From an uncultured Acidimicrobiaceae bacterium (lineage in GTDB: Bacteria; Actinomycetota; Acidimicrobiia; Spongiisociales; UBA5794): a stretch of DNA of 64,000 nucleotides. Position numbers and translations under genes: made by a program. How positions within the stretch are numbered: position 1 is the stretch's first letter; the number at the start of each line of letters is the position of its first letter. Positions 1 to 64,000 of this stretch are shown one piece after another. Below the pieces are notes generated by a model. That model was given only the letters and a program-made list of their open reading frames with translations, was not told the origin of the DNA and ran no database searches. The DNA lies in NCBI GenBank assembly GCA_947259365.1, contig CAMYMC010000015.1, positions 62,001 through 126,000 of the forward strand. The letters are read 5' to 3'.

Positions 1-105
1 GGTGTCGTCGTCACCCCAGTAGCGGAAGCCGCTGGACACCCCGGCAACGAGCGAGGTTCTCGCCCGGGCAAACCAGTCCGCCGTCTCCTGACCTTGCAGT
101 CCCAT
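1..105 (-). CDS. class III aminotransferase, N-terminal fragment
   Basis: Only the first 35 residues are in the window; the gene runs off the left edge. From the ATG at 103-105 the protein reads MGLQGQETADWFARARTSLV and then AGVSSGFRYWGDDDT. An RAR..LV.GV.S.FR.W pattern resembles the N-terminus of PLP-dependent class III aminotransferases of the glutamate-1-semialdehyde/omega-transaminase type. It starts 5 bases after the stop of the upstream minus-strand aldehyde dehydrogenase, so the two are probably co-transcribed. With polyamine uptake genes next door, an amino-donor role in putrescine or GABA breakdown is an inference. The catalytic lysine region is not visible. Confidence 0.5.
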   Translation of the reverse strand, partial: MGLQGQETADWFARARTSLVAGVSSGFRYWGDDDT

Positions 106-110
106 CGCAC

Positions 111-1577
111 TCACTCCTTGAAGGTGTACCACCACGGCTTCGCCTGGAGGTCCAGGTTCCAATGGACGTGTTTCACGTCCGTGAAGGCATCGAGTCCCTC
201 GACGCCGAGCTCCCGTGCATTGCCGGAAGCCCGCATTCCCCCGAAGGGCCCGGCCTGGTTGTCGACGACGGGGTCGTTGACCCACACCGTACCGACCCGG
301 AGCTCCTCGTAGCCGCGTTGGACCAGCCGGGGATCCGTGGTGTACAAGCTCGCGCCGAGACCATAGGGCGTGTCCGCAGCCAGAGCGAAAGCCTCGTCCT
401 CGGTGTCGAATGCCATGATCGGCAGCACAGGTCCGAACGTCTCCTCCGTCATGAGGGCCATCGAGTGGTCGACGCCGACGGCGACGGTCGGCTCGAGGTA
501 GTAGCCGGGGACCGCGGGTGTCCCGCCTCCCGCCACGATGCTGGCCCCGGCCGACATCGCCGCGTCGAGCTGGTCGAGAACGCGCCGTCTCCCCGCCTCG
601 GTCCGCATCGGTCCGACGTCGGTCGTCTCCTCCATCGGATCGCCCACGCGCAGCGACCGGGCGATGAGGGCACAGCGCTCGACAAAAGCGTCGTAGAGGA
701 ACCGATGCACGTAGGCACGCTCGGTCGACGTGCAGACCTGGCCGGCGTTCAAGAACGCGGCCCACGCCACCCCCTGCGCCGCGGCCTCGACGTCGGCGTC
801 GGCGAAGACGAGGGCGGGGTCCTTCCCACCGAGCTCGAGGTGGGCCGGCTTCGATGCCTCGGCACACGCCGCCCCGATCGCCTTGCCGGCTCGCGTCGAG
901 CCGGTGAATGCCACGAGATCCACTCCCGGGTGGGCGACGAGGTGCCCGCCGGTGTCGGCGCCGCCGGCGACGACGCCGACCACGCCGGGTGGGGTATGGG
1001 CGGCGAGGATCTCGCCGAGGCGCAGCGTCGTCTCCGTCGTCTCCGCCGCCCCCTTGACGACGAGCGTGTTCCCGGTGGCGAGGGCCGGCGCCGCCTTGAA
1101 CGCGAGGAGCAGCAGCGGGTAGTTCCAGGGCACGAGGCAGCCGACGACGCCGTAGGGAACGCGCAGCACCAGGGAGAGTTGGTTCGGCTCGTTGGACGGC
1201 ACGACCCGCCCTCCCCGGAGCCTCGCGAGCTCTGCGTATTGACGGAACACGGACGCGGCGAAGTCGACGTAGAGGCCGTTGCGGGCGATGGGCCGGCCCG
1301 TCTCGACGGTGAGCAGCGCGGCGAGCTCGTCTCGGTGCGAGTCGAGGTCGGCAGCGATCCGGCGCAGGGCCTCGCTGCGCTCGCCTTGGGCAGTGGCCCT
1401 CCACCCCGCGCCCGCCGCAGTTGCAGCCGTCACCGCCCGGTCCACTTGCTCCTCGTCGGCCGTCCGGAACTCGGCGACCACGAGGGCCGTCGCCGGGTTC
1501 TCGATCTCGATCATCGGGCCGCGCCCCGGTTCCCACACCCCGGCGACGAGCACAGCGCGGCCGGTGGCCTCCCTCAT
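111..1577 (-). CDS. NAD(P)-dependent aldehyde dehydrogenase
   Basis: A 488-residue protein, the normal length for the ALDH superfamily, which oxidises aldehydes to acids in the cytoplasm. Visible hallmarks are PWNYPLLLLAFKAAPALATGN (cofactor-binding region), FTGSTRAGKAIG, the general-base glutamate in LELGGKDPALVF, and the catalytic cysteine in NAGQVCTSTE. The frame stays open further upstream, but alignment to the family supports the ATG at 1575-1577 (MREATGRAVLVAG), not a far-upstream start. It is followed closely by an aminotransferase-like gene and lies divergent to a second ALDH and the potABCD-like operon. This suggests a role on gamma-aminobutyraldehyde or succinate semialdehyde; the substrate is inferred from context only. 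Confidence 0.9.
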   Translation of the reverse strand: MREATGRAVLVAGVWEPGRGPMIEIENPATALVVAEFRTADEEQVDRAVTAATAAGAGWRATAQGERSEALRRIAADLDSHRDELAALLTVETGRPIARNGLYVDFAASVFRQYAELARLRGGRVVPSNEPNQLSLVLRVPYGVVGCLVPWNYPLLLLAFKAAPALATGNTLVVKGAAETTETTLRLGEILAAHTPPGVVGVVAGGADTGGHLVAHPGVDLVAFTGSTRAGKAIGAACAEASKPAHLELGGKDPALVFADADVEAAAQGVAWAAFLNAGQVCTSTERAYVHRFLYDAFVERCALIARSLRVGDPMEETTDVGPMRTEAGRRRVLDQLDAAMSAGASIVAGGGTPAVPGYYLEPTVAVGVDHSMALMTEETFGPVLPIMAFDTEDEAFALAADTPYGLGASLYTTDPRLVQRGYEELRVGTVWVNDPVVDNQAGPFGGMRASGNARELGVEGLDAFTDVKHVHWNLDLQAKPWWYTFKE

Positions 1578-1962
1578 CGGCACCCTCCGGGCCGATCGGG
1601 AGCGGGAGGCCGTCGGCGGACCGTCCGCCGGCTGAGACCTCGCAACTGAGGGCCGCAGCCGGATCCGACGAGGATCGGGCCCACGGCGCTCCCGGGCCCG
1701 GCCGGCGGCAACAGCCGGGCGATGCCCGCGACGGCCTCGCTCGGCCACGCCGAGCCGGCGTGTGCTGGCTCGCGCCGCACCACACGGTGAGGGAGATCGG
1801 AGGTTGGCGGACTCGACGTCATCAGGATGCAGTCTGGTCGGACGCCCGGGCCGTTGCAGAAGCGAGGCTACCGCCGGGCCGGAGTCCCGCGAGCTGTCGC
1901 CCTGGAGAGCGGCGGGGTAACGTTTCGAGTCGCCAACACCCGCTCCACGAAGGGAGATGTGC
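1578..1962. other. intergenic region between divergent aldehyde dehydrogenases
   Basis: This 385-bp stretch separates the two divergent ALDH genes and should hold both promoters. Reading frames cross it on both strands, but their products are Arg/Pro/Ala-rich and look like GC-driven shadows. A possible -10 hexamer TAACGT lies at 1918-1923 ahead of the plus-strand gene, without a convincing -35. No operator palindrome was recognised. Confidence 0.4.
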
Positions 1963-3399
1963 ATGGCCGAAGACCTCGCTCTCTACCTCGCTGGCGAATG
2001 GACCGAGGGCACCGGCGGCTCGCACCACGAGCTCCTCAGCCCGGCAACCGGCGATCACATCGCCAACGTGCCCCTCGCCTCGAGACACGACATCGATGGG
2101 GCCGTCGCCGTCGCCCGCGCCGCCCAGGACGAGTTCCGGTTCTGGTCGGCCTTCGAGCGAGCAGACCTGTGCCACCGGATCGCCTCCGCCGTCGAGGACC
2201 TCGTGCCCGAAGTCGCCCGCATCCAGACCCTCGAGCAGGGCAAGCCGTATCACGCAGAGTCCCTCGACGACATCGAGGAGGCCAACCAGTACTTCATCAA
2301 CGCCGCCGAGGACGTCAAGCGACTCTCCGGGGAGAACATCCCCACCACCGACCGGAACAAGCGGATGTTCACCTTCCGCCGCCCCGTCGGGGTGTGGGCG
2401 GCGATCACGCCGTGGAACTTCCCCGTGACGATACCCCTCGAGTACGTCGGCCCCGGCCTCGCCGCGGGCAACGCCGTCATCGTCAAGCCGCCCGTGTTCA
2501 CGTCGTGGGCGCTCCTCGAGCTCGCCAAGGCGTTCGACGAAGCGGGCGTCCCCAAGGGTCTCATCTCGATCATCCCCGGAGGGCCCGAGATCGGAGAGGC
2601 CCTCGTGACGCATCCCGGCATCGACGCGATCGGTTTCACGGGATCATCCGCCACCGGGGCCCGGATCATCTCCCAGATGGGCATCAAGCGCTCGATCATG
2701 GAGATGTCGGGGAACGGCCCTACCATCGTCACCGACGACGCCAACGTCTCGGCAGCGGCCAGCGCCGCCGTCTACGGCGCCTATTACAACGCCGGCCAGG
2801 TGTGCTGCGCCACGGAGCGGGTCATCGTGACCGAAGCCGTCCACGACGAGTTCGTCGACCGGGCACTGCAGGCCGCCCAGGACGTGAGGCTCGGCGACCC
2901 CTTCGACGAGGCAACGAACATGGGGCCGATGAACAACGAGCCGACGGCAGCCAAGATGGACCGTCACCTCGCGGACGCAGCGGACCGAGGCGCCGAGATC
3001 CTCACCGGGGGCAGCAGGGCCGGCGGCTTCCCCACCGACCTGTACTACGAGTTCACGGTCATCGACGGGGTTCCCGAGGACTCCGCGGTGTCCCAGGAGG
3101 AGTCGTTCGGGCCGGTCCTCCCGATCCTCACGGCACATGACGACGAGGACGCCGTCGGCGTCGCCAATCGGACGAGGCTCGGGCTCCAGGCCGCCGTGTT
3201 CACGACGAGCCTCCGGCGAGCGTTCTGGTACGCGGACCGGATCCGCTCCGGCACGGTCGTCGTCAACGACTCGACCGACTTCTGGGAGACGTTCCAGCCG
3301 TTCGGAGGCGCCGCCGGCACCGACACCGGCTGGGGTCGGGGCGCGATCGAGGAATTCACCGATCTCCAGACGCTCGTCATCGACCTGGGCCCGCCCTGA
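1963..3399 (+). CDS. NAD(P)-dependent aldehyde dehydrogenase, first gene of the polyamine operon
   Basis: A 478-residue ALDH-superfamily enzyme. Visible motifs are [45 protein letters not shown] in place of the usual ELGGK (the glutamate base is kept), and the catalytic cysteine region [14 protein letters not shown]. Two in-frame ATGs exist (1957 and 1963). GGGAG at 1952-1956 directly abuts the first, so the second ([13 protein letters not shown]) has the workable spacing. The stop is one base before the ATG of the PotA-like gene, so this ALDH is probably co-transcribed with the transporter. Oxidation of aminoaldehydes from polyamine breakdown is inferred. The altered GGK-to-SGN loop may reflect a different substrate from the divergent paralogue. 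Confidence 0.9.
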
Positions 3400-3400
3400 G

Positions 3401-4468
3401 ATGACGGCCATCGCCGTCGGCATCCACTCCGTGACGAAGCGGTTCGACGAGGTCGTCGCCGTCGACGACGTCGATCTCGAGATCTCCGACGGGGAGTTCT
3501 TCTCGCTGCTGGGTCCGTCGGGCTGCGGCAAGACGACGACGCTGCGGATGGTTGCCGGCCTCGAGTTCCCCACCGAGGGGCGCATCGACATCTTCGGCGA
3601 GGCGATGGGGCTCAAGCCGCCCAACCATCGCCCGGTGAACACGGTGTTTCAGTCCTATGCGCTCTTCCCCCACATGACCGTCGCCGAGAACGTCGGCTTT
3701 GGCCTCGCGATGCGGAAAGTCCCGGCGACCGAGATCACCGAGCGGGTCCACGACGCCATCGACCTCGTCAGGCTCACCGGGATGGCGGACCGGCGACCGA
3801 AACAGCTCTCCGGCGGCCAGCAGCAGCGGGTCGCCCTGGCGCGGGCGCTCGTCAATCGACCCAAGGTCCTCCTCCTCGACGAGCCTCTGGGAGCCCTCGA
3901 CCTCAAGCTGCGCCAGGCGATGCAGCTCGAGCTGAAGGACATCCAGAAGGAGGTCGGCATCACCTTCGTCTACGTCACCCACGACCAGGAGGAGGCGCTG
4001 ACGATGTCGGACCGGATCGGCGTCATGAACGAGGGCAAGCTCCTCCAGGTGGGCCGGTCCGAGGAGATCTACGAGCGCCCGGCCAACCGATTCGTCGCCG
4101 ATTTCATCGGCGAGACGAACTTCCTCAGCGGACGCGTCGAGGAGAGCGGCGTCGTCCGGCTCGCCGGCGGTCAGCTCGTGAGGGCGGTCACCCACGACCC
4201 CGTGGGCACCGAGGTCACCCTGACGCTGCGACCGGAGAAGATCCACCTCTACCTCCGTGCCGGGGACGTTGCCCCCGGCATGAACACCCTGACCGGAACG
4301 GTGCACCGCAGGCTCTATTACGGAGACTCGCTGTACTACGAGATCGACTTCGGCTTCGCCCACGTCGACGCCAGGGTCGAGAACGCCCCCCGCCAGCAGC
4401 GCTTCGAGCCGGGTCACGAGGTCATCGCCGCCTTCAGCGCCCAATCCGCAGAGGCGCTGGCGGAGTGA
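3401..4468 (+). CDS. potA: polyamine ABC transporter ATP-binding protein (PotA-like)
   Basis: A 355-residue ABC ATPase that powers import at the inner face of the membrane. It has Walker [10 protein letters not shown], the Q-loop region [14 protein letters not shown], signature LSGGQQQR, Walker [13 protein letters not shown] and the H-loop in VTHDQEEAL. About 110 C-terminal residues form a TOBE-type regulatory domain (LRPEKIHLY, then SLYYEIDF), as in PotA/PotG and FbpC. The ATG at 3401 follows the ALDH stop by one base. Its stop overlaps the GTG of the permease gene by 4 bases, indicating coupled translation. The cognate substrate-binding protein is PotD/PotF-like, which points to putrescine or spermidine. 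Confidence 0.93.
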
Positions 4469-5340
4469 GCACGCCGGTCGGCACCCCGCGGCTCGAGGCT
4501 GCGTCGGAGAGAGCCAATCGGCGGCGCGGCCTGCTGCTCGCACTGCCGTCGTACGTCTACCTGATCGTCCTCTTCGCCATTCCGCTCGTCTTCGTCGGTG
4601 TCTACTCGTTCGCCAGCCGCTCCCGCACGGGCAAGCCAGAGCTGGCCGACTGGAACCTGGACGCCGTCGCCAAGCTGCTGGACTCGACCGTGCTCCAGAT
4701 CGCATGGCGGTCGACGTGGCTGGCGCTGCTCAACACCGTGCTCTGCCTCCTCGTGGCGTACCCCTTCGCCTACTACATCGCGACGCGACGGGAGCGGGTC
4801 CGCAACATGCTGCTGCTCCTCGTCATGATCCCCTTCTGGACGAACTTCCTGGTCCGCACCTATGCATGGCGGGTGCTCCTCGACTCGGACGGGCTCGTCA
4901 CCAGGCTCGGCGAGGGGCTGGGGCTGTGGGGGTCGATGCTCTTCTCCGCCCCTGCAGTGTTCCTGGGGCTCCTCTACGGGTTCCTGCCGTTCATGGTGCT
5001 GCCGCTGTACGCCGCCATCGAGCGGGTCGACTGGAGCCTCGTCGAGGCGGCCCGCGACCTCTACGCTTCGGGGTGGAAGGCCTTCCGGCGGGTGACGCTG
5101 CCGTTGACCCGGCCCGGGATCATCGCCGGCTCGATCCTCGTGTTCATCCCGTCGCTCGGTGCGTACGTCACGCCGGACATCCTGGGCGGAGCGAAGACGA
5201 CGCTCCTCGGCAACTACATCGTGGGGCAGTTCCTCGCCGCCCGGAACTGGCCGGTGGGCTCCGCGGTCTCGATGGCGATCCTCATCGTGATGCTCATCGC
5301 CACCACGGTGTACTTCCGCAGCGGGGGGAGGACGTTTTGA
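4465..5340 (+). CDS. potB: polyamine ABC transporter permease (PotB-like)
   Basis: A 291-residue integral membrane permease. An N-terminal hydrophobic helix ([21 protein letters not shown]) is followed by about five more membrane segments. The cytoplasmic EAA coupling loop is present as [20 protein letters not shown] ahead of the penultimate helix. The GTG start at 4465 lies in the stop of the ATPase gene (GTGA overlap). It pairs with the next permease to form the heterodimeric channel. The family assignment to PotB/PotH is clear; the exact polyamine is not. Confidence 0.9.
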
Positions 5341-6155
5341 CGACTCGCCGCGCCGCTGCACGGTCGCTTCCCGGTGGCCGCCGACCCCTCGTACAGCGCG
5401 TTCTCGCCCTCAACGCATGGGCCGTCTACGCGTTCTTCTACCTCCCGATCTTCATCCTCATGTTCTTCTCGTTCAACGCGGGTCGCTTCGTCACGATCTG
5501 GGAGGGCTTCTCGCTCGACTGGTACCGCGTGATGTTCGCCAACGAGCCGTTGATGAAGGCGCTCCGCACATCGGTCGTGGTCGCGATCGTTTCGACGATC
5601 GTCGCCACGGTCCTCGGGACGGCGGCGGCGCTGGCCCTCGAGCGATACCGCCGCTGGCTCGGCAAGCGCACCTTCGATGCGCTGCTCTACCTGCCGGTCA
5701 TCATCCCGGACGTCACGATGGCGGTCATGCTGCTCATCTTCTTCGCGACGGTCGACCTGAACCGCGGCCTCAACACGATCATCCTCAGCCACGTCGCGTT
5801 CAACATCTCGTTCGTGTCCATCGTCGTGCGCGCCCGCATCGCCCAGATGGACGCCACGCTCGAGGAGGCGGCCGCCGACCTCTACGCGAGCCGGTGGCAG
5901 GCCTTTCGTCGGGTGACCCTGCCCCTCATCATGCCGGGCGTCCTCGGGGGGGCGTTGCTGGCGTTCACGCTCTCGCTCGACGACGTCGTCATCACCCAGT
6001 TCGTCCAGGGCCCCGGCACCTCTACCCTGCCGGTGTTCGTGTTCGGGCTCATCAAGCGACAGGTCACGCCGGAGATCAACGCGGTATCGACCCTCATGTT
6101 GGTAGCGTCCATGGTGCTGGTCTTCGGCTCGCTGCTCCTGCAGCGCCGCCGCTGA
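5337..6155 (+). CDS. potC: polyamine ABC transporter permease (PotC-like)
   Basis: A 272-residue permease with an N-terminal helix (AVYAFFYLPIFILMFFSF), several further membrane helices and an EAA loop (EEAAADLYASRWQAFRRVTL). The start chosen is TTG at 5337, which overlaps the preceding stop as TTGA. No ATG or GTG lies in frame before the first membrane helix, and 4-bp overlaps are the rule in this operon. It is the second half of the transmembrane channel with the PotB-like protein. The use of TTG is notable but fits the translational-coupling pattern. Confidence 0.88.
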   Translation: MTTRRAAARSLPGGRRPLVQRVLALNAWAVYAFFYLPIFILMFFSFNAGRFVTIWEGFSLDWYRVMFANEPLMKALRTSVVVAIVSTIVATVLGTAAALALERYRRWLGKRTFDALLYLPVIIPDVTMAVMLLIFFATVDLNRGLNTIILSHVAFNISFVSIVVRARIAQMDATLEEAAADLYASRWQAFRRVTLPLIMPGVLGGALLAFTLSLDDVVITQFVQGPGTSTLPVFVFGLIKRQVTPEINAVSTLMLVASMVLVFGSLLLQRRR

Positions 6156-6177
6156 TCGGTCAAGGAGGAATCAGCAC

Positions 6178-7353
6178 ATGAAACGACTGCTCGCACTGCT
6201 TGGGGTGCTCGCGCTCATCGCGACCGCATGCGGCGACGACGACACGGCGACGACCGCGGCGACATCGGCGGCCCCGGCCACGACGGCGGCGCCGGCGACG
6301 ACGGCGGCCCCGGCGGATCCACTTCAGGCCGCCGCTGACGCCTGCACCCCGGGCCAGGTCGACGGTGACCTGAGCTTCTACAACTGGACGGAATACATCG
6401 ACCCGGAGCTCATCGACGCTTTCGAAGGCGAGTACGGCGTCGAGGTCATCGAGACGTTCTACGACTCCAACGAGTCGATGCTCGCCCAGGTCGACGCCGG
6501 CGGTGCGGTCTACGACCTCATCGTCCCCTCGGACTACATGGTCACGATCATGGCCGAAGAGGGTCTGTTGATCGACCTGAACGACTCGGCGATCACCAAC
6601 CTGGGCAACCTCGACCCGACCTTCACCGGGCTCCCGTTCGACCCCGACGGCGCCTACTCGGTGCCGTACCAGTGGGGAACGACAGGCATCGGGTTCGCCT
6701 ACGAGGCCCTCGGCGAGGACTTCACCCCCTCGTGGTCGGTGATCTTCGAGCCGGATCCCTCGTATGCCGGCGAGATCTCGCTGCTCGACGATTCGCGAGA
6801 AACGCTTGGCGCCGCCCTCAAGTACCTCGGCTACTCGCTCAACACGACGAGCCAGGCCGAGCTCGACGAGGCGGTCGAGCTCATCAGGGGCGTCAAGGAC
6901 TCGATCAAGCTCTTCGACTCGACCACGTTCGACGACAACCTCGTCGAGGGGGAGACGATGGTCGCCCACGGGTGGAACGGCGGGTTCCTCGGCTCATACG
7001 ACGGCATCTCGACCGACGACTACGACGCCTACGAGGACTTCGGCTACTTCATCCCGCAGGAAGGAGGCGTCGCCTGGGTCGACACGATGGCGATCCCGAG
7101 GACCGCAGAGCACGTGTGCACGGCGCACACGTTCATCGACTTCCTCCTCGACGCCGAGAACGGTGCCGCGCTGACGAACTGGAACTTCTACGCGAGCCCG
7201 AACTCAGCCTCGGCGGAGTTCATCGATCCCGAGATCATCGAGGACGAGTCCATCTATCCGTCGGACGAGACCTTCGCCAACCTCGAGTTCATCGCCGACA
7301 CCGGCGACTTCGAGATCAACTACCAGGACGCGCTGACCGCGATCAAGAACTGA
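6178..7353 (+). CDS. potD: polyamine-binding lipoprotein (PotD/PotF-like)
   Basis: A 391-residue extracellular solute-binding protein. The N-terminus is a lipoprotein signal (MKRLLALLGVLALIATAC) with the likely lipidated Cys at residue 18, followed by a Thr/Ala/Pro linker of about 30 residues. The mature domain contains LSFYNWTEYIDPELIDAFE, typical of PotD/PotF, and further family-like stretches (YDLIVPSDYM, VPYQWGTTGIGF). AAGGAGG sits about 9 bases before the ATG. It ends the operon, followed by a strong hairpin. It would capture polyamine outside the membrane and deliver it to PotBC. Confidence 0.92.
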   Translation: MKRLLALLGVLALIATACGDDDTATTAATSAAPATTAAPATTAAPADPLQAAADACTPGQVDGDLSFYNWTEYIDPELIDAFEGEYGVEVIETFYDSNESMLAQVDAGGAVYDLIVPSDYMVTIMAEEGLLIDLNDSAITNLGNLDPTFTGLPFDPDGAYSVPYQWGTTGIGFAYEALGEDFTPSWSVIFEPDPSYAGEISLLDDSRETLGAALKYLGYSLNTTSQAELDEAVELIRGVKDSIKLFDSTTFDDNLVEGETMVAHGWNGGFLGSYDGISTDDYDAYEDFGYFIPQEGGVAWVDTMAIPRTAEHVCTAHTFIDFLLDAENGAALTNWNFYASPNSASAEFIDPEIIEDESIYPSDETFANLEFIADTGDFEINYQDALTAIKN

Positions 7354-7378
7354 TCCCGGCAGCGACGAGCGAAGTCGA

Positions 7379-7405
7379 GCGCCCCGGTCATACCGGCCGG
7401 GGCGC
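7379..7405 (+). terminator. GC-rich hairpin after potD
   Basis: A perfect 9-bp stem, GCGCCCCGG (7379-7387) with CCGGGGCGC (7397-7405), around a 9-base loop, lies 25 bases after the potD stop and before the next gene. There is no T-tract, which is common in high-GC actinobacteria. It probably ends the polyamine operon transcript. Confidence 0.5.
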
Positions 7406-7426
7406 CGCTCGTGGGAGGATGCCGCG

Positions 7427-8230
7427 ATGAACCCGCTGCAACGGCTGCTCGCCTGGATCCGAGGCATCTTCGCGACCGGTGGCAGCCGTGTCCGGGGGCG
7501 GACGACCGGCCGGCCGACCTCGGCCAACGGCGCCTCCTCGCTCCACCTGCGGTGGATCGTCCCCCCGGGGACGTACGTCGCCGCCTCCGTCGAGCTCGCC
7601 GTCGACTGGGTGCCGCCGGTCTCCGAGCTCTACTTCTGGGCGCTCCAGGCCAGCTTCCGGGATGCGAGCTCCGAGCTGGGTGGCGCCCACCTCGGGCTGC
7701 AGTGGAATCCCCGGTTCCCCGCCCGACGCGCCGTCAACTGGGGCGGGTACGCCGACGCCCGCCGTGGTGGGGGCATCCTCGACGGCACCGCCTCCGCGCT
7801 CGCATCGACGCCGGGCGACCCGAACACGCGCGATTACTCCTGGCAGCCGGCCACCCGTTACCGGCTCACCATCGAGAAGACACCGGGCCGGCCCGGGTGG
7901 TGGCGGGGATCGGTCACAGACGTCGCCACCGGCGAGACGTCGGTCGTGCGCGATCTCCACGGAGGCGGCGACCGGCTGGCCGGGTTCATGGTGTGGTCGG
8001 AGGTCTTCGCCCGCTGCGACCATCCGATGGTCGTGGCGCGGTGGTCGAAGCTGCAGGTGGTGACGAGCGATGGGACGAGTCATCCGGTCGAGACGGCGAC
8101 CGTCAACTACCAGAGCCATGCCGCCGGCGGCTGTGCGAACACGGACGTCTCCGTCGAGAGAGACGCGTTCGCCCAGGCCACGTCGACGGCGCGACTCACG
8201 CCGCAGGATGCAACGCTGACGCTGGCGTGA
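7427..8230 (+). CDS. protein of unknown function, beta-rich
   Basis: A 267-residue protein that I do not recognise with certainty. The N-terminal 30 residues are basic and could be a weak membrane anchor or signal (MNPLQRLLAWIRGIFA). The rest is rich in Trp, Tyr, Gly and Val with alternating patterns (LHLRWIVPPGTYVAASVELAVDW, then ELYFWALQASF, later YRLTIEKTP, then WWRGSVTDVATGE). This suggests a beta-sandwich, loosely like DUF3472 or concanavalin-type folds. It is convergent with the next gene, stops 3 bases apart. Its start is about 74 bases after the potD stop and beyond the hairpin, so it probably has its own promoter. Confidence 0.65.
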   Translation: MNPLQRLLAWIRGIFATGGSRVRGRTTGRPTSANGASSLHLRWIVPPGTYVAASVELAVDWVPPVSELYFWALQASFRDASSELGGAHLGLQWNPRFPARRAVNWGGYADARRGGGILDGTASALASTPGDPNTRDYSWQPATRYRLTIEKTPGRPGWWRGSVTDVATGETSVVRDLHGGGDRLAGFMVWSEVFARCDHPMVVARWSKLQVVTSDGTSHPVETATVNYQSHAAGGCANTDVSVERDAFAQATSTARLTPQDATLTLA

Positions 8231-8233
8231 GGC

Positions 8234-9160
8234 TCAGAGCGAACGGAGGCGACCGGCAACTTCGGCGAGGCCGGCGATCGAGGCTTCGAGGGTCTCCGCG
8301 ACCGGCACGAAGTTGAAATGGCGGGCTCCGGCCTCGACGAACGGGGCGAAGTGGGCAGCGATCTCCTCCGGCTCCCCGCACGGGGCGTGGCGGGAGAACT
8401 GATCGAACGGCACCTGGTAGAAGCCCTCCATCATCCCGGCGAGACGACTCTCTGCGTCGGCGCCGATCCCGATCCAGCCCTGGTATCCGTGCCGCCAGTC
8501 GACCTCGTCGCGTCCGACCCCCGCGGCGAGTTCGGCGATCTCGGAAACGGCGTCGGCGAAGCGCTCCGCGGTCGTCCACGCGGCGAGCCAGCCGTCACCG
8601 TGACGCGCGGTGCGGCGCAGGGCGGCGTGGGAGCGCCCCCCGACCACGATCGGGATCGGAGGATCGGGCGCCGGAAGCACCCGGGCCCGCCGGAGCTCGA
8701 AGAACTCACCCCGGTGGTCGACGGTCTCGCCGGCGAGGAGGGGCCGCAACACGGCGAGGGCCTCGTTGGTGCGCCTCCCCCGCGTCCCCGGATCCACCTC
8801 GCAGACCTCGAACTCCCGCCTGTCTTCGCCGCCGACGCCCACGCCGAGCACGAGACGGCCCGGCGCGTGCTCGGCGAGGGTCGCCAGCTGTCGTGCCACC
8901 AGCACCGGATGACGCAACGCGAGCAGGTACACGCCGACCTCGACACCGAGCCCTGGCTGGAGCGCGAGCAGCGTTGTTGCCTGGATCAGACCGTCAGCGC
9001 CCGTTCCGCCGCGGAACGCGACGTGGTCGGCGATGAAGAGGTGGTCGAGCCCCGCATCGGCCACCATCGAGAGGTAGTCGTGCTGGCGGGCCCGGTTGCT
9101 CCACCAGGTGGAATCGACCGGCGGTGCGATGCCGACGCTGATGCCGTTGCTCCCCGCCAT
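8234..9160 (-). CDS. LLM-class F420-type oxidoreductase
   Basis: A 308-residue luciferase-like (TIM-barrel) protein. It begins MAGSNGISVGIAPPVDSTWW and contains YLSMVADAGLDHLFIADHVAF, LGVGVGGEDRREFEV, PIPIVVGGRSHAALRRTARHGDGWL and a C-terminal CGEPEEIAAHFAPFVEAGARHFNF. These match the bacterial-luciferase family, whose actinobacterial members mostly use coenzyme F420. The substrate is unknown. The frame remains open upstream, but the ATG at 9158-9160 fits the family N-terminus and sits 8 bases after a TACGCT hexamer, suggesting a leaderless mRNA. It is divergent from the fucose synthase gene. Confidence 0.85.
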   Translation of the reverse strand: MAGSNGISVGIAPPVDSTWWSNRARQHDYLSMVADAGLDHLFIADHVAFRGGTGADGLIQATTLLALQPGLGVEVGVYLLALRHPVLVARQLATLAEHAPGRLVLGVGVGGEDRREFEVCEVDPGTRGRRTNEALAVLRPLLAGETVDHRGEFFELRRARVLPAPDPPIPIVVGGRSHAALRRTARHGDGWLAAWTTAERFADAVSEIAELAAGVGRDEVDWRHGYQGWIGIGADAESRLAGMMEGFYQVPFDQFSRHAPCGEPEEIAAHFAPFVEAGARHFNFVPVAETLEASIAGLAEVAGRLRSL

Positions 9161-9168
9161 CGCCGGCG

Positions 9169-9174
9169 AGCGTA
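9169..9174 (-). promoter_or_regulatory. candidate -10 box for the LLM oxidoreductase
   Basis: On the minus strand TACGCT lies 8 bases before the ATG at 9160, with no Shine-Dalgarno sequence between. This is the layout expected of a leaderless transcript. Confidence 0.45.
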
Positions 9175-9364
9175 GCTGGAGACCCACGATGCGCCCCGCC
9201 TCCTCACCGCGGGGCCGGGAGCCCGGAGATGCGGATCGGGACGCTACGGTTCGGCGGGCTGCAAGAATCGCGACCGTGTCCCGACAGGGGGTGGACGATC
9301 GCTCACGACACCAACACCGGCTCGCACCCATTGGGCCCTTCGCCACACAGACGGGGTCTTGACG

Positions 9365-10333
9365 ATGGCTGAGCCGTCGTTCCCGATCGCCGGCAGGACC
9401 GTGTGGGTCGCGGGTCACCGTGGCCTCGTCGGCTCAGCGATCGTCCGCCGACTCGCCGGCGAGCCGATCGGCGGCCTCATCACGGCCACGTCGGCCGAAG
9501 TGGATCTGCGCCGCCAGGATGTCACCGAGGCGTTCGTCCGATCGGAGCGCCCCGACGTGCTCATCCTCGCGGCTGCCCGGGTCGGAGGCATCCATGCCAA
9601 CCGGTCCGCTCAGGGTCAGTTCCTCTACGACAACCTCATGATCGCCGCCAACTGCCTCGAAGCGGCGAGGGCGAACGGCGTCGCCAAGACCGTCGTCTTG
9701 GGCTCGTCGTGCATCTACCCCCGCGGGGCGCACCAGCCCATGGGCGAGGACCAGCTGCTCACCGGCCCTCTCGAGCCGACCAACGAGGGCTACGCCATCG
9801 CCAAGATCGCCGCGCTGGAGCTCGCCAAGATGTACCGGCGCCAGTACGGGATGGATGCGATCTCGCTCATGCCGACGAACCTCTACGGGCCCGAGGACAA
9901 CTTCGACCTGGAGACGTCCCACGTGCTACCTGCGCTCCTCCACAAGATCCACAATGCCAGGGCGACGAGCGCAGCCACCGTGCCGGTGTGGGGAACCGGC
10001 CGTCCCCGCCGAGAGTTCCTCCACGTCGACGATCTCGCCGAGGCGACGATCTTCGCTCTCGAGCGCTACTCCGGCGAGCAGCACCTCAACGTGGGGACCG
10101 GCAAGGACATCTCCATTCGCGAGCTCGCGGAGCTCATCGCGGAGATCGTCGGCTGGGAAGGAGAGCTGGAGTTCGATCCCGACATGCCGGACGGCACGCC
10201 ACGCAAGCTCCTCGACATCTCCCGCATCGAGGCGCTCGGCTGGTCACCGTCGATCGGTCTGCGCGAAGGCATCGCCGCGACCTACGACTGGTTCCTCGCC
10301 AACTCCGAGTCGATCGTCACGCGTCCCCGGTGA
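9365..10333 (+). CDS. fcl: GDP-L-fucose synthase
   Basis: A 322-residue short-chain dehydrogenase of the epimerase/reductase type. It converts GDP-4-keto-6-deoxymannose to GDP-L-fucose with NADPH. Visible features are the Rossmann motif VAGHRGLVGSAIVRRL, AARVGGIHANRSAQGQFLYDN, LGSSCIYPRGAHQPMGED, the catalytic tyrosine and lysine in GYAIAKIAALELAKMY, and LYGPEDNFDLETSHVLPAL. An upstream in-frame TTG (9359) is possible; ATG 9365 is preferred. The partner Gmd is not in the window. It lies on the left flank of the surface-polysaccharide region and is likely a sugar-nucleotide supplier for it. Confidence 0.93.
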   Translation: MAEPSFPIAGRTVWVAGHRGLVGSAIVRRLAGEPIGGLITATSAEVDLRRQDVTEAFVRSERPDVLILAAARVGGIHANRSAQGQFLYDNLMIAANCLEAARANGVAKTVVLGSSCIYPRGAHQPMGEDQLLTGPLEPTNEGYAIAKIAALELAKMYRRQYGMDAISLMPTNLYGPEDNFDLETSHVLPALLHKIHNARATSAATVPVWGTGRPRREFLHVDDLAEATIFALERYSGEQHLNVGTGKDISIRELAELIAEIVGWEGELEFDPDMPDGTPRKLLDISRIEALGWSPSIGLREGIAATYDWFLANSESIVTRPR

Positions 10334-10383
10334 CGGCCCGGGCCCTGCGGGCCCGAGACGCGCACCGGAGGAAGCGGGCTCGA

Positions 10384-10389
10384 TAGCCT
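10384..10389 (+). promoter_or_regulatory. candidate -10 box for the amidohydrolase
   Basis: TAGCCT lies 6 bases before the GTG at 10396, in the gap after fcl. The spacing implies that transcription starts at or next to the start codon. Confidence 0.4.
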
Positions 10390-10395
10390 GGGCCG

Positions 10396-12171
10396 GTGGA
10401 CCTCGTCGTCGTCAACGCCTCGCTGGAGGGACCCGGGCTCCCTGCAGACGCGAATGCGGTCGCCGTCTCGGATGGGCGGATCGCAGCCGTCGGCCCGTCG
10501 CCCGACGTCCTGCGCGCCGCACGCGCGGCCGAGCTGATCGACGCCGGCGGAGCGAGCGTCTTCCCCGGGTTCCAGGACGCCCATGCCCACCCGTCGCACG
10601 CGGGCGTCGAGCTGGGCCGGTGCCATCTCCACCACATAGACGACCGAGGAGCACTCGTCGACGCCGTCGCCGACTACGCAGCCCGCCATCAGGGCGAGCC
10701 GTGGATCATCGGCTCGGGGTGGGGCATGGATGCCTTCCCCGGTGGGATCGCGACCGCCGCAGAGCTCGATGCCGTCGTCGCGGACAGGCCGGCGTTCCTC
10801 ATGAACCGGGACGGCCACGGGGCGTGGGTCAACACCGTCGCCCTCGAGATGGCGGGAATCGACGCGGCGACACCGGACCCCTTCGACGGCCGCATCGAGC
10901 GGGACCACGCCGGCCGACCCGTCGGCACCCTCCACGAGGGGGCGGTCGACCTCGTCGAGCGGCTCATCCCGGCGGTGACCGGCGCCGAGATCGAGGCCGG
11001 GATCCTCCGCGCCCAGGCGTACCTGTTCTCGCTCGGAGTGACGGCCTGGCAGGACGCCTGGGTGGAGCCCGCCGACCACGACGCGTACTTGGCCGTGGCG
11101 GGCCGGGGCGACCTCCTCGCGGCCGTCACCGGGGCGCTGTGGTGGGATCGCTCCCGAGGCCTCGACCAGGTCGACGAGCTCGCGGCGCGACGCGCGACGC
11201 GCGGGCGGTACGCGGCCAGGACGGTGAAGATCATGATCGACGGCGTCTGCGAGAACTTCACCGCAGCCGTGCTCGATCCGTACGTCCGGCGTCCGGAGCC
11301 CGCCGACCATCCGACCGGCCTCACCTTCGTCAAGGAGCCGGTCCTCGGCGACGCGGTGAGCGCGCTCGACCGGCTCGGCTTCCAGGTCCACTTCCACGCG
11401 CTCGGGGACCGGGCGGTCAGGATGGCCCTCGACGCGCTCGCCGCGGCTTGCGAGGCGAACGGGGAGTCGACCGGCCGCCACCACCTCGCCCACCTCCAGC
11501 TCGTCGACCCCGCAGACGTGCCCCGGTTCGCTGCGCTGGGCGCCGTCGCCAACATCCAGCCGTTGTGGGCCCACGAGGACGGCTACCAGCGCGACCTCAC
11601 CGTTCCCTTCCTCGGCCCGGAGCGGTCGGCGCGCCAGTACCCGTTCGGCGATCTCCGCCGTGCCGGAGCCCGGCTCGCCATCGGCTCCGACTGGTCGGTC
11701 TCGACGCCGAACCCGTTCGAGATCCTCCACGTGGCGGTGACGAGGACCCATCCCGCAGAGCCGGACGTCCCTCCCCTCGGCCCCGATCAGGCGCTGTCGT
11801 GGGACGACGCGATCGAGGCGGCGACGCTCGGCGCAGCGTACGTCTGCCACCGCGACACCACGAGCGGGACGATCGAGGTGGGGAAGGATGCCGACCTCGT
11901 CGTCGCCGACCGCAACATTCGCATCGATGACGAGGTTGAAATGACTGCCGGGACTCGAGCTCGCCTCCGAAGCCGCGGCGCTCGCAGGGCAGAGCCCCGA
12001 TCGGGTCTCCCGTGCCCGACCTTCGAATACGCGACGCCCGCGCGCCGTCCCGCCTACTCGGTCTTGGGCTCCTCGCGCCGGGCCGGAATCGGCATCCAAC
12101 CCTTGCCGCCCTGGCGGGAATCCCTCAGCTCCGTCGTCGAGGAGATCCAGGCGGGGATGACCCTCGGCTGA
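10396..12171 (+). CDS. metal-dependent amidohydrolase (YtcJ-like) with an atypical C-terminus
   Basis: A 591-residue protein, of which about residues 1-512 match the amidohydrolase_3/YtcJ family. The metal-binding HxH is in FQDAHAHPSHAGVELG, followed by WGMDAFPGG, VKIMIDGVCENFTAA, a His in QVHFHALGDRAVR, HHLAHLQLVDPAD and the Asp in AIGSDWSVSTPNP. The GTG start follows a TAGCCT box. After EVGKDADLVVADRNIRIDD, where family members end with a short beta segment, the protein continues as about 75 Arg/Pro/Ser-rich residues with no family resemblance. The native C-terminus therefore appears to be missing and replaced by read-through sequence at the edge of the lower-GC polysaccharide block. The enzyme may be impaired; the substrate is unknown. 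Confidence 0.8.
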   Translation: MDLVVVNASLEGPGLPADANAVAVSDGRIAAVGPSPDVLRAARAAELIDAGGASVFPGFQDAHAHPSHAGVELGRCHLHHIDDRGALVDAVADYAARHQGEPWIIGSGWGMDAFPGGIATAAELDAVVADRPAFLMNRDGHGAWVNTVALEMAGIDAATPDPFDGRIERDHAGRPVGTLHEGAVDLVERLIPAVTGAEIEAGILRAQAYLFSLGVTAWQDAWVEPADHDAYLAVAGRGDLLAAVTGALWWDRSRGLDQVDELAARRATRGRYAARTVKIMIDGVCENFTAAVLDPYVRRPEPADHPTGLTFVKEPVLGDAVSALDRLGFQVHFHALGDRAVRMALDALAAACEANGESTGRHHLAHLQLVDPADVPRFAALGAVANIQPLWAHEDGYQRDLTVPFLGPERSARQYPFGDLRRAGARLAIGSDWSVSTPNPFEILHVAVTRTHPAEPDVPPLGPDQALSWDDAIEAATLGAAYVCHRDTTSGTIEVGKDADLVVADRNIRIDDEVEMTAGTRARLRSRGARRAEPRSGLPCPTFEYATPARRPAYSVLGSSRRAGIGIQPLPPWRESLSSVVEEIQAGMTLG

Positions 12172-12421
12172 GCGCCGAACGCCTCGGAGCCGTCGGCGCG
12201 AGTTGCTCCTCGACCTCAGCGACGCGGGCAGGGACGCCGGCCTTCGGCGTGGCCGCGCCTCGGTTGATACGCATGACAGCCTGGAGGCGCCTCCAAGCTC
12301 GGCGAGCTGCGAGCAGTGGCTCGTCGCCACGGCAGCCCTGCTCGGATCGTACGGGGCTCTTTCGATTGCGAATGCCTAAGTTGTAGCCAGATCCTGCTCC
12401 GCTGACAGACCGGACGATGTG
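12172..12421. other. gene-free junction before the lower-GC polysaccharide block
   Basis: No convincing gene is seen on either strand; open frames here give low-complexity Arg/Ser products. A perfect 14-bp palindrome TGGAGGCGCCTCCA lies at 12282-12295. Together with the odd tail of the amidohydrolase gene, the region looks like a recombination scar. Confidence 0.4.
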
Positions 12422-13165
12422 ATGACATCTCTCTTCGACCTGCTGAAGGATGCGATACCGAATGACCATTCGCGCCAGGTCAGCTCGACGCACTACGGGG
12501 AGGAGTTCGCTGCAAACGGACCATCCGGTGCACTCGTTCTGGACCTGGGATGCGGCGCAGGAGCGTCTCGGCGGATCTTCCGGGCGCGCCGCGACATGTC
12601 CTGGGTCGGGGTGGATCTCCAGAGCTCACCCGAAGTCGACGCCCGAAACAGGCTCGATGGGCGCGTCGTCACCTACGACGGAGTGCGGCTGCCATTTCGG
12701 GATGAGTCGTTCGATTGTGTCTACTCAACGCAGGTCCTGGAGCACGTCAGATACCCACGCGCGGTGCTTCGAGAGGTTTCCCGCGTCTTGAAGCCCGGTG
12801 CCGTCTTCGTCGGCAGCACCTCCAACTTGGAGCCGTATCACACGCTCAGCCTGTGGTCCTACACGCCATACGGGTTCAAGGTGCTCGTCGCAGAAGCTGG
12901 CCTTCAGCTGGAGGAACTCCGACCCGGGATCGACGGCATCACACTCACGAAGAGGTCGTATCTGGGCCGACCGGCGGAGTACAGCCGGTTCTTCGCGGAA
13001 GAGTCGCCGCTGAATCAGGAGATCACCGCCTGGGGAGCCGACACGGGGCGTCGACCGGCGCTGGTGAACAACCGCAAGCTTCAGTACTGCGGACAATTCG
13101 CGTTCCGCACGAGGAAACCCACGAACGCCTCCGATTCCGAGCCACCCGCTCCAAGGAACTCGTGA
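12422..13165 (+). CDS. class I SAM-dependent methyltransferase
   Basis: A 247-residue methyltransferase. SAM-binding motif I is ALVLDLGCGAGASRRIF; an acidic loop (WVGVDLQSSPEV) and the motif IV/post region FDCVYSTQVLEHVRYPRAVLREVSRVLKPGAVFVGST follow. Starts at GTG 12419 and ATG 12422 are adjacent; the ATG is used here. It is the first gene of the lower-GC block and lies directly before the polysaccharide export permease. A role in modifying a sugar or lipid-linked glycan is likely, but the acceptor is unknown. Confidence 0.85.
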   Translation: MTSLFDLLKDAIPNDHSRQVSSTHYGEEFAANGPSGALVLDLGCGAGASRRIFRARRDMSWVGVDLQSSPEVDARNRLDGRVVTYDGVRLPFRDESFDCVYSTQVLEHVRYPRAVLREVSRVLKPGAVFVGSTSNLEPYHTLSLWSYTPYGFKVLVAEAGLQLEELRPGIDGITLTKRSYLGRPAEYSRFFAEESPLNQEITAWGADTGRRPALVNNRKLQYCGQFAFRTRKPTNASDSEPPAPRNS

Positions 13166-13223
13166 TCCGGCTGCGAGGCCAGGCCCCCTGGAGCAAGTCG
13201 GCCTGAAAGGTGAACTGTCCGCC

Positions 13224-13229
13224 TACAAT
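13224..13229 (+). promoter_or_regulatory. candidate -10 box for the polysaccharide exporter
   Basis: TACAAT lies in the gap after the methyltransferase and 12 bases before the ATG at 13242, which would give a very short leader. Confidence 0.4.
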
Positions 13230-13241
13230 CCCCGCGACCCC

Positions 13242-14075
13242 ATGACCACCTCCACCGTGCCTCTTCGCCGCGCCATATCCGGGGTGCGAGCGTACGTCCG
13301 ACACCTCTGGAATCGCCGGGAGTTCGCATTTCACTTGGCTCTCGGCAATGTCAAGGCGCGGAACGCTTCCACGACGCTTGGGCTGATCTGGTGGGTCATC
13401 AACCCGCTCCTGCTCGGCGGAATCTACGCCCTGGTGTTCGGCGTGATCCTGGATATCCAGCGCGGAGAAGAGAACTACATCGCCTACCTGCTCGCGGGCA
13501 TGTTCGCCTTCTACTACACGCGATCCGTCATGGTGGGGGCGGTGAACAGCATCATCCAGAACGCCCGGCTTCTTGCCAACCTCCCCTTCCCGCGACTCGT
13601 GCTTCCTGGTTCCGCGCTGATCGAAAGCGCCGTCGGGTTCGTGGCCTCTCTGGGCATCTACTACCTGATCGTGGGTCCGATCGACGGCGTCTGGCCCGGG
13701 AGCACGGTCTGGTGGCTTCTTCCCGCATTCCTCCTCCATACCCTGTTCAGCTTCGGCCTCGGAGCTCTTGTCGCGCGGCTGGCGGTGCCCTTCCGCGACC
13801 TCAACAACCTTGTACCCTACGTGCTGCGCCTTTGGCTGTACGTCTCGCCGGTCATATGGCCCGTCACGTTTCTCGAGAACGCCCGGCCGGGTATCCAGCA
13901 AGTTCTGGAATGGAACCCACTGTTCCCGATCCTCGCTGTGTATCGCCACGCTCTCATGGGCCAGACCCTGACCGGAGGTGACGTCGTCGTGGCCTCGACA
14001 TGGTCCGTGTTGCTCTTCCTGTTTGGCGTGGGACTCTTCGTCCGCAACGAGGGAAGGATGACGCGGTACATATGA
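13242..14075 (+). CDS. wzm: polysaccharide ABC exporter permease (Wzm/TagG-like)
   Basis: A 277-residue ABC-2 type membrane protein with about six hydrophobic segments. Family-like features are the cytoplasmic N-terminal stretch REFAFHLALGNVKARNASTTLGLIWWVINPLLLGGIYALVFG, the pattern LLAGMFAFYYTRSVMVGAVNSIIQNARLL, and the C-terminal PVIWPVTFLENARPGIQQVLEWNPLFPILAVYRHAL. These are typical of O-antigen or teichoic-acid exporters that move finished, lipid-linked chains across the membrane. Its stop overlaps the ATG of the ATPase gene by 4 bases. Confidence 0.92.
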   Translation: MTTSTVPLRRAISGVRAYVRHLWNRREFAFHLALGNVKARNASTTLGLIWWVINPLLLGGIYALVFGVILDIQRGEENYIAYLLAGMFAFYYTRSVMVGAVNSIIQNARLLANLPFPRLVLPGSALIESAVGFVASLGIYYLIVGPIDGVWPGSTVWWLLPAFLLHTLFSFGLGALVARLAVPFRDLNNLVPYVLRLWLYVSPVIWPVTFLENARPGIQQVLEWNPLFPILAVYRHALMGQTLTGGDVVVASTWSVLLFLFGVGLFVRNEGRMTRYI

Positions 14076-14827
14076 CGCGACGTCCTGCAATCGTCGCCAG
14101 GGACATCACTGTCAGCTTTCGCCCCACGGTTGACCGCAAACCGACGTTGCGAAGGTCGATCGCTCAGCTGCGCCACAAACAGCGGGAGACAGTGCTAGCT
14201 CTGAGCGGCGTGAGCGTCGAGGTCATGCGAGGCGAGGCGTTCGGGATCATTGGACGCAACGGTGCCGGCAAGAGCACCCTCCTCAAAGTCCTCGCGAAGA
14301 CGCTGAAGCCTGATTCGGGCACAGTCAACGTATACGGGCGTACCTCGACCCTGCTGCAGCTTGGAGTCGGGTTCAACCCGGAGCTCTCCGGTCGGCGAAA
14401 CGTCCTCCTGGGCGGCCTTGCTGCAGGTCTACGCAAGCGCGAGGTCGACGAGAAGTTCGACACCATCGTGTCCTATGCAGAACTCTGGGATGCCATCGAC
14501 AGGCCCGTGAAAACGTACTCATCAGGGATGTTCGCCCGGCTCGCGTTCTCGGTGGCCATGGCCCTCGAACCCAACATCCTCCTCCTTGATGAGGTGCTGG
14601 CCGTCGGCGATGAGAGTTTCAGGGCCAAGAGCAGAGAGGCGATGGAAGACTTATTGGCCCGTGCAGGAACGATCGTGTTTGTATCCCACGCGTTGCCCGT
14701 GGTGACCGAGTTCTGCGACCGAGTGATGTGGCTCCACGAAGCAGAAGTCCGTCAGCTGGGTGACGCTGGTGAGGTTGTGGCGGCGTATCAGGCCTCGGTG
14801 AAGAAGCCCCAGAAAGCCAAGAGATGA
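14072..14827 (+). CDS. wzt: polysaccharide ABC exporter ATP-binding protein (Wzt/TagH-like)
   Basis: A 251-residue ATPase with Walker A GRNGAGKST, the family-specific region TSTLLQLGVGFNPELSGRRNVLLGG, signature TYSSGMFARLAFSVA, Walker B ILLLDEVLAVGDE and the H-loop in FVSHA. The N-terminus carries the family insertion between VSFRP and LSGVSVEV. It ends soon after the ATPase fold, so it lacks the C-terminal carbohydrate-binding domain of longer Wzt proteins. Export is therefore probably not gated by recognition of a terminal sugar by this subunit. The ATGA overlap with the permease gene indicates coupled translation. Confidence 0.92.
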   Translation: MTRRPAIVARDITVSFRPTVDRKPTLRRSIAQLRHKQRETVLALSGVSVEVMRGEAFGIIGRNGAGKSTLLKVLAKTLKPDSGTVNVYGRTSTLLQLGVGFNPELSGRRNVLLGGLAAGLRKREVDEKFDTIVSYAELWDAIDRPVKTYSSGMFARLAFSVAMALEPNILLLDEVLAVGDESFRAKSREAMEDLLARAGTIVFVSHALPVVTEFCDRVMWLHEAEVRQLGDAGEVVAAYQASVKKPQKAKR

Positions 14828-14953
14828 GCCGACGGGATCGGAACCCTGCATCCGCCCGTCCGTATCCGCACCGTCAAGACCCTTGGCTACGCTGCTGTCC
14901 CAAGGACCGCCGGTCACGACAGCGCGCGCCATGAGACATTGCGAGGTGTTTCG

Positions 14954-15589
14954 TTGCTGACAACTTCCCAATCCTCCGCCTTCTGGGAGCAGCGGCATGC
15001 CGACTGGGGGGATTTCGTATCGGGCGGGGACTGGGGCATGAGCGAGGCCGACAACACGGCCTTCTACTTCCACCGGCTGGGCCACCTGTTGCAGATCATT
15101 GGGCCTTCGAGCGACCCGCACGCGCCGCTGGACGTTCTCGACGCTGGCTGTGGCAAGGGATTCTTCAGCGAAAGGCTCGCAGAATGCGGGCACCGGGTCG
15201 TGGGCTTCGATCCCAGTGCGACCGCACTAGCGCACGTGCCAAAGCCGCGCCTTGCTCGGTATCGACGCTCAGCGATCGAGCGATTCGCATGGGATCACTT
15301 CTTCGATGTCGTGATCGCCGTCGACGTCCTCTTCCACATCCTTGACGAAGCCGAATGGGAGCGATCGGTGCGGCAACTCGCCAGTTTGACGCGTTTGACC
15401 GGCCTGCTCGTGATCACCGACCATACGGAGGACACGACGATGCAGCTTGGCACGTACATCGTGCAGAGAAGCCCGCAGCGCTACTCGTCGGTGCTGAGCG
15501 CGTTCGGATTCGCGCTCGCCGACAGAATCCCATACGCCTTCAGAGGGAATCCGAATGCGTTCCACGTGTTCCGAAGGGGCGAGACGTGA
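14954..15589 (+). CDS. class I SAM-dependent methyltransferase
   Basis: A 211-residue methyltransferase with SAM motif I DVLDAGCGKGFFSERLAECGHRVVGFDPS and motif IV HFFDVVIAVDVLFHILDEAEWERSVRQLASLTRLTGLLVITDH. The start is taken at TTG 14954 because GAGG at 14943-14946 lies 7 bases upstream; a TTG at 14939 is also in frame. It overlaps the next gene by 4 bases (GTGA). Its position between the exporter and large glycosyltransferases suggests glycan methylation, perhaps capping that controls chain length. That is inference from context. Confidence 0.85.
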   Translation: MLTTSQSSAFWEQRHADWGDFVSGGDWGMSEADNTAFYFHRLGHLLQIIGPSSDPHAPLDVLDAGCGKGFFSERLAECGHRVVGFDPSATALAHVPKPRLARYRRSAIERFAWDHFFDVVIAVDVLFHILDEAEWERSVRQLASLTRLTGLLVITDHTEDTTMQLGTYIVQRSPQRYSSVLSAFGFALADRIPYAFRGNPNAFHVFRRGET

Positions 15590-17931
15590 GGCTTTCCGAC
15601 GTCCTGGCATCCCTCGGTGCTGCAACGGTATTCGAAGACATCAGCAAGGGCCAGATCGACCTTCGCAGGTATGCTGGCCCGGTCGCGTGGGCCGACGCTG
15701 AGACGGACGCCACCGCACCGAGGTTCTTGGTGTGTGTGATCGGCGATGAGCGCGGCATCGCCGACAGCCTGACCTCGGCCTTGGAGCGATGGGACGCTGC
15801 GAACGCCGACGGGATGGTGATCGTCCTGACGTCGGACGCAATGGGGTCACTCGCTGCGGGGCTGGACGGGTTCGCAGAACGTCGACTCCAAATCGTCTCG
15901 ATCACGCCGCTTCAATACGACATCCTGAAAGCAGCAGCCGTCGTCATCCACACGGACGATGTGCTTGTGCCGGATCGTTACCTCGACGCCGGCAGCTCAA
16001 CTCGTCGTACTCTGGCGGACGAGCTCCTCAACCGCCTCGTGAACGAGTACCAGATCGAATCCTTCGGGGCTCGCCGGGCCCGGGTGGAAGTCGACGCCGC
16101 GTTCGACCGCGGAGTCGCGATCCACCGTAATCAAGTGAACGAGACCGAGGCCCGCGTCATGCGCGCCGAACGTGAGCGGGCTGCGCGGGAACGCGGGTCC
16201 TTGGAGAGCACGATCAGAACGCTCGAGCAGCAGCTCGACTCTGCAGAAGTGGAAAGAGCCGAGGCCGAATGGAAGCTCAAGGATCTGCGCGCCTCGGTGT
16301 CCTACCGCTTTGGGAGGCTCGTCGCCGATTCGCTCAGAAAGCCCTTTCCGCGACTGCTCAGTTTGCCATTCGACCTCCTGCGGTTGCGCAGAGACTCGGG
16401 CCGCAGCGCGTCAAAGCCTCCGATGAGGTCCGACTCCGCCATGTCTCTGGCGACACAGGCGACGACCGGGCAGCCTTCGCTTCCGTCCTCTTCTGACGTG
16501 TTCGGAGAATGGGCTGAAGTAGGTGGGCGGCTGTGGTACCCGATTGGCCGTGACTCCGGAACTCCTCCGAGCAGGATCGCCGCCGTCACCGGCGCGTTCG
16601 CCGCACCCCGAAAGAGGCGCACGTGGGCGGTTCTCCATCCAAACTCGGCGCTTCAGCAGCTCGAGGCGTTTGTGCCGTCGATCCTCATCGTGGACTCGTC
16701 GGCTGCATTGGAGGGATCCCCCTGGTTCGGCGCCGGCACAAGCGTGGGCCTTCGGCATGACCAGTTGCTCCATTCGCTCGTCGACCGGGCCCAACACCTG
16801 GCCATCCCGGTCGTCTTTCGATGGGACACGGCCATGTACCGCGCCCCCCAGTTGGTCGATCTGGCCGACCGCGCTGACGTTGTCGCAGTCAGCGAAGACG
16901 GCGGACCGGACGCCGACCTCCCTGTCGTCCCCCACGGCGTGGATCTGTTGCGGTTCAACCCCGTCGGCCGGGCAACGAGCGGTTTGACTGCGACCGTGTT
17001 GGCCAGCGACACGTCGACCTCCGTTCAAACCGGCGCCACTGCGCCGGACCTCTCCGGAGGCCCGATGTTGCGCATGAGTTCGTTCACAACTCTGCCGAGC
17101 TCTGCCCTATACGACCCAATTGCACTGGCAGACAGCTTCAGAAGAGTCGCGTTCGCAATCCTCCCGACAGACGTCCCGGCCACCGCGATGCGGGAGGCGG
17201 TGGCCTGTGGTGCCATCGCGATTGGCAGGTTCGATCGCAGCTTCTCGACTTCTGTGGCGGCATCGGAAGTCAACAGTGCGGACCTGGAGGAGCTCCGGAA
17301 TCAAGCGGTTGCCGAGCAGACCAGATCGCTGGCGACCATTCTCGACCGGTTCTCGATCCTGGCGGAAGAGCAGACGCTCGCCGAACTCACGGACTCTCAC
17401 GCACCTGTTGGGTTCCCGCCCGTAACAGCGATCATCGAGGCTGGGTCCCCAGAGCAGACCCTCTCTGTGACGCGAACGTTGGTGCTGAGTGAGGTCCGAC
17501 CTGCGAAAGCTGTGCTCGTCGTCGGAGCTAGCGACAGCGCTGATGTCGGCACCGTGATGCGAGCCCTCGAAGCAGGTGGGGTGGTGTCGAGAATCGTCAG
17601 CGCCGATGCCCCGTCGTCCGAAGTGCTCGAGGCAGTTGGGCCGCGTGGATCTCTGTTGCTCGTTCGCGCTGCGCAATCGGCCGGACTACACCGGGACACC
17701 GTGAGCGACCTCCGGCTGGCGGTGGCAATGAGTCCAACACTGGTCGCCGGCGTGGGCAACGAGACCAGCGGCCGCTGGTCTTTCGGACAAGCGGGAGAAC
17801 TCGTGATGCTGAGCGCTGAACTCGTCGGCTCCCAACCCGGTGAGTCCGCAGCACACTGGCTTGAGCGAGCCTGGTCGCGTGCCTTCAGCGTACCGGCTCT
17901 GCGAGCCCGCTCGGGAGCGAACAATGGCTGA
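15586..17931 (+). CDS. large coiled-coil, glycosyltransferase-associated protein
   Basis: A 781-residue cytoplasmic protein starting at GTG 15586. Residues of about 1-185 form an alpha/beta domain of unknown type. A charged heptad-rich stretch follows (roughly 185-235: MRAERERAARERGSLESTI through EVERAEAEWKLKDLR), then a basic amphipathic segment (SYRFGRLVADSLRKPFPRLL, then SLPFDLLRLRRD) of a kind seen in envelope glycosyltransferases. The C-terminal half resembles a GT-B/CgeB-like N-terminal subdomain (WAVLHPNSALQQLEAFVPSILIV, FRWDTAMYRAPQLVDLADRADVV, VVPHGVDLLRFNP). I see no clear sugar-nucleotide EX7E motif, so catalysis is unproven. It overlaps the next gene by 8 bases. Confidence 0.7.
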   Translation: MRLSDVLASLGAATVFEDISKGQIDLRRYAGPVAWADAETDATAPRFLVCVIGDERGIADSLTSALERWDAANADGMVIVLTSDAMGSLAAGLDGFAERRLQIVSITPLQYDILKAAAVVIHTDDVLVPDRYLDAGSSTRRTLADELLNRLVNEYQIESFGARRARVEVDAAFDRGVAIHRNQVNETEARVMRAERERAARERGSLESTIRTLEQQLDSAEVERAEAEWKLKDLRASVSYRFGRLVADSLRKPFPRLLSLPFDLLRLRRDSGRSASKPPMRSDSAMSLATQATTGQPSLPSSSDVFGEWAEVGGRLWYPIGRDSGTPPSRIAAVTGAFAAPRKRRTWAVLHPNSALQQLEAFVPSILIVDSSAALEGSPWFGAGTSVGLRHDQLLHSLVDRAQHLAIPVVFRWDTAMYRAPQLVDLADRADVVAVSEDGGPDADLPVVPHGVDLLRFNPVGRATSGLTATVLASDTSTSVQTGATAPDLSGGPMLRMSSFTTLPSSALYDPIALADSFRRVAFAILPTDVPATAMREAVACGAIAIGRFDRSFSTSVAASEVNSADLEELRNQAVAEQTRSLATILDRFSILAEEQTLAELTDSHAPVGFPPVTAIIEAGSPEQTLSVTRTLVLSEVRPAKAVLVVGASDSADVGTVMRALEAGGVVSRIVSADAPSSEVLEAVGPRGSLLLVRAAQSAGLHRDTVSDLRLAVAMSPTLVAGVGNETSGRWSFGQAGELVMLSAELVGSQPGESAAHWLERAWSRAFSVPALRARSGANNG

Positions 17932-20107
17932 CGTTGATCTCAAGATCCTGGTCTACGGGGACACCAACATGAACACGATCGACGGGTCGTCGGTGTGGAC
18001 CCAGTCGGTGACACTGGCGCTGGCAGCCATAGAAAGGGCCTCGGTGACGTTGCTCTTGAAAGCACCGATCGAGAACGACCGACTCACCGCTCCGCTCGTC
18101 TCCCATGCCAACATCGACGTGGTCGATGCCTTTGGGGAGGACTTGTACCCGGATCTGCGCAACACACTCAGCCCGCACCAGGTCGCCCAGCTCATGATCG
18201 GCGACAACGAGCGTCTGTCCGGGTTCGACGTAGCGCTGATCCGAGGTTATCGATTGGCCATTCGCCTTGCGAAGGAACCGATCCTCGCCCGGCGACTCTG
18301 GATCTACCTCACGGACATCCCGCAGACGGCCGCCTCGTTGGGACCAGAGTCGGTGGCCGAGCTCACGCGAATCGCAGAGGTGGCGGAGGCGTTCCTCTGC
18401 CAGACCGAAGAACTCCGCACCTTTCTCGAACAGACGATCCCCGGCACCGCGGGCCGCTGCCACCTGCTCGCACCGATCATTCCGTCACCGCCCTCGGTCA
18501 GGCCGAAGCAAGCTCCGACGGTCGACCACGTGCGACTCGTCTATGCCGGCAAGTTCGCTTGGGCCTGGAACACTCTCGACATGACTCGGCTGCCACAGCA
18601 ACTCGCTGTCTCCGGCATCGACGCGGAGCTGACGATGATCGGTCACAAGATCCACAACGAGCCCGACCATCCCGGCTTTCACCACGCGATGCGGTCGGCC
18701 CTCGATGAGTCCGAGGGCGTGGCCTGGCTCGGCGGGATGCCGAGACTCCAGGCCCTGGCGGAGCTAGCGAACCACGACTTCGGGCTGAGCTGGAGACATC
18801 ATTCTCTCGACACCAGCCTCGAGTTGTCCACAAAGCTCCTGGAATACTGCGCGGCGGGTGTGCCACCCATCCTCAACCGAAGCCTCGTCCATGAGCAGCT
18901 CTTTGGATTCGACTACCCGCTGTTCGTCGAGACAGCAGAAGACATTGCGAAGGTGATTCGGACGGTACTGGCGCGACCCGAGAGGTATCTCAATACGCAA
19001 GCGCGATGTGTCGAGATCGCCGAAGCGTTTACGGTCGACTCTGGAAGCGCCGCGATGGCGGCGGTCTTGGACCGACTACACCCTCAACCAGTCTCGCAAC
19101 CCGGGCTCGCAAGGCAGAGACGGGTCACGGTGATCAGCCACGACCTCAAGTTCTTCAACCGGATCTTGACCCGGCTCCAGAGCGATCAGCGTTTGTCGGT
19201 GGCCGTAGATGAGTGGGAGGCGCTCCACGTCCACGACGAATCTCGAACACTTGAGCTGATGGATGTCGCTGATGTCGTCATCGCCGAATGGTGCGGACCC
19301 AACGCCGCATTCGCATCGGAATACAAACAAGACGGCCAGAAGCTGATCGTTCGCCTTCACAGGTTCGAGCTGTACTCGGGGTACTGGCGAAAGGTCGACA
19401 TCGATGCAGTAGATACGGTCGTTGCCGTTAGTCCGTACTACGAGCAGCTCATACTCGAGCACACCGGTTGGCCCGCCGAGAAGGTGCAGGTCATTCCCAA
19501 CTTCGTGGACGTTGCCCAGCTAGACAGGGCCAAGCTGCCTGGGTCCCGATTCAACCTGGGCTTCATCGGCGTTGCACCGGCGCGCAAGCGGTTCGACCTC
19601 GCTCTGGCCGTGCTGCGAATGCTGAGGCAGCGTGATCGTCGCTACTCGATGTTCGTGAAGACGAAGCTGCCATGGGACTATCCATGGATCTGGGAGAAGT
19701 CGGAAGAGGCGTCCCACTACGCCGCCGCGTTCCGAACGATCGCCGAGCCCGATGTTCATGGAGCCGTGACGTTCGACGTGTTCGGCCCGGACGTGGGTGC
19801 ATGGCTTCGCAAGATCGGCTTCGTGCTGTCCACGAGCGACGACGAGAGCTTTCATCTCGCGCCCGCGGAAGGTATGGCGTCGGGAGCGATCCCGATAGTC
19901 CGCGACTGGCCGGGCGCGAACACGATCTACGACGACCGGTGGATCGTGTCGACACCCGAGGAGATGGCCGCGCGCATTCTGGAATGGAGTTCGCCGATAG
20001 ATCATTTCGATGCCGTACGCGCTGATGCGCAGGATGAGGTCCGGCGGCGCTACGACGAGCCGCTCGTGACCGAAGCCTGGCTGGACCTCGTCCTCGACGA
20101 CTCATGA
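17924..20107 (+). CDS. tandem GT-B glycosyltransferase (two domains)
   Basis: A 727-residue protein with two consecutive glycosyltransferase-like halves. The first (about 1-400) reads VYGDTNMNTIDGSSVWTQSV, RLVYAGKFAWAWNTLDM and DTSLELSTKLLEYCAAGVPPILNRS, like the donor-binding part of GT4 enzymes. The second (about 405-727) has RRVTVISHDLKFF, a VVAVSPYYEQLILEHTGWPAEKVQVIPNFVD linker region, GFIGVAPARKRFDLAL and LSTSDDESFHLAPAEGMASGAIPIVRDWPGANTIY. The second half keeps the acidic E..A.GMA pattern expected for an active GT-B enzyme. ATG 17924 overlaps the upstream gene by 8 bases, and its stop overlaps WecB by 4 bases. It may add two different sugars in sequence. Confidence 0.8.
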   Translation: MADVDLKILVYGDTNMNTIDGSSVWTQSVTLALAAIERASVTLLLKAPIENDRLTAPLVSHANIDVVDAFGEDLYPDLRNTLSPHQVAQLMIGDNERLSGFDVALIRGYRLAIRLAKEPILARRLWIYLTDIPQTAASLGPESVAELTRIAEVAEAFLCQTEELRTFLEQTIPGTAGRCHLLAPIIPSPPSVRPKQAPTVDHVRLVYAGKFAWAWNTLDMTRLPQQLAVSGIDAELTMIGHKIHNEPDHPGFHHAMRSALDESEGVAWLGGMPRLQALAELANHDFGLSWRHHSLDTSLELSTKLLEYCAAGVPPILNRSLVHEQLFGFDYPLFVETAEDIAKVIRTVLARPERYLNTQARCVEIAEAFTVDSGSAAMAAVLDRLHPQPVSQPGLARQRRVTVISHDLKFFNRILTRLQSDQRLSVAVDEWEALHVHDESRTLELMDVADVVIAEWCGPNAAFASEYKQDGQKLIVRLHRFELYSGYWRKVDIDAVDTVVAVSPYYEQLILEHTGWPAEKVQVIPNFVDVAQLDRAKLPGSRFNLGFIGVAPARKRFDLALAVLRMLRQRDRRYSMFVKTKLPWDYPWIWEKSEEASHYAAAFRTIAEPDVHGAVTFDVFGPDVGAWLRKIGFVLSTSDDESFHLAPAEGMASGAIPIVRDWPGANTIYDDRWIVSTPEEMAARILEWSSPIDHFDAVRADAQDEVRRRYDEPLVTEAWLDLVLDDS

Positions 20108-21204
20108 AGCCCGCTCGCGGCGGTCCCGACGTCGCCCACGTAGTGGGAGCGCGACCGAACTTCATGAAGGCTGCACCGGTGGTGGCGGCCTTGGGGACTG
20201 CTGGAATCGAACAAGTGCTGATCCACACAGGCCAGCACTACGACGAGGCCTTGTCTCGAGTCTTCTTTGACGAGCTCGCGCTTCCGGAGCCCGATCGCTA
20301 TCTGGGCGTAGGATCGGGAACGCAGGCCGTGCAAACGGCCGCACTCCTCACAGCGCTCGAAGGCGTGCTGGCCGACACCGCGCCAACACTCACCCTGGTC
20401 TACGGCGACGTGAACTCCACAATGGCGGCGGCACTCGTCGCATCCAAAGCCGGCCTCGCTTCGGGCCACGTCGAAGCAGGCTTGCGCTCCTTCGATCGGT
20501 CCATGCCGGAAGAGATCAATCGCGTGGTCACGGATGCCCTGGCCGACATCCACTTCGTGACGACGACAGATGCCATCGCGAACCTCGCGAAAGAGGGAGC
20601 CAGCGCCGACTCGATCCATTTCGTCGGCAACCCGATGATCGACACCCTCCTCCTCATGCGCGATCGCTTCGTCGGAAGGCCGATTGGGCGAGAGCTTGGC
20701 TTACCGGAGCGCTACGCCGTCGTGACGCTGCATCGTCCTGGAAACGTCGACGACCCGCAGCGAGCGACCGAGATCGTGAACAGCCTCGTACGCGTTGCCA
20801 ACGACCTCCACCTCGTGATACCCCTCCATCCACGGGGCCGGGCAAAGCTCACCGCACTCGGGCTCACTGATTGGTCCTCGATTGATGTCACCGAACCGCT
20901 CGGCTACCTCGACTTCATGTCACTCGTGGCGGACGCCACGGCTGTGATCACTGATTCGGGCGGCGTGCAAGAAGAGACGACGGTCCTCGGCATCCCCTGC
21001 ATCACCGTGCGCCCGAACACGGAACGCGCTGTGACGATAACGCATGGAACCAACCGACTAACTGAGCCAGAGGACCTGGACAAAGCGGTCGCGGCCGCGA
21101 TCTCCGAACCCCCCAGCCAAACGACTCACGGGCCGCCACCGTTATGGGATGGCGGTGCTGGACCCAGGATCGGCCGTATCGTCCAGCGTTGGATCGACCG
21201 CTAG
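20104..21204 (+). CDS. wecB: UDP-N-acetylglucosamine 2-epimerase (non-hydrolysing)
   Basis: A 366-residue epimerase interconverting UDP-GlcNAc and UDP-ManNAc. Characteristic stretches are VVGARPNFMKAAPVVAAL, IHTGQHYDEALSRVFF, LVYGDVNSTMAAALVASKAG, SGHVEAGLRSFDRSMPEEIN (the catalytic Asp/Glu region), HRPGNVDD and DSGGVQEETTVLGIPCITVRPNTERAVTITHGTN. The N-terminus carries a few extra residues (MKPARGGPDVAH). The ATGA overlap with the upstream glycosyltransferase places it last in the lower-GC operon. With the UDP-sugar 6-dehydrogenase at 35266-36561 it could supply UDP-ManNAcA. Confidence 0.95.
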   Translation: MKPARGGPDVAHVVGARPNFMKAAPVVAALGTAGIEQVLIHTGQHYDEALSRVFFDELALPEPDRYLGVGSGTQAVQTAALLTALEGVLADTAPTLTLVYGDVNSTMAAALVASKAGLASGHVEAGLRSFDRSMPEEINRVVTDALADIHFVTTTDAIANLAKEGASADSIHFVGNPMIDTLLLMRDRFVGRPIGRELGLPERYAVVTLHRPGNVDDPQRATEIVNSLVRVANDLHLVIPLHPRGRAKLTALGLTDWSSIDVTEPLGYLDFMSLVADATAVITDSGGVQEETTVLGIPCITVRPNTERAVTITHGTNRLTEPEDLDKAVAAAISEPPSQTTHGPPPLWDGGAGPRIGRIVQRWIDR

Positions 21205-21229
21205 CGGTCTCGTGCAACCCCACCGTGCC

Positions 21230-22558
21230 TCACGATCCGATGATCACGTCCAACCGGGCGCGGTACGTGTGCTCGTCCAGCCACGACGCTCTGGCGGGGG
21301 CACGCTCCCCGCTCAGCAGCCCCGAGATCGCCTGCCGTGCTTCGTCCGCCGAGTCGACGGTCGTGACGAGACCTTCGGGGACCATCTCCGTGATGGCTCG
21401 TGCCCGCGTGCTGACGATCGGTGTGCCGCAGGCCGCGAGCTCGAAGATCCGGCGGGCACACATCGTCGGCGACCCGGTCACGGTATTGACGTTGAGAAAG
21501 ACCTTGTAGCGACGGTACATCTCGATCGTCTGCAGATAATCGAGCGATGCCCGGATGTGCGATCTGAACGCTTCCGGCCAGGCGAACCGCGGATCATCCC
21601 CGGCCATGCGGTCGAATATGTCGAGCCCGAAGTCACGGGCGGTGCCGAGTAGCCAGTCCATCTGCTCGCGTCGCGCCGGATGCTTCTCCGCGTAGTAGCT
21701 GCCCGCAAAGCCCACCGGCAGGCTTCGCTCCGCCTCATCGGCCGGCGCGTGGTGGAGCACAGGCTGTGCCGCAAAGGGGAGGACCCCAATCCGGTTGTGA
21801 TCGAGCAGCGCGCGATATCGAGGGATGCAGTCTGAGTCGACGGTGAACACCGTGTCGAAGAGCGGCACGACTGCCTCGAACCAGTCGAAGTTCGCGGGAT
21901 CCTCCTTGTTCCAGAAGATCGTGCGCAAGCCCCGGCTGCGGAACCACTCCACGATCGCGACAAGCTCCGGTCGCGGGTCTCCGAATCCCGCGATCCGGTT
22001 GCGCCACTCGCCGCCGTTCCCGTCGAAGCAACTCTCGACCAGCAGAAAGGCCGGATCACCTTCCTCGACTTGGTCGCGCCACCCTTCCCTCGTCAGCCGG
22101 ATGGGGGTGAACTCGTATCGAAACCCGTGGTCGGAAAACGCGTCGAGAATCGTGGCCACACGAAGGTCCGGCCTCGCGACGGGCCCGGCGGGCGCCTCGA
22201 TGTGCGGAATCGCGACCGTCTCACCGCTTGCAGAGCGAAACCGCACTCCCGCGGCCCCTGGCGACGGGACGGGCCCGTTCTCGCGTCCGGGCTGCGCAGG
22301 CGGGGGTGGCCATGTGTCCCGGCGGGGAAGCCGGCGCCATCGCGCACCACCACGACGCCGTGCAGCCTTCCTCGACTGGTCCAGCCGCTCCCGGAGAACT
22401 TCCCGATCGCCCTCGAGCTTCCGGACCCGTGCCTGCAGTCGTGAGTTCTGGTCCGTGAGCCGATCGACTTGCGCCTGAAGCTGGCGCAGGTTCTGTTTCG
22501 CCCGCGCGAGCTCCTCTTCTCGGTGCGGATCGTTGCTCTCGCCGTTTGTACGGGTCAT
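21230..22558 (-). CDS. coiled-coil CgeB/DUF3880-type glycosyltransferase
   Basis: A 442-residue protein. Residues of about 1-75 are a charged coiled coil (EELARAKQNLRQLQAQVDRL, later QARVRKLEGDREVLRERLDQ) followed by a basic Pro/Arg linker. The catalytic half resembles CgeB-family transferases: FLLVESCFDGNGGEWRNRI, LRTIFWNKEDPANFDWFEAVVPLFDTVFTVDSDCIPRY, LPVGFAGSYYAEKHPARREQMDWL and the C-terminal TVTGSPTMCARRIFELAACGTPIVSTRARAITEMVP. The ATG at 22556-22558 (MTRTNGESND) is chosen over an upstream ATG at 22600. It is convergent with wecB, stops about 25 bases apart, and returns to high GC. It probably decorates the same surface glycan. Confidence 0.85.
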   Translation of the reverse strand: MTRTNGESNDPHREEELARAKQNLRQLQAQVDRLTDQNSRLQARVRKLEGDREVLRERLDQSRKAARRRGGARWRRLPRRDTWPPPPAQPGRENGPVPSPGAAGVRFRSASGETVAIPHIEAPAGPVARPDLRVATILDAFSDHGFRYEFTPIRLTREGWRDQVEEGDPAFLLVESCFDGNGGEWRNRIAGFGDPRPELVAIVEWFRSRGLRTIFWNKEDPANFDWFEAVVPLFDTVFTVDSDCIPRYRALLDHNRIGVLPFAAQPVLHHAPADEAERSLPVGFAGSYYAEKHPARREQMDWLLGTARDFGLDIFDRMAGDDPRFAWPEAFRSHIRASLDYLQTIEMYRRYKVFLNVNTVTGSPTMCARRIFELAACGTPIVSTRARAITEMVPEGLVTTVDSADEARQAISGLLSGERAPARASWLDEHTYRARLDVIIGS

Positions 22559-22587
22559 GTCGGAAGCCTGATCGCGACGCCTGCAGA

Positions 22588-22593
22588 AGGCTA
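22588..22593 (-). promoter_or_regulatory. candidate -10 box for the CgeB-type glycosyltransferase
   Basis: TAGCCT on the minus strand ends about 29 bases before the ATG at 22558. A candidate for the opposite gene (TAGCAT, 22630-22635) lies about 36 bp away, so this short gap seems to hold two back-to-back promoters. Confidence 0.3.
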
Positions 22594-22662
22594 CCCACAC
22601 CGCGCAGAGTCGTCCGTCGGATATGCACCTAGCATCGTCGGCGCTCCCAAAGCGAGAGACGG

Positions 22663-23826
22663 ATGGACCAGGATCGCCCAGATCCCTTCGCCCCAGGCGA
22701 CGACACCACGAGGATGAGCGCGCCGCCTCCCCAACCCCGGTCCCCGCGAGACTGGTGGCCGCCCAGTCGCGACAACTGGTGGATCACCGCCGGTGCCGGG
22801 GCGGCGCTCGTCCTCGTCGTGGTCGTCCTCGCGTTCGCCCTCGGAGGTGACGGCGACCCGCCGCTGACGGCCACGACCGGCGCCGGTGGGCCGCTCGGCA
22901 CGACCACCACGATCGTGCCCGATGGGACGACGCCGCCAGACACAGATCCCGGCCCCGGTGCCTCGACCCCGATCGACGTGTTCGGCGGGTTCCAGCCCAT
23001 CGCGGTGAAGATCGACAACGTCGCTGCGGCCCGGCCCCAGGTCGGCATCGACGCCGCCGAGATCGTCTTCGAGGTCCCGGTCGAGGGCGGCCTCACCCGG
23101 CTCACGGCCATCTACCTCAGCGCCAGACCGACCGTCGTCGGACCCGTCCGCTCGCTCCGCCCCGTCGACGCCGACCTTCTCGCCGCCTTCGAGCCAGTGC
23201 TCGTGTCGACGGGCGGCCAGGACTTCGTCAGGCGCGAGGTCGCCGCGGCCGGGATCGTCGACGTGTCGATCGACGACGCCCCCGACCTCTTCCAGGTCCT
23301 GGAGCGACCGGCCCCCCACAACCTCGTCGCCTCGATCCCCCTCATCGCGAACTTCGCCACCGCAGGGCCGCCCCGCACGACGCCGTTCCCATTCGGCAGC
23401 GGCGACCTCTCCGGAGAGAGCCACGAGAGCGTGGGCATCCCCTTCTCGGCCGTCAACGACGTGACGTGGACGTGGAACGGCACCCGGTACGTACGGTCGG
23501 TGAACGGAGAGCCCTTCCTCGTCTACGCGGACGTCAACTCGAACCCGGAGCCCCTCGAGACCGACACCGTCCTCGTCCTCCAGGTCGCGCAGCGATCCGC
23601 CGGGTACACCGACGGCGCCGGCGCCGACGTGCCCACCTTCGACGTCATCGGCTTCGGGCGCTTCTTCCTCTTCCACGGAGGCGTCGCCGTCGACGGGGAA
23701 TGGAGACGCGCCGCCCAGGAGGACGGCTACCGGCTCATCTCACGTGATGGCACCTCGCTCCGGATCCCCGCCGGCAGGCTGTTCGTCGAGATCGTGCCGC
23801 GCTTCGTCGACGTCGGAATCGACTAA
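22663..23826 (+). CDS. membrane-anchored DUF3048 protein (YerB-like)
   Basis: A 387-residue protein with a Pro-rich cytoplasmic N-terminus, one membrane helix at about residues 42-61 (ITAGAGAALVLVVVVLAFAL), a Thr/Gly/Pro linker and an extracellular DUF3048 domain. The domain hallmark is clear: PIAVKIDNVAAARPQVGIDAAEIVFE, then GGLTRLTAIYL, and VGPVRSLRPVDADLLAAF. A C-terminal DUF3048-type half follows (NDVTWTWNGTRYVRSVNGEPF, FGRFFLFHGGVAVDGEWRR). The biochemical role of this family is not established. It sits ahead of three wall-acting proteins; a TAGCAT hexamer at 22630-22635 may be its -10 box. Confidence 0.88.
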   Translation: MDQDRPDPFAPGDDTTRMSAPPPQPRSPRDWWPPSRDNWWITAGAGAALVLVVVVLAFALGGDGDPPLTATTGAGGPLGTTTTIVPDGTTPPDTDPGPGASTPIDVFGGFQPIAVKIDNVAAARPQVGIDAAEIVFEVPVEGGLTRLTAIYLSARPTVVGPVRSLRPVDADLLAAFEPVLVSTGGQDFVRREVAAAGIVDVSIDDAPDLFQVLERPAPHNLVASIPLIANFATAGPPRTTPFPFGSGDLSGESHESVGIPFSAVNDVTWTWNGTRYVRSVNGEPFLVYADVNSNPEPLETDTVLVLQVAQRSAGYTDGAGADVPTFDVIGFGRFFLFHGGVAVDGEWRRAAQEDGYRLISRDGTSLRIPAGRLFVEIVPRFVDVGID

Positions 23827-23834
23827 AGCGCCCT

Positions 23835-23857
23835 CCTGGTCGCCGGTAAGGACCAGG
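23835..23857 (+). terminator. hairpin after the DUF3048 gene
   Basis: A perfect 7-bp stem CCTGGTC (23835-23841) and GACCAGG (23851-23857) with a 9-base loop lies 8 bases after the stop codon at 23826. There is no T-tract. It separates this gene from the downstream FliA/WhiG-like promoter. Confidence 0.4.
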
Positions 23858-23870
23858 CACCCGGGCCCAG

Positions 23871-23898
23871 TCAAGAAACCACGGCTCGATGCCGATAA
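23871..23898 (+). promoter_or_regulatory. FliA/WhiG-type promoter of the M23 wall peptidase
   Basis: TCAAG (23871-23875), 15 bases, then GCCGATAA (23891-23898). The sigma-28 family consensus is TAAA-N15-GCCGATAA, so the -10 half is perfect and the -35 differs at one base and one base of spacing. The same TCAAG-N15-GCCGAT arrangement occurs before the M15 and SpoIID genes. Transcription would start at about 23904-23907, next to the GTG at 23906 and ATG at 23912. Confidence 0.65.
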
Positions 23899-23911
23899 CC
23901 TCCCTGTGCGA

Positions 23912-25021
23912 ATGGGCGGAATGGGCACGAGGACCCTGCGGGTCGGCGTCGCCGCGCTGGCGGCCGCATCCGCACTCGCGGCGATGCCGGCGGCGCCGGC
24001 AGAAGCCGCCGTCTACTCGATGATCTTCCCGGTCGTCGGCGACAACTCCTACTCGGACACGTTCGGCGCGCCCCGAGGAGGCGGACGCACCCACCAGGGC
24101 GTCGACATCATGGCCGACAAGATGGTGCCGGTGGTCGCGGTCGCCGACGGCACGGTCGGCTGGATGCACGACGAACAAGGCGGCAAATGCTGCGCGATGG
24201 CCCTCCGCCACGACGACGGGTGGGAGTCCTGGTACATCCACCTCAACAACGACACGCCCGGCACCGACGACGGCCAGGGCTGGGGCTTCGCCCCCGGCAT
24301 CACGAGCGGCGTCCACGTGCGTGCCGGCCAGCTCATCGGCTACGTCGGCGACAGCGGCAACGCCGAGAACACAGGCTCCCACGTCCACTTCGAGCTCCAC
24401 GACCCCGGCGGCGGCGTCGTCAACCCGACCCCGGCCGCCGACGCCGCCCTCCGCATCGACGAGCCGCTGCCGGCGGAATGGGAGGGCCATTTCTGGGACG
24501 ACGACCTCTCCGTCCACGCCGCCAACATCGACCTCATCGCCGACCTCGGCATCACCAGGGGATGCAACCCGCCGGCCAACGACAAGTACTGCCCGACGCG
24601 TTCGCTCACCCGCGGCGAGCTCACCGCGTTCTTGCGCCGGCTCCTCGAGCTCCCCCCCGTCGGCGAGGACTACTTCACCGACGACGGCGACAACATCTTC
24701 GAGGGCGACATCAATGCCCTCACCGCCGAGGGCATCGCGTTCGGCTGCACCGAGACCGAGTACTGCCCGGACGCCCCGCTGCTGCGTGAGGAGATGGCCG
24801 AGATGCTCGTGCGCACCTTCGGGTACACGAACCCCGACGGGACAGACTTCTTCGTCGACGACGACGCGTCCCCGTTCCAGGATTCGATCAACAAGCTGCG
24901 CAACCACGGCATCACTGTCGGCTGCAATCCCCCGGACGGCAGCGAGTTCTGCCCGACGAGGACGCTGACTCGTGCGGAGATGGCGACGTTCTTCGCCAGA
25001 GCGCTCGAGATCGGCACCTAG
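23912..25021 (+). CDS. secreted M23 peptidase-family protein with three Cys-type SLH-like repeats
   Basis: A 369-residue exported protein. A signal peptide ends near PAAPAEAA (about residue 30). A LytM/M23 domain (about 30-185) has the metal-binding histidine and aspartate in RTHQGVDIMAD and the HVHFEL motif, so endopeptidase activity on peptidoglycan cross-links is likely. Three repeats follow (about 24480-25018). Repeats one and three carry GCNPPANDKYCP and GCNPPDGSEFCP; repeat two is shorter (GCTETEYCP). Each ends with an xREExAxxLxR-type helix, as in S-layer-homology modules that bind wall polysaccharide. GTG 23906 or ATG 23921 are alternative starts. The promoter motif just upstream is shared with two other wall genes. 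Confidence 0.88.
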   Translation: MGGMGTRTLRVGVAALAAASALAAMPAAPAEAAVYSMIFPVVGDNSYSDTFGAPRGGGRTHQGVDIMADKMVPVVAVADGTVGWMHDEQGGKCCAMALRHDDGWESWYIHLNNDTPGTDDGQGWGFAPGITSGVHVRAGQLIGYVGDSGNAENTGSHVHFELHDPGGGVVNPTPAADAALRIDEPLPAEWEGHFWDDDLSVHAANIDLIADLGITRGCNPPANDKYCPTRSLTRGELTAFLRRLLELPPVGEDYFTDDGDNIFEGDINALTAEGIAFGCTETEYCPDAPLLREEMAEMLVRTFGYTNPDGTDFFVDDDASPFQDSINKLRNHGITVGCNPPDGSEFCPTRTLTRAEMATFFARALEIGT

Positions 25022-25027
25022 GCCGGC

Positions 25028-26443
25028 TCAGCGCGCTCCCAGCCCGTCGTAGAGCTCGAGGAGTTCGCGCTCCTCCACTTCCCAGTGATACCGGCGCCGC
25101 GCCGCCGCCAGCGCGGAGCCGTAGCGGGACGGATCCTCGAGGATCCGCTTCGCCGCCTCCGCGATCGCAGCCCCGTCGTCGGGGTCGCACACCTCACCGG
25201 TACCGGTCTCGGTGACGACGCGGCCGATCTCGGGCGAGTCGGAGCCGATGACCGGCACCCCGGCCATGATGTACTCGAAGAGCTTGTTCGGCAGCGACGT
25301 GTGGTAGCTCACCGACGAGTTCACGATGTTGCACAGCCCGATGTCGGCAGACGCGGTGTAGGCGAGCAGCTCGTCGTGGGGCACGGGGCCGAAGAAGCGC
25401 ACCCGGTCGCCGAGCCCGCGTGAAGCCACGAGATCCTCGAGCGCCGGGCGGTGATATCCGTAGCCGATGATGACGAGCACCGCGTCGTCGAGGCGGGTGA
25501 CGGCATCGATCGCCGGCTCGATGCCCCGGTTCTCCTGGATCGACCCCTGGTAGACGAGCAGGCTCGGCCCCTCAGGGATCCCGATCGCCGCCCTGAGGTC
25601 GAGCGGCTCCACCTCGGTCAGCTCGGGAACGTTCAACACCGCGATCGTCGGGTCGGGGAGCGCACCGTAGAGACGCTCGTTCCAGCCGATCCACGCCGGG
25701 CTGGCGACGATCATCGCATCGACGGTGGCGAGGCCCCGGCCCTCGGCCGCGACCGCCCGCCTCCTCGCCTCGGGGGTCATCCGGTTGCGCTCGGTCTGCA
25801 GCTCGTGGCTGTCGTAGACGAGGCGGGCGCCGGTGCGCCGCTTGCACGCCACCCCGACCGCCAGGGTGTTGAGGTCGTGGCAGTGGTAGACGTCGGCGCC
25901 GAGGTCGACGCCCACCGCCATCATCCTCCGGTCGATGGCCCACTGCTGCAGCCGGCTCCCCTGCCTCCCGAGCAGTCGTTTGGCGGTGCGGAACGCAAAC
26001 CTCGCGACGTGGGCCACGGCACGAAGTGCCGGCGTCGTGATCACAGCCCATCCCCTCGTGAGCCGGGTCGGCCGTCCCGCTGCCTCCGCCGGTGACGCCG
26101 CGATCTCCTCGTCTCCCGGTGTCGCCGTCGGCGGTGCGCCGACACGACCGAGGCGGCGAGCCCGCGAGGCGTCGTAGGGATCGCCGGTCAGCCGGGCGTG
26201 CCGGGCTTCGATCGTCCCGGCGTAGCGGGCTGCGACCCGATTGAGCGCCGGAACCCCGAAGCTCGATCGGGGCACCCGCACGACGTCGACGCCGTCGGCC
26301 GTCGTCTCGCGCTCCGCGGTCACCTTGGGGACGAGCAACGCCACGACCGTCACCTCGTGCCCGGATCGCACGAGCGAGCCCGCCTCTCTCGTGACGCGGG
26401 CGTCGTACTCGAACGAGTTCTTGACGAACATGCAGATCTTCAC
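25028..26443 (-). CDS. GT4-family glycosyltransferase
   Basis: A 471-residue GT-B glycosyltransferase starting at GTG 26441-26443 (MKICMFVKNSFEYDARVTREA). The N-terminal half has SGHEVTVVALLVPKV and YHCHDLNTLAVGVACKRRTGARLVYDSHELQTERN, the usual acceptor-side pattern of GT4 enzymes. The C-terminal donor half has LLVYQGSIQENRGIEPAIDAV, RFFGPVPHDELLAYTASADIGL and LPNKLFEYIMAGVPVIGSDSPEIGRVV, including the E-x-M-A-G region. A candidate -10 TAGCCT (minus strand, 26470-26475) lies about 26 bases upstream. It is divergent from the next two glycosyltransferase genes and convergent with the M23 gene. Donor and acceptor are unknown. Confidence 0.9.
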   Translation of the reverse strand: MKICMFVKNSFEYDARVTREAGSLVRSGHEVTVVALLVPKVTAERETTADGVDVVRVPRSSFGVPALNRVAARYAGTIEARHARLTGDPYDASRARRLGRVGAPPTATPGDEEIAASPAEAAGRPTRLTRGWAVITTPALRAVAHVARFAFRTAKRLLGRQGSRLQQWAIDRRMMAVGVDLGADVYHCHDLNTLAVGVACKRRTGARLVYDSHELQTERNRMTPEARRRAVAAEGRGLATVDAMIVASPAWIGWNERLYGALPDPTIAVLNVPELTEVEPLDLRAAIGIPEGPSLLVYQGSIQENRGIEPAIDAVTRLDDAVLVIIGYGYHRPALEDLVASRGLGDRVRFFGPVPHDELLAYTASADIGLCNIVNSSVSYHTSLPNKLFEYIMAGVPVIGSDSPEIGRVVTETGTGEVCDPDDGAAIAEAAKRILEDPSRYGSALAAARRRYHWEVEERELLELYDGLGAR

Positions 26444-26507
26444 ATGAGGGCCTCGACCGACCGGCGGGCAGGCTACCCGGCTCTGCGGCCGCAGCGGAGG
26501 CCGCGGG

Positions 26508-26513
26508 TACCAT
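26508..26513 (+). promoter_or_regulatory. candidate -10 box, leaderless glycosyltransferase transcript
   Basis: TACCAT lies 9 bases before the ATG at 26523 with no Shine-Dalgarno sequence in between. Confidence 0.45.
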
Positions 26514-26522
26514 TCCGGGCCC

Positions 26523-28289
26523 ATGCGGGTCTGCCTCGTCTCCCTCAACCGGTACCACCACGACAAGCGCGCCCGCGCCCTGGCGAGAAGCGTGAGGAGG
26601 GTCGGCCACGAGGTGAGCGTCGTCGCCTCAGGTTCGGGCGGGCCCGGCGAGGTCGACGGGATCGCGATCACCTACGTTCCGTCCCGGCATCCGGCAGGGT
26701 GGGGTCTCGCCGGCAAGGTCATGCGCCGAGCACAGCCGGCATGGGCGCGGCGGGTCGTCCACGCCGCCCGCCTCGCCCGGGCGGCAAGGGCCACCGGAGC
26801 CGAGCTGTTCTACCCGACGACGGCGGCCGCGGTGCCGGTGGCGACTGCGGCGGCGGCCGGCGCCGCACTCGTGGCGCGTCCGCCGCAGTGGTCGGACGCC
26901 GGCGACCGCGACCTCGTCCACGTCGCCCCCCATCGCCCCGGTGCCAGCGTGTCGCCGGGCGGAGCCGGCTTGCCCCTCGACGGCTTCCGGGTGCCCGCTG
27001 CCATCCCCGAGCCGGGCAGGCATCGCGGTCTACGGATTGCGCTGTGCTACCGCAAGACCGACTCCAACCCGGGGCGGTACCTCGAATCGGCCCTGCACCG
27101 GGCGGGGATCACGGTCGACCTCCGCACCGGCGGGCTCGACTGGGGGGAGCTCGCACCCGGAACCGACGCCGTCGTCTTCGTCGAAGGCCCGTATCCGGCC
27201 TTGGAGATCACAGGGCGCAAGCCCCGGGTCCCGGTTGCGATGTGGGTCCACCACGGCGACCACCACCTCATGACGAATCTCCGCCTCGTCGATCGGTACG
27301 GGGTGGACGCCGTCCTCCTCGCCCACAGCTGGCATCTCGCCCACCGGTTCGGCGTGCCGGTGCACCGGTTCCCGTTCGGGGTTCCCCCCGAGCTCGTCGA
27401 CGCCTCGATCCCGTTCGCGGCGCGGCGGCACGACGCAGCGATGGTCGGCGGGCAGCTGCGGCGCTCCGGAGGCACCTACGCCAGGCGCCAGCAGCTCGTC
27501 CACGACGTCGAGCAGGCCCTCGGCCCCGGCCGAGTCACGTTCGAGTCGGACGTCGACGCGGCGACGATGGCGGCGATCTACGCCGACGCCCGCATCGTGC
27601 TCAACGAGGGCGGCACCCGCCACTACCCGATCACGATGCGGGTGTTCGAAGCCGTCGGGTCCGGAGCGGTGCTGCTCACCGACGACCTCCCCGGTACCGA
27701 CGTCCTCTTCGCCCCCGGGGAGCACTACGTCGTCCTCGAGGACGACGTCGCATCCCAGGTGCAGCGGCTCCTCGCCGATCTCCCCGCGCTCGAGCGCGTC
27801 GCGTCCGCCGGGCACCGCCACGCCCTCGCCGCGCACACCTACGACCACCGGGTGGACCGACTCGTCGCGGTGCTCGCCGGCAGCGCTGCCACGACAGAGC
27901 GACCTCAGCCGCCGCGACGCAGCGCGATCGCAGCGCGCATCGATGCCGATGTCGAGGTGCAGCGGCTCACCGTGATCGGCGAGATCGGCCTGGAGGAAGA
28001 GCTGCCGACACGGGAGGTGTGGGACGTCGCCGACGTCGTCGAGCGTCTCGCCCCGAGGACGATGGAGGCCGTCGCCGTGTGCGACGCCGGCTCACCCCAT
28101 CTCGAACGGGCCGTGCGATCGGCGCGGCGCTACGTCTACGCCTCCGCCGACGTCGACGCCGTGCGATCGCTCGTGCTCGCCGTCCATCCGGGGGCCACGA
28201 TCGACGAGCTCGATGGGGTGCTCCGCGCCGACCTCGGTGCCGAGTCGTACCGGGCCAACGTCTCGGACTGGACGGCCACCCTGCCATGA
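26523..28289 (+). CDS. glycosyltransferase (GT-B, CgeB-like) with an extra C-terminal domain
   Basis: A 588-residue protein. It begins MRVCLVSLNRYHHDKRARALARSV, a GT-B N-terminal fold. A second Rossmann-like part has GLRIALCYRKTDSNPGRYLESALHRAGI, VPVAMWVHHGDHHLMTNLRLVDRYGVDAVLLAHSWHL, HDAAMVGGQLRRSGGTYARRQQLVHDVEQ and LNEGGTRHYPITMRVFEAVGSGAVLLTDDLPG. The last matches the donor-site glutamate region of CgeB-like enzymes. About 110 C-terminal residues (from RRSAIAARIDADVEVQRL) form a further domain I do not recognise. Its stop overlaps the start of the next gene by 4 bases (ATGA), so the two act in one operon. Confidence 0.8.
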   Translation: MRVCLVSLNRYHHDKRARALARSVRRVGHEVSVVASGSGGPGEVDGIAITYVPSRHPAGWGLAGKVMRRAQPAWARRVVHAARLARAARATGAELFYPTTAAAVPVATAAAAGAALVARPPQWSDAGDRDLVHVAPHRPGASVSPGGAGLPLDGFRVPAAIPEPGRHRGLRIALCYRKTDSNPGRYLESALHRAGITVDLRTGGLDWGELAPGTDAVVFVEGPYPALEITGRKPRVPVAMWVHHGDHHLMTNLRLVDRYGVDAVLLAHSWHLAHRFGVPVHRFPFGVPPELVDASIPFAARRHDAAMVGGQLRRSGGTYARRQQLVHDVEQALGPGRVTFESDVDAATMAAIYADARIVLNEGGTRHYPITMRVFEAVGSGAVLLTDDLPGTDVLFAPGEHYVVLEDDVASQVQRLLADLPALERVASAGHRHALAAHTYDHRVDRLVAVLAGSAATTERPQPPRRSAIAARIDADVEVQRLTVIGEIGLEEELPTREVWDVADVVERLAPRTMEAVAVCDAGSPHLERAVRSARRYVYASADVDAVRSLVLAVHPGATIDELDGVLRADLGAESYRANVSDWTATLP

Positions 28290-30928
28290 CCCGACCCGAC
28301 ATCGTGTGGTTCGCACCGGCCGAGAACGACCATCGCGGCCTCGAGCAGCTTCCCTTGCGGCCGGTGCCGTCGGTCACCGTCGTCGTCCCGGTCTACAACC
28401 GGGTCCTCGAGCTGGAACGCACCCTCGCCGGGCTGGTCGCCCAGGATCACGATGGGGAGATGACCGTCGTCGTTGCCGACGACGGCTCCGACGAGGACGT
28501 CGCCGAAGTGGCGGCAGCCTTCGAAGCCAAGCTCGACGTGACGCTGGTGCGCCGGGAGCACGACGGCTACGGCGCCGGCCAGGCCCGCAACCTCGGCGCC
28601 GCCCACGCCGCCGACGAGGTGCTCGTGTTCGTCGACGCCGACTGCATCCCGGCACCGGACCTCGTCCGCCGCCACCTCGGCTGGCATCGCCGGGCCGACA
28701 ACGTCGTCGTCATCGGGTCCCGACTCCACATCGACGAACGCGGGATCGAGCCGGGCGAGATCGAAGCCGGCACCGCGTCGCTCGCCGCCCGTACCGTCGA
28801 CCGCCACGGCGGAGACGGGGACTCCGGCGCCCCCGACGACTTCCGCAGGCGGTTCTACCGGCGCACCGCGGGTCTCCGGCTCGGCGACGAAGCCTTCCGG
28901 GCGCTCGTGTCGAGCAACTTCTCAGTCCGACGCGACCGCTTCCTCGACGCCGGCGGCTTCTCGGAGGACTTCACGCGATGGGGCGGCGAGGACACGGAAC
29001 TCGGGTGGCGGCTCTTCAACGCCGGGCTCGTGTTCGTCCCCGACAACGCCGCCGTCGTCCACCACCAGGCTCACGCCGACGAGGGTGCGGGCACCGGGTG
29101 GCGGTCCGCGGCGCGCCGGCGCAATGCCGGGCTCATCGCGTCGAAGATCCCCCACCGCTTCTACCGCGAGCCGAGGCGTGGCTTCATCTACGAGGTCCCC
29201 AAGGTCTCGTGGGTGGTCACGCCGGTTGCCGGGATCCGCATCGAGGAGCTGTGGGACCAACTGCTCCGTCAGAGCCACACCGATTTCGAGCTCGTCGTCC
29301 CCACCCACGCCGCCGACGAGACACTCGAGCGGTTCTTCGAGCTCGCCGCGGGTGATCCCCGGGTCACCGCCGCCCGGGGCGCCACGGAGGGCGAGGCGTT
29401 CGCGGCCGCGATCACCGCTGCGAGGGGTGAGTACCTCGCCATCCTCCACGGGTGGGCCGCGGTCGACCACCGTCTCCTCGGGCGGGCCGTCCGCCGCCTC
29501 GACCGGAGACCGCGGGCGGGCATCGTCCGTTGCGGGTACCAGATCCGCACCCCCGACGGGCCGGTCCGCCACCTCCACCAGCCGGACGTCGTCGCCGTGG
29601 ACGCAGCCTGGAACACGGATGCCCCCGTGTTCGCCCTCACCCGGACGAGGGATTGGGCGATGCTCCGTCGGGGGACGTCCGAGCCGCACACGTGGTGGCG
29701 GTCCCTGGAGCAGGCGGTGAGGAAGGAGTGGCTCCCGGATGCGCTCGTGGCGCTGCCGTCGGCGGCGAAGGGCGATCGGCCACCGGAACGGGTGCCGGCG
29801 GTGACCGGCGATCGGACGCTCCTCTACGAAGACGTGCTGCGCGGCGGGCCACGCGACGCCGCGGCCGCCTTGGCGCGGTTCGCCACGAGCAGGATCCGCC
29901 GCCGGCCCTACCGCGCAGGCGGCGTGGCCTGGGAGACGGCTCCGCCACCGCAACCGACGGCGGACCGGCCGAAGGTGAGCTACGTGGGCTGGGTGGGCAA
30001 GGAGAACATGGGCGACGAGGCGATGCTGGAGGGGGTGCGCGCCCTCATGCCGTGGGCCGACATCGCACCCGACATCGAGCACCCGAGCGCCCTCATGCTC
30101 GGTGGGGGAACGCTCATCAACCGCAGGCTGTACCTCGACTGGCTCCAGCGGAGGGACAGCCCGAGGCGCGAGCGCGTCACCTTCGGCACCGGGGTCGCCG
30201 ACCCGGTGTTCTGGGGAGGCGCCGAGGCGCCGGACGACTGGGTCGACTTCCTCGAGACATGCGGCTTCGTCGGGCTCCGCGGACCCCGGTCTTTGGAGAC
30301 GCTGCGCGAGTGGGGCTACCGAGGAGAGGCGGCCGTCGTCGGGGACGTCGCGCTGGCGGTGGCACCACCGGCGGATGTCGACCGCGTCCCCGGCCGGATC
30401 GTCGTCAGCCCCGCATGGACCGCCGGCGAGCTGTGGGGAGGCGACGATCGGGCCGTGTTCGATGCGATGGCCGCCGTGGTTCGCCGGGCGCGCGCCGAGG
30501 ATCGGGACGTGTCGTTCCTGTCGTGCTTCCCCGGTGACGACCGGCACATCTTCGAGATGATGCGCGCCGCCGGGCAACCGGAAGCAGCCTACGTCGCCGG
30601 CTACGACGACGTCGCCGCGGCGCTGCGGCTGCTGGCCTCAGCCGACCTCGTCGTCGCCGAGAGGCTGCACGCCGCCGTTCTCGCGGCCGGCTGTGGCACT
30701 CCGTTCGTCGCCGTCGAGTACCGGCCGAAGGTGCGGGACTTCGCCGCTTCGTTGGGGCTCGAGCGCCTCGTGATCCGAAGCGACGCGGTTTCGGCGGACG
30801 CGCTCGGGGCCCTGATGCACGAGGTCGCCGGGGAGGCGGTCGCGGCCGAGATCACCGCCTCCGTCCGTGAGCTGCGAACCCGACTCGAAGCCGCCGCAGA
30901 GGCGGTTCGGTCACTGCTCACCGTCTGA
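28286..30928 (+). CDS. fusion: GT2 glycosyltransferase, second GT2-like domain and polysaccharide pyruvyl transferase
   Basis: An 880-residue three-part protein. Residues of about 28-300 are a GT2 (GT-A) enzyme: VTVVVPVYNRVLELERTLAGL, the VVVADDGSDED motif, FVDADCIPAPD as the metal-binding DXD-type site, and the GGFSEDFTRWGGEDTELGWRL acceptor loop. Residues of about 310-500 resemble a second, shortened GT2 domain (WVVTPVAGIRIEELWDQLLRQSHTDFELV, ARGEYLAILHGWAAVDHRLL) that lacks a clear DXD. Residues of about 555-880 are a polysaccharide pyruvyl transferase: GWVGKENMGDEAMLEGVRAL, LMLGGGTLINRRLY, LRGPRSLETLREWG and LVVAERLHAAVLAAGCGTPFVAVEYRPKVRDFA. Glycosylation plus pyruvylation in one chain is unusual. 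SLH modules are known to bind pyruvylated wall glycans, which fits the SLH-like proteins encoded next. Confidence 0.85.
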   Translation: MTRPDIVWFAPAENDHRGLEQLPLRPVPSVTVVVPVYNRVLELERTLAGLVAQDHDGEMTVVVADDGSDEDVAEVAAAFEAKLDVTLVRREHDGYGAGQARNLGAAHAADEVLVFVDADCIPAPDLVRRHLGWHRRADNVVVIGSRLHIDERGIEPGEIEAGTASLAARTVDRHGGDGDSGAPDDFRRRFYRRTAGLRLGDEAFRALVSSNFSVRRDRFLDAGGFSEDFTRWGGEDTELGWRLFNAGLVFVPDNAAVVHHQAHADEGAGTGWRSAARRRNAGLIASKIPHRFYREPRRGFIYEVPKVSWVVTPVAGIRIEELWDQLLRQSHTDFELVVPTHAADETLERFFELAAGDPRVTAARGATEGEAFAAAITAARGEYLAILHGWAAVDHRLLGRAVRRLDRRPRAGIVRCGYQIRTPDGPVRHLHQPDVVAVDAAWNTDAPVFALTRTRDWAMLRRGTSEPHTWWRSLEQAVRKEWLPDALVALPSAAKGDRPPERVPAVTGDRTLLYEDVLRGGPRDAAAALARFATSRIRRRPYRAGGVAWETAPPPQPTADRPKVSYVGWVGKENMGDEAMLEGVRALMPWADIAPDIEHPSALMLGGGTLINRRLYLDWLQRRDSPRRERVTFGTGVADPVFWGGAEAPDDWVDFLETCGFVGLRGPRSLETLREWGYRGEAAVVGDVALAVAPPADVDRVPGRIVVSPAWTAGELWGGDDRAVFDAMAAVVRRARAEDRDVSFLSCFPGDDRHIFEMMRAAGQPEAAYVAGYDDVAAALRLLASADLVVAERLHAAVLAAGCGTPFVAVEYRPKVRDFAASLGLERLVIRSDAVSADALGALMHEVAGEAVAAEITASVRELRTRLEAAAEAVRSLLTV

Positions 30929-30976
30929 TCCCGGACCGGGTCCATGCCCGGGCCGAACGCCCTCCCCAAACACGTC

Positions 30977-31004
30977 TCAAGGCCCATTGGCATGACGCCG
31001 ATCC
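30977..31004 (+). promoter_or_regulatory. FliA/WhiG-type promoter of the M15 wall protein
   Basis: TCAAG (30977-30981), 15 bases, then GCCGAT (30997-31002), the same spacing as before the M23 and SpoIID genes. Predicted transcription start is about 31009-31012, at the tandem ATGs 31011/31014. Confidence 0.6.
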
Positions 31005-31094
31005 TTGCTCATGATGGAGCTGCGCCGTCGCCCGCGGAGACCGGCGCCGGCAACTCCATCCAGAGCAACGGCGCACGGTGAAAGGACGCTCCGC

Positions 31095-33212
31095 GTGACC
31101 AGCGCAGAAGCGCAGAGACCACGCCGGCGGACGATCGCGGCAACCGTCCTCGCGCTCTGCGCCGCGCTCACCGTTGCCACCCCCACCGCCGGCGCCAACA
31201 CCGCCCAGGACGGCGCGACGCCCACGTTCACCGAGTCCTCGGGATGCGGGTACCCGTCGACCTCCAAGCCGCAGGCGTCCCGAAAGGGGTGGCTGCCCGA
31301 TTCCGAGCCCGTCCGGGGGCCGGCGGGCGACTTCTTCGGCAGGACGATCGGCTCGATCCGCAGCCAGCTCGTCTGGTGGGATGTCCCGATGAGCAACGGG
31401 GAGCGGATCAAGGTCCACCAGCGAGCGCTGCCCGCATTCGAGCTCGTTGCCGCGAACCTCGCCTCCGAAGAGGCGGCAGGCCGCTACTACGGCGTCCGCT
31501 CCATCGACACCTACGGATTCGCCGCCCGGACGATCTCGAATCGCTACAGCCTGTCGTACCACGCCCTGGGCACCGCGGTGGACATCAACGCCCGCAACAA
31601 CCCGCTGCGCAGGGACAACGTGCTCATCACGAACATGCCCCAGTGGTTCGTCGACGCTTGGGTCGACGCCGGCTTCTGCTGGGGCGGGTACTGGAACGAC
31701 TCGAAGGACACGATGCATTTCGCCTGGATGGGCCCGGAGCGGACGCCCGGCTACGGCGCCATCCCGCCGGACCAGCCGGTCAGCTCCGCGCCTGCGGGGT
31801 TCACCTTCGAGGTGCAGAACACGTCGACGCCGTTCGGCGACCCCGGCCCCGGTTCCCGGTACGCGATCGCCGAGGCGAGCGGCGACGGAGCCGTCGACGT
31901 CGTCCAGGTCACCCAGAACCCGTGGGGGGCGATCGTCGACTACTCGCGGGCCGGCGACCGCCACGCCTGGTGCAGCGTGCGCCGGGATCATGCCGCCGGC
32001 GCCAGCCTCGCCGGCAAGACGGTGCTCTTCGGCGACCACCACCGCACCGGGAGGAACGACCTCTGGCTCGTCGGGGACGAAGGGGGACTCGTCACAGCGA
32101 CGATCTACTCGAAAGCGGACGACTTCTCCACGAGCGTCTCGTACGTGACCGACCTCGCCGCCGCCCCCGGGGACGTCTACCTCGTCGGAGACCACAACGG
32201 CGACCGGATCGCCGACCTGTTCGTCGTCCGTACCGGACCGGCGACATCACTCGACGTGCGCCTCGGCCCCGACTTTGCCTCCGGGCCGGCGACGTCGGCC
32301 ACCGGGCTCGGCGAAACAACGCCCCACGGGTGGGGCTTCACGCTCGCCGATCGCGACCTCGACGGCGTGTCCGACCTCCATGCCCTCGAACACGGCGACT
32401 CGGCCCGGCTCCACATCCTGCTCGCCGCCTCGGGGTACTCGGCAGTCGCCGAGAGCCACGACGTCGGCGACCTGGGTCCGCTCGCCGCAATGGGCTTCGC
32501 TGATTTCGACGGCGAGGGGCGCCCCGACCTCCAGGTCCTCGATGCCGGCGGCACGATGAGAGCCTTCCTCGGGAACCAGCCGGTGTACGCAGACCTCGAC
32601 GGCTGGTTCGTCGCCCCCAGCTGGTCTTGCTCGTCCGACGCCGAGCCGTACGGTCACGACGGGACGTTCCGCGACGACGACGGCAACGTGCACGAGGCGG
32701 ACATCGAGGCGATCGCCGCTCGTGGCATCACGATGGGATGCAACCCGCCGTACGGCGACGAGTATTGCCCGGACCGCGCGGTGACCCGCGGCGAGATGGC
32801 GGCGTTCGTCATCCGCCTCCTCGGCAGACCCGGCGAGGGCGCCACCGATCACTTCATCGACGACGCCGAGTCGATCTTCCAGGGCGACATCAACAGGCTG
32901 GCGTCGGCCGGGATCGCCAGAGGCTGCAACCCGCCCGACAACGACCGCTACTGCCCCGACCGGGTCATGACCCGGTCGGAACTCGCCGCGATGCTCGTGC
33001 GGGCGCTCGGGCTCACCGAAGCCGGGGATGGCGATCGATTCGTCGACGACGACGGGTCCGTGTTCGAACAGGACATCGAGAGGCTGGCCTTTGCGGGTGT
33101 CACCCGGGGCTGCAACCCGCCGCTCAACGACCGGTTCTGCCCCTCGGCATCGGTCATGCGCGACGAGATGGCGTCCTTCCTCGAGCGGGCGGCCGGCCTC
33201 CTCGACGGGTGA
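31095..33212 (+). CDS. secreted M15 peptidase-like protein with VCBS-type region and three Cys-type SLH-like repeats
   Basis: A 705-residue exported protein. GTG 31095 is preceded by AAAGGA at 8 bases and gives a standard signal peptide (RRRTIAATVLALCAALTVATPTAGA). In-frame ATGs at 31011/31014 next to the promoter would give a longer Arg-rich leader and remain possible. The N-terminal domain matches M15-type D-Ala-D-Ala carboxypeptidases, with zinc ligands in YHALGTAVDIN and the DTMHFAW motif. A middle region has FG-GAP/VCBS-like elements (DHNGDRIADLFVV, DRDLDGVSDLHAL, DFDGEGRPDLQVL), probably a beta-propeller. Three repeats close the protein (about 32658-33209) with GCNPPYGDEYCP, GCNPPDNDRYCP and GCNPPLNDRFCP. 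Wall anchoring and peptide trimming are inferred. Confidence 0.85.
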   Translation: MTSAEAQRPRRRTIAATVLALCAALTVATPTAGANTAQDGATPTFTESSGCGYPSTSKPQASRKGWLPDSEPVRGPAGDFFGRTIGSIRSQLVWWDVPMSNGERIKVHQRALPAFELVAANLASEEAAGRYYGVRSIDTYGFAARTISNRYSLSYHALGTAVDINARNNPLRRDNVLITNMPQWFVDAWVDAGFCWGGYWNDSKDTMHFAWMGPERTPGYGAIPPDQPVSSAPAGFTFEVQNTSTPFGDPGPGSRYAIAEASGDGAVDVVQVTQNPWGAIVDYSRAGDRHAWCSVRRDHAAGASLAGKTVLFGDHHRTGRNDLWLVGDEGGLVTATIYSKADDFSTSVSYVTDLAAAPGDVYLVGDHNGDRIADLFVVRTGPATSLDVRLGPDFASGPATSATGLGETTPHGWGFTLADRDLDGVSDLHALEHGDSARLHILLAASGYSAVAESHDVGDLGPLAAMGFADFDGEGRPDLQVLDAGGTMRAFLGNQPVYADLDGWFVAPSWSCSSDAEPYGHDGTFRDDDGNVHEADIEAIAARGITMGCNPPYGDEYCPDRAVTRGEMAAFVIRLLGRPGEGATDHFIDDAESIFQGDINRLASAGIARGCNPPDNDRYCPDRVMTRSELAAMLVRALGLTEAGDGDRFVDDDGSVFEQDIERLAFAGVTRGCNPPLNDRFCPSASVMRDEMASFLERAAGLLDG

Positions 33213-33252
33213 GCGAACGACCCGAACCCGGTCATTGACTCCTGATAGCCCG

Positions 33253-33280
33253 TCAAGTGGGCGAAGATGGCTGCCGATGT
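33253..33280 (+). promoter_or_regulatory. FliA/WhiG-type promoter of the SpoIID-domain protein
   Basis: TCAAG (33253-33257), 15 bases, then GCCGAT (33273-33278). This is the third copy of the motif with identical spacing. An in-frame ATG at 33277 overlaps the -10 element, so the ATG at 33289, 10 bases downstream, is the likely start. Confidence 0.6.
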
Positions 33281-33288
33281 ACCTGGGC

Positions 33289-35229
33289 ATGAAGGGGATG
33301 CTCGGCGCAGTCCGCCGCCGGACCGCCGCAATGCTCGCCACGGCGACACTCGCCGGCACCTTCGTCGTCGGTGCCGCGCCGTTCGCCGCCGCCCAGCAGG
33401 AGGACGTCGTCGTGTTCGAGGGCTCCGGCTGGGGCCATGGCGTCGGACTGAGCCAGTACGGGGCGTACGGCATGGCGAAGGTCGACGGCTCCACCGCCGA
33501 GGAGATCCTCGCCCAGTACTACCAGGGCGTGTCGCTCACCACGCTCGACGCGGTCGGGGACCCCGTCGGGCCGCTGTGGGTCAACCTCGAGACCGATGTG
33601 ACCGCGATCACCCTGATCGCGAGGAAGGTGGGCTACGCAACCCCGCCCGGTCCGACGGCCGCGCTCACCGCGACCAGGGACGGCGAGGCTCGCGAGCTCG
33701 CCGTCGACGACCGGCTCGCCATCACCTGGATCGAGGACACCGCGACCTGCGACGTCGTCCACGAGAACCCCGGCGGAGGGGTCGTGGCGGACCTCGGACC
33801 GGGCTCGTGCGACATCGACCTCGCCTGGGACGGCGATGCCGACCAGCCGACTCGGAAGGTGGAGATCGCCGGCTGCACCCTCGCCGATTGGAACGCGTCT
33901 CCGTCCACCGACCGGCCCTGTCAGTACGGCAGGGGCTCGATCGTCGTGCGGGCTCCGGGGCCGCCCGGCGCCGACCCGCCGCCGACGGGTCCGGTCGACG
34001 TCTCCCTCGTCATCGACCTCGAGGACTACGTCCTCGGCATCTCCGAGATGCCGTACTACTGGGGCACCGCGACCAACGCCGGCGCGGAGGCGCTCCGGGC
34101 CCAGGCCATTGCGGCCCGTTCCTACGCACGCGCCAAGCAGCTCGCCCGTCCCGAGCCGGGGAACAACGCTTGCCGGGCGTGGTGTCACATCCGCGACACC
34201 GCCGTCGACCAGCGCTACGTCGGCTGGGGCCACGGCTGGGACGAGTGGATCGACGCCGTCGAGGTCACGGCCGGGATCGTGATGACCCATCCGGGGACAC
34301 CGGAGAGCCAGCAGGGCATCGTTGCCGGCTTCTACTCCAGTTCCTCCGGCGGCGCCACCGAGAACAACAGCGACGTGTGGCCGGGGACCCAGCTCCCCTA
34401 TCTCATCAGCGTCGACGACCACTGGGCGTTGCTCCCCGAAGTGGCGAACGGCAACGGGTCGTGGAGCGTCACGGTGACGGCGGGATCGGTGGCATCTGCG
34501 CTCGGGCTCGATTCGCTGACGTCGGCCAGGGTCATCGACCGCTACCCGTCGCAGAGCGCCAAGACCGTCGAATTCACCGGCACCGCCGCGAGCGTCACAA
34601 CGGTCGTCACAAGAAGCGGCGACTGGGTCAAGTCGACGTTCGGCCTGAAGTCCCGGTACTTCGACGTCTCATTCGGCGCTCCTCCCCCGTACATCGACAT
34701 CGACGCGACGATCCACAAGCCCGACATCGAGTACCTCGCCGCCCGCGGGGTCACCCTCCCCTGCGACGCCGGTCCCGACCGGTACTGCCCCGACGATTTC
34801 ATGGAGCGCGAGGACATGGCGGCGTTCATGGCGCGCGCCCTCGACCTCCCCGCCGTGTCCGAGGACTACTTCGTCGACGACAACGGGCTCACCCACGAGG
34901 GAGCGATCAACAGCATCGGCGCCCGGAAGATCACCCGGGGCTGCAACCCACCGGTCAACGACCGCTACTGCCCCGCATCGTCGGTGACCCGAGGGCAGAT
35001 GGCCGCGTTCCTGGTACGGGCGTTCGCGCTCTCCGCCGGCCTGAGCACCGACCGGTTCGTCGACGACGATTCCTCGATCTTCGAAAACGACATCGACCGC
35101 ATCGCCGCTGCAGGCGTGACCCTCGGCTGCAACCCGCCGGCGAACGACCGTTACTGCCCGGATCGGTTCGTGACCCGCGCCGAGATGGCGTCGTTCCTCG
35201 CCAGGGCGCTGCGGGACCTCGGCGGCTGA
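33289..35229 (+). CDS. secreted SpoIID/LytB-domain protein with three Cys-type SLH-like repeats
   Basis: A 646-residue exported protein. A signal peptide (RRRTAAMLATATLAGTFVVGAAPFAAA) is followed by a SpoIID/LytB-type domain: FEGSGWGHGVGLSQYGAYGMA, VSLVIDLEDYVLGISEMPYYW, AEALRAQAIAARSYARAKQ and FYSSSSGGATENNSDVWPG. SpoIID enzymes are lytic transglycosylases acting on glycan strands. Three C-terminal repeats follow (about 34686-35226): the first is variant (PCDAGPDRYCP), the other two have GCNPPVNDRYCP and GCNPPANDRYCP with VTRGQMAAFLVRAF and VTRAEMASFLARAL. The start is set by the promoter overlap. It completes a set of three wall enzymes with the same anchor and promoter type. Confidence 0.88.
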   Translation: MKGMLGAVRRRTAAMLATATLAGTFVVGAAPFAAAQQEDVVVFEGSGWGHGVGLSQYGAYGMAKVDGSTAEEILAQYYQGVSLTTLDAVGDPVGPLWVNLETDVTAITLIARKVGYATPPGPTAALTATRDGEARELAVDDRLAITWIEDTATCDVVHENPGGGVVADLGPGSCDIDLAWDGDADQPTRKVEIAGCTLADWNASPSTDRPCQYGRGSIVVRAPGPPGADPPPTGPVDVSLVIDLEDYVLGISEMPYYWGTATNAGAEALRAQAIAARSYARAKQLARPEPGNNACRAWCHIRDTAVDQRYVGWGHGWDEWIDAVEVTAGIVMTHPGTPESQQGIVAGFYSSSSGGATENNSDVWPGTQLPYLISVDDHWALLPEVANGNGSWSVTVTAGSVASALGLDSLTSARVIDRYPSQSAKTVEFTGTAASVTTVVTRSGDWVKSTFGLKSRYFDVSFGAPPPYIDIDATIHKPDIEYLAARGVTLPCDAGPDRYCPDDFMEREDMAAFMARALDLPAVSEDYFVDDNGLTHEGAINSIGARKITRGCNPPVNDRYCPASSVTRGQMAAFLVRAFALSAGLSTDRFVDDDSSIFENDIDRIAAAGVTLGCNPPANDRYCPDRFVTRAEMASFLARALRDLGG

Positions 35230-35233
35230 GCGG

Positions 35234-35239
35234 TACACT
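35234..35239 (+). promoter_or_regulatory. candidate -10 box for the UDP-sugar dehydrogenase gene
   Basis: TACACT lies 5 bases after the SpoIID-gene stop and 26 bases before ATG 35266. No good -35 is visible. Confidence 0.35.
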
Positions 35240-35265
35240 CCCCCCGGCTTCTCCCTGAGCATCAC

Positions 35266-36561
35266 ATGCACGAACGCGCTCGACACTTCTCCACCCAGAC
35301 CTGGACCGGCGGCGTCATCGGCCTCGGCTACGTCGGGCTGCCGCTGGCGGTGACGATGGCGCGCACCGGGCTGTCCGCCGTCGGCTACGACGTCTCCACC
35401 GAGCGGGTGGAGTCGCTGCGGCGGGGCCGGTCGCCGATCGACGATGTCACCGACTCCGAGCTGCAATGGGCGCTCGAACACGGCCTCGAGGTGACCGCGG
35501 ACCCGGCCCGCCTCGCCACCACGGACGCCATCTTCATCTGCGTCCCCAGCCCCCTCGGTCGCAACCGTGAGCCCGACCTCTCCCACATCCGGGCCGCGGC
35601 GGCGACGGTCACCGACGTGGCCCGGCCGGGGATGCTCGTCTCGCTCGAGTCGACGACGTATCCGGGGACCACGGAGGACCTCATCGTCCCCGCGGTCGCG
35701 GCGGCTGGGCTCACGGTCGACGTCGATGTGTTCGTCGCATTCTCTCCGGAGAGGGTCTCCCCCGGCGACAAGCCGACCACCGGTGACATCCCCAAGGTCG
35801 TCGGCGGCGTCACGGCGCTCTCGACCGAGGTCGCCGCGGCCGCCTACTCCCGGATCGTCCCCGACGTCCACCGGGTGAGCTCCACGAGGGTGGCCGAGAT
35901 GGCGAAGCTCCTCGAGAACACCTACCGGGCGGTCAACATCGGCCTCGTCAACGAGATGGCCCAGCTCGCCGCCGAGCTCGACATCGACATCTGGGAGGTC
36001 GTCGACGCCGCCGCCACCAAGCCCTTCGGCTTCCAGCCGTTCTACCCGGGGCCGGGAGTCGGGGGCCATTGCATCCCCCTCGACCCCCAGTTCCTCTCGT
36101 GGCGGGCCCGGGAGGCGAACTTCGCCACCCGGTTCATCGATCTCGCCGAACAGGTGAACACGAAGATGCCCGACTACACCGCGAGCCGGATCGCCGACGC
36201 GCTGAACGAGCGCGGTCTGGCGGTGTACGGGACCCCCATCCTCGGGGTCGGCATCGCCTACAAGCCCAACGTCGCCGACGATCGGGAATCGGCATCGCTC
36301 GCGGTCCTCGAGGCGCTGGCGAAGCGAGGGGCCCGCATCTCGGTGCTCGACCCGGTCGTGGGAGCGGCCAGGATCGAGAGCCGGGGCTACCCAGTGATAG
36401 AGCCCGACGGCCCCTACGACGGGTTCGCCCTCGCCGCCCTGCTCACCGATCACGACGCGATCGACCTCGAGCGCCTCGCCGCCGAGGTCCCCGTCGTCTT
36501 CGACGCCAGAGGCGCGTACCGCCGGGCCGGGCTCGCCCGGGACAACGTCGTGAGCCTCTGA
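35266..36561 (+). CDS. wecC: UDP-N-acetyl-hexosamine 6-dehydrogenase (WecC/WbpA-like)
   Basis: A 431-residue NAD-dependent UDP-sugar dehydrogenase. The NAD site is GGVIGLGYVGLPLAVTMARTG. The family-typical ICVPSPLGRNREPDLSHI and SLESTTYPGTTEDLIVP follow, then the catalytic lysine region ENTYRAVNIGLVNEMAQLA and the nucleophilic cysteine in GPGVGGHCIPLDP. The C-terminal UDP-binding domain has GVGIAYKPNVADDRES. The best fit is UDP-GlcNAc or UDP-ManNAc 6-dehydrogenase, not UDP-glucose dehydrogenase. With WecB at 20104-21204, UDP-ManNAcA synthesis is plausible. A GT4 gene follows 3 bases after its stop. Confidence 0.9.
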   Translation: MHERARHFSTQTWTGGVIGLGYVGLPLAVTMARTGLSAVGYDVSTERVESLRRGRSPIDDVTDSELQWALEHGLEVTADPARLATTDAIFICVPSPLGRNREPDLSHIRAAAATVTDVARPGMLVSLESTTYPGTTEDLIVPAVAAAGLTVDVDVFVAFSPERVSPGDKPTTGDIPKVVGGVTALSTEVAAAAYSRIVPDVHRVSSTRVAEMAKLLENTYRAVNIGLVNEMAQLAAELDIDIWEVVDAAATKPFGFQPFYPGPGVGGHCIPLDPQFLSWRAREANFATRFIDLAEQVNTKMPDYTASRIADALNERGLAVYGTPILGVGIAYKPNVADDRESASLAVLEALAKRGARISVLDPVVGAARIESRGYPVIEPDGPYDGFALAALLTDHDAIDLERLAAEVPVVFDARGAYRRAGLARDNVVSL

Positions 36562-36564
36562 GGC

Positions 36565-37665
36565 GTGAACCGGCTCCTCGTCGTCACGTCGGTGCATCCC
36601 CCCGACGACCCGAGGATCCGCTACAAGCACATCGAGAGCCTCGCCGGTGAGTGGGCGATCAGCTACGCCGCCCCCGACCCCGGGCCGACGAGCACCGCCG
36701 GGTTCGTGTGGACGCCGTTGCGGGGACGCCGCTGGGCCCGCAGCGCCCGAGCGTCGCTCCTCGTCCTGCGGGGTCGCTACGACGTCGCCTCGGTCCACGA
36801 CCCGGAGCTGCTGCCGGCAACCGTGATCGCCGCGCTCATTGGGCGTCGCGTGGCGTACGACGTGCACGAGGATCTCGTCGCACAGCTCCGCACCCGACCC
36901 GGCGTCCCCGACCCCGTCCGACGCGTCCTCGCCGCCGCGGCGAGGACGCTCCTTCGTATCGCCGCGTCGACGGTGCCGCTGACCCTCGCCGAAGTCGGCT
37001 ACGCGTCGAGCCTCGGCGGCGAGCACCCCGTGTTCCCCAACCTCCTCGAGGAAGCGCCGCTCCCCGAGCCGGGTGACGGTGGCAACGCCGTCGTGTACCT
37101 CGGCGACGTCACCGAGGCGCGGGGAGCACTCGTCCTCCTCGACGCCGTCGCCGCCATGGCCACCCGGGTCGAGCTCCACCTCGCCGGTAGGTGCCGGCCC
37201 GACCTCGAGGCGCGCCTGAGGACCGCAGCGGACACCGCCGGCGTTCGCCTCACGATGCACGGCTACCTCGACCGAGCCGCCGCCCTCGAGCTCATCACCC
37301 GGTGCCGGGTCGGGGTGGCGCCGCTGCTCGACCTGCCGAACTACCGGCATTCCATGCCCACCAAGCTCATCGAGTACCTCGCCATGGGAATCCCCGTCGT
37401 TGCATCCGATCTCCCCGGCACGAGGCGGCTCGCAGCGGACCTGCCGGGAACGGTGCTGGTGCCGCCGGGCGACGCCGACGCCCTCGCCGCAGCCCTCGAT
37501 CGCGTCTTCGCCGGGGGCGGCACCGTCGCCGCAGCACGCGCCGGAGCCGCGGCGGTGCGCCGCGACCACCGGTGGCCCGCCGACGAGGTGCGGGCCTTCT
37601 ACGCCTCGCTGCTCCACCGGCCGGGGCGCGGCCGCAGGCGCCGGGGGCGGATCGGGGCTCCCTAA
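36565..37665 (+). CDS. GT4-family glycosyltransferase
   Basis: A 366-residue GT-B enzyme starting at GTG 36565 (MNRLLVVTSVHPPDDPRIRYKHIESLA). It has YDVASVHDPELLPATVIAALIGRRVAYDVHEDL in the acceptor half, and VVYLGDVTEARGALVLLDAVA with LPNYRHSMPTKLIEYLAMGIPVVASDLPGTRRL in the donor half. Close coupling to the WecC-like gene suggests that it may transfer the uronic acid sugar made by that enzyme; this is inference. The C-terminus is Arg-rich (GRGRRRRGR), possibly for membrane association. Confidence 0.88.
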   Translation: MNRLLVVTSVHPPDDPRIRYKHIESLAGEWAISYAAPDPGPTSTAGFVWTPLRGRRWARSARASLLVLRGRYDVASVHDPELLPATVIAALIGRRVAYDVHEDLVAQLRTRPGVPDPVRRVLAAAARTLLRIAASTVPLTLAEVGYASSLGGEHPVFPNLLEEAPLPEPGDGGNAVVYLGDVTEARGALVLLDAVAAMATRVELHLAGRCRPDLEARLRTAADTAGVRLTMHGYLDRAAALELITRCRVGVAPLLDLPNYRHSMPTKLIEYLAMGIPVVASDLPGTRRLAADLPGTVLVPPGDADALAAALDRVFAGGGTVAAARAGAAAVRRDHRWPADEVRAFYASLLHRPGRGRRRRGRIGAP

Positions 37666-37668
37666 GCT
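37663..37668 (+). promoter_or_regulatory. possible -10 box for the FAD amine oxidase
   Basis: TAAGCT lies 6 bases before the ATG at 37675. It overlaps the TAA stop of the upstream gene, so it may be chance. Confidence 0.25.
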
Positions 37669-37674
37669 CGCGGC

Positions 37675-38952
37675 ATGCTGAGCACGACACCCTTCTGGAC
37701 GGATGACGCAGGCGTTGCCCCACGCACGGGGCGCCGCGACCTCCCTGGCGAGGCCGACGTCGTCGTCGTCGGCGCCGGGATCACCGGCCTCAACGCTGCC
37801 CGCGTCATCGCCGCCGCTGGTTGCGCCACCGTCGTCATCGACGCCGGAACCGTCGGGGCGGGAGCGAGCACCGTCAGCGGCGGGATGGTCAACTACGGGC
37901 TGAAGGCCGCGACGAAGAAGGTCTTCAAGAGGTACGGGGCCACGCTCGGTCGGGAGCTGTGGGACGCGTCCCTGCGGTCGATCGACCTCGTCGAGGAGAT
38001 CGTCGCGGCAGCGTCGATCGACTGCGCATTCGTGAGAAACGGTGCCGCCGAGCTGGGCTATCGCCCTGCGGACCTCGACGGGTTCGAGCACGAATCGGCG
38101 TGGATGGCGGACGCGCTCGGCTTCGAGACCGACGTCGTCGGCCCCGAGGACGTCCGGTCGGTCGTCGACAGCGCCGTGTTCCATTGCGCCCTCGTCGACC
38201 GGGTCGGCGCCGGCCTCCATCCCGCCCGCTACGTCACGGGTCTGGCGGCTGCCGCGGAGAGAGCGGGGGCGATGATCGTCGAGGAGGCGCCGGCACAGGC
38301 GATCTCACGGCACACGACCGGGTACCAGGTGCTCACCCCACTCGGCAAGGTGGCGACCCGGGAGGTCCTGCTCGCCACCAACGGGTACACCGGAGTCCGC
38401 CCGGTGCCCCGGCTGCGCAAGGGCGTCGTGCCGGTGGGCAGCTACATCGTCGTCACCGAGCCGCTCCCCGCAGCCGACGCCGAGCGGCTCATCCCCTGGA
38501 ACCGGATGCTGTGGACGGCGCGGCGGTTTCTCAACTACTTCCGGAGGACTCCGGACGACCGGATCCTCATGGGGGGTCGCAACGACCTCTCCACCGACCT
38601 CGACCTCGTAGAGAGCGCCCAAATCCTCGGCGCCACCACCGTCGACATCTTCCCGGAGCTCGCCGAGGTCGCCATCACCCATTCGTGGTCGGGGAACCTC
38701 GGCGTGACCTTCGATCTGATGCCCCACATCGGGCGGATCGACGGCATGTGGTACGCCCTCGGCTACGGCGGCCACGGGGTCGGGATCGGGACGTACCTCG
38801 GCACCGAGGCGGGGCGCCGCATGACGGGTGAGCTCGACCGGAGCCCCTTCGAGGAGATCCCCCACCCGACCCGGCCCTACTACCGGTCCGAGCCGTGGTT
38901 CCTCCCCTTCGCCGCCCGGTGGTACCGCATGCTCGATGCCATCGGGCGCTGA
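37675..38952 (+). CDS. FAD-dependent amine oxidoreductase (PuuB-like, DAO family)
   Basis: A 425-residue flavoenzyme with the dinucleotide fold VVVVGAGITGLNAARVIAAAGCATVVID, then GAGASTVSGGMVNYG, LATNGYTGVRPVPRLRKGVVPVGSYIVVTEPL, and the C-terminal HSWSGNLGVTFDLMPHIGRIDGMWYALGYGGHGVGIGTYLG. The layout resembles gamma-glutamylputrescine oxidase and related D-amino-acid-oxidase-fold enzymes. Amine or N-modified amino-acid oxidation is likely, but the substrate is unproven. The polyamine transport and aldehyde dehydrogenase genes are 30 kb away in the window, so a joint pathway is only suggestive. Confidence 0.85.
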   Translation: MLSTTPFWTDDAGVAPRTGRRDLPGEADVVVVGAGITGLNAARVIAAAGCATVVIDAGTVGAGASTVSGGMVNYGLKAATKKVFKRYGATLGRELWDASLRSIDLVEEIVAAASIDCAFVRNGAAELGYRPADLDGFEHESAWMADALGFETDVVGPEDVRSVVDSAVFHCALVDRVGAGLHPARYVTGLAAAAERAGAMIVEEAPAQAISRHTTGYQVLTPLGKVATREVLLATNGYTGVRPVPRLRKGVVPVGSYIVVTEPLPAADAERLIPWNRMLWTARRFLNYFRRTPDDRILMGGRNDLSTDLDLVESAQILGATTVDIFPELAEVAITHSWSGNLGVTFDLMPHIGRIDGMWYALGYGGHGVGIGTYLGTEAGRRMTGELDRSPFEEIPHPTRPYYRSEPWFLPFAARWYRMLDAIGR

Positions 38953-38977
38953 GGGCGCGGGTCGCCGCCGCGCAGCG

Positions 38978-39355
38978 TCATGACCCTCGAGTCCTCCGCC
39001 GACGCCATCCGTCGAGGAGCTCGGAGACGGGAAGCGGCTCCAGCCGCGCCGGCGCCGGCACCGACTCGTTCACTGCGGCGATCCGCGCGTTGAGGGCCTC
39101 GAGCCCGGCGGCGACCCCAGGCTCGTCGCGACCGGCCATGACGCGCGGGAGCGCCCTCTGCACCGAGGCCGCCACTGCGGACGCCGCGTCGAGGTCGCGG
39201 TTTCGCCTGATCCAGCGTCGCGCCCACCATGCCGCGTCGTAGGGGGCGTCGATGTCGGGGATTGGTGCGCCCATGCCTTCGACGTCGTCGAATTCGCCCG
39301 CCTCGGCGGCCTCGCGGATCAACCGCTCGATCCAGGGCTCGGGGGGCCGCGCCAT
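38978..39355 (-). CDS. DUF1992 (DnaJ-homologue subfamily C28-like) protein
   Basis: A 125-residue cytoplasmic protein. WIERLIREAAEAGEFDDVEGMGAPIPD matches the conserved N-terminal signature of the DUF1992/DNAJC28 domain, and YDAAWWARRWIRRN is also family-like. The J domain itself is absent, as usual in bacteria. The function is unknown. The ATG at 39353-39355 is 6 bases after a TAGCCT box, so the message is probably leaderless. Confidence 0.85.
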   Translation of the reverse strand: MARPPEPWIERLIREAAEAGEFDDVEGMGAPIPDIDAPYDAAWWARRWIRRNRDLDAASAVAASVQRALPRVMAGRDEPGVAAGLEALNARIAAVNESVPAPARLEPLPVSELLDGWRRRRTRGS

Positions 39356-39361
39356 CCCCGC

Positions 39362-39367
39362 AGGCTA
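39362..39367 (-). promoter_or_regulatory. candidate -10 box for the DUF1992 gene
   Basis: Minus-strand TAGCCT, 6 bases before the ATG. It is exactly 17 bp from the oppositely directed TACCGT box at 39385-39390. Confidence 0.45.
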
Positions 39368-39384
39368 CGACGCTGCGGCCTGAG

Positions 39385-39390
39385 TACCGT
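39385..39390 (+). promoter_or_regulatory. candidate -10 box for glycerate 2-kinase
   Basis: TACCGT, 8 bases before ATG 39399 with no Shine-Dalgarno sequence. It faces away from the DUF1992 box at 39362-39367 in a 43-bp intergenic gap. Confidence 0.45.
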
Positions 39391-39398
39391 GCGGCGTC

Positions 39399-40625
39399 AT
39401 GGACGACCGCCCTACGCGACGGCTCCTCACCGCGCTCTTCGATGCCGCCGTCGCCGCCGTCGCGCCGGAACGGGTCCTGCCCGCGGCGCTTCGTCGGCGC
39501 GGCGATGCCGTCTACGCAGCCGTCGTCGCCACCGGGAAGGCGGCGCCGGGGATGGCACGCGCCGCGGCGAGCTTCAGCGGCGACGCTCCGATGCTCGTCG
39601 TCAGCGACCACGTCGACGACGTCCCAGACGGGGCCCGGCTCCTCGTCGCCGACCACCCGGTGCCGGGTGACCGCAGCATCCGCGCCGGTGAAGCCGTCCT
39701 CGCCCTCGCCGCCCGGCTCGGTGAAGGCGACCGCTTGCTCTACCTGCTGTCCGGAGGGACATCGGCGCTCGTCGAGGTGCCACGCCCCGGGGTGACGGTT
39801 GCCGCCATGGCCGCGGTGACCAGGGATCTGCTCACCGCCGGCGCATCGATCCACGAGCTCAACGCGGTGCGTCGCTCCCTCTCCGCGATCAAAGGCGGCG
39901 GACTGGCGGCGGCCGTGGCACCTGCCGCCGTCACGACGCTGGCGATCTCCGACGTCGTCGACGACGACCCCACGGTGATCGGATCTGGCCCCACCGTGCC
40001 GCCGCCGGAGATCGACCCGGTTCCGATCCTCCGCCGATTCGGGGTCGACCCGCCGCTCGGCCTCACCCGGGACCCTGCGGCCGGGCATCGCGTGAAACCG
40101 GAGCGGCTCGACTACGAGATCGTCGCCGCCGGGTCGACGGCGGCCGCAGCCGCAGCAGCGAGCGCCCGGTCGATGGGCCTCGGCGTGGAGGTCCATCCCG
40201 AACCCGTCGTCGGTGAAGCACGGGACGCGGCGCGATGGGCGGTGGAGCAGTTCGTGTCGAGCCCCGATCTCGACGTCCTCGTCCTCTTCGGGGAGACGAC
40301 CGTGGCGGTGCGCGGCACCGGCTCGGGGGGCCGGAACCAGGAGGCGGCGCTCGCCGCGGCACTGGCGCTGGAGGGGACCCCTCGAATCGCCTTCCTCGCC
40401 GCGGGAACGGACGGGATCGACGGCCCGACCGGAGCGGCGGGTGCGGTCGTCGACGGGACCACGGCGGAGACGGCCCGCGAGCTCGGCCTCGGACCCGACG
40501 CCGCTCTCGCCGACAACGACTCGGCACCCGTGCTGGCGTCGGTCGGCGCAGCCCTCGTCACGGGACCGACCGGGACGAACGTCGGGGACGTGTGGATCCT
40601 GGCCCGGGCGAGCTCAGCCGGTTGA
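39399..40625 (+). CDS. glycerate 2-kinase (MOFRL/DUF4147 family)
   Basis: A 408-residue type II glycerate kinase that phosphorylates D-glycerate to 2-phosphoglycerate with ATP. The N-terminal DUF4147 domain has VVATGKAAPGMARAA, VVSDHVDDVPDG, LLYLLSGGTSALVEVPRPGVT, INELN-like IHELNAVRRSLSAIKGGGLA and ISDVVDDDPTVIGSGPT. The C-terminal MOFRL domain has VLFGETTVAVRGTGSGGRNQEAALAAAL, AAGTDGIDGPTGAAGAVVDG and LVTGPTGTNVGDVWIL. It is likely part of glyoxylate/serine-glycerate metabolism. Its 3' end overlaps the opposing next gene by 12 bases. Confidence 0.93.
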   Translation: MDDRPTRRLLTALFDAAVAAVAPERVLPAALRRRGDAVYAAVVATGKAAPGMARAAASFSGDAPMLVVSDHVDDVPDGARLLVADHPVPGDRSIRAGEAVLALAARLGEGDRLLYLLSGGTSALVEVPRPGVTVAAMAAVTRDLLTAGASIHELNAVRRSLSAIKGGGLAAAVAPAAVTTLAISDVVDDDPTVIGSGPTVPPPEIDPVPILRRFGVDPPLGLTRDPAAGHRVKPERLDYEIVAAGSTAAAAAAASARSMGLGVEVHPEPVVGEARDAARWAVEQFVSSPDLDVLVLFGETTVAVRGTGSGGRNQEAALAAALALEGTPRIAFLAAGTDGIDGPTGAAGAVVDGTTAETARELGLGPDAALADNDSAPVLASVGAALVTGPTGTNVGDVWILARASSAG

Positions 40626-41213
40626 GCCGTCCCCCGCGCGCCAGCCGTCCCGTTGCGGCAGGCGGCGCCGTCGGCCCACCGCGATCATCGTGAGCCCGAT
40701 CGCAACGAGTGCGCCGAGCGCGGGAAGGAACCACGACGGGACGCCCGAGGCCGGATCGGCCTGGTCCGGTACTGCGGCCGGTGGCGAGCCGGGTCCCGTC
40801 GCGGCCTCGAGCACATCGGGAGACCACACGCCGCTGCACGAGCTCGTCGTGAGCCCCACGCCATCGCGCGAGGCGACGATCCCTACCCTGCCGGTCCTCG
40901 CGAAGTCGACCCCGCAGTCGGCGTCACCGTAGCCGGTGCCCACCTCGACGAGCTCGGGTACGTCGCCGACCATCACCATGTCGACCTCGAACTGCCAGCG
41001 AACCGGGGCCTGCCAGGGGCCGTCCTCCTCGCCTTCGGCGTAGCCGATCTCGTACCGCCCCACCGCGGTCCCCACGAACACTGCGGCGGCGCCTTCGAGG
41101 GCCCGATCGAGGTCGGGCCTCGCGCAACTGCAGGCGTTGGCCGGTCCCGCGTGGAAGAGGGTCGCACCCGCAACGACCATCGACGTGATGAGGACGCCGA
41201 GGCCTCGTCGCAC
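40614..41213 (-). CDS. secreted CSC-motif protein with C-terminal membrane anchor
   Basis: A 199-residue protein. GTG 41211-41213 is chosen because GGGGAGA lies 7 bases upstream and it places the signal peptide (RRGLGVLITSMVVAGATLFHAGPANA) at the N-terminus. The mature protein begins CSCARPDLDRALEGAAAVFVGTAV, as in tissue-inhibitor-of-metalloproteinase/NTR-like bacterial proteins. Two more cysteines (GDADCGVD, TTSSCSG) could pair with these. It ends with a Pro/Gly linker, a membrane helix (FLPALGALVAIGLTMIAVG) and an RRRR tail, a sortase-like topology without a seen LPxTG. Its function is unknown. Confidence 0.75.
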   Translation of the reverse strand: MRRGLGVLITSMVVAGATLFHAGPANACSCARPDLDRALEGAAAVFVGTAVGRYEIGYAEGEEDGPWQAPVRWQFEVDMVMVGDVPELVEVGTGYGDADCGVDFARTGRVGIVASRDGVGLTTSSCSGVWSPDVLEAATGPGSPPAAVPDQADPASGVPSWFLPALGALVAIGLTMIAVGRRRRLPQRDGWRAGDGSTG

Positions 41214-41279
41214 GCTTCGTTCTCCCCTGCCGCTGCCGGTGGGACGTCGTCGGCCCGGCACCGGGTTCCCGGACGCGGG

Positions 41280-41310
41280 CGTGCCCGCCGCTGGGAGGAC
41301 GGCGGGCACG
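41280..41310 (-). terminator. 11-bp perfect hairpin between two minus-strand genes
   Basis: CGTGCCCGCCG (41280-41290) pairs with CGGCGGGCACG (41300-41310) around a 9-base loop. It lies about 30 bases after the stop of the EF-hand-like gene and upstream of the CSC-motif gene. It has no T-tract. Confidence 0.55.
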
Positions 41311-41339
41311 CGTGCGGCGGTGCGGGTGGGAGGGAGAGA

Positions 41340-41867
41340 TCAGGCCGTGAGGGCGGCCTCCGCACCGCGGGCGGCACCGCGCTGCTCGCACAGCTCGGCG
41401 TGGAGCTTGCGGAGCTCGTCGACGGTCAGCTCGCCGTCGTCGAGATAGGCGGCGGCCGGCCCGTCAGGGTCGTTGAACGGATGGTCCTCCGGCAGCTCGG
41501 CGAGCTCACCGGCATCGATGACGCCGTCTTCGAGCATCCCGGCCATGCCGGGGCCGAATCCGCGCCGGACACCGGGCCCGCGGCGCAAGGGCCGGTCTCC
41601 GAACTCCTCACGCAGCTCCGCGGCTCTCTCCTCGACGGCGGCGGTGATCTGCGCTGCCTGGTCGCTCGTGATCACACCCTCGCCGACGAGATCGTCGAGG
41701 ACCACGCCGAGGACGGCGCCTCGGTGCGGGCGCTCCGGCGCCTCGAGGGAGGCGGACTCGTCCGGCTCGTCCTGGGCCGAGGCGGCTCCACCGACGACCA
41801 CCGTCGCGGTGAACGCGCCGGCGACGAGCACGGCTGCCGCAGCGAGGGCTGCGACGATCTTGCGCAT
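41340..41867 (-). CDS. small secreted acidic protein with EF-hand-like segments
   Basis: A 175-residue exported protein. ATG 41865-41867 is preceded by AAAGGAG at 6 bases. A signal peptide (RKIVAALAAAAVLVAGAFTATVVVGGAASA) leads to an acidic helix-rich region (GVVLDDLVGEGVITSDQAAQITAAVEERAAELREEFG). Two stretches then resemble the second half of EF-hand loops (EDGVIDAGELAEL and YLDDGELTVDELRKL), so calcium binding is possible though the loops are incomplete. It lies downstream of and in line with the response regulator and histidine kinase genes. Direct repeats at 41940-41979 lie in its upstream region, so it is a likely target or partner of that system. Confidence 0.75.
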   Translation of the reverse strand: MRKIVAALAAAAVLVAGAFTATVVVGGAASAQDEPDESASLEAPERPHRGAVLGVVLDDLVGEGVITSDQAAQITAAVEERAAELREEFGDRPLRRGPGVRRGFGPGMAGMLEDGVIDAGELAELPEDHPFNDPDGPAAAYLDDGELTVDELRKLHAELCEQRGAARGAEAALTA

Positions 41868-41939
41868 CGGGTGCTCCTTTCGTAGCGGGTGCGAGACCTG
41901 GCTCGCTGTCTTCATCACCCTCAGAATGAGGCCCCGATG

Positions 41940-41979
41940 TGAGCCGTCCGTGAGCCGCAGCTAAGAATCCGCTGAGAAT
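41940..41979. promoter_or_regulatory. four heptamers at 11-bp spacing, likely response-regulator site
   Basis: TGAGCCG (41940-41946), TGAGCCG (41951-41957), TAAGAAT (41962-41968) and TGAGAAT (41973-41979) start exactly 11 bp apart. One-turn direct repeats are typical of OmpR/PhoB-family binding sites. They lie upstream of the secreted EF-hand-like gene and overlap the 3' end of the kinase gene. A matching set lies at 44198-44226. Confidence 0.55.
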
Positions 41980-43325
41980 GCCGGGATCTCGAAACCGACG
42001 ACGGCCCCGCCTCCGGCGGCGTCGCCGACGAAGACCGATCCGCCGTGATCCTCGACGATCTGCTTGACGATCGCGAGACCGAGCCCCGACCCGGGCTTCC
42101 CGTCAGCCCCGGGGGCTCGGTAGAAGCGGTCGAAGATCCGGTCGCGGTGCCCCGGCTCCACCCCCGGGCCCGAATCGGAGACGACCACCCGTCCGCCGCT
42201 GACGCCCACTTCGATCGGGGACCCATCAGGGCTCCACTTGTGCGCGTTGTCGATGAGATTGCCCACCGCCCGCTCGATCTGGCCCCTCCTCCCTTGGACC
42301 CGCGCCTCGGCGGCGTCGAGGACGATGGCACGGCCGGTTCGCCGCCTGAACCGGGTGACGACGTCCTCGACGACCTCGTCGAGGCGCAGATCCGGCGTGA
42401 ACGGCTCATCTGCGCCCCGGTCGGTGGCGAGCTGGACGAGCTCGTCGACGAGGGCGCTGAGCTCCTCGACCTCCGTGGTCAGGTCGGCGATGATGTCGCT
42501 CCTGTCGGCGTCGGCGATGGTGCCGGCGCGGGCGAGAAGCTCGATGTTGGTGCGCACCGCCGTCAACGGGGTCCGCAGCTCGTGGCTGGCGTCGCGGACG
42601 AGACGGTGCTGCTGGGCCTTGGCGTCCTCGAGCGCGGTGAGCATGGCGTTGAAGCTCGCCGCCAGCCTCCCGATCTCGTCGCTCCGGTCGACGTCGATGC
42701 GCGCCGCCAGCTCCTGGGTCTCCGCCACGTGTTCCGCAGCGTCGGTGAGCTCTTTGACCGGTCGCAGGGCGCTCCGGGCGACGACGAGACCCAGCGCGGC
42801 GGCAACGAGGATGCCTGCGATCCCGGTGATCCACTGCGCGATGGCGAGCTCTCGCAGCGTCTGGTCCGCCTCCTCGAGGGAGCGGGCGACCTGTAGCGCA
42901 CCGGCACTGATGGGGACGGTGGCCATCCGGAGCCGGAGGCCATCGACCTCGACGGTTCGCAGTGCGGAGATCGCGGCGCCGTCGCGAACGGCGGTGTCGG
43001 CATCGGCGACGGGCAGAGCGACCTCCTGGCCGACGGGAATGAGCCGGTCCCCGTCGCCGGCGACGATCTGGATGTAGAGGGCGTCGAAGCCGACACCGGG
43101 GCGCCCGAAGGGGTTCGTCGGGCTTCTCCCCCTTCCCAAGCCGCGCTCGATCTGGAACGCAGCGAGCGGGAAGCGCTGCAGGGCACCGGCCCGCTCGACG
43201 AGCGACTCGTCGATCTCCTCGATGAGCTCACGGCGCGCCGAGGAGAAGGCGAGGACCGATGTCACGGCGACGGCGGCGGCCACTGCCGCGGCCGCGACGA
43301 GGGCGATGCGCGTCCGCAACTTCAC
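41961..43325 (-). CDS. sensor histidine kinase
   Basis: A 454-residue membrane kinase starting at GTG 43323-43325. It has a first membrane helix (RIALVAAAAVAAAVAVTSVLAF), an extracellular sensor region of about 130 residues, a second helix (WITGIAGILVAAALGLVVA) and a HAMP linker (RSALRPVKELTDAAEHVAETQELAARI). HisKA follows with the phospho-accepting His in RDASHELRTPLTAVRTNIELL (about residue 245). The HATPase domain has VGNLIDNAHKWSPDGSPIEV, VVVSDSGPGVEPGHRDRIFDRFYR and GSGLGLAIVKQIVEDHGG. It overlaps the response regulator gene by 4 bases (GTGA). The signal is unknown. Confidence 0.93.
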   Translation of the reverse strand: MKLRTRIALVAAAAVAAAVAVTSVLAFSSARRELIEEIDESLVERAGALQRFPLAAFQIERGLGRGRSPTNPFGRPGVGFDALYIQIVAGDGDRLIPVGQEVALPVADADTAVRDGAAISALRTVEVDGLRLRMATVPISAGALQVARSLEEADQTLRELAIAQWITGIAGILVAAALGLVVARSALRPVKELTDAAEHVAETQELAARIDVDRSDEIGRLAASFNAMLTALEDAKAQQHRLVRDASHELRTPLTAVRTNIELLARAGTIADADRSDIIADLTTEVEELSALVDELVQLATDRGADEPFTPDLRLDEVVEDVVTRFRRRTGRAIVLDAAEARVQGRRGQIERAVGNLIDNAHKWSPDGSPIEVGVSGGRVVVSDSGPGVEPGHRDRIFDRFYRAPGADGKPGSGLGLAIVKQIVEDHGGSVFVGDAAGGGAVVGFEIPAFSADS

Positions 43326-43996
43326 GGCGTGCGTGCCACGTAGCCGACCCCGCGCACGGTGTGAACGAGGCGCTCCTCGCCGCCGGCTTCGAGCTTGCGG
43401 CGGATGTAGCCGATGTAGACGTCGAGCGAGTTCGACGTCGTCCCGAAGTCGTAACCCCAGATTCGCTCGTAGATCTGCTCACGGGTGAGGACGATGCCGG
43501 CGTTGCGCAACAGCAGCTCGACCAGATCGAATTCGGTCTTCGTCAGCTCGACGTCGCGTTCGCCCCGGTGCACCGTGCGCGCCCCGGCGTCCATGACGAG
43601 GTCGCCGAGGCGGAACGTGTCCGAGGTCTCGCCTGCGGCTCGGCGCAGCAACGCTCTCAGCCGGGCGAGAAGCTCCTCGAGCGCGAACGGCTTGATGAGG
43701 TAGTCGTCGGCGCCGGCATCGAGGCCCGCCACCCTGTCGGTGATCTCGTGGCGGGCAGTGAGCATGAGAATGGGGGTGGTGAGCCCCCGGGCTCGCAGCC
43801 GCCGGCACGCCTCGAGACCGTCGACGTGTGGCATCGCAACGTCCATGACGATCGCGTCGGGTTCCGACTCGGCCACGGTGGCGAGCGCCTCTGCCCCGTC
43901 CCGCGCCACCGCGACGTCGTAACCCTCGAAGGCGAGGGCGCGCTCGATCGCGTCGCGCACGGCGCGGTCGTCCTCGACGACGAGCACGCTGCTCAC
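43322..43996 (-). CDS. OmpR-family response regulator
   Basis: A 224-residue DNA-binding response regulator from GTG 43994-43996 (MSSVLVVEDDRAVRDAIERAL); an ATG at 44041 in frame would add 15 residues. The receiver domain has the acidic pair E8/D9/D10, phospho-acceptor D52 in DAIVMDVAMPHVDG, and the lysine in YLIKPFALEELLARL. The C-terminal winged helix has RTVHRGERDVELTKTEFDLVELLLRNAGIVLTREQIYERIWG and SNSLDVYIGYIRRKLE. It is co-transcribed with the kinase. Three heptamers at 11-bp spacing lie about 200 bases upstream (44198-44226), suggesting autoregulation. Confidence 0.93.
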   Translation of the reverse strand: MSSVLVVEDDRAVRDAIERALAFEGYDVAVARDGAEALATVAESEPDAIVMDVAMPHVDGLEACRRLRARGLTTPILMLTARHEITDRVAGLDAGADDYLIKPFALEELLARLRALLRRAAGETSDTFRLGDLVMDAGARTVHRGERDVELTKTEFDLVELLLRNAGIVLTREQIYERIWGYDFGTTSNSLDVYIGYIRRKLEAGGEERLVHTVRGVGYVARTP

Positions 43997-44197
43997 CACC
44001 GCGCCACCCGGAGATGGGTTCTTTGCCTCTCGTTCATGCACGCAAGGATGCCATGCCGGGTGAGGGTCGGCCGCCCGGCGGGTACCGTCGGCCGCCTCCG
44101 GGCGGCAGGGGGCCGGACCCGGTTCATGCTCAACTCCCCTGGTGAGGCCAACGGGTGGACACCTCGATCATCATCTTGCGCGTCGATGAAGCCTGGC

Positions 44198-44226
44198 TGA
44201 GCAGCACATGAGAATTGCCTGAGAGA
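44198..44226. promoter_or_regulatory. three TGAG heptamers at 11-bp spacing, likely response-regulator site
   Basis: TGAGCAG (44198-44204), TGAGAAT (44209-44215) and TGAGAGA (44220-44226) start 11 bp apart. The middle unit is identical to one at 41973-41979. The site lies between the response regulator gene and the divergent CDP-alcohol phosphotransferase-like gene and could control either. Confidence 0.55.
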
Positions 44227-44281
44227 CGGCGACGCGCCTGGAATGGGCCTCGATCGAACGAGGGTCTGCTTCACTACCGTC

Positions 44282-44833
44282 ATGCAGAGGGCACTGGCCG
44301 CCGACGTGCTCACCGGCTCCCGCCTCGTCGTCGCCGCGGTGATCGCGGGCGTCGTCGCCGCCGGCTCGCTCGACTGGGCGGCCGTGCTCATCTCCGTGGC
44401 ATGGGTCACCGACTTCTTCGACGGGAGGCTGGCGCGCTCGACCCCGACACCGACCCGGCTCCACGCCTGGGACCTCCGCGTCGACACGATCCTCGGAGTC
44501 GGCCTCATGATCGGCATGGCGCTCGGCGGCTACATGCCGTGGTGGACGGTGCCCGTGCTCGGCCTCACGCTCGGCGGCGCCACCCAGGTGCTGAAGAACC
44601 CGTCTCCGGCGATGCTCCTGCTCGGCTATGTCTACGCGTGGTTCCTGTGGCTCATGATCTTCGAAACGGAGCTCCTCGGATGGGTCCCCTTCGCCACGCT
44701 CCCGTTCCTCGCCGTCTTCGACTGGAAGCGGTTCACCCGGGTCATCCTCCCCGCCTTCTTCAAAGGGATGGCGTCGCTGCTGCGCGGCGAGCGACGCGAC
44801 GAGATCGAGCCGGTGCTCGACGACTGGGCGTGA
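44282..44833 (+). CDS. CDP-alcohol phosphotransferase-like membrane protein
   Basis: A 183-residue membrane protein with about five hydrophobic segments. TDFFDGRLARSTPTPTRLHAWDLRVD resembles the CDP-alcohol phosphatidyltransferase motif (D..DG..AR...G...D...D). The four aspartates are kept, but the spacing after AR is one residue short and Leu replaces the motif Gly. A phospholipid-head-group transferase role is therefore possible but doubtful. ATG 44282 is used; an upstream in-frame ATG at 44243 would add 13 residues. It is divergent from the two-component genes and close to the heptamer repeats, so it may be regulated by them. Confidence 0.7.
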   Translation: MQRALAADVLTGSRLVVAAVIAGVVAAGSLDWAAVLISVAWVTDFFDGRLARSTPTPTRLHAWDLRVDTILGVGLMIGMALGGYMPWWTVPVLGLTLGGATQVLKNPSPAMLLLGYVYAWFLWLMIFETELLGWVPFATLPFLAVFDWKRFTRVILPAFFKGMASLLRGERRDEIEPVLDDWA

Positions 44834-44862
44834 CCGGGACGCGGCGGCCCGGGGATCGCCCG

Positions 44863-45279
44863 TTAGGGCACGAGCCGGTCGTAGGCCTCGACCTCGGCCG
44901 CGAAACCGTCGAGATCTGCCGCCGTCGGCGCGTGCTCCCACACCGACACCTCGGCGAGGATGTCCGCGTATCGCTCCGCCTGGCCTTCACGCACCACGGC
45001 GCGGATCGGCACGTCCTCGGGCATGATCTCCCGATACCGGCGCAGGATGGCCCGATGCTGGGGGCGGTCGAGGTCGAGCTCGAAGATCACGCCGTGAGCC
45101 TCGTCCACCTTGTCGCAAGCCCGGCCCAAAGAAGCCCTGGCGAGGATCGGGCACAGCTCGGCGTGCGGCGGGCCGTGGCAGACGAGGACAGGATGGCCGA
45201 GGCCCTCGAGGAAGTCGGTCTCGAACGAGACGCTGTCCTGGGCGGAAACGTCGATGAGGATGGCCCCGCGAAGATCCAT
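44863..45279 (-). CDS. uncharacterised Cys/His-containing protein divergent from arsM
   Basis: A 138-residue soluble protein with AAGGAGG ideally placed before the ATG at 45277-45279. I do not recognise the family. The N-terminus (MDLRGAILIDVSAQDSVSFETDFLEGLGHPVLVCHG) looks like a Rossmann-type alpha/beta start. Potential metal or arsenic ligands cluster in one third of the chain: C34, H35, H39, C43, C55 and H62. The C-terminal third is acidic (AERYADILAEVSVWEHAPTAADLDGF). It is divergent from arsM, and the palindromic operator lies between them. A role in arsenic handling is only an inference. Confidence 0.65.
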   Translation of the reverse strand: MDLRGAILIDVSAQDSVSFETDFLEGLGHPVLVCHGPPHAELCPILARASLGRACDKVDEAHGVIFELDLDRPQHRAILRRYREIMPEDVPIRAVVREGQAERYADILAEVSVWEHAPTAADLDGFAAEVEAYDRLVP

Positions 45280-45357
45280 CCGGCCTCCTTTCCCATAGCC
45301 ACTGTGATGCGAGGCGTCCCGACATGTGTAGAGGCCAAAGCCTCATTCCCTGGCGGC

Positions 45358-45387
45358 TTGACTCATATCGAAAGCTGTCGATATACT
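45358..45387 (+). promoter_or_regulatory. sigma-70-type promoter of arsM with an inverted repeat inside
   Basis: TTGACT (45358-45363), an 18-base spacer and TATACT (45382-45387), the clearest housekeeping promoter seen in the window. An inverted repeat ATATCGA (45365-45371) and TCGATAT (45378-45384) lies across the spacer and -10, so a bound repressor would block polymerase. Confidence 0.7.
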
Positions 45388-45417
45388 CATCGTATCGATG
45401 TACATCGATACGATGAG
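45386..45417. promoter_or_regulatory. perfect 32-bp palindrome at the arsM transcription start (operator)
   Basis: The half CTCATCGTATCGATGT (45386-45401) is followed by its exact reverse complement (45402-45417). It contains ATCGA/TCGAT half-sites like those in the spacer repeat at 45365-45384. Overlap with the predicted start point fits an ArsR/SmtB-type repressor. No arsR gene is in the window. Confidence 0.6.
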
Positions 45418-45441
45418 CGTGCCGGACACCGGAGCAGCGAC

Positions 45442-46176
45442 ATGAGCGACAAGGCCACGAAACGAGCGGTGCGGGAGCGTTATGCCTCCGCAGCGCTGTC
45501 CATCATCGACACCGACGCGACGAGCTGCTGCGGCCCGGTCGAGACCGGGCCCGGGTTCGGAACCGACGTCTACGACGCGCTCGCCGACGAGAAGCTCCCG
45601 GACACGGCCACGATGGCGTCGCTCGGTTGCGGCAACCCGACCGCCGTCGCCCGGCTTCGCGAGGGTGAGACGGTGCTCGACCTCGGCTCCGGAGGTGGAC
45701 TCGATGTCTTCCTCTCGGCGCGCCGCGTGGGGCCCGCCGGGAAGGTCTACGGCATCGACATGACCGACGAGATGCTCGAGCTCGCCCGCCGTAACCAGGC
45801 GAAGGCCGGCATCGAGAACGTCGAGTTCCTCAAGGGCGACATCGAGGACATCCCGCTCGGCGACGGTGAGGTGGACGTCATCATCTCCAACTGCGTCATC
45901 AACCTGTCGACCGACAAGCCCCGGGTGTTCGAGGAGGCCCACCGGGTCCTCAGGCCCGGCGGCCGTTTCGCCGTCACCGACGTCGTCACGACCCGCCCCT
46001 TCTCCGAGGACGAGAAGGCGGACATGGCGAGCTGGACCGGCTGCATCGCCGGGGCGCTGACCCGCGACGAGTACATCGACGGACTGGCGACGGCCGGGTT
46101 CGGGGACCTCGAAGTCGAGGTGACCCACGAGCTCGGTCCCGACGTCGTGAGCGCCATCATTCGCGCCACGGCCTGA
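45442..46176 (+). CDS. arsM: arsenite S-adenosylmethionine methyltransferase
   Basis: A 244-residue enzyme that methylates As(III) to less retained or volatile species. The SAM fold has [40 protein letters not shown] and [38 protein letters not shown]. The arsenic-binding cysteines are visible: C29/C30 (SCCGP), C63 (LGCGNPTA), C151 (SNCVINL) and C201 (WTGCIAGAL). The 50-residue C151-C201 spacing matches known ArsM proteins. ATG 45442 follows GGAG. Strong promoter and palindromic operator elements precede it, consistent with arsenic-inducible expression. Confidence 0.93.
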
Positions 46177-46265
46177 CGGCTCCGTCCTCCGACGCATCGC
46201 CCGCCCCGGGAACCTGCAGGCGCCCCCGGGACGTCCCAGCGTCGGACGACGGAAAGGACCGAGCC

Positions 46266-48698
46266 GTGAAACGCCTCAGCGTTGTTCTCGCCACGTTCGC
46301 CATGCTCGCCGGCGCATCACCCGCCACGGCACAGGTCGTCGAGCCGTCTCCGCCCTGTATCGACCTCTGCCCGATCGTTCGCCACGACTCCCCCGTCATC
46401 GTCGAGCGCTACACCGTCGACGTGTCGATCGAGACCCAAGTCGCCACAACACACATCACCCAGGTGCTGCGCAACGGAGGCGGCGGGATCGCCGAGGGCT
46501 TCGTCTACCTGCCGACACCTCCCGGCGCGGCCGTCACCGACCTCGCGTTGTGGATCGACAACGAGCCGGTCTCCGGCGAGCTCCTCACCGCTGAGAAGGC
46601 CGAGGAGATCTACCGCGACATCGTCACGAGCCTCCGTGATCCGGCGCTGCTGCAATGGATCGACGGCGGCCTCGTCCAGCTCTCGGTGTTCCCGATCCCT
46701 CCCGGCGGCACACGGACGGTGGAGATCGAGTACGTCGAGATCCTCACCGCCGAGTCGGGGCTCGTCCGCCTTGCCCATCCTCTCGGCTCGGAGCTGAGCC
46801 GCGCCGTGCCGATCGAGCACCTGGCGATGACCGTGCGCGCCTCGACGACCTCGCCGCTGCGCGCCGTCTACTCGGCCACCCACGACATCGACATCGACCG
46901 GAAGGGCGACCGCCGGTTCGTCGCCAGCTTCGAGGAGCGTGACGCCGACCCGGACACCGACTTCGTCCTCTACTACTCGACATCCGGAGAGGGTGTCGGA
47001 GTCGACGTCCTCTCCTTCCGCGACCGGGGCGAGGACGGCTACTTCCTCCTCCTCGTCGCCCCCGGCCTCGACGCCGATGCGGAAACGGTGGCAAAGGACG
47101 TCGTCATCGTTCTCGATCGCTCCGGCTCGATGGAGGGCGAGAAGTTCGCCCAGGCGCTCGAGGCCGCCCGGTTCGTCCTCGACAACCTCGGTGAGGACGA
47201 CCGGTTCAACGTCGTCACGTTCTCGAGCAGCCTCCGCAGCTACGCCCGGAGCCTCCGTCCTGCCGTAGAGGCCGACGACGCCGCCGAATGGCTCGATACC
47301 CAGGCGGCGAGCGGGTCGACCGACATCAACCGCGCCCTCCTCGAGGCCGTCGAGCTGGCGGACGACGAGCGGCCGGCGTACGTCATCTTCCTCACCGACG
47401 GTCTCCCCACCGAAGGGGTCCAGGACCCGGACCGGATCATCGACAACGTCCTCGACTCCGCTCCCGACAACATGTCGGTCTTCGCCTTCGGCGTCGGCTT
47501 CGACGTCGACACCGTCCTCCTCGACTCGCTCGCAGAGAACCACCACGGCACGACGAGCTACGTCGTGCCGGGCGAGCGAATCGATGAGGTCGTCTCCGGC
47601 TTCTACGCCAAGGTGAAGACCCCGGTGCTCACCGGCGTCGAGATCGAGATCGACGGCGTCACCGTCCGCGACCTCCATCCCCGCGAGCCGGGCGACCTCT
47701 TCTCCGGGGAACAGCTGGCCGTCGTCGGCCGCTACGACGAAGGTGGTCCCGCCGAGATCACTCTGCGCGGGCTCGTCAACGGGGAGCCGGCGACGTTCAC
47801 CTACGACGACGTGCGCTTCCGGACGTCCGGCGGCGCGGAATTCCTTCCGAGGCTGTGGGCAACCCGCAAGGTCGGCTCTCTCCTCAAGGACATCAGGCTC
47901 AACGGGGCCAACGAGGAGATCATCGCCGAGATCATCGAGATCGCGAGCCGGTTCGGCATCGTGACGCCGTACACGTCCTTCCTCGTCACCGAGCCGCGGC
48001 CGCTGACCATCGACGATGTGCAGCGGATGGCGACCGAGCAGGCGGCAGCCGGCGCGTTCGACTACGGCCGATCCGGAGAAGATGCCGTGACCTTCTCGTC
48101 GGCCGCCGAGGCGCTCACCTCGGCCCAGGCGCCGTCGGAGATCAGCGCCGAGTCGCGCAACGCCGTGCGGGTGACCGGAAGCCGGGCATTCGTCCTCGTC
48201 GATGGACTGTGGACGGACACCGCGTTCGACGAGTCCGCGATGGAGATCCGTCGTGTGCCGTACCTGTCGGACGCGTACTTCGCCCTCGCGACCGGCAGAG
48301 CGGATGTCGCCGAGGCGCTCGCGATCGCCGAGCGCGTTCTCGTCGTCGTCGACGGCGCCGGATACGAGATCGTCGCCGAGGACGAAGCGGCCGGGCCCGT
48401 CACGTTGCCACCGCCACGACCGGAGGATCCCACCGTCACCCCGCCGGTGACCGCGACGCCGACGACGATCGCGATCACACCGGACGGGACGACGCCCCCG
48501 CCGACGACGATCGGGGCCGCCCCGGCAACCGGCGACGGGGCCGGCACGGGGCTGGTGCCGTGGCTGCTCGTCGCCCTCGTCGCCCTCGGAGGCGCCGGCG
48601 CCCTCGCCGCTGTCTGGGCGGCCACCGCCCGACCGCAGCCAGGGACCGAGGACGCCGCGAAGCCGGCCGAGCGGGAACGGGCGCGCCAGCGGGGCTAA
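46266..48698 (+). CDS. VIT and VWA domain surface protein with C-terminal membrane helix
   Basis: An 810-residue exported protein starting at GTG 46266, preceded by AAAGGA. A signal peptide ([21 protein letters not shown]) leads to a VIT domain (about 40-210; [71 protein letters not shown]). A VWA domain (about 270-450) has an intact MIDAS start DRSGSM, then [12 protein letters not shown] and [11 protein letters not shown]. After a long C-terminal region and a Thr/Pro linker, a helix ([21 protein letters not shown]) anchors it. Such proteins resemble inter-alpha-trypsin-inhibitor heavy chains and are thought to act in adhesion. It follows arsM but probably has its own control. Confidence 0.88.
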
Positions 48699-48799
48699 GG
48701 CCGGCGGTGAGCCGACGAGCCCATGCCGTCCAACGAGCCTGCCCGCTCGCCTAGCGTGGTGGCCACACCGCCGCCGTCGCGACGGGAGCTGTGACGAAG

Positions 48800-50086
48800 A
48801 TGACCACCGAGCACGAGTTCGGATTCGACACCCGGGCGATCCATGCCGGCCAGCGACCAGACCCCGAGACCGGGGCGCGGGCCATGCCGATCTACGCCAC
48901 CACGTCGTTCGTCTTCGAGGACGCCCAACACGCCGCCGACCTCTTCGCTCTTCAGACCTACGGCAACATCTACACCCGCATCGGCAACCCGACGACGGCG
49001 GCGTTCGAGGAGCGGATGGCCTCCCTGGAAGGTGGCCTCGGGGCGGTGGCGACGTCGTCGGGCCAGGCCGCCCAGCTCATCTCGGCGCTCACCCTCGCCC
49101 AGAAGGGCGACGAGATCGTGGCCTCGACGGCGCTCTACGGGGGGACGTACACCCAGTTCGACGTCACGCTGCGCCGCATGGGGATCGATGTGACGTTCGT
49201 CGACTTCTCCGACCCCGACCAGGTCGACAAGTCCATCAGCGAGCGGACGAAGGCGCTGTACGCAGAGACGATCGGCAACCCGGGCTGCGACGTCCTCGAC
49301 ATCGCCCGGTTTGCCAACATGGCCCACACCCACGGCATCCCGCTCATCGTGGACAACACGTTCGCCACCCCGTACCTGTGCCGGCCCATCGAGCACGGCG
49401 CCGACATCGTCGTGCATTCTGCGACGAAGTTCATCGGCGGTCACGGCGCCGTCATCGCCGGGGTCATCGTCGAGGCCGGAACGTTCCCATACGACAACGG
49501 CAACTTCCCGATGCTCGTCGAGCCCTCCCCTGCCTACCACGACCTCCAGTTCTGGGAGAACTTCCGCGAGTACGCGTTCCTCACCCGTGCCCGGGTCGAG
49601 TTGTTGCGCGACGTCGGGGCATCGCTGTCGCCGTTCAACGCGTTCCTGCTCCTCATCGGGCTCGAGACGCTGCCGCTGCGGATGGCACGCCACGTCGAGA
49701 ATGCGGCGAGGGTCGCAACGTTCCTCCGCCAGCACCCTGGGGTGGCGTGGATCCGGTACCCCATCTTCGCGGACAACGAGTGGACGGAGCTCGCCCGGCG
49801 CTACACCCCCGAGGGGCCCGGTGCCATCTTCACCTTCGGGCTCGCCGGAGGCTACGACGCCGGGGTCGCGTTCATCGAGAACGTCGAGCTCGCCTCACAC
49901 CTCGCCAACGTCGGGGATGCGAAGACCCTCGTGATCCACCCCGCCTCGACCACCCACCAGCAGGTGCCGGTGGCCGAGCGGGCCGAGATGGGCGTCGGCG
50001 ACGACATGATCCGGATCTCGGTCGGCATCGAAGACGTCGACGACATCCTGTGGGACCTGGACCGGGCGCTAGAGGCGGGGACATGA
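48800..50086 (+). CDS. metY: O-acetylhomoserine sulfhydrylase-type enzyme
   Basis: A 428-residue PLP enzyme of the Cys/Met metabolism family. It has FDTRAIHAGQRPDPETGARAMPIYATTSFVF, YTRIGNPTTAAFEERMASLEGG, SSGQAAQLISALTLAQ, NPGCDVLDIARFA, DNTFATPYLCRPIEHGADIVVHSATKFIGGHG (the PLP lysine is in SATK) and HPASTTHQQ. The length and the long insertion fit MetY, which makes homocysteine from O-acetylhomoserine and sulfide. ATG 48800 is chosen over GTG 48791 because GGGAG sits only two bases from the GTG. A TAGCGT box lies at 48752-48757. It overlaps the CoA-binding gene by 4 bases. Confidence 0.92.
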   Translation: MTTEHEFGFDTRAIHAGQRPDPETGARAMPIYATTSFVFEDAQHAADLFALQTYGNIYTRIGNPTTAAFEERMASLEGGLGAVATSSGQAAQLISALTLAQKGDEIVASTALYGGTYTQFDVTLRRMGIDVTFVDFSDPDQVDKSISERTKALYAETIGNPGCDVLDIARFANMAHTHGIPLIVDNTFATPYLCRPIEHGADIVVHSATKFIGGHGAVIAGVIVEAGTFPYDNGNFPMLVEPSPAYHDLQFWENFREYAFLTRARVELLRDVGASLSPFNAFLLLIGLETLPLRMARHVENAARVATFLRQHPGVAWIRYPIFADNEWTELARRYTPEGPGAIFTFGLAGGYDAGVAFIENVELASHLANVGDAKTLVIHPASTTHQQVPVAERAEMGVGDDMIRISVGIEDVDDILWDLDRALEAGT

Positions 50087-50565
50087 CGGCGGCGGTGCCA
50101 GAGGCCAGCCCCCGCGATCGCCTCCGGATCATCCGCACCGCGTCGTCGGCCGCGCTCGTGGGCGTCTCGGCGAACCCGATCCGCTCCTCCAACTTCGTGG
50201 CCAGCTACCTGGTGCGGACGTCGCTGCGGGCGTACCCCGTGAACCCGGCGTACGACGAGGTTCTCGGGCTCACGTGCTACCCGACCCTCGCCGACCTCCC
50301 CGAGGTGCCCGACATCGTCGACATCTTCCGCCGGGAGGAGGCGATCCCTGGCGTCGTCGAGGAAGCGATCGCCATCGGCGCCAAGGTGGTCTGGTTCCAG
50401 CTCGGGTTGCGCCACGACGAGGCGGCGCGGATGGCGATCGACGCCGGTCTCGAGGTCGTTCAGGATCGCTGCCTCAAGATCGAGCATGCCCGCTTCTCCG
50501 GGAAGCTCCACCTCGGCGGGTTCGACACCGGGGTCATCTCCTCGAGGCGCCGGCTGCCGCTGTAG
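50083..50565 (+). CDS. CoA-binding domain protein (YccU-like)
   Basis: A 160-residue single-domain protein with a Rossmann CoA-binding fold: IRTASSAALVGVSANPIRSSNFVASYLVR, VNPAYDEVLGLTCYPTLADLPEVPDIVDIFRREEAIPGVVEEAIAIGAKVVWFQLGLRHDEAARMAIDAGLEVVQDRCLKIEH. Only the CoA-binding domain of succinyl-CoA-synthetase-type proteins is present, so it is not a ligase by itself. The ATGA overlap with metY indicates a functional link to acyl-homoserine or sulfur metabolism; the molecular role is unknown. Confidence 0.88.
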   Translation: MTAAVPEASPRDRLRIIRTASSAALVGVSANPIRSSNFVASYLVRTSLRAYPVNPAYDEVLGLTCYPTLADLPEVPDIVDIFRREEAIPGVVEEAIAIGAKVVWFQLGLRHDEAARMAIDAGLEVVQDRCLKIEHARFSGKLHLGGFDTGVISSRRRLPL

Positions 50566-50730
50566 CCGGCGGCGGGCCCGGCTCACGGCCGGCACGCGTC
50601 TGAAGCGTTGTCCCTAGAACGAGTCGGTGGCGACGGCCCGAGGCCGTCACGATCGGGACTCGCCGCCGTCGCTAAGGTGATCGACCGACGCGCGCCGGGC
50701 GGGTGCGCCGACGACGGAAAGCGGGGACGC

Positions 50731-51099
50731 ATGACTGATCAGGTTGCGTGGCTGCTCGAGCTCGCGATCAAGCCGGGCGAGCTCGACAACCTCAAGGATC
50801 TCCTGGCCGAGATGGTCGCGGCAACGGAGGCCGACGAACCGGGCACCCTCGACTACGAGTGGTCGATCGACGACGAGGGAACGACCTGTCACATCTGGGA
50901 ACGGTACGCGGACTCGGCCGCGACGATGGTCCACTTGGGCAACTTCGGCGCCAAGTTCGCTCCGCGATTCATGGCGGCGCTCGAACCGACTCGCATGGTC
51001 GTCTACGGGAGCCCGAGCGACGACGCCCGGCAACAGCTCGCAGGCATGGGGGCGGTGTTCATGGCGCCAGCCGGAGGGTTCACCCGCTCCGCTCCCTGA
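50731..51099 (+). CDS. antibiotic-biosynthesis-monooxygenase (ABM) domain protein
   Basis: A 122-residue protein of the dimeric alpha-beta barrel type. AWLLELAIKPGELDNLKDLLAEMVAATEADEPGTLDYEWSIDDEGTTCHIWERYADSAATMVHLGNFGAKFAPRFMAAL follows the ABM pattern: an EPGTL/Y segment, then xExYxD, then a helix. Members act as cofactor-free oxygenases on quinones or are of unknown function. A TAAGGT hexamer at 50673-50678 may be its -10 box. It is flanked by unrelated genes. Confidence 0.75.
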   Translation: MTDQVAWLLELAIKPGELDNLKDLLAEMVAATEADEPGTLDYEWSIDDEGTTCHIWERYADSAATMVHLGNFGAKFAPRFMAALEPTRMVVYGSPSDDARQQLAGMGAVFMAPAGGFTRSAP

Positions 51100-51190
51100 G
51101 CGCGCCCGACACGGCGCTTCGTCGACCCGAGCCCTCATCGCCCGCCGCCGTTGGGGCGAACCCGTCGCCTGCGCCAACGCGCCGACCCGC

Positions 51191-51196
51191 TACCTT
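51191..51196 (+). promoter_or_regulatory. candidate -10 box for the proteasome activator gene
   Basis: TACCTT lies 7 bases before ATG 51204; a leaderless start is likely. Confidence 0.4.
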
Positions 51197-51203
51197 GGAG
51201 TGC

Positions 51204-51671
51204 ATGGAAGACTCCCCAGACCCCGAGCGCACCGTCGAGACGCCTCATGCCATCGCCCGTGACCCGGGCCCCGTCGGCGAGTTCGTCACCGAGCCCGCCA
51301 AGCTCATGCGCATCGCTTCGATGGCCAAGGCGATGCTCGCCGAGGCCCAGGCCGCACCATCGGACGAAGCCGGCAGGGAGCGACTGCGCGACATCTACCG
51401 GCTGACGCTCGACGAGCTGTGCAGCGTGCTCTCCGACGACCTGCGTGAGGAGCTGTCGCAGATGTTCTTGCCGCTCCACGACGACGGTGCCCCATCGGCG
51501 TCGGAGCTCCGCATCGCGCAGGCTCAACTCGTCGGTTGGCTCGAGGGTCTCTTCAACGGGATCCAGGCGGCGGTGATGAGCCAGCAGCTCGCCGCCCAGT
51601 CCCAGCTCCACCACATCCAGCAGGGTCGGCTCGAGACGTCCCCACAGGGCACGCCCGGTCAGTACCTCTGA
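51204..51671 (+). CDS. bpa: bacterial proteasome activator (PafE/Bpa, DUF2587)
   Basis: A 155-residue alpha-helical protein. VGEFVTEPAKLMRIASMAKAMLAEAQAAPSDEAGRERLRDIYRLTLDELCSVLSDDLREELSQM and LRIAQAQLVGWLEGLFNGIQAAV match DUF2587, whose mycobacterial member forms an ATP-independent 12-subunit ring on the 20S proteasome. The last four residues are GQYL, the C-terminal motif that inserts into the proteasome alpha-ring pockets. It implies that this organism has a 20S proteasome, which supports an actinobacterial origin. The 3' end overlaps the opposing glucosidase gene by 13 bases. Confidence 0.92.
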   Translation: MEDSPDPERTVETPHAIARDPGPVGEFVTEPAKLMRIASMAKAMLAEAQAAPSDEAGRERLRDIYRLTLDELCSVLSDDLREELSQMFLPLHDDGAPSASELRIAQAQLVGWLEGLFNGIQAAVMSQQLAAQSQLHHIQQGRLETSPQGTPGQYL

Positions 51672-54271
51672 GCACGCGCCGCCAGCTCGGCCATGAGGGT
51701 GCCGATGAGCGCCGTCCAGCCGGTCTGGTGGGATGCACCCAGCCCGGCGCCGGTGTCGGCATGGAAATACTCGTAGAACGTCGGCTCGCGCCACCCCGGA
51801 TCGACTCCGGGTGCGGCCCGGTCCCCGAGGAACGGCAACCGGTCCTCGGCGTCGACCCGGTAGAGCGACGTCAGCCGGTGCGCCAGGTCGTCGGCGACTT
51901 CGTCGAGCGTCGCCAACCGCCCCGAGCCGACCGGGTGCTCGACGGTGAACGCCGACCCGTGGAAGGCGGCGTACTCGCGGATGGCCTCGATGATGAGGTA
52001 GTTGAGCGGCACCCAGACCGGGCCCCGCCAGTTCGAGTTACCGCCGAGGATGGGGGTCAGCGCCTCACCGGGCTCGTAGCCGATGGCGAACGACGCTTCC
52101 CCGACCGTGAGCCGGTATGGCTCGGCGGCGTGAGCCTTCGACAGCGACCTGATGCCGAACGGTGAGAGGAACTCATCGGGATCGAGCAGGTAGCGGAGGA
52201 CGGATCGCAGCTGCGCCTCGTCGAGCAACGACAACAGGATCCCGCGATCGCTGCGGGTCACCGAACGCTGCAAGCCGGGCCGGTAGCGGGCGTACCACGC
52301 CACCCGGTCGACGAACTCCGGGACCGCCGCGAGCACCTCTGCGGAGACGACCTCGACGGCGAGGAGCGGGATGAGCCCGACGAGAGACCGGACCCGGAGC
52401 GGCTCGATGGTCCCATCGGGGAGGTGTAGGACGTCGAAGAAGAAGCCCGCATCGGCATCCCACAACCCGGAGCGGGGATCGTTGGTGGCGGCGGCGATCG
52501 AGAGGAAGTGCTCGTGGAACTTCGTGGCGAGGTCCTGGTACGCCGGGCGGCGGTGGGCGAGCTCGAGCGCGATCCGGAGCATCCCCAGTGTGTAGAAGCC
52601 CATCCATGCGGTGGCGTCGGACTGGTCGACGTGGCCGCCGGCTGGAACGCCGGAGGAGCGGTCGAACAGCGAGATGTTGTCGAGACCGAGGAACCCGCCC
52701 TGGAAGACGTTGTTGCCGTCCGCGTCCTTGCGGTTGACCCACCACGTGAAGTCGAGCAGCAGCTTGTGGAAGACCGATTCCAGAAACACGTCGTCGTCAG
52801 TGCCGGTGACCGCTCGGTCGAGCGCATGGACCCGTCGCGCCGCCCAGGCGAGGACGGGCGGGTTGACGTTGCCGAAGTCCCACTCGTACGCCGGCAGCTG
52901 GCCGTTGGGATGCTGGTACCACTCGCGGGTGAGCAGGCGCAGGTTCGACTTGGCGAAGCCCGGGTCGAACCCGGCGAAGGCGACGGCGTGGAAGGCGAGA
53001 TCCCACGAGGCGTACCAGGGGTATTCCCATGCGTCGGGCATCGAGAGAACGTCGAAGTTGTTGAGGTGGCGCCACCCGATGTTGCGGAAGGGGCGGCGCG
53101 ACGCAGCGGCCCCCGGACCGGCGGGGTCGCCGTCCAGCCACTGCGCAACGTCGAAGGCGTACAGCTGCTTCGTCCAGATGAGTCCGGCCATGGCGGCGCG
53201 ATGGATCGCCCGCGCCTCGACGTCCATCCCCTCGGGCCGGGCGGCGGCCCAGTACTCGTCCGCTTCGGCGCGGCGGGCCGCGACGACGTTTGCGGCGTCG
53301 CCGAGGTCGGGACCATCGCGGGCGAGGCGGAGGTGGCTCACCCACGTCTCTCCCGGTGCCAGCCTGCGGTGCATCACAGCCGCGGCCTTCGTGCCGCCGC
53401 CGTCGAGCGTCGCGTCCTCACCCCCGATGAGGCGGAGATGGAACGCGTCCTTGCATCCCCGCTCGGGATCGCCGCCGAAGACCCAGGGGTTCGTGTCGTT
53501 GCGGGTGAACCACATGTCGGCTTCGTCGGGCACCCGCCACGAGTACTCGCCGAGGACGGGATGCCACGCCGTGGCCCCCCCTGGAGCGGCGACGAGAAAC
53601 GGCCGCTCGTCGACCTCGCCCATCGGCCCGCGGGAATACCCCCACGACCACGTGTTGCGGAACCACAGCGTCGGAAGCAGCCACAGCGGTGCGTCGCCTC
53701 CGGAGCGGTTGGTGACGGTGATCTCCATGACGACGTCCTCGGGCCCTTCCTTGGCGTAGGTCACATCGACGTCGACGAACCGGCTCGCCTCGAAGACGCC
53801 GGTGTCGGTGAGCTCGTACTCGGGGTCAGCGGTCGTGCGCGCCGCACTCTCCTCCACCAGCGAGGCATAGGGGAACTCGGCGAGGGGGTAGCGGTAGCGT
53901 GCTCGCAGGAGACTGTGGGTCGGGGTGGCATCGAGGTGCCAGTAGACCTCCTTGACGTCTTCGCCGTGGTTGCCTTCGGGACCGGTGAGGCCGAAGAGCC
54001 GCTCCTTGATGATCGGGTCCCGACCGTTCCAGACTGCGACTGCGGTGGCGAGGTACTGGCGATCGTCACAGATACCCAGCAGACCGTCCTCGTTCCACCG
54101 GTAGGCGCGCGCCCGGGCGTGGTCGTGGGGGAACGATCCCCAGACGTCGCCGCTCTCGCTGTAGTCCTCTCTCACGGTGCCCCACGCTCGTTCCGCGAGG
54201 TACGGCCCCCACGTCTGCCATTCGTCCCCGGACCGGAGGCGCTGGTGCTCGGCCGTCGGCATGTCCTCCAT
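51659..54271 (-). CDS. large glucosidase, GH63/MGH1-like
   Basis: An 870-residue cytoplasmic glycoside hydrolase (no signal peptide). It begins MEDMPTAEHQRLRSGDEWQTWGPYLAERAWGTVREDYSESGDVWGSFPHDHARARAYRWNEDGLLG. A beta-rich N-terminal half is followed by an (alpha/alpha)6 barrel with AWEYPWYASWDLAFHAVAFAGFDPGFAKSNLRLL, NGQLPAYEWDFGNVNPPV, GGNSNWRGPVWVPLNYLII and a C-terminal FYEYFHADTGAGLGASHQTGWTAL. The acidic residues of SWDLAF and the WD/E pairs are candidates for catalysis. Family members cleave glucosides, including compatible-solute glucosides. ATG 54271 or 54262 may start it. Together with Gnd and Zwf opposite it would feed glucose into the pentose phosphate pathway. Confidence 0.85.
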   Translation of the reverse strand: MEDMPTAEHQRLRSGDEWQTWGPYLAERAWGTVREDYSESGDVWGSFPHDHARARAYRWNEDGLLGICDDRQYLATAVAVWNGRDPIIKERLFGLTGPEGNHGEDVKEVYWHLDATPTHSLLRARYRYPLAEFPYASLVEESAARTTADPEYELTDTGVFEASRFVDVDVTYAKEGPEDVVMEITVTNRSGGDAPLWLLPTLWFRNTWSWGYSRGPMGEVDERPFLVAAPGGATAWHPVLGEYSWRVPDEADMWFTRNDTNPWVFGGDPERGCKDAFHLRLIGGEDATLDGGGTKAAAVMHRRLAPGETWVSHLRLARDGPDLGDAANVVAARRAEADEYWAAARPEGMDVEARAIHRAAMAGLIWTKQLYAFDVAQWLDGDPAGPGAAASRRPFRNIGWRHLNNFDVLSMPDAWEYPWYASWDLAFHAVAFAGFDPGFAKSNLRLLTREWYQHPNGQLPAYEWDFGNVNPPVLAWAARRVHALDRAVTGTDDDVFLESVFHKLLLDFTWWVNRKDADGNNVFQGGFLGLDNISLFDRSSGVPAGGHVDQSDATAWMGFYTLGMLRIALELAHRRPAYQDLATKFHEHFLSIAAATNDPRSGLWDADAGFFFDVLHLPDGTIEPLRVRSLVGLIPLLAVEVVSAEVLAAVPEFVDRVAWYARYRPGLQRSVTRSDRGILLSLLDEAQLRSVLRYLLDPDEFLSPFGIRSLSKAHAAEPYRLTVGEASFAIGYEPGEALTPILGGNSNWRGPVWVPLNYLIIEAIREYAAFHGSAFTVEHPVGSGRLATLDEVADDLAHRLTSLYRVDAEDRLPFLGDRAAPGVDPGWREPTFYEYFHADTGAGLGASHQTGWTALIGTLMAELAARAQRY

Positions 54272-54364
54272 ACTGCCAGTCCCCCACCCATGCGCCCGCC
54301 GCTGCCGGCACACGCCGCCCGGCGCCCTAACGTGGCCGGCCTCAGCCCGGAGTCTGGAGCGATG

Positions 54365-55273
54365 ATGGAACTCGGCATGATTGGCCTCGGCAAGATGGGC
54401 GCCAACATGACGGAACGCCTCGTCGAGGCGGGCCACGACGTCGTCGGGTTCGACCTCGATCCCGAGGCCGTGGCCCGCGTCGTCGCGGGCGGGGCTCGAG
54501 GCTCGAGCTCGGTCGAGGATCTCGCCGGGCAGCTGGCGGCACCCCGCCACGTCTGGATCATGGTGCCGCACGGTGCGCCGGTCGACCGCACGATGGAGGC
54601 CCTCCTCCCCTCCCTCGAGCCCGGCGACACGATCATCGACGGGGGCAACTCGTACTACCGCGACACCCTCCGCCGGGCGAAGACATGCGCCGCCACCGGA
54701 CACCACCTCGTCGACTGCGGAACGAGCGGAGGCATCTGGGGCCGCACCGAGGGCTACTCCATGATGGTCGGCGGTGACGAAGAACCCGTCGAGCGGATGC
54801 GGCCGATCTTCGAGGCCCTGGCCCCGTCGCCGGACACCGGCTGGGGCAGGGTGGGCCCGACGGGTGCCGGCCACTTCGTCAAGATGATCCACAACGGCAT
54901 CGAGTACGGGCTCATGCAGGCCTATGCCGAAGGCTTCGCCATCCTCGCGGCCAAGGACGAGTTCGACCTCGACCTCGCCGGCGTCGCACGGATCTGGCAG
55001 CACGGATCGGTCGTTCGCTCCTGGCTCCTCGACCTCACGACCACCGCCCTCGAGGAGAACCCGCAGATGGCCGGCGTCGCCCCGTACGTCCCCGATTCCG
55101 GCGAGGGCCGCTGGACGGTGTTCGAGTCGATCGACCTCGACGTCGCTGCACCCATCATCGGGCTCTCGCTCATGCGCCGCATCGGGTCGCGAGACGAGGT
55201 CGAGTTCTCCGACCGGCTGCTGTCCGCGATGCGCAACCGGTTCGGCGGTCACGCCGTCAGGCGGGTGGACTGA
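54365..55273 (+). CDS. gnd: 6-phosphogluconate dehydrogenase, short (NAD-type) form
   Basis: A 302-residue enzyme that oxidatively decarboxylates 6-phosphogluconate to ribulose 5-phosphate. It has the NAD(P) motif ELGMIGLGKMGANMTERL, WIMVPHGAPVDRT, IIDGGNSYYRDTLRRA, the substrate loop VDCGTSGGIWGRTEGYSMMVGG and the catalytic lysine in GHFVKMIHNGIEYGLMQAYAEGF. The length is that of the short decarboxylating family, not the 470-residue form. GFDLDPEAVARV after the second strand, with an acidic residue, suggests NAD preference. ATGs at 54362 and 54365 are adjacent. The zwf start lies one base after its stop. TAACGT at 54328-54333 may be a -10 box. Confidence 0.93.
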   Translation: MELGMIGLGKMGANMTERLVEAGHDVVGFDLDPEAVARVVAGGARGSSSVEDLAGQLAAPRHVWIMVPHGAPVDRTMEALLPSLEPGDTIIDGGNSYYRDTLRRAKTCAATGHHLVDCGTSGGIWGRTEGYSMMVGGDEEPVERMRPIFEALAPSPDTGWGRVGPTGAGHFVKMIHNGIEYGLMQAYAEGFAILAAKDEFDLDLAGVARIWQHGSVVRSWLLDLTTTALEENPQMAGVAPYVPDSGEGRWTVFESIDLDVAAPIIGLSLMRRIGSRDEVEFSDRLLSAMRNRFGGHAVRRVD

Positions 55274-55274
55274 G

Positions 55275-56717
55275 ATGGCGGCCGCCGAGCCCCATCTGTT
55301 CGTCGTCTTCGGGGCGACCGGCGACCTCACCCGCCGCAAGCTCCTCCCCGCGCTGGCCCGAGTCACGACCGAGAACGACGTCGGCGCCAACCTCTCGATG
55401 CTCGGCGTCTCCCGCAGCGAGATCGGAGACGGCGACTTCCGCCGCTGGGCTCGCAAGGCGCTCGACGATGCCGGCGCAGACCTCACCGACTGGAGCGACG
55501 ACCGCGTCTTCTACCACGCCTCTCCCGAGGGCACGAGCGACCTGGGCGGTCTGCGGGACCGCATCGAGGGAATCGAGCGCGACCTCGGCCTCCCCGGCAA
55601 CCGAATCCTGTACCTCGCCTTGCCACCGCGTGTGTTCCCCGGGGTCATCGCCCAGCTCGGCGAGGCGGGCCTGGCGACCGGCCCCGGCTGGACCCGACTC
55701 GTCGTCGAGAAGCCGTTCGGGCGCGACCTCCAGAGCGCGAACGAGCTCAACGCGCTCGTCCATGCCCACTTCGACGAGTCCCAGGTGTACCGCATCGACC
55801 ACTACCTCGGGAAGGAGACGGTGCAGAATCTCCTCGCCTTCCGGTTCGCCAACCTCCTCTTCGAGTCGGCATGGGGCCGAGACCGGGTCGAGTCGGTCGA
55901 GATCACCGTCGCCGAAGATCTCGGCACCGAGGGAAGGGCCGGCTATTACGACTCGGCCGGCGTCATCCGCGACATGGTGCAGAACCACCTGAGCCAGTTG
56001 CTGAGCCTCATCGGGATGGAGGCGCCCCACAGCTTCGACGACGACGCCATCCGTACGGAGAAGGTGCAACTGTTGCGCTCGGTCGGCACCATCGCCGCCG
56101 GGGACGTCGTGCTCGGCCAGTACACCGCGGGAACGATCGCCGGCGAGGACGTGCCCGGGTACCGGGACGACCCCGAGGTTGCCGCCGGCTCGACCGCGGC
56201 CACGTTCGTCGCGATGCGCCTCGCCGTGAACAACTGGCGATGGGAAGGTGTGCCGTTCTACCTCCGCACCGGCAAGCGGCTCCCGCGCAAGACGACCCAG
56301 ATCGCCGTCACGTTCCGACGCCCGCCGGTATGTCTCTTCCACGGGGTCCAGGACGACTGCGAAGCCCACCAGAACGTCCTCATCCTCATTCTCCAGCCCG
56401 ACGAGGGCTTCGAGCTGCGATTCGACGTCAAGGCGCCAGGGGACCCCCTCCGCCTCCAGGAGCAGCCGCTTCACTTCGGCTACGACGAGGCCTACCACTC
56501 GCTCCCCGACGCCTACGAGACGCTCCTCCTCGACGTCATGGAGGGCGACCAGACGCTGTTCGTGCGAGCGGACGAGGTCGAAGCCTCGTGGAGCCTCCAC
56601 ACCCCCGTCCTCGACCTCGACCTGCCGGTGCTCGAGTACCCCGCGGGCACCTGGGGTCCCGATGGTGTGGACCGGCTCCTCGGCAAGGCACGTCCCTGGA
56701 TCCTGCGCGAGGGATGA
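55275..56717 (+). CDS. zwf: glucose-6-phosphate 1-dehydrogenase
   Basis: A 480-residue enzyme of the oxidative pentose phosphate pathway, near normal length. The cofactor motif is VVFGATGDLTRRKLLPAL. VVEKPFGRDLQSANELN and the active-site signature RIDHYLGKETVQN follow, then VESVEITVAEDLGTEGRAGYYDSAGVIRDMVQNHLSQLLSL and PFYLRTGKRLPRKTTQIAVTFR. It is co-transcribed with gnd. It oxidises glucose 6-phosphate to 6-phosphogluconolactone and yields NADPH or NADH. No lactonase gene is seen beside it. Confidence 0.95.
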   Translation: MAAAEPHLFVVFGATGDLTRRKLLPALARVTTENDVGANLSMLGVSRSEIGDGDFRRWARKALDDAGADLTDWSDDRVFYHASPEGTSDLGGLRDRIEGIERDLGLPGNRILYLALPPRVFPGVIAQLGEAGLATGPGWTRLVVEKPFGRDLQSANELNALVHAHFDESQVYRIDHYLGKETVQNLLAFRFANLLFESAWGRDRVESVEITVAEDLGTEGRAGYYDSAGVIRDMVQNHLSQLLSLIGMEAPHSFDDDAIRTEKVQLLRSVGTIAAGDVVLGQYTAGTIAGEDVPGYRDDPEVAAGSTAATFVAMRLAVNNWRWEGVPFYLRTGKRLPRKTTQIAVTFRRPPVCLFHGVQDDCEAHQNVLILILQPDEGFELRFDVKAPGDPLRLQEQPLHFGYDEAYHSLPDAYETLLLDVMEGDQTLFVRADEVEASWSLHTPVLDLDLPVLEYPAGTWGPDGVDRLLGKARPWILREG

Positions 56718-56764
56718 CCCGAGACCGGTGCGCCGGCGTTGGGACGCCACGGGACCATGCGCCG

Positions 56765-56791
56765 TGAACCATCGGGCGGGTCGCGGCGTAT
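56765..56791 (+). promoter_or_regulatory. candidate ECF-type promoter upstream of the sigma factor gene
   Basis: TGAACC (56765-56770), 16 bases, then CGTAT (56787-56791), similar to the AAC/CGT pattern of ECF promoters. It lies in the 223-bp gap after zwf, with about 145 bases of leader. Autoregulation is common for ECF sigma genes. A second possible -10 (TATCCT, 56868-56873) is nearer the gene. Confidence 0.35.
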
Positions 56792-56940
56792 CCCTCACTG
56801 CAATGAGCCGGGGGATGCACGCCATCGATGCGACGACACTGCCACGGGCGGAGGTCGTTCCGCGCGATATCCTGGTGCGGGTCGACAGAGGGGGCATCGC
56901 CGCTCCCACGACCAGCGGTGATGGGAGCCGTGGCGCAACG

Positions 56941-57471
56941 ATGAGCGATCCACTCAACGCCCGGTTCGTTGCCGGTGACGCCTCCGCCATGCGCGACGTC
57001 TACCGGGCGTACTCGCGACCCATCTTCGCCGTCGCCTACCGCGTCCTGCGGAATCGGGCCCTCGCCGAGGACGCCGTCCAGCAGACCTTCCTCCAGGCGT
57101 GGAGAGCCGCGGACCGGTTCGACGCGGGGCGCGAACTGGGCCCGTGGCTGTACACCATCGCACGGAGGGCAGCCGTCGACGTCTACAGGAGGGAGCGGCG
57201 GCACCAGAGCGAGGAACTCGGCGACCGCGACATCGCCGTGCTCCCGACGACGTTCGAAGGGACGTGGGCCGTGTGGGAGGTGCGACGGGCCCTCGAGCAG
57301 CTGCCGGACGACGAGCGAAACGTGCTCCTCGCCACCCATTTCGAAGGACTCACCCACGACGAGGCGGCGGTGCGCCTCGGCATCCCGGTGGGGACGGTGA
57401 AGTCGCGCTCCTACCGCGCCTACCGCCGCCTCGCCGATCTCCTCTCGCATCTCGAGGAGGTGACCGCATGA
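56941..57471 (+). CDS. ECF-type RNA polymerase sigma factor
   Basis: A 176-residue two-domain sigma factor. The sigma-2 domain has AMRDVYRAYSRPIFAVAYRVLRNRALAEDAVQQTFLQAWRAADRFDAGRELGPWLYTIARRAAVDVYRRERR. The sigma-4 domain has ALEQLPDDERNVLLATHFEGLTHDEAAVRLGIPVGTVKSRSYRAYRRLADLL. ATG 56941 fits the usual short N-terminus, although the frame is open upstream and the Shine-Dalgarno spacing is long. Its stop overlaps the anti-sigma-like gene by 4 bases (ATGA), the standard arrangement for a sigma/anti-sigma pair. Confidence 0.92.
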   Translation: MSDPLNARFVAGDASAMRDVYRAYSRPIFAVAYRVLRNRALAEDAVQQTFLQAWRAADRFDAGRELGPWLYTIARRAAVDVYRRERRHQSEELGDRDIAVLPTTFEGTWAVWEVRRALEQLPDDERNVLLATHFEGLTHDEAAVRLGIPVGTVKSRSYRAYRRLADLLSHLEEVTA

Positions 57472-58079
57472 GTCGCGACGGCGGGCCCGGCGCTCCTCCA
57501 CCGACCGACGCCGACCTCGCCGCGGCCCGAGAGGCGCTCGAGCGAACGCTCGCGAACGCGGGTGCGGCGCTCGACGAGGAGGCGCTCTGGCTCGAACCGG
57601 AGGCTGCCCTCGAAGACGCCGTGGCCGACGCCGTGTCGGCCCCAGTCGAGGCGCCGAGACCGGCGTGGCGCAGCTGGCCGGCCATGGTCGCCGCGGCGGC
57701 CGTCGTCCTCGCCGTCGTCGCCGTGGCCGCCATCGTCGCCGCCCGTCCCGCCGCGCCCGACTGGGAGGTCGCGCTCGCCGGAACCGACGCCGCTCCGGGA
57801 GCGAGTGCGATCGCTCGCGGCTGGAACGAGGCTTCGGGCACACGCATGCAACTCGACGTGTCCGGCCTCGACCGCGCGCCCGACGGCTTCGTCTACGAGC
57901 TGTGGCTGTCGGAGGGTCCGGTCCACGTGTCGGCGGGAACGTTCCGCAGCGCCGAGGACGTGCAGCTGTGGGTCGGTGTGCGCCGGAGCGACTACCCGCG
58001 GGTGTGGATCACGCTCGAGCCGATCGACGATGACCCTCGCCCGGCCCGCAACATCCTGGACACGGGGCCGTCGACCTAG
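57468..58079 (+). CDS. membrane anti-sigma factor-like protein (RskA C-terminal domain)
   Basis: A 203-residue single-pass protein. Residues 1-65 are acidic/Ala-rich and cytoplasmic, one helix (PAMVAAAAVVLAVVAVAAIVAA) crosses the membrane, and the outer domain reads ALAGTDAAPGASAIARGWNEASGTRMQLDVSGLDRAPDGFVYELWLSEGPVHVSAGTF, like the anti-sigma-K C-terminal domain. The cytoplasmic part has no HxxxCxxC zinc motif, so it may bind the sigma factor differently or be degenerate. Translational coupling to the sigma gene supports the role. Confidence 0.8.
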   Translation: MSRDGGPGAPPPTDADLAAAREALERTLANAGAALDEEALWLEPEAALEDAVADAVSAPVEAPRPAWRSWPAMVAAAAVVLAVVAVAAIVAARPAAPDWEVALAGTDAAPGASAIARGWNEASGTRMQLDVSGLDRAPDGFVYELWLSEGPVHVSAGTFRSAEDVQLWVGVRRSDYPRVWITLEPIDDDPRPARNILDTGPST

Positions 58080-58375
58080 TCGGCTTCGACGGCCACCTCG
58101 CTGAGGTCGACCATGATCTCCGGCTCGATGCCCAGACCCTTGAAGCCCTCGATACCCCTCGGCAGGCTCGCCGAGTTGCGCTGGTAGCGGGTCTCCCCGG
58201 GGGGGAGCACGTGCACCGGGGGCGGGGTCGCCCGGGGGCGTGCGGGCTCGGGCCGCTCCGGCGCCGCGCTGTCGAGGCGTGTAGCGAAGTGCCGCATCCG
58301 TCGTCTGCGCTTCCTCTTCGGGCTGGGCAACGGGCCTCCTCGCTCGAGCCCCAGCACCGTACCCCCCGACCGCAT
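58076..58375 (-). CDS. small basic hypothetical protein
   Basis: An up-to-99-residue protein, convergent with the anti-sigma gene and overlapping it by 4 bases. The N-terminus is very basic (SPKRKRRRRMRHF), the middle Pro-rich and the end ordered (LPPGETRYQRNSASLPRGIEGFKGLGIEPEIMVDLSEVAVEAD). An internal ATG at MRHFATRLD would give a shorter product. The ordered C-terminus looks like real coding sequence, but I do not recognise a family. Confidence 0.45.
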   Translation of the reverse strand: MRSGGTVLGLERGGPLPSPKRKRRRRMRHFATRLDSAAPERPEPARPRATPPPVHVLPPGETRYQRNSASLPRGIEGFKGLGIEPEIMVDLSEVAVEAD

Positions 58376-58397
58376 CCCAACCGGGGATTTCGCGAGC

Positions 58398-58877
58398 TCA
58401 GGTGATGATCGCCCACCAGATGCTGCTGAGGATCGCGAGGACGAGCCAACCGATGGCGACGGTGGCTATGGCCCTTCCGGTCGTGAAGTCCTGCCCTTCC
58501 CGAACGGCGACGACAGAGGCCACGAGCGACCAGATCAGCGCCACCCACCCCAGGAAGGGGACGATCCCGATGGCGCGCGGGGCCTGGGCGAAACCGAGGA
58601 CCCGCAGCATCTCCCCCGTGTTGGTGTCACCATCGAAGAACCGGCTGCCGATGAACGCGGTGATCGCCGAGAAGGCCCACCAGCCGACGAGGCCGCCGAG
58701 GACGCTGAGGATGAGCACTGCGAAGAACCGATCGCTGACGAAGGCGAGACCGAGCGCGCTGAGGACGCTGACGATCACGACGACGGCGCCGGCCTGGCTC
58801 GTGAGCGACTCGTCGTGCTCCACGGCGTTGTAGAAGTCCAGGTCGAGCTTGGCCGCTCGGATGGCGTTCTCGATCAT
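58398..58877 (-). CDS. Yip1-type integral membrane protein
   Basis: A 159-residue membrane protein. ATG 58875-58877 is preceded by GGGAG. A short cytoplasmic N-terminus (MIENAIRAAKLDLDFYNAVEHDESLT) is followed by about four to five helices (AGAVVVIVSVLSALGLAFV, FAVLILSVLGGLVGWWAFSAITAFIG, IVPFLGWVALIWSLVASVVAV, AIATVAIGWLVLAILSSIWWAII). The pattern with an MLRVLGFAQAPRAIGIVPF turn resembles Yip1-domain bacterial proteins of unknown function. TACGCT (minus strand, 58903-58908) is a candidate -10 box. Confidence 0.75.
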   Translation of the reverse strand: MIENAIRAAKLDLDFYNAVEHDESLTSQAGAVVVIVSVLSALGLAFVSDRFFAVLILSVLGGLVGWWAFSAITAFIGSRFFDGDTNTGEMLRVLGFAQAPRAIGIVPFLGWVALIWSLVASVVAVREGQDFTTGRAIATVAIGWLVLAILSSIWWAIIT

Positions 58878-58915
58878 CTCTCGCTCCCTTCCCGGTGGCG
58901 GGAGCGTACCGCCGC

Positions 58916-59776
58916 TCAACCCAGGCCTGCGTACCATCCGGCGACGGCGGTGCCGATCTCGTCGGGAGAGTCCTCCTGGATGAAGTGGATACCGGGAACC
59001 GTCACCTCCGTCTGGTTCGGCCATCCCCGGCAGACCTCGCGCTGACGGCCAACGAGGATCGAGCCCGGCTCCGCGTTGATGAAGAGCTTCGGCACGTCGC
59101 TCGTTGCCAGCCACTCCGAGTACGAGGCGACGATGTCGTTCGTGTCCTCGGGCTCACCCTCGATCGGGATCTCTCGCGGCCACGTCAAGGTCGGGCGCCG
59201 AGCCTCACCGGGCTCGAGATACGGAGCTCGGTAGACGGCCATCTCCTCCTCGGTGAGATCGCGCAAGACCGAGGCGGGGAGGATTCGCTCGACGAAGACA
59301 TTCTTGTCGAGGACGATGCTCTCGCCGCCGTCGGATCGCATCGCTTGGAAGATCGACGTCGCGGCCTCGGGCCAGTCAGCCCACGTCACAGGGGTCACGA
59401 TGGCCTCCATGTAGACGAGGCCCTTCACCGCGTCGCGGTGCCGGTTGGCCCAGTCGAAACCGAGGGCGGACCCCCAGTCGTGGACGACGAACGTGACGTC
59501 GCTCGTGGCCGCGACGGCGTCGAGGAACCCGTCGACGAACGCCCGATGCTCCACGAAGCGGTACCGGTCGGGGCCGGACCCGGCGAGCTTGTCGCTGTCA
59601 CCCATCCCGATGAGATCGGGAGCGAGACAGCGCCCGGAGAGGGCCAGGTGCGGGATGACGTTGCGCCACAGGAAGGACGAGGTCGGGTTCCCGTGGAGGA
59701 AGACGATGGGATCACCTTCACCGGTCTCGACATAGGCCATCGAGTGGCCCTCGACCTCAACGCGCTGTTTCTCCAC
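58916..59776 (-). CDS. haloalkane dehalogenase (HLD-II-type residues)
   Basis: A 286-residue alpha/beta hydrolase. The catalytic set is visible: nucleophile D100 in VVHDWGSALGF, halide-binding W101 and N30 (HGNPTSSFLWRN), acid E124 in LVYMEAIV, and histidine in PGIHFIQEDSPDEIG. The 24-residue D-to-E distance matches subfamily II enzymes such as DhaA and LinB, which cleave carbon-halogen bonds to give alcohol and halide. GTG 59774-59776 (MEKQRVEVEGHSMAYVETGEG) is preceded by GAGGAGG. The gene stands alone beside an MFS transporter gene; the natural substrate is unknown. Confidence 0.88.
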   Translation of the reverse strand: MEKQRVEVEGHSMAYVETGEGDPIVFLHGNPTSSFLWRNVIPHLALSGRCLAPDLIGMGDSDKLAGSGPDRYRFVEHRAFVDGFLDAVAATSDVTFVVHDWGSALGFDWANRHRDAVKGLVYMEAIVTPVTWADWPEAATSIFQAMRSDGGESIVLDKNVFVERILPASVLRDLTEEEMAVYRAPYLEPGEARRPTLTWPREIPIEGEPEDTNDIVASYSEWLATSDVPKLFINAEPGSILVGRQREVCRGWPNQTEVTVPGIHFIQEDSPDEIGTAVAGWYAGLG

Positions 59777-59808
59777 GACGCCTCCTCACCGGGTACGGCG
59801 GAGCCAGA

Positions 59809-60981
59809 TTAGGAGCGCGGGGCCTCCGCGAGCATCCCGAGAGCGGCCGCAGCGAGCAGGCCGCCGGCAACGAACGCGAGGGGAATCCCGTAGGAGCCGG
59901 TGGCGTCGCGCCCCACGCCGACGGCGAGGGGCCCGAGCGCCGCCGATGTCGCGATGATCGACCACTGCAAGCCCATGACGCTGCCGTAGCCGGGACCCGA
60001 ATACCAGCTCCCCATGACGACCGCGCGCAACGGAAGCAGCGCGCCGAAGGCGACGCCGAAGACGACGAAGTGGCCCATCATCCGCCATGGCGCGGTCGCG
60101 GCGATGGCGAGGGCGACTGCAACTGCGAGGGCGGCATTGGCCGCCGCGTTCAGCCGCACCGGCCTGACCCGTCCCGACACCAGCGGCGCCGCATACCTCC
60201 CCGGCAAGCTGAGAAGCCCCGCGACGGCCGCCCACAGCGCAACCGTCGTGATGGCAAAGCCCGACTCCTCGAAGACCGCGATGCGATGTAGGAGAACGGC
60301 CTGCATCGCCGCAAACGTGAGCACCGACGCTGCGGTGAATCGCGTGAACCGGCGATCGACGATGAGGCGCCGGATCCCGACCCCGCCGGCGCTTCGCGAA
60401 CTCGGGGCCTCATCCCGCGGGAAGCCGAGGCGCGCCGCCGCCCCGGTGAGCAGAAGGATGCCGCCGAGGGCGGCCGCGGCCCTCCTCCAGCCGAGCGCCT
60501 CGACGAGGAGGCTCGTCACCGGGAGAAACACCGGGCCGGCGAGACCGCCGACGACGGTGAGGACGGCGAGGCTGCGGAGGCGGCCTGCGTCGCCGAACCA
60601 CCGGTCGACGGCCACAAAAGCGGGCTCGTAGAACGTCATCGCCCCTGCCGGCCCGATGAGGAACCACGAGGCCCCGATCACCTGCCACGGCTCGGCTGCG
60701 GCTCCGACGAGGCCGAGGCCAACGGCGCCGAGCACCGATCCTGCCGTCATGATGCCCCGCACCCCGTGACGATCGATCCGCCGCCCGATGAGGTATGCGA
60801 GGCCGCCGCCGACGACGATCGAACCGGACCACGCCACCGAGAGCACGGATGTCGAGAAGACCGAGCCAGCCGCTCGATCGGTGATGAGGACCGAGAACGC
60901 GTAGAACAGCGTCCCGAACGCCACGGACACGAGCGAGGACAGCGCAACCAGCGGCAGCGAAGCGACCGGAGCCCGCGTCAT
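59809..60981 (-). CDS. MFS transporter
   Basis: A 390-residue protein with about 12 membrane helices and the loop-2/3 motif AYLIGRRIDRHGVRGIMTAGSVLG, typical of the major facilitator superfamily (D-R-x-G-R variant). WFLIGPAGAMTFYEPAFVAVDRWFG is like oxalate/formate or monocarboxylate-type MFS proteins. The substrate cannot be told. It starts 9 bases after the stop of the upstream minus-strand gene and may be co-transcribed. A TAGCCT hexamer 6 bases before its ATG overlaps that stop and is ambiguous. Confidence 0.88.
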   Translation of the reverse strand: MTRAPVASLPLVALSSLVSVAFGTLFYAFSVLITDRAAGSVFSTSVLSVAWSGSIVVGGGLAYLIGRRIDRHGVRGIMTAGSVLGAVGLGLVGAAAEPWQVIGASWFLIGPAGAMTFYEPAFVAVDRWFGDAGRLRSLAVLTVVGGLAGPVFLPVTSLLVEALGWRRAAAALGGILLLTGAAARLGFPRDEAPSSRSAGGVGIRRLIVDRRFTRFTAASVLTFAAMQAVLLHRIAVFEESGFAITTVALWAAVAGLLSLPGRYAAPLVSGRVRPVRLNAAANAALAVAVALAIAATAPWRMMGHFVVFGVAFGALLPLRAVVMGSWYSGPGYGSVMGLQWSIIATSAALGPLAVGVGRDATGSYGIPLAFVAGGLLAAAALGMLAEAPRS

Positions 60982-60990
60982 CGGTCCAGG

Positions 60991-61938
60991 CTATCGGCCC
61001 TGCGACGCCCGTTGATGTCCTTGGCGCAGGCGGTGCACCGGAGAGGTCGGCGCCCGCCGCCGTTCCGCCGCCGCCATGTCTGCGGCGAGGGCGCGATGCT
61101 CGGTGGCGCTGGCAGCCGTGTACACCGGGTCGAGCACGAGGCCCGATGCGACCCCGCCCCGGGGCGCCGCCAGGGGCTCACCATCGCCCGCGATCCATTC
61201 CGCGAGCCGCTGCCACGCCCCGCGGCCGGTGTCGGTGTGGCGGATCATCCCGGCGACGCGGCCCTCGACGATGACACCGTGAAGGTGGCCCGACTCGACC
61301 ACGCCGAGGGCGGCGAGCGGACCTCCGGTCGACTCGTAGCGGCAGGTAGCGATGACCACGAGCGGTCCGTCGCCCCAGCTCTCACACCCGGCGAGCGCCG
61401 TGTTCGACCGCGATGCCGAGAGGTAGCCGACGAAACCCTCGACCTCCTCGCGTCCGAGCGCGCCGTCCGTCCACAGGCCGGCGTCGGTGGGCAACAGGGG
61501 CCATTGCGCCGTGCCGACACCGTCGATGGCGGGGAGTTCCTCTGCGAGCAGCCCGATCACGGCATTCGCATCGCCCCGCCCCACCCCGGAGACGAACGCA
61601 CGGAACACGCCGACCGCCGGCCCCCGAGGTGCAGGGGCCCGCGCTCCACCATCCGGCTCGGGGACAGCAGCGGAGGGAATGGTTGCGCCGGCCCGCGGTG
61701 GTGCCGCGAAGGGCACATCGGTGACTGCTTCGATCGGTGATGGCGGATCGGGAACGACCCCGAGGCCCAAGGCGGCGAGCACGACGACGACCCCGGTGAC
61801 CGCAGTGACGAGGCTCCACCGCCGCCGGGAACCGGTCTCGGGGACATCTCCGGGGTGCGCACCGGCCGCGGGCCCCCGCGGGTCGATGAGCCTGACGCCG
61901 CCGTCGATTCGCCGTTGTGGTCTGCGCCCGCCTCGCAC
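60991..61938 (-). CDS. membrane-anchored hypothetical protein
   Basis: A protein of up to 315 residues (GTG 61936-61938; an internal GTG at 61896 is possible). A basic N-terminus precedes one membrane helix (SLVTAVTGVVVVLAALGLGVV) and a Pro/Ala linker. The outer domain (VGVFRAFVSGVGRGDANAVIGLLAEELPAI, then CRYESTGGPLAALGVVESGHLHGVIVEGRVAGMIRH) resembles NTF2/SnoaL-like alpha+beta folds. The C-terminus is basic (RRRAPTSPVHRLRQGHQRASQGR). Its function is unknown. Confidence 0.65.
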   Translation of the reverse strand: MRGGRRPQRRIDGGVRLIDPRGPAAGAHPGDVPETGSRRRWSLVTAVTGVVVVLAALGLGVVPDPPSPIEAVTDVPFAAPPRAGATIPSAAVPEPDGGARAPAPRGPAVGVFRAFVSGVGRGDANAVIGLLAEELPAIDGVGTAQWPLLPTDAGLWTDGALGREEVEGFVGYLSASRSNTALAGCESWGDGPLVVIATCRYESTGGPLAALGVVESGHLHGVIVEGRVAGMIRHTDTGRGAWQRLAEWIAGDGEPLAAPRGGVASGLVLDPVYTAASATEHRALAADMAAAERRRAPTSPVHRLRQGHQRASQGR

Positions 61939-62034
61939 TGCACGGGCACGATAGGAAACGCCGCGTCGCTACCGGACACCGGCCGTCTTGTTGGGGTGTG
62001 CCCCACGGTTCCGGGTCCCTGGCCGACCGCCCAC

Positions 62035-62040
62035 TACGCT
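62035..62040 (+). promoter_or_regulatory. candidate -10 box for the M20 peptidase gene
   Basis: TACGCT lies 6 bases before ATG 62047, with no Shine-Dalgarno sequence. Confidence 0.45.
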
Positions 62041-62046
62041 TTTCCC

Positions 62047-63381
62047 ATGCACGAAGACCTCGTAGACGCGGTCGACCGGCTCCTCCCGTCACTCCGGTCC
62101 ACGCTCGAGGACCTCGTGCGGATACCCAGTGTGAGCGCCTCCGGATTCGACCCAGGTCCTGTCCGCACCTCGGCCGACGCCGTCGCAACTGCCCTCCGCA
62201 TCGCCGGATTCGACGACGTCCGGCTGCTCGAGGTCACCGGCGCCCACCCCGCCGTCTACGGCGCGATCGAAGGTCCTCGCGGCGCGCCCACCGTGCTGCT
62301 CTATGCGCACCACGACGTCCAGCCCCCGGGCCACGAGAGCGATTGGCACTCTCCGCCGTTCGAGCCCGAGGAGCGCGACGGGCGTCTGTACGGACGCGGT
62401 ACCGCCGACGACAAGGCGGGGATCGTCGTGCACCTCGGCGCCGTGCTCGCTCACGACAGCGAGCCCCCGGTCGGTGTCAAGATCTTCGTCGAGGGAGAGG
62501 AGGAGATCGGCTCCCTCAACCTCGAGGAATTCCTCTCGGCGCACCAGGACCAGCTCGAGGCGGACGTCATCGTCATCGCCGACTCCGAGAACTGGAGGGT
62601 TGGTACTCCCGCCTTCACCACCTCGCTGCGCGGCCTCGTCGACTGCGTCGTCGAGGTGCGCACCCTCGAGCACGGGGTCCACAGCGGCCAGTACGGAGGG
62701 GCGTTCCCCGACGCCATCACCACCCTCGTCAGGCTCCTGGCGACGCTCCACGACGAGAACGGGGAGGTGGCGGTGGCGGGGCTCTCCAGCGGCGATGCCG
62801 ACCCCCTCGACCTCACCGAGGAAGAGCTGCGGGCGCGGGCGGGAGTTCTCGAGGGCACGAACCTCATCGGGTCGGGGACCCTGACGGGCCGCATGTGGCG
62901 CCGGCCCGCATGCTCGGTGCTCGCCATCGACGCCCCTCACGTCGGCCACGCCATCAACCAGCTCGTCCCGGCGGCGCGGGCCAAGGTGAGCCTTCGCGTC
63001 GCACCGGGCGACGACGGGTCCCGGGCCCTCGACGCCCTCGTCGAGCACCTCGAAGCCCACACGCCGTGGGGCGCCTGGGTGAGCGTGACGAGGGGGGCAT
63101 CGGGCGACGCGATCGCCCTCACCGCCGAGGGCCCTGCGTACGAGGCATTCCGTGCAGGTTTCGCCTATGCATGGGATCGCGAACCCGTCGAGATCGGCGT
63201 CGGCGGGTCGATCCCGTTCGTTGCCGCCTTCAAGGAGACGTTTCCGGACGCCGCGATCCTCCTCACCGGCGTCGCCGACCCGACGAGCAGAGCCCACGGT
63301 CCCGATGAGAGCGTCGACCTCGACGAGCTTCGCCGCGGCATCCTCGCCGAGGCGATCGCGCTGCGCCTCCTGGGCGGCTGA
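62047..63381 (+). CDS. M20-family metallopeptidase (dipeptidase-like)
   Basis: A 444-residue cytoplasmic zinc peptidase. Metal and catalytic residues are visible in VLLYAHHDVQPPGHESDW, LYGRGTADDKAGIVVHLGAVL, IFVEGEEEIGSLNLEEFL (the general base Glu and a ligand Glu), VIVIADSENW and the C-terminal GPDESVDLDELRRGI. The dimerisation domain has LRGLVDCVVEVRTLEHGVHSGQYGGAFPDAI. Members cleave dipeptides or acylated amino acids. The ATG at 62047 fits the family start (MHEDLVDAVDRLLPSLRSTLEDLVRIPSVSA); the longer open frame upstream is not family-like. Confidence 0.92.
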   Translation: MHEDLVDAVDRLLPSLRSTLEDLVRIPSVSASGFDPGPVRTSADAVATALRIAGFDDVRLLEVTGAHPAVYGAIEGPRGAPTVLLYAHHDVQPPGHESDWHSPPFEPEERDGRLYGRGTADDKAGIVVHLGAVLAHDSEPPVGVKIFVEGEEEIGSLNLEEFLSAHQDQLEADVIVIADSENWRVGTPAFTTSLRGLVDCVVEVRTLEHGVHSGQYGGAFPDAITTLVRLLATLHDENGEVAVAGLSSGDADPLDLTEEELRARAGVLEGTNLIGSGTLTGRMWRRPACSVLAIDAPHVGHAINQLVPAARAKVSLRVAPGDDGSRALDALVEHLEAHTPWGAWVSVTRGASGDAIALTAEGPAYEAFRAGFAYAWDREPVEIGVGGSIPFVAAFKETFPDAAILLTGVADPTSRAHGPDESVDLDELRRGILAEAIALRLLGG

Positions 63382-63409
63382 CACGAGCAGGCTCGACACC
63401 ACGCCGCCC

Positions 63410-64000
63410 GTGCCACTCCTCGCAGTCGCGCTCTTCGTGGTCCTCGGCGCCTGTTCATCGGGCGGCGCCGACCCGACACCGACGACGACGACGCCCGCAA
63501 CGTCCGTCACGACGACCGGTCCCGTCGGGCCCACGCTCCCCCCACCACCCGACCTCGGGCCTGGTGAGACGGTCTGCGACTCGTTCACCACGCCCGTCGA
63601 GACCGGCACGCTCGCCTCAGCCGATCTCCGCGAGACGTCCGGCATCGTCGCCTCGAGAGCCCATCCGGACGTCCTCTGGGCTCACAACGACTCGGGCGAC
63701 GCGGCCGCCGTCCACGCCGTCGGCACCGACGGCGGCGACCTCGGCCGCTTCAGGCTCACCAACGCCGTCGCCCTGGACTGGGAGGACATCGCGATCGGCC
63801 CGGGACCGGTCCCGGGGCGCGACTACCTCTACCTCGGGGACATCGGCGACAACCTCGGCATCCGGGGCCGTCTCCTCATCCACCGCATTCCCGAGCCCGT
63901 GCCGGACCGCAGCGGAGGCATCATCGAAGACGTCGAGACGCTGCAGGTGACATACGGTGAGCGCGACCGCGGCTTCGACGCCGAAGCGATGTTCGTCGAC
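63410..64000 (+). CDS. secreted lipoprotein, partial (propeller-like)
   Basis: The first 197 residues of a gene that runs off the right edge, starting at GTG 63410. A lipoprotein signal (MPLLAVALFVVLGAC) has Cys at residue 15, followed by a Thr/Pro linker. The outer part has LRETSGIVASRAHPDVLWAHNDSGDAAAVHAVGTDGGDLGRFRLTNAVALDWEDIAIGPGPVPGRDYLYLGDIGDN. This pattern is seen in secreted actinobacterial proteins with a beta-propeller outline. Function is unknown. It lies 28 bases after the M20 peptidase stop and may be in the same transcript. Confidence 0.7.
   Translation, partial: MPLLAVALFVVLGACSSGGADPTPTTTTPATSVTTTGPVGPTLPPPPDLGPGETVCDSFTTPVETGTLASADLRETSGIVASRAHPDVLWAHNDSGDAAAVHAVGTDGGDLGRFRLTNAVALDWEDIAIGPGPVPGRDYLYLGDIGDNLGIRGRLLIHRIPEPVPDRSGGIIEDVETLQVTYGERDRGFDAEAMFVD

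Follow-up and report, generated by a model that had tools for sequence, protein, structure and literature searches.

A predicted tandem ArsR operator at an arsM promoter and its probable unlinked repressor in an uncultured actinobacterium

Introduction

In the stretch of DNA analysed here (64,000 nucleotides, hereafter called the window), the gene of an arsenite methyltransferase, arsM, is preceded by a long palindrome and by a second inverted repeat. The initial annotation took both for a double operator of a dimeric repressor of the ArsR/SmtB type and, as no such regulator gene was seen in the window, placed the repressor elsewhere. The question raised by this locus is therefore what the two repeats are and which protein would read them. 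The best explanation, to which a probability of roughly 0.87 is assigned from sequence comparison, is a tandem operator recognized by an ArsR homodimer that senses As(III), most likely the ArsR encoded on another contig of the genome (C8) and acting in trans.

Results

Two copies of one motif overlap the arsM promoter

The segment 45386-45417 (CTCATCGTATCGATGTACATCGATACGATGAG) equals its own reverse complement and is thus a 32-bp palindrome without mismatch, as first reported. No other gapless palindrome in the window is as long; the second-longest perfect one has 24 bp and is located at 32956-32979 (CCGACCGGGTCATGACCCGGTCGG). With an order-1 Markov model of the window, palindromes of at least 32 bp are expected 2e-4 times per window and 0.01 times per genome, and one out of 60 simulated windows reached a 32-bp palindrome. 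The second repeat, made of ATATCGA (45365-45371) and TCGATAT (45378-45384), was also found where it had been placed. Both inverted repeats were recognized as copies of a single 18-bp motif, TATCGA-N6-TCGATA, here designated as the predicted operators O1 and O2 (Table 1), with a centre-to-centre distance of 27 bp.

Only one sigma-70-like promoter was found within positions 45200-45500, namely TTGACT-18-TATACT, which matches at 10 of 12 positions (0.1 such pairs expected in shuffled sequence). Its spacer is filled by O1, which also overlaps the -10 element, and its expected start point is covered by O2, in line with the initial annotation. An inverted repeat overlapping the -35, the -10 or the start point of the target promoter is what is expected of an ArsR/SmtB operator, and this arrangement is present at arsM.

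Table 1. Features of the arsM locus (positions in the window) and of the candidate repressor gene on contig C8
Feature	Position	Strand	Description
arsM promoter	45358..45387	+	-35 TTGACT 45358-45363, 18-bp spacer, -10 TATACT 45382-45387
Distal operator O1 (predicted)	45366..45383	strandless	TATCGAAAGCTGTCGATA, TATCGA-N6-TCGATA; PWM score 26.0
Proximal operator O2 (predicted)	45393..45410	strandless	TATCGATGTACATCGATA; PWM score 29.2
32-bp palindrome	45386..45417	strandless	O2, plus 3 bp per side matching the family consensus (TCG/CGA), plus 4 bp per side (CTCA/TGAG)
arsM, arsenite S-adenosylmethionine methyltransferase	45442..46176	+	244 aa; NCBIfam PRK11873
Divergent neighbour ORF	44863..45279	-	138 aa; no Pfam/NCBIfam hit
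arsR	contig C8, 177202-177552	+	116 aa; best-scoring ArsR gene in the genome

The product of arsM reached 309.5 bits against PRK11873 (cut-off 263). Its best PDB matches are arsenic methyltransferases, and its cysteines in GCG, SNCV and TGC/GEC align with those of algal ArsM. Directly 3' of arsM (46266-48698), a protein with a VIT plus a VWA domain is encoded, which resembles sortase-target inter-alpha-trypsin-like proteins and scores below the cut-off of that family.

The start of the ORF on the opposite strand lies about 85 bp from O1, and with such a divergent layout the operators could serve both genes as a bidirectional regulatory region. This is considered very unlikely, as no minus-strand promoter-like site was found within 45200-45500 and as the homologues of the ORF, present in about a third of the order's relatives (46 of 137), are not beside arsM: they are located on other contigs or, in one genome (G122), 49 kb away. 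Since the ORF is unlinked to arsM in relatives, its regulation by the operators is unsupported. From its distribution, it is probably an unrelated neighbour outside the circuit, which seems to have come next to arsM through rearrangement.

The conserved operator is shorter than the palindrome

Conservation of the flanks was measured on a set of relatives' sites that deviate from the motif at no more than one position (96 distinct sites). It runs three bases past the core (in order A/G, C/T and A/T) and yields an extended 24-bp family consensus, TCRTATCGAYnnnnRTCGATAYGA, while offsets 4-7 displayed no excess symmetry in these sites. O2 is a perfect match to this consensus, which corresponds to the inner 24 bp of the palindrome. 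No conservation in the family was seen for the outer CTCA/TGAG pairs, which are specific to this genome; the longest perfect dyad among the sites of relatives is 24 bp. The proposal of a double operator holds in that two copies of the motif are present; the functional unit, however, would be an operator of 18-24 bp occurring twice, and not the 32-bp palindrome itself.

The outer four pairs may be accidental or may strengthen the site locally. A more specific scenario is that arsR left arsM in one sub-lineage, which kept the double operator and extended its proximal site to the 32-bp palindrome, the higher affinity or an extra dimer register compensating for distant control in trans; this is regarded as doubtful. 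It is also conceivable, and highly improbable, that the palindrome represents an independent element (a cruciform, an RNA hairpin, or a recombination or plasmid/phage site) whose overlap with the promoter is accidental. Its perfection over 32 bp, a length reached by no other operator copy observed (24 bp at most), would fit such an element, as would the outer four pairs that the family consensus leaves unexplained. The inner 24 bp nevertheless fit the operator consensus of the family, no second copy of the palindrome was found in the genome within 3 mismatches, and no exact copy was present among viral contigs. On the last two observations a viral or repeated element was rejected. For the 5' leader of arsM, an RNA hairpin or a riboswitch was likewise rejected: RNA beginning at the predicted start point showed no more stable folding than shuffled sequences (z -0.16), and no Rfam match was obtained.

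A candidate repressor gene on contig C8

The genome has nine HTH_5 hits, all of them on contigs other than that of the window (C15), in agreement with the reported lack of an ArsR gene there. The motif was searched throughout the 3.34-Mb genome, the ranking being based on a pattern search allowing up to 2 mismatches. Exact TATCGA-N6-TCGATA occurs in two copies only, both before arsM, and 30 sites were obtained with up to 2 mismatches versus 6 for the reversed control. These 30 sites were ranked using a PWM built from the sites of relatives; as the latter were seed-selected, the ranking is circular for the core, but not for the flanks and gene contexts. The highest score was obtained by the site before arsR on C8 (29.6), followed by the two arsM sites (29.2 and 26.0). 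The next site, with 15.7, sits within a response-regulator reading frame. C36:32332, inside a response-regulator frame, and C6:853, downstream of both flanking genes, were rejected as regulon members. Only two strong target promoters were found in this genome, those of arsM and of the C8 arsR. No earlier description of the motif was found in the open-access literature, to which the search was confined, subscription papers being outside its scope.

A search for ArsR genes preceded by the same palindrome had been proposed in the initial annotation. Outside the arsM promoter, the motif is indeed best matched directly before an ArsR gene, by a one-mismatch copy (TATCGACATATGTCAATA, C8:177183-177200) which ends 1 bp before the ATG. 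The operator before the repressor's own gene that autoregulation calls for is hence present. The C8 protein scored 63.3 bits against PF01022 (HTH_5, cut-off 22) and 91.6 bits against NF033788 (metalloregulator ArsR/SmtB family, cut-off 55); with 84 bits against NF041413 (Rv2640c-type ArsR, cut-off 155), it stays below the cut-off of that profile. Its gene stands alone, with one gene ending upstream, which we take by eye from the sequence to encode an AAA-type ATPase, and a convergent neighbour, presumably encoding an ABC-F-type protein. On the tree, C8 ArsR groups with the motif-associated ArsRs and apart from six other ArsRs of the same genome (support 0.93). The recognition helix LSQPTVSHHLKVL is common to C8 ArsR and the motif-associated ArsRs. 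Cys11, 12, 54 and 56 are conserved in 65, 64, 70 and 68 of 70 relatives, respectively, a set which matches exactly neither that of R773 (Cys32/34/37) nor that of the Corynebacterium glutamicum protein CgArsR (Cys15/16/55). C8 ArsR likely senses arsenite, the exact As(III) ligand set being uncertain.

The operators could be real and yet be read by another ArsR/SmtB-type or other dimeric repressor, possibly one missing from the assembly, that senses another metal or methylated arsenic. Nine HTH_5 hits in an incomplete genome leave room for it, and MAs(III)-responsive ArsRs have been described (PMC11868830). This reading is judged unlikely, since no motif site at up to 2 mismatches was found at the other ArsR loci examined (L002-L008) and since the other ArsRs of the genome on the tree fall outside the motif-associated clade. 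With an assembly of 50 contigs that is 94% complete, it is possible that a second matching ArsR lies in a gap. Control of a linked Acr3 pump was rejected, as no Acr3 above threshold was found in the genome.

At another ArsR locus (L005, C46:91346), an ArsR-type HTH is fused to an arsenate-reductase-like (LMW phosphatase) domain (frame 1453-2118). A different inverted repeat, CTCAATAGATATTGAGTCAATAG, is located upstream of this fusion, which suggests a second, separate arsenic switch.

Motif, arsR and arsM occur together in relatives

A search of 138 genomes of the order yielded 39 sites with the exact motif, distributed over 31 genomes, versus 1 hit for the control. ArsR and/or ArsM of these families were encoded within the fetched stretch at 22 of the 29 exact-motif loci fetched from relatives. 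Among 28 scorable arsM loci of relatives, a divergent arsR was accompanied by two motif copies between the genes in 13 cases and by one copy in a single case. Most relatives with an adjacent arsR display a divergent arsR-arsM pair sharing the two operators. At locus L033, where both genes are on one strand with arsR first, the two motif copies are found before arsR. Among the ArsR homologues of relatives (L082-L110), 25 of 29 also have a site upstream. Alignment of the intergenic regions revealed TATTGAC...TCGATA over the -35 element, followed by TATCGA...TCGATA immediately ahead of the ribosome-binding site.

In a broader set, the association was also observed in records of Mycobacterium, Mycolicibacillus, Nocardioides and Chloroflexi/Dehalococcoidia, and was lacking at most arsM loci of Acidobacteria. 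Unlike the latter, the Acidobacteria-labelled record QEUP01000014.1 (L121) harbours a double operator of the actinobacterial type (1375-1416) along with the arsM most similar to that of the window; its label may be wrong or the locus may have been transferred.

The most similar arsM genes (72-74% identity) were found in G053, G054 and QEUP01000014. No arsR stands beside arsM in any of them, and one or two sites are still located before arsM. The ArsR homologue of G053 and of G054 lies apart from arsM, at a distance of 126 kb or on another contig, and carries its own, weaker site. As the relatives closest in arsM have no adjacent arsR and yet keep the sites, the separation of arsR from arsM with retention of the operators seems to characterize this sub-lineage. 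The O1-O2 distance ranges from 29 to 39 bp among relatives in the order and from 16 to 43 bp overall. The 27 bp observed here are below the range of the order, and one close arsM relative has 24. Given this variation, a need for strict helical phasing of O1 and O2 is unlikely.

Discussion

Motif identity, promoter placement, genomic rarity, co-occurrence with the ArsR clade and arsM, clade membership and cysteine conservation are the observations on which the proposal of a tandem ArsR operator is built. Comparative genomics ties this ArsR clade, the motif and arsM together and so argues for the double operator initially proposed, and the probable partner gene on C8, unlinked to arsM, is consistent with a repressor acting from elsewhere. 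For DNA binding, dimer occupancy, the arsenite response and the direction of regulation, the model draws on established ArsR/SmtB biology. Without arsenite, one ArsR dimer would sit on O1 (spacer and -10) and another on O2 (start point), and both together would exclude RNA polymerase from the arsM promoter. Upon binding of arsenite to its cysteines, ArsR would leave the DNA and arsM would be turned on. As the C8 gene carries the same operator immediately before its start codon, ArsR would also repress itself. The divergent arsR-arsM pair seen in relatives would have been separated in this genome; since arsR is unlinked and the operators were kept at arsM, the repressor would have to act in trans.

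This is an ordinary arsenic switch of a well-known kind, to which the separation of regulator and target with a retained double operator adds modest interest. The analysis delivers a precise predicted operator (TATCGA-N6-TCGATA, with its 24-bp extension) and a named probable repressor for arsenic methylation in a lineage of poorly cultured actinobacteria, and with this motif ArsR targets can be predicted in relatives. If arsM is indeed controlled by an unlinked arsR, a missing adjacent arsR does not imply unregulated methylation.

The best PDB match of C8 ArsR is CgArsR (PDB 6j0e), which has a type 3 As(III) site. The N-terminal CC of CgArsR (Cys15/16), known to provide As(III) ligands (PMC11868830), aligns with Cys11/12 of C8 ArsR, whereas Cys55 lies in a 2-residue insertion and does not align exactly with Cys54. 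The C-x-C-D-L motif of C8 ArsR (Cys54/Cys56) is like that of R773 ArsR, minus the third cysteine of the latter. In Thermus thermophilus HB27, dispersed arsenic genes are served by a single ArsR/SmtB repressor, TtSmtB, which also binds its own promoter and whose operator overlaps with promoter elements (PMC5658604). The present case resembles it in the dispersed targets, the promoter-overlapping operator and the site at the repressor's own promoter, and differs in operator sequence and in the targets, which in the case of TtSmtB comprise an efflux gene and arsC instead of arsM. An arsM-containing operon, arsRMC, is repressed by ArsR of Arsenicibacter rosenii, which is released by As(III) and MAs(III) (PMC11868830). 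There, however, arsR belongs to the operon, the cysteine site is another one, and the footprinted site is unlike TATCGA-N6-TCGATA. Finally, ArsR of Agrobacterium tumefaciens 5A acts on genes beyond its own ars operon (PMC7965956); its regulon motifs are broad and degenerate, whereas the motif described here marks just two strong target promoters.
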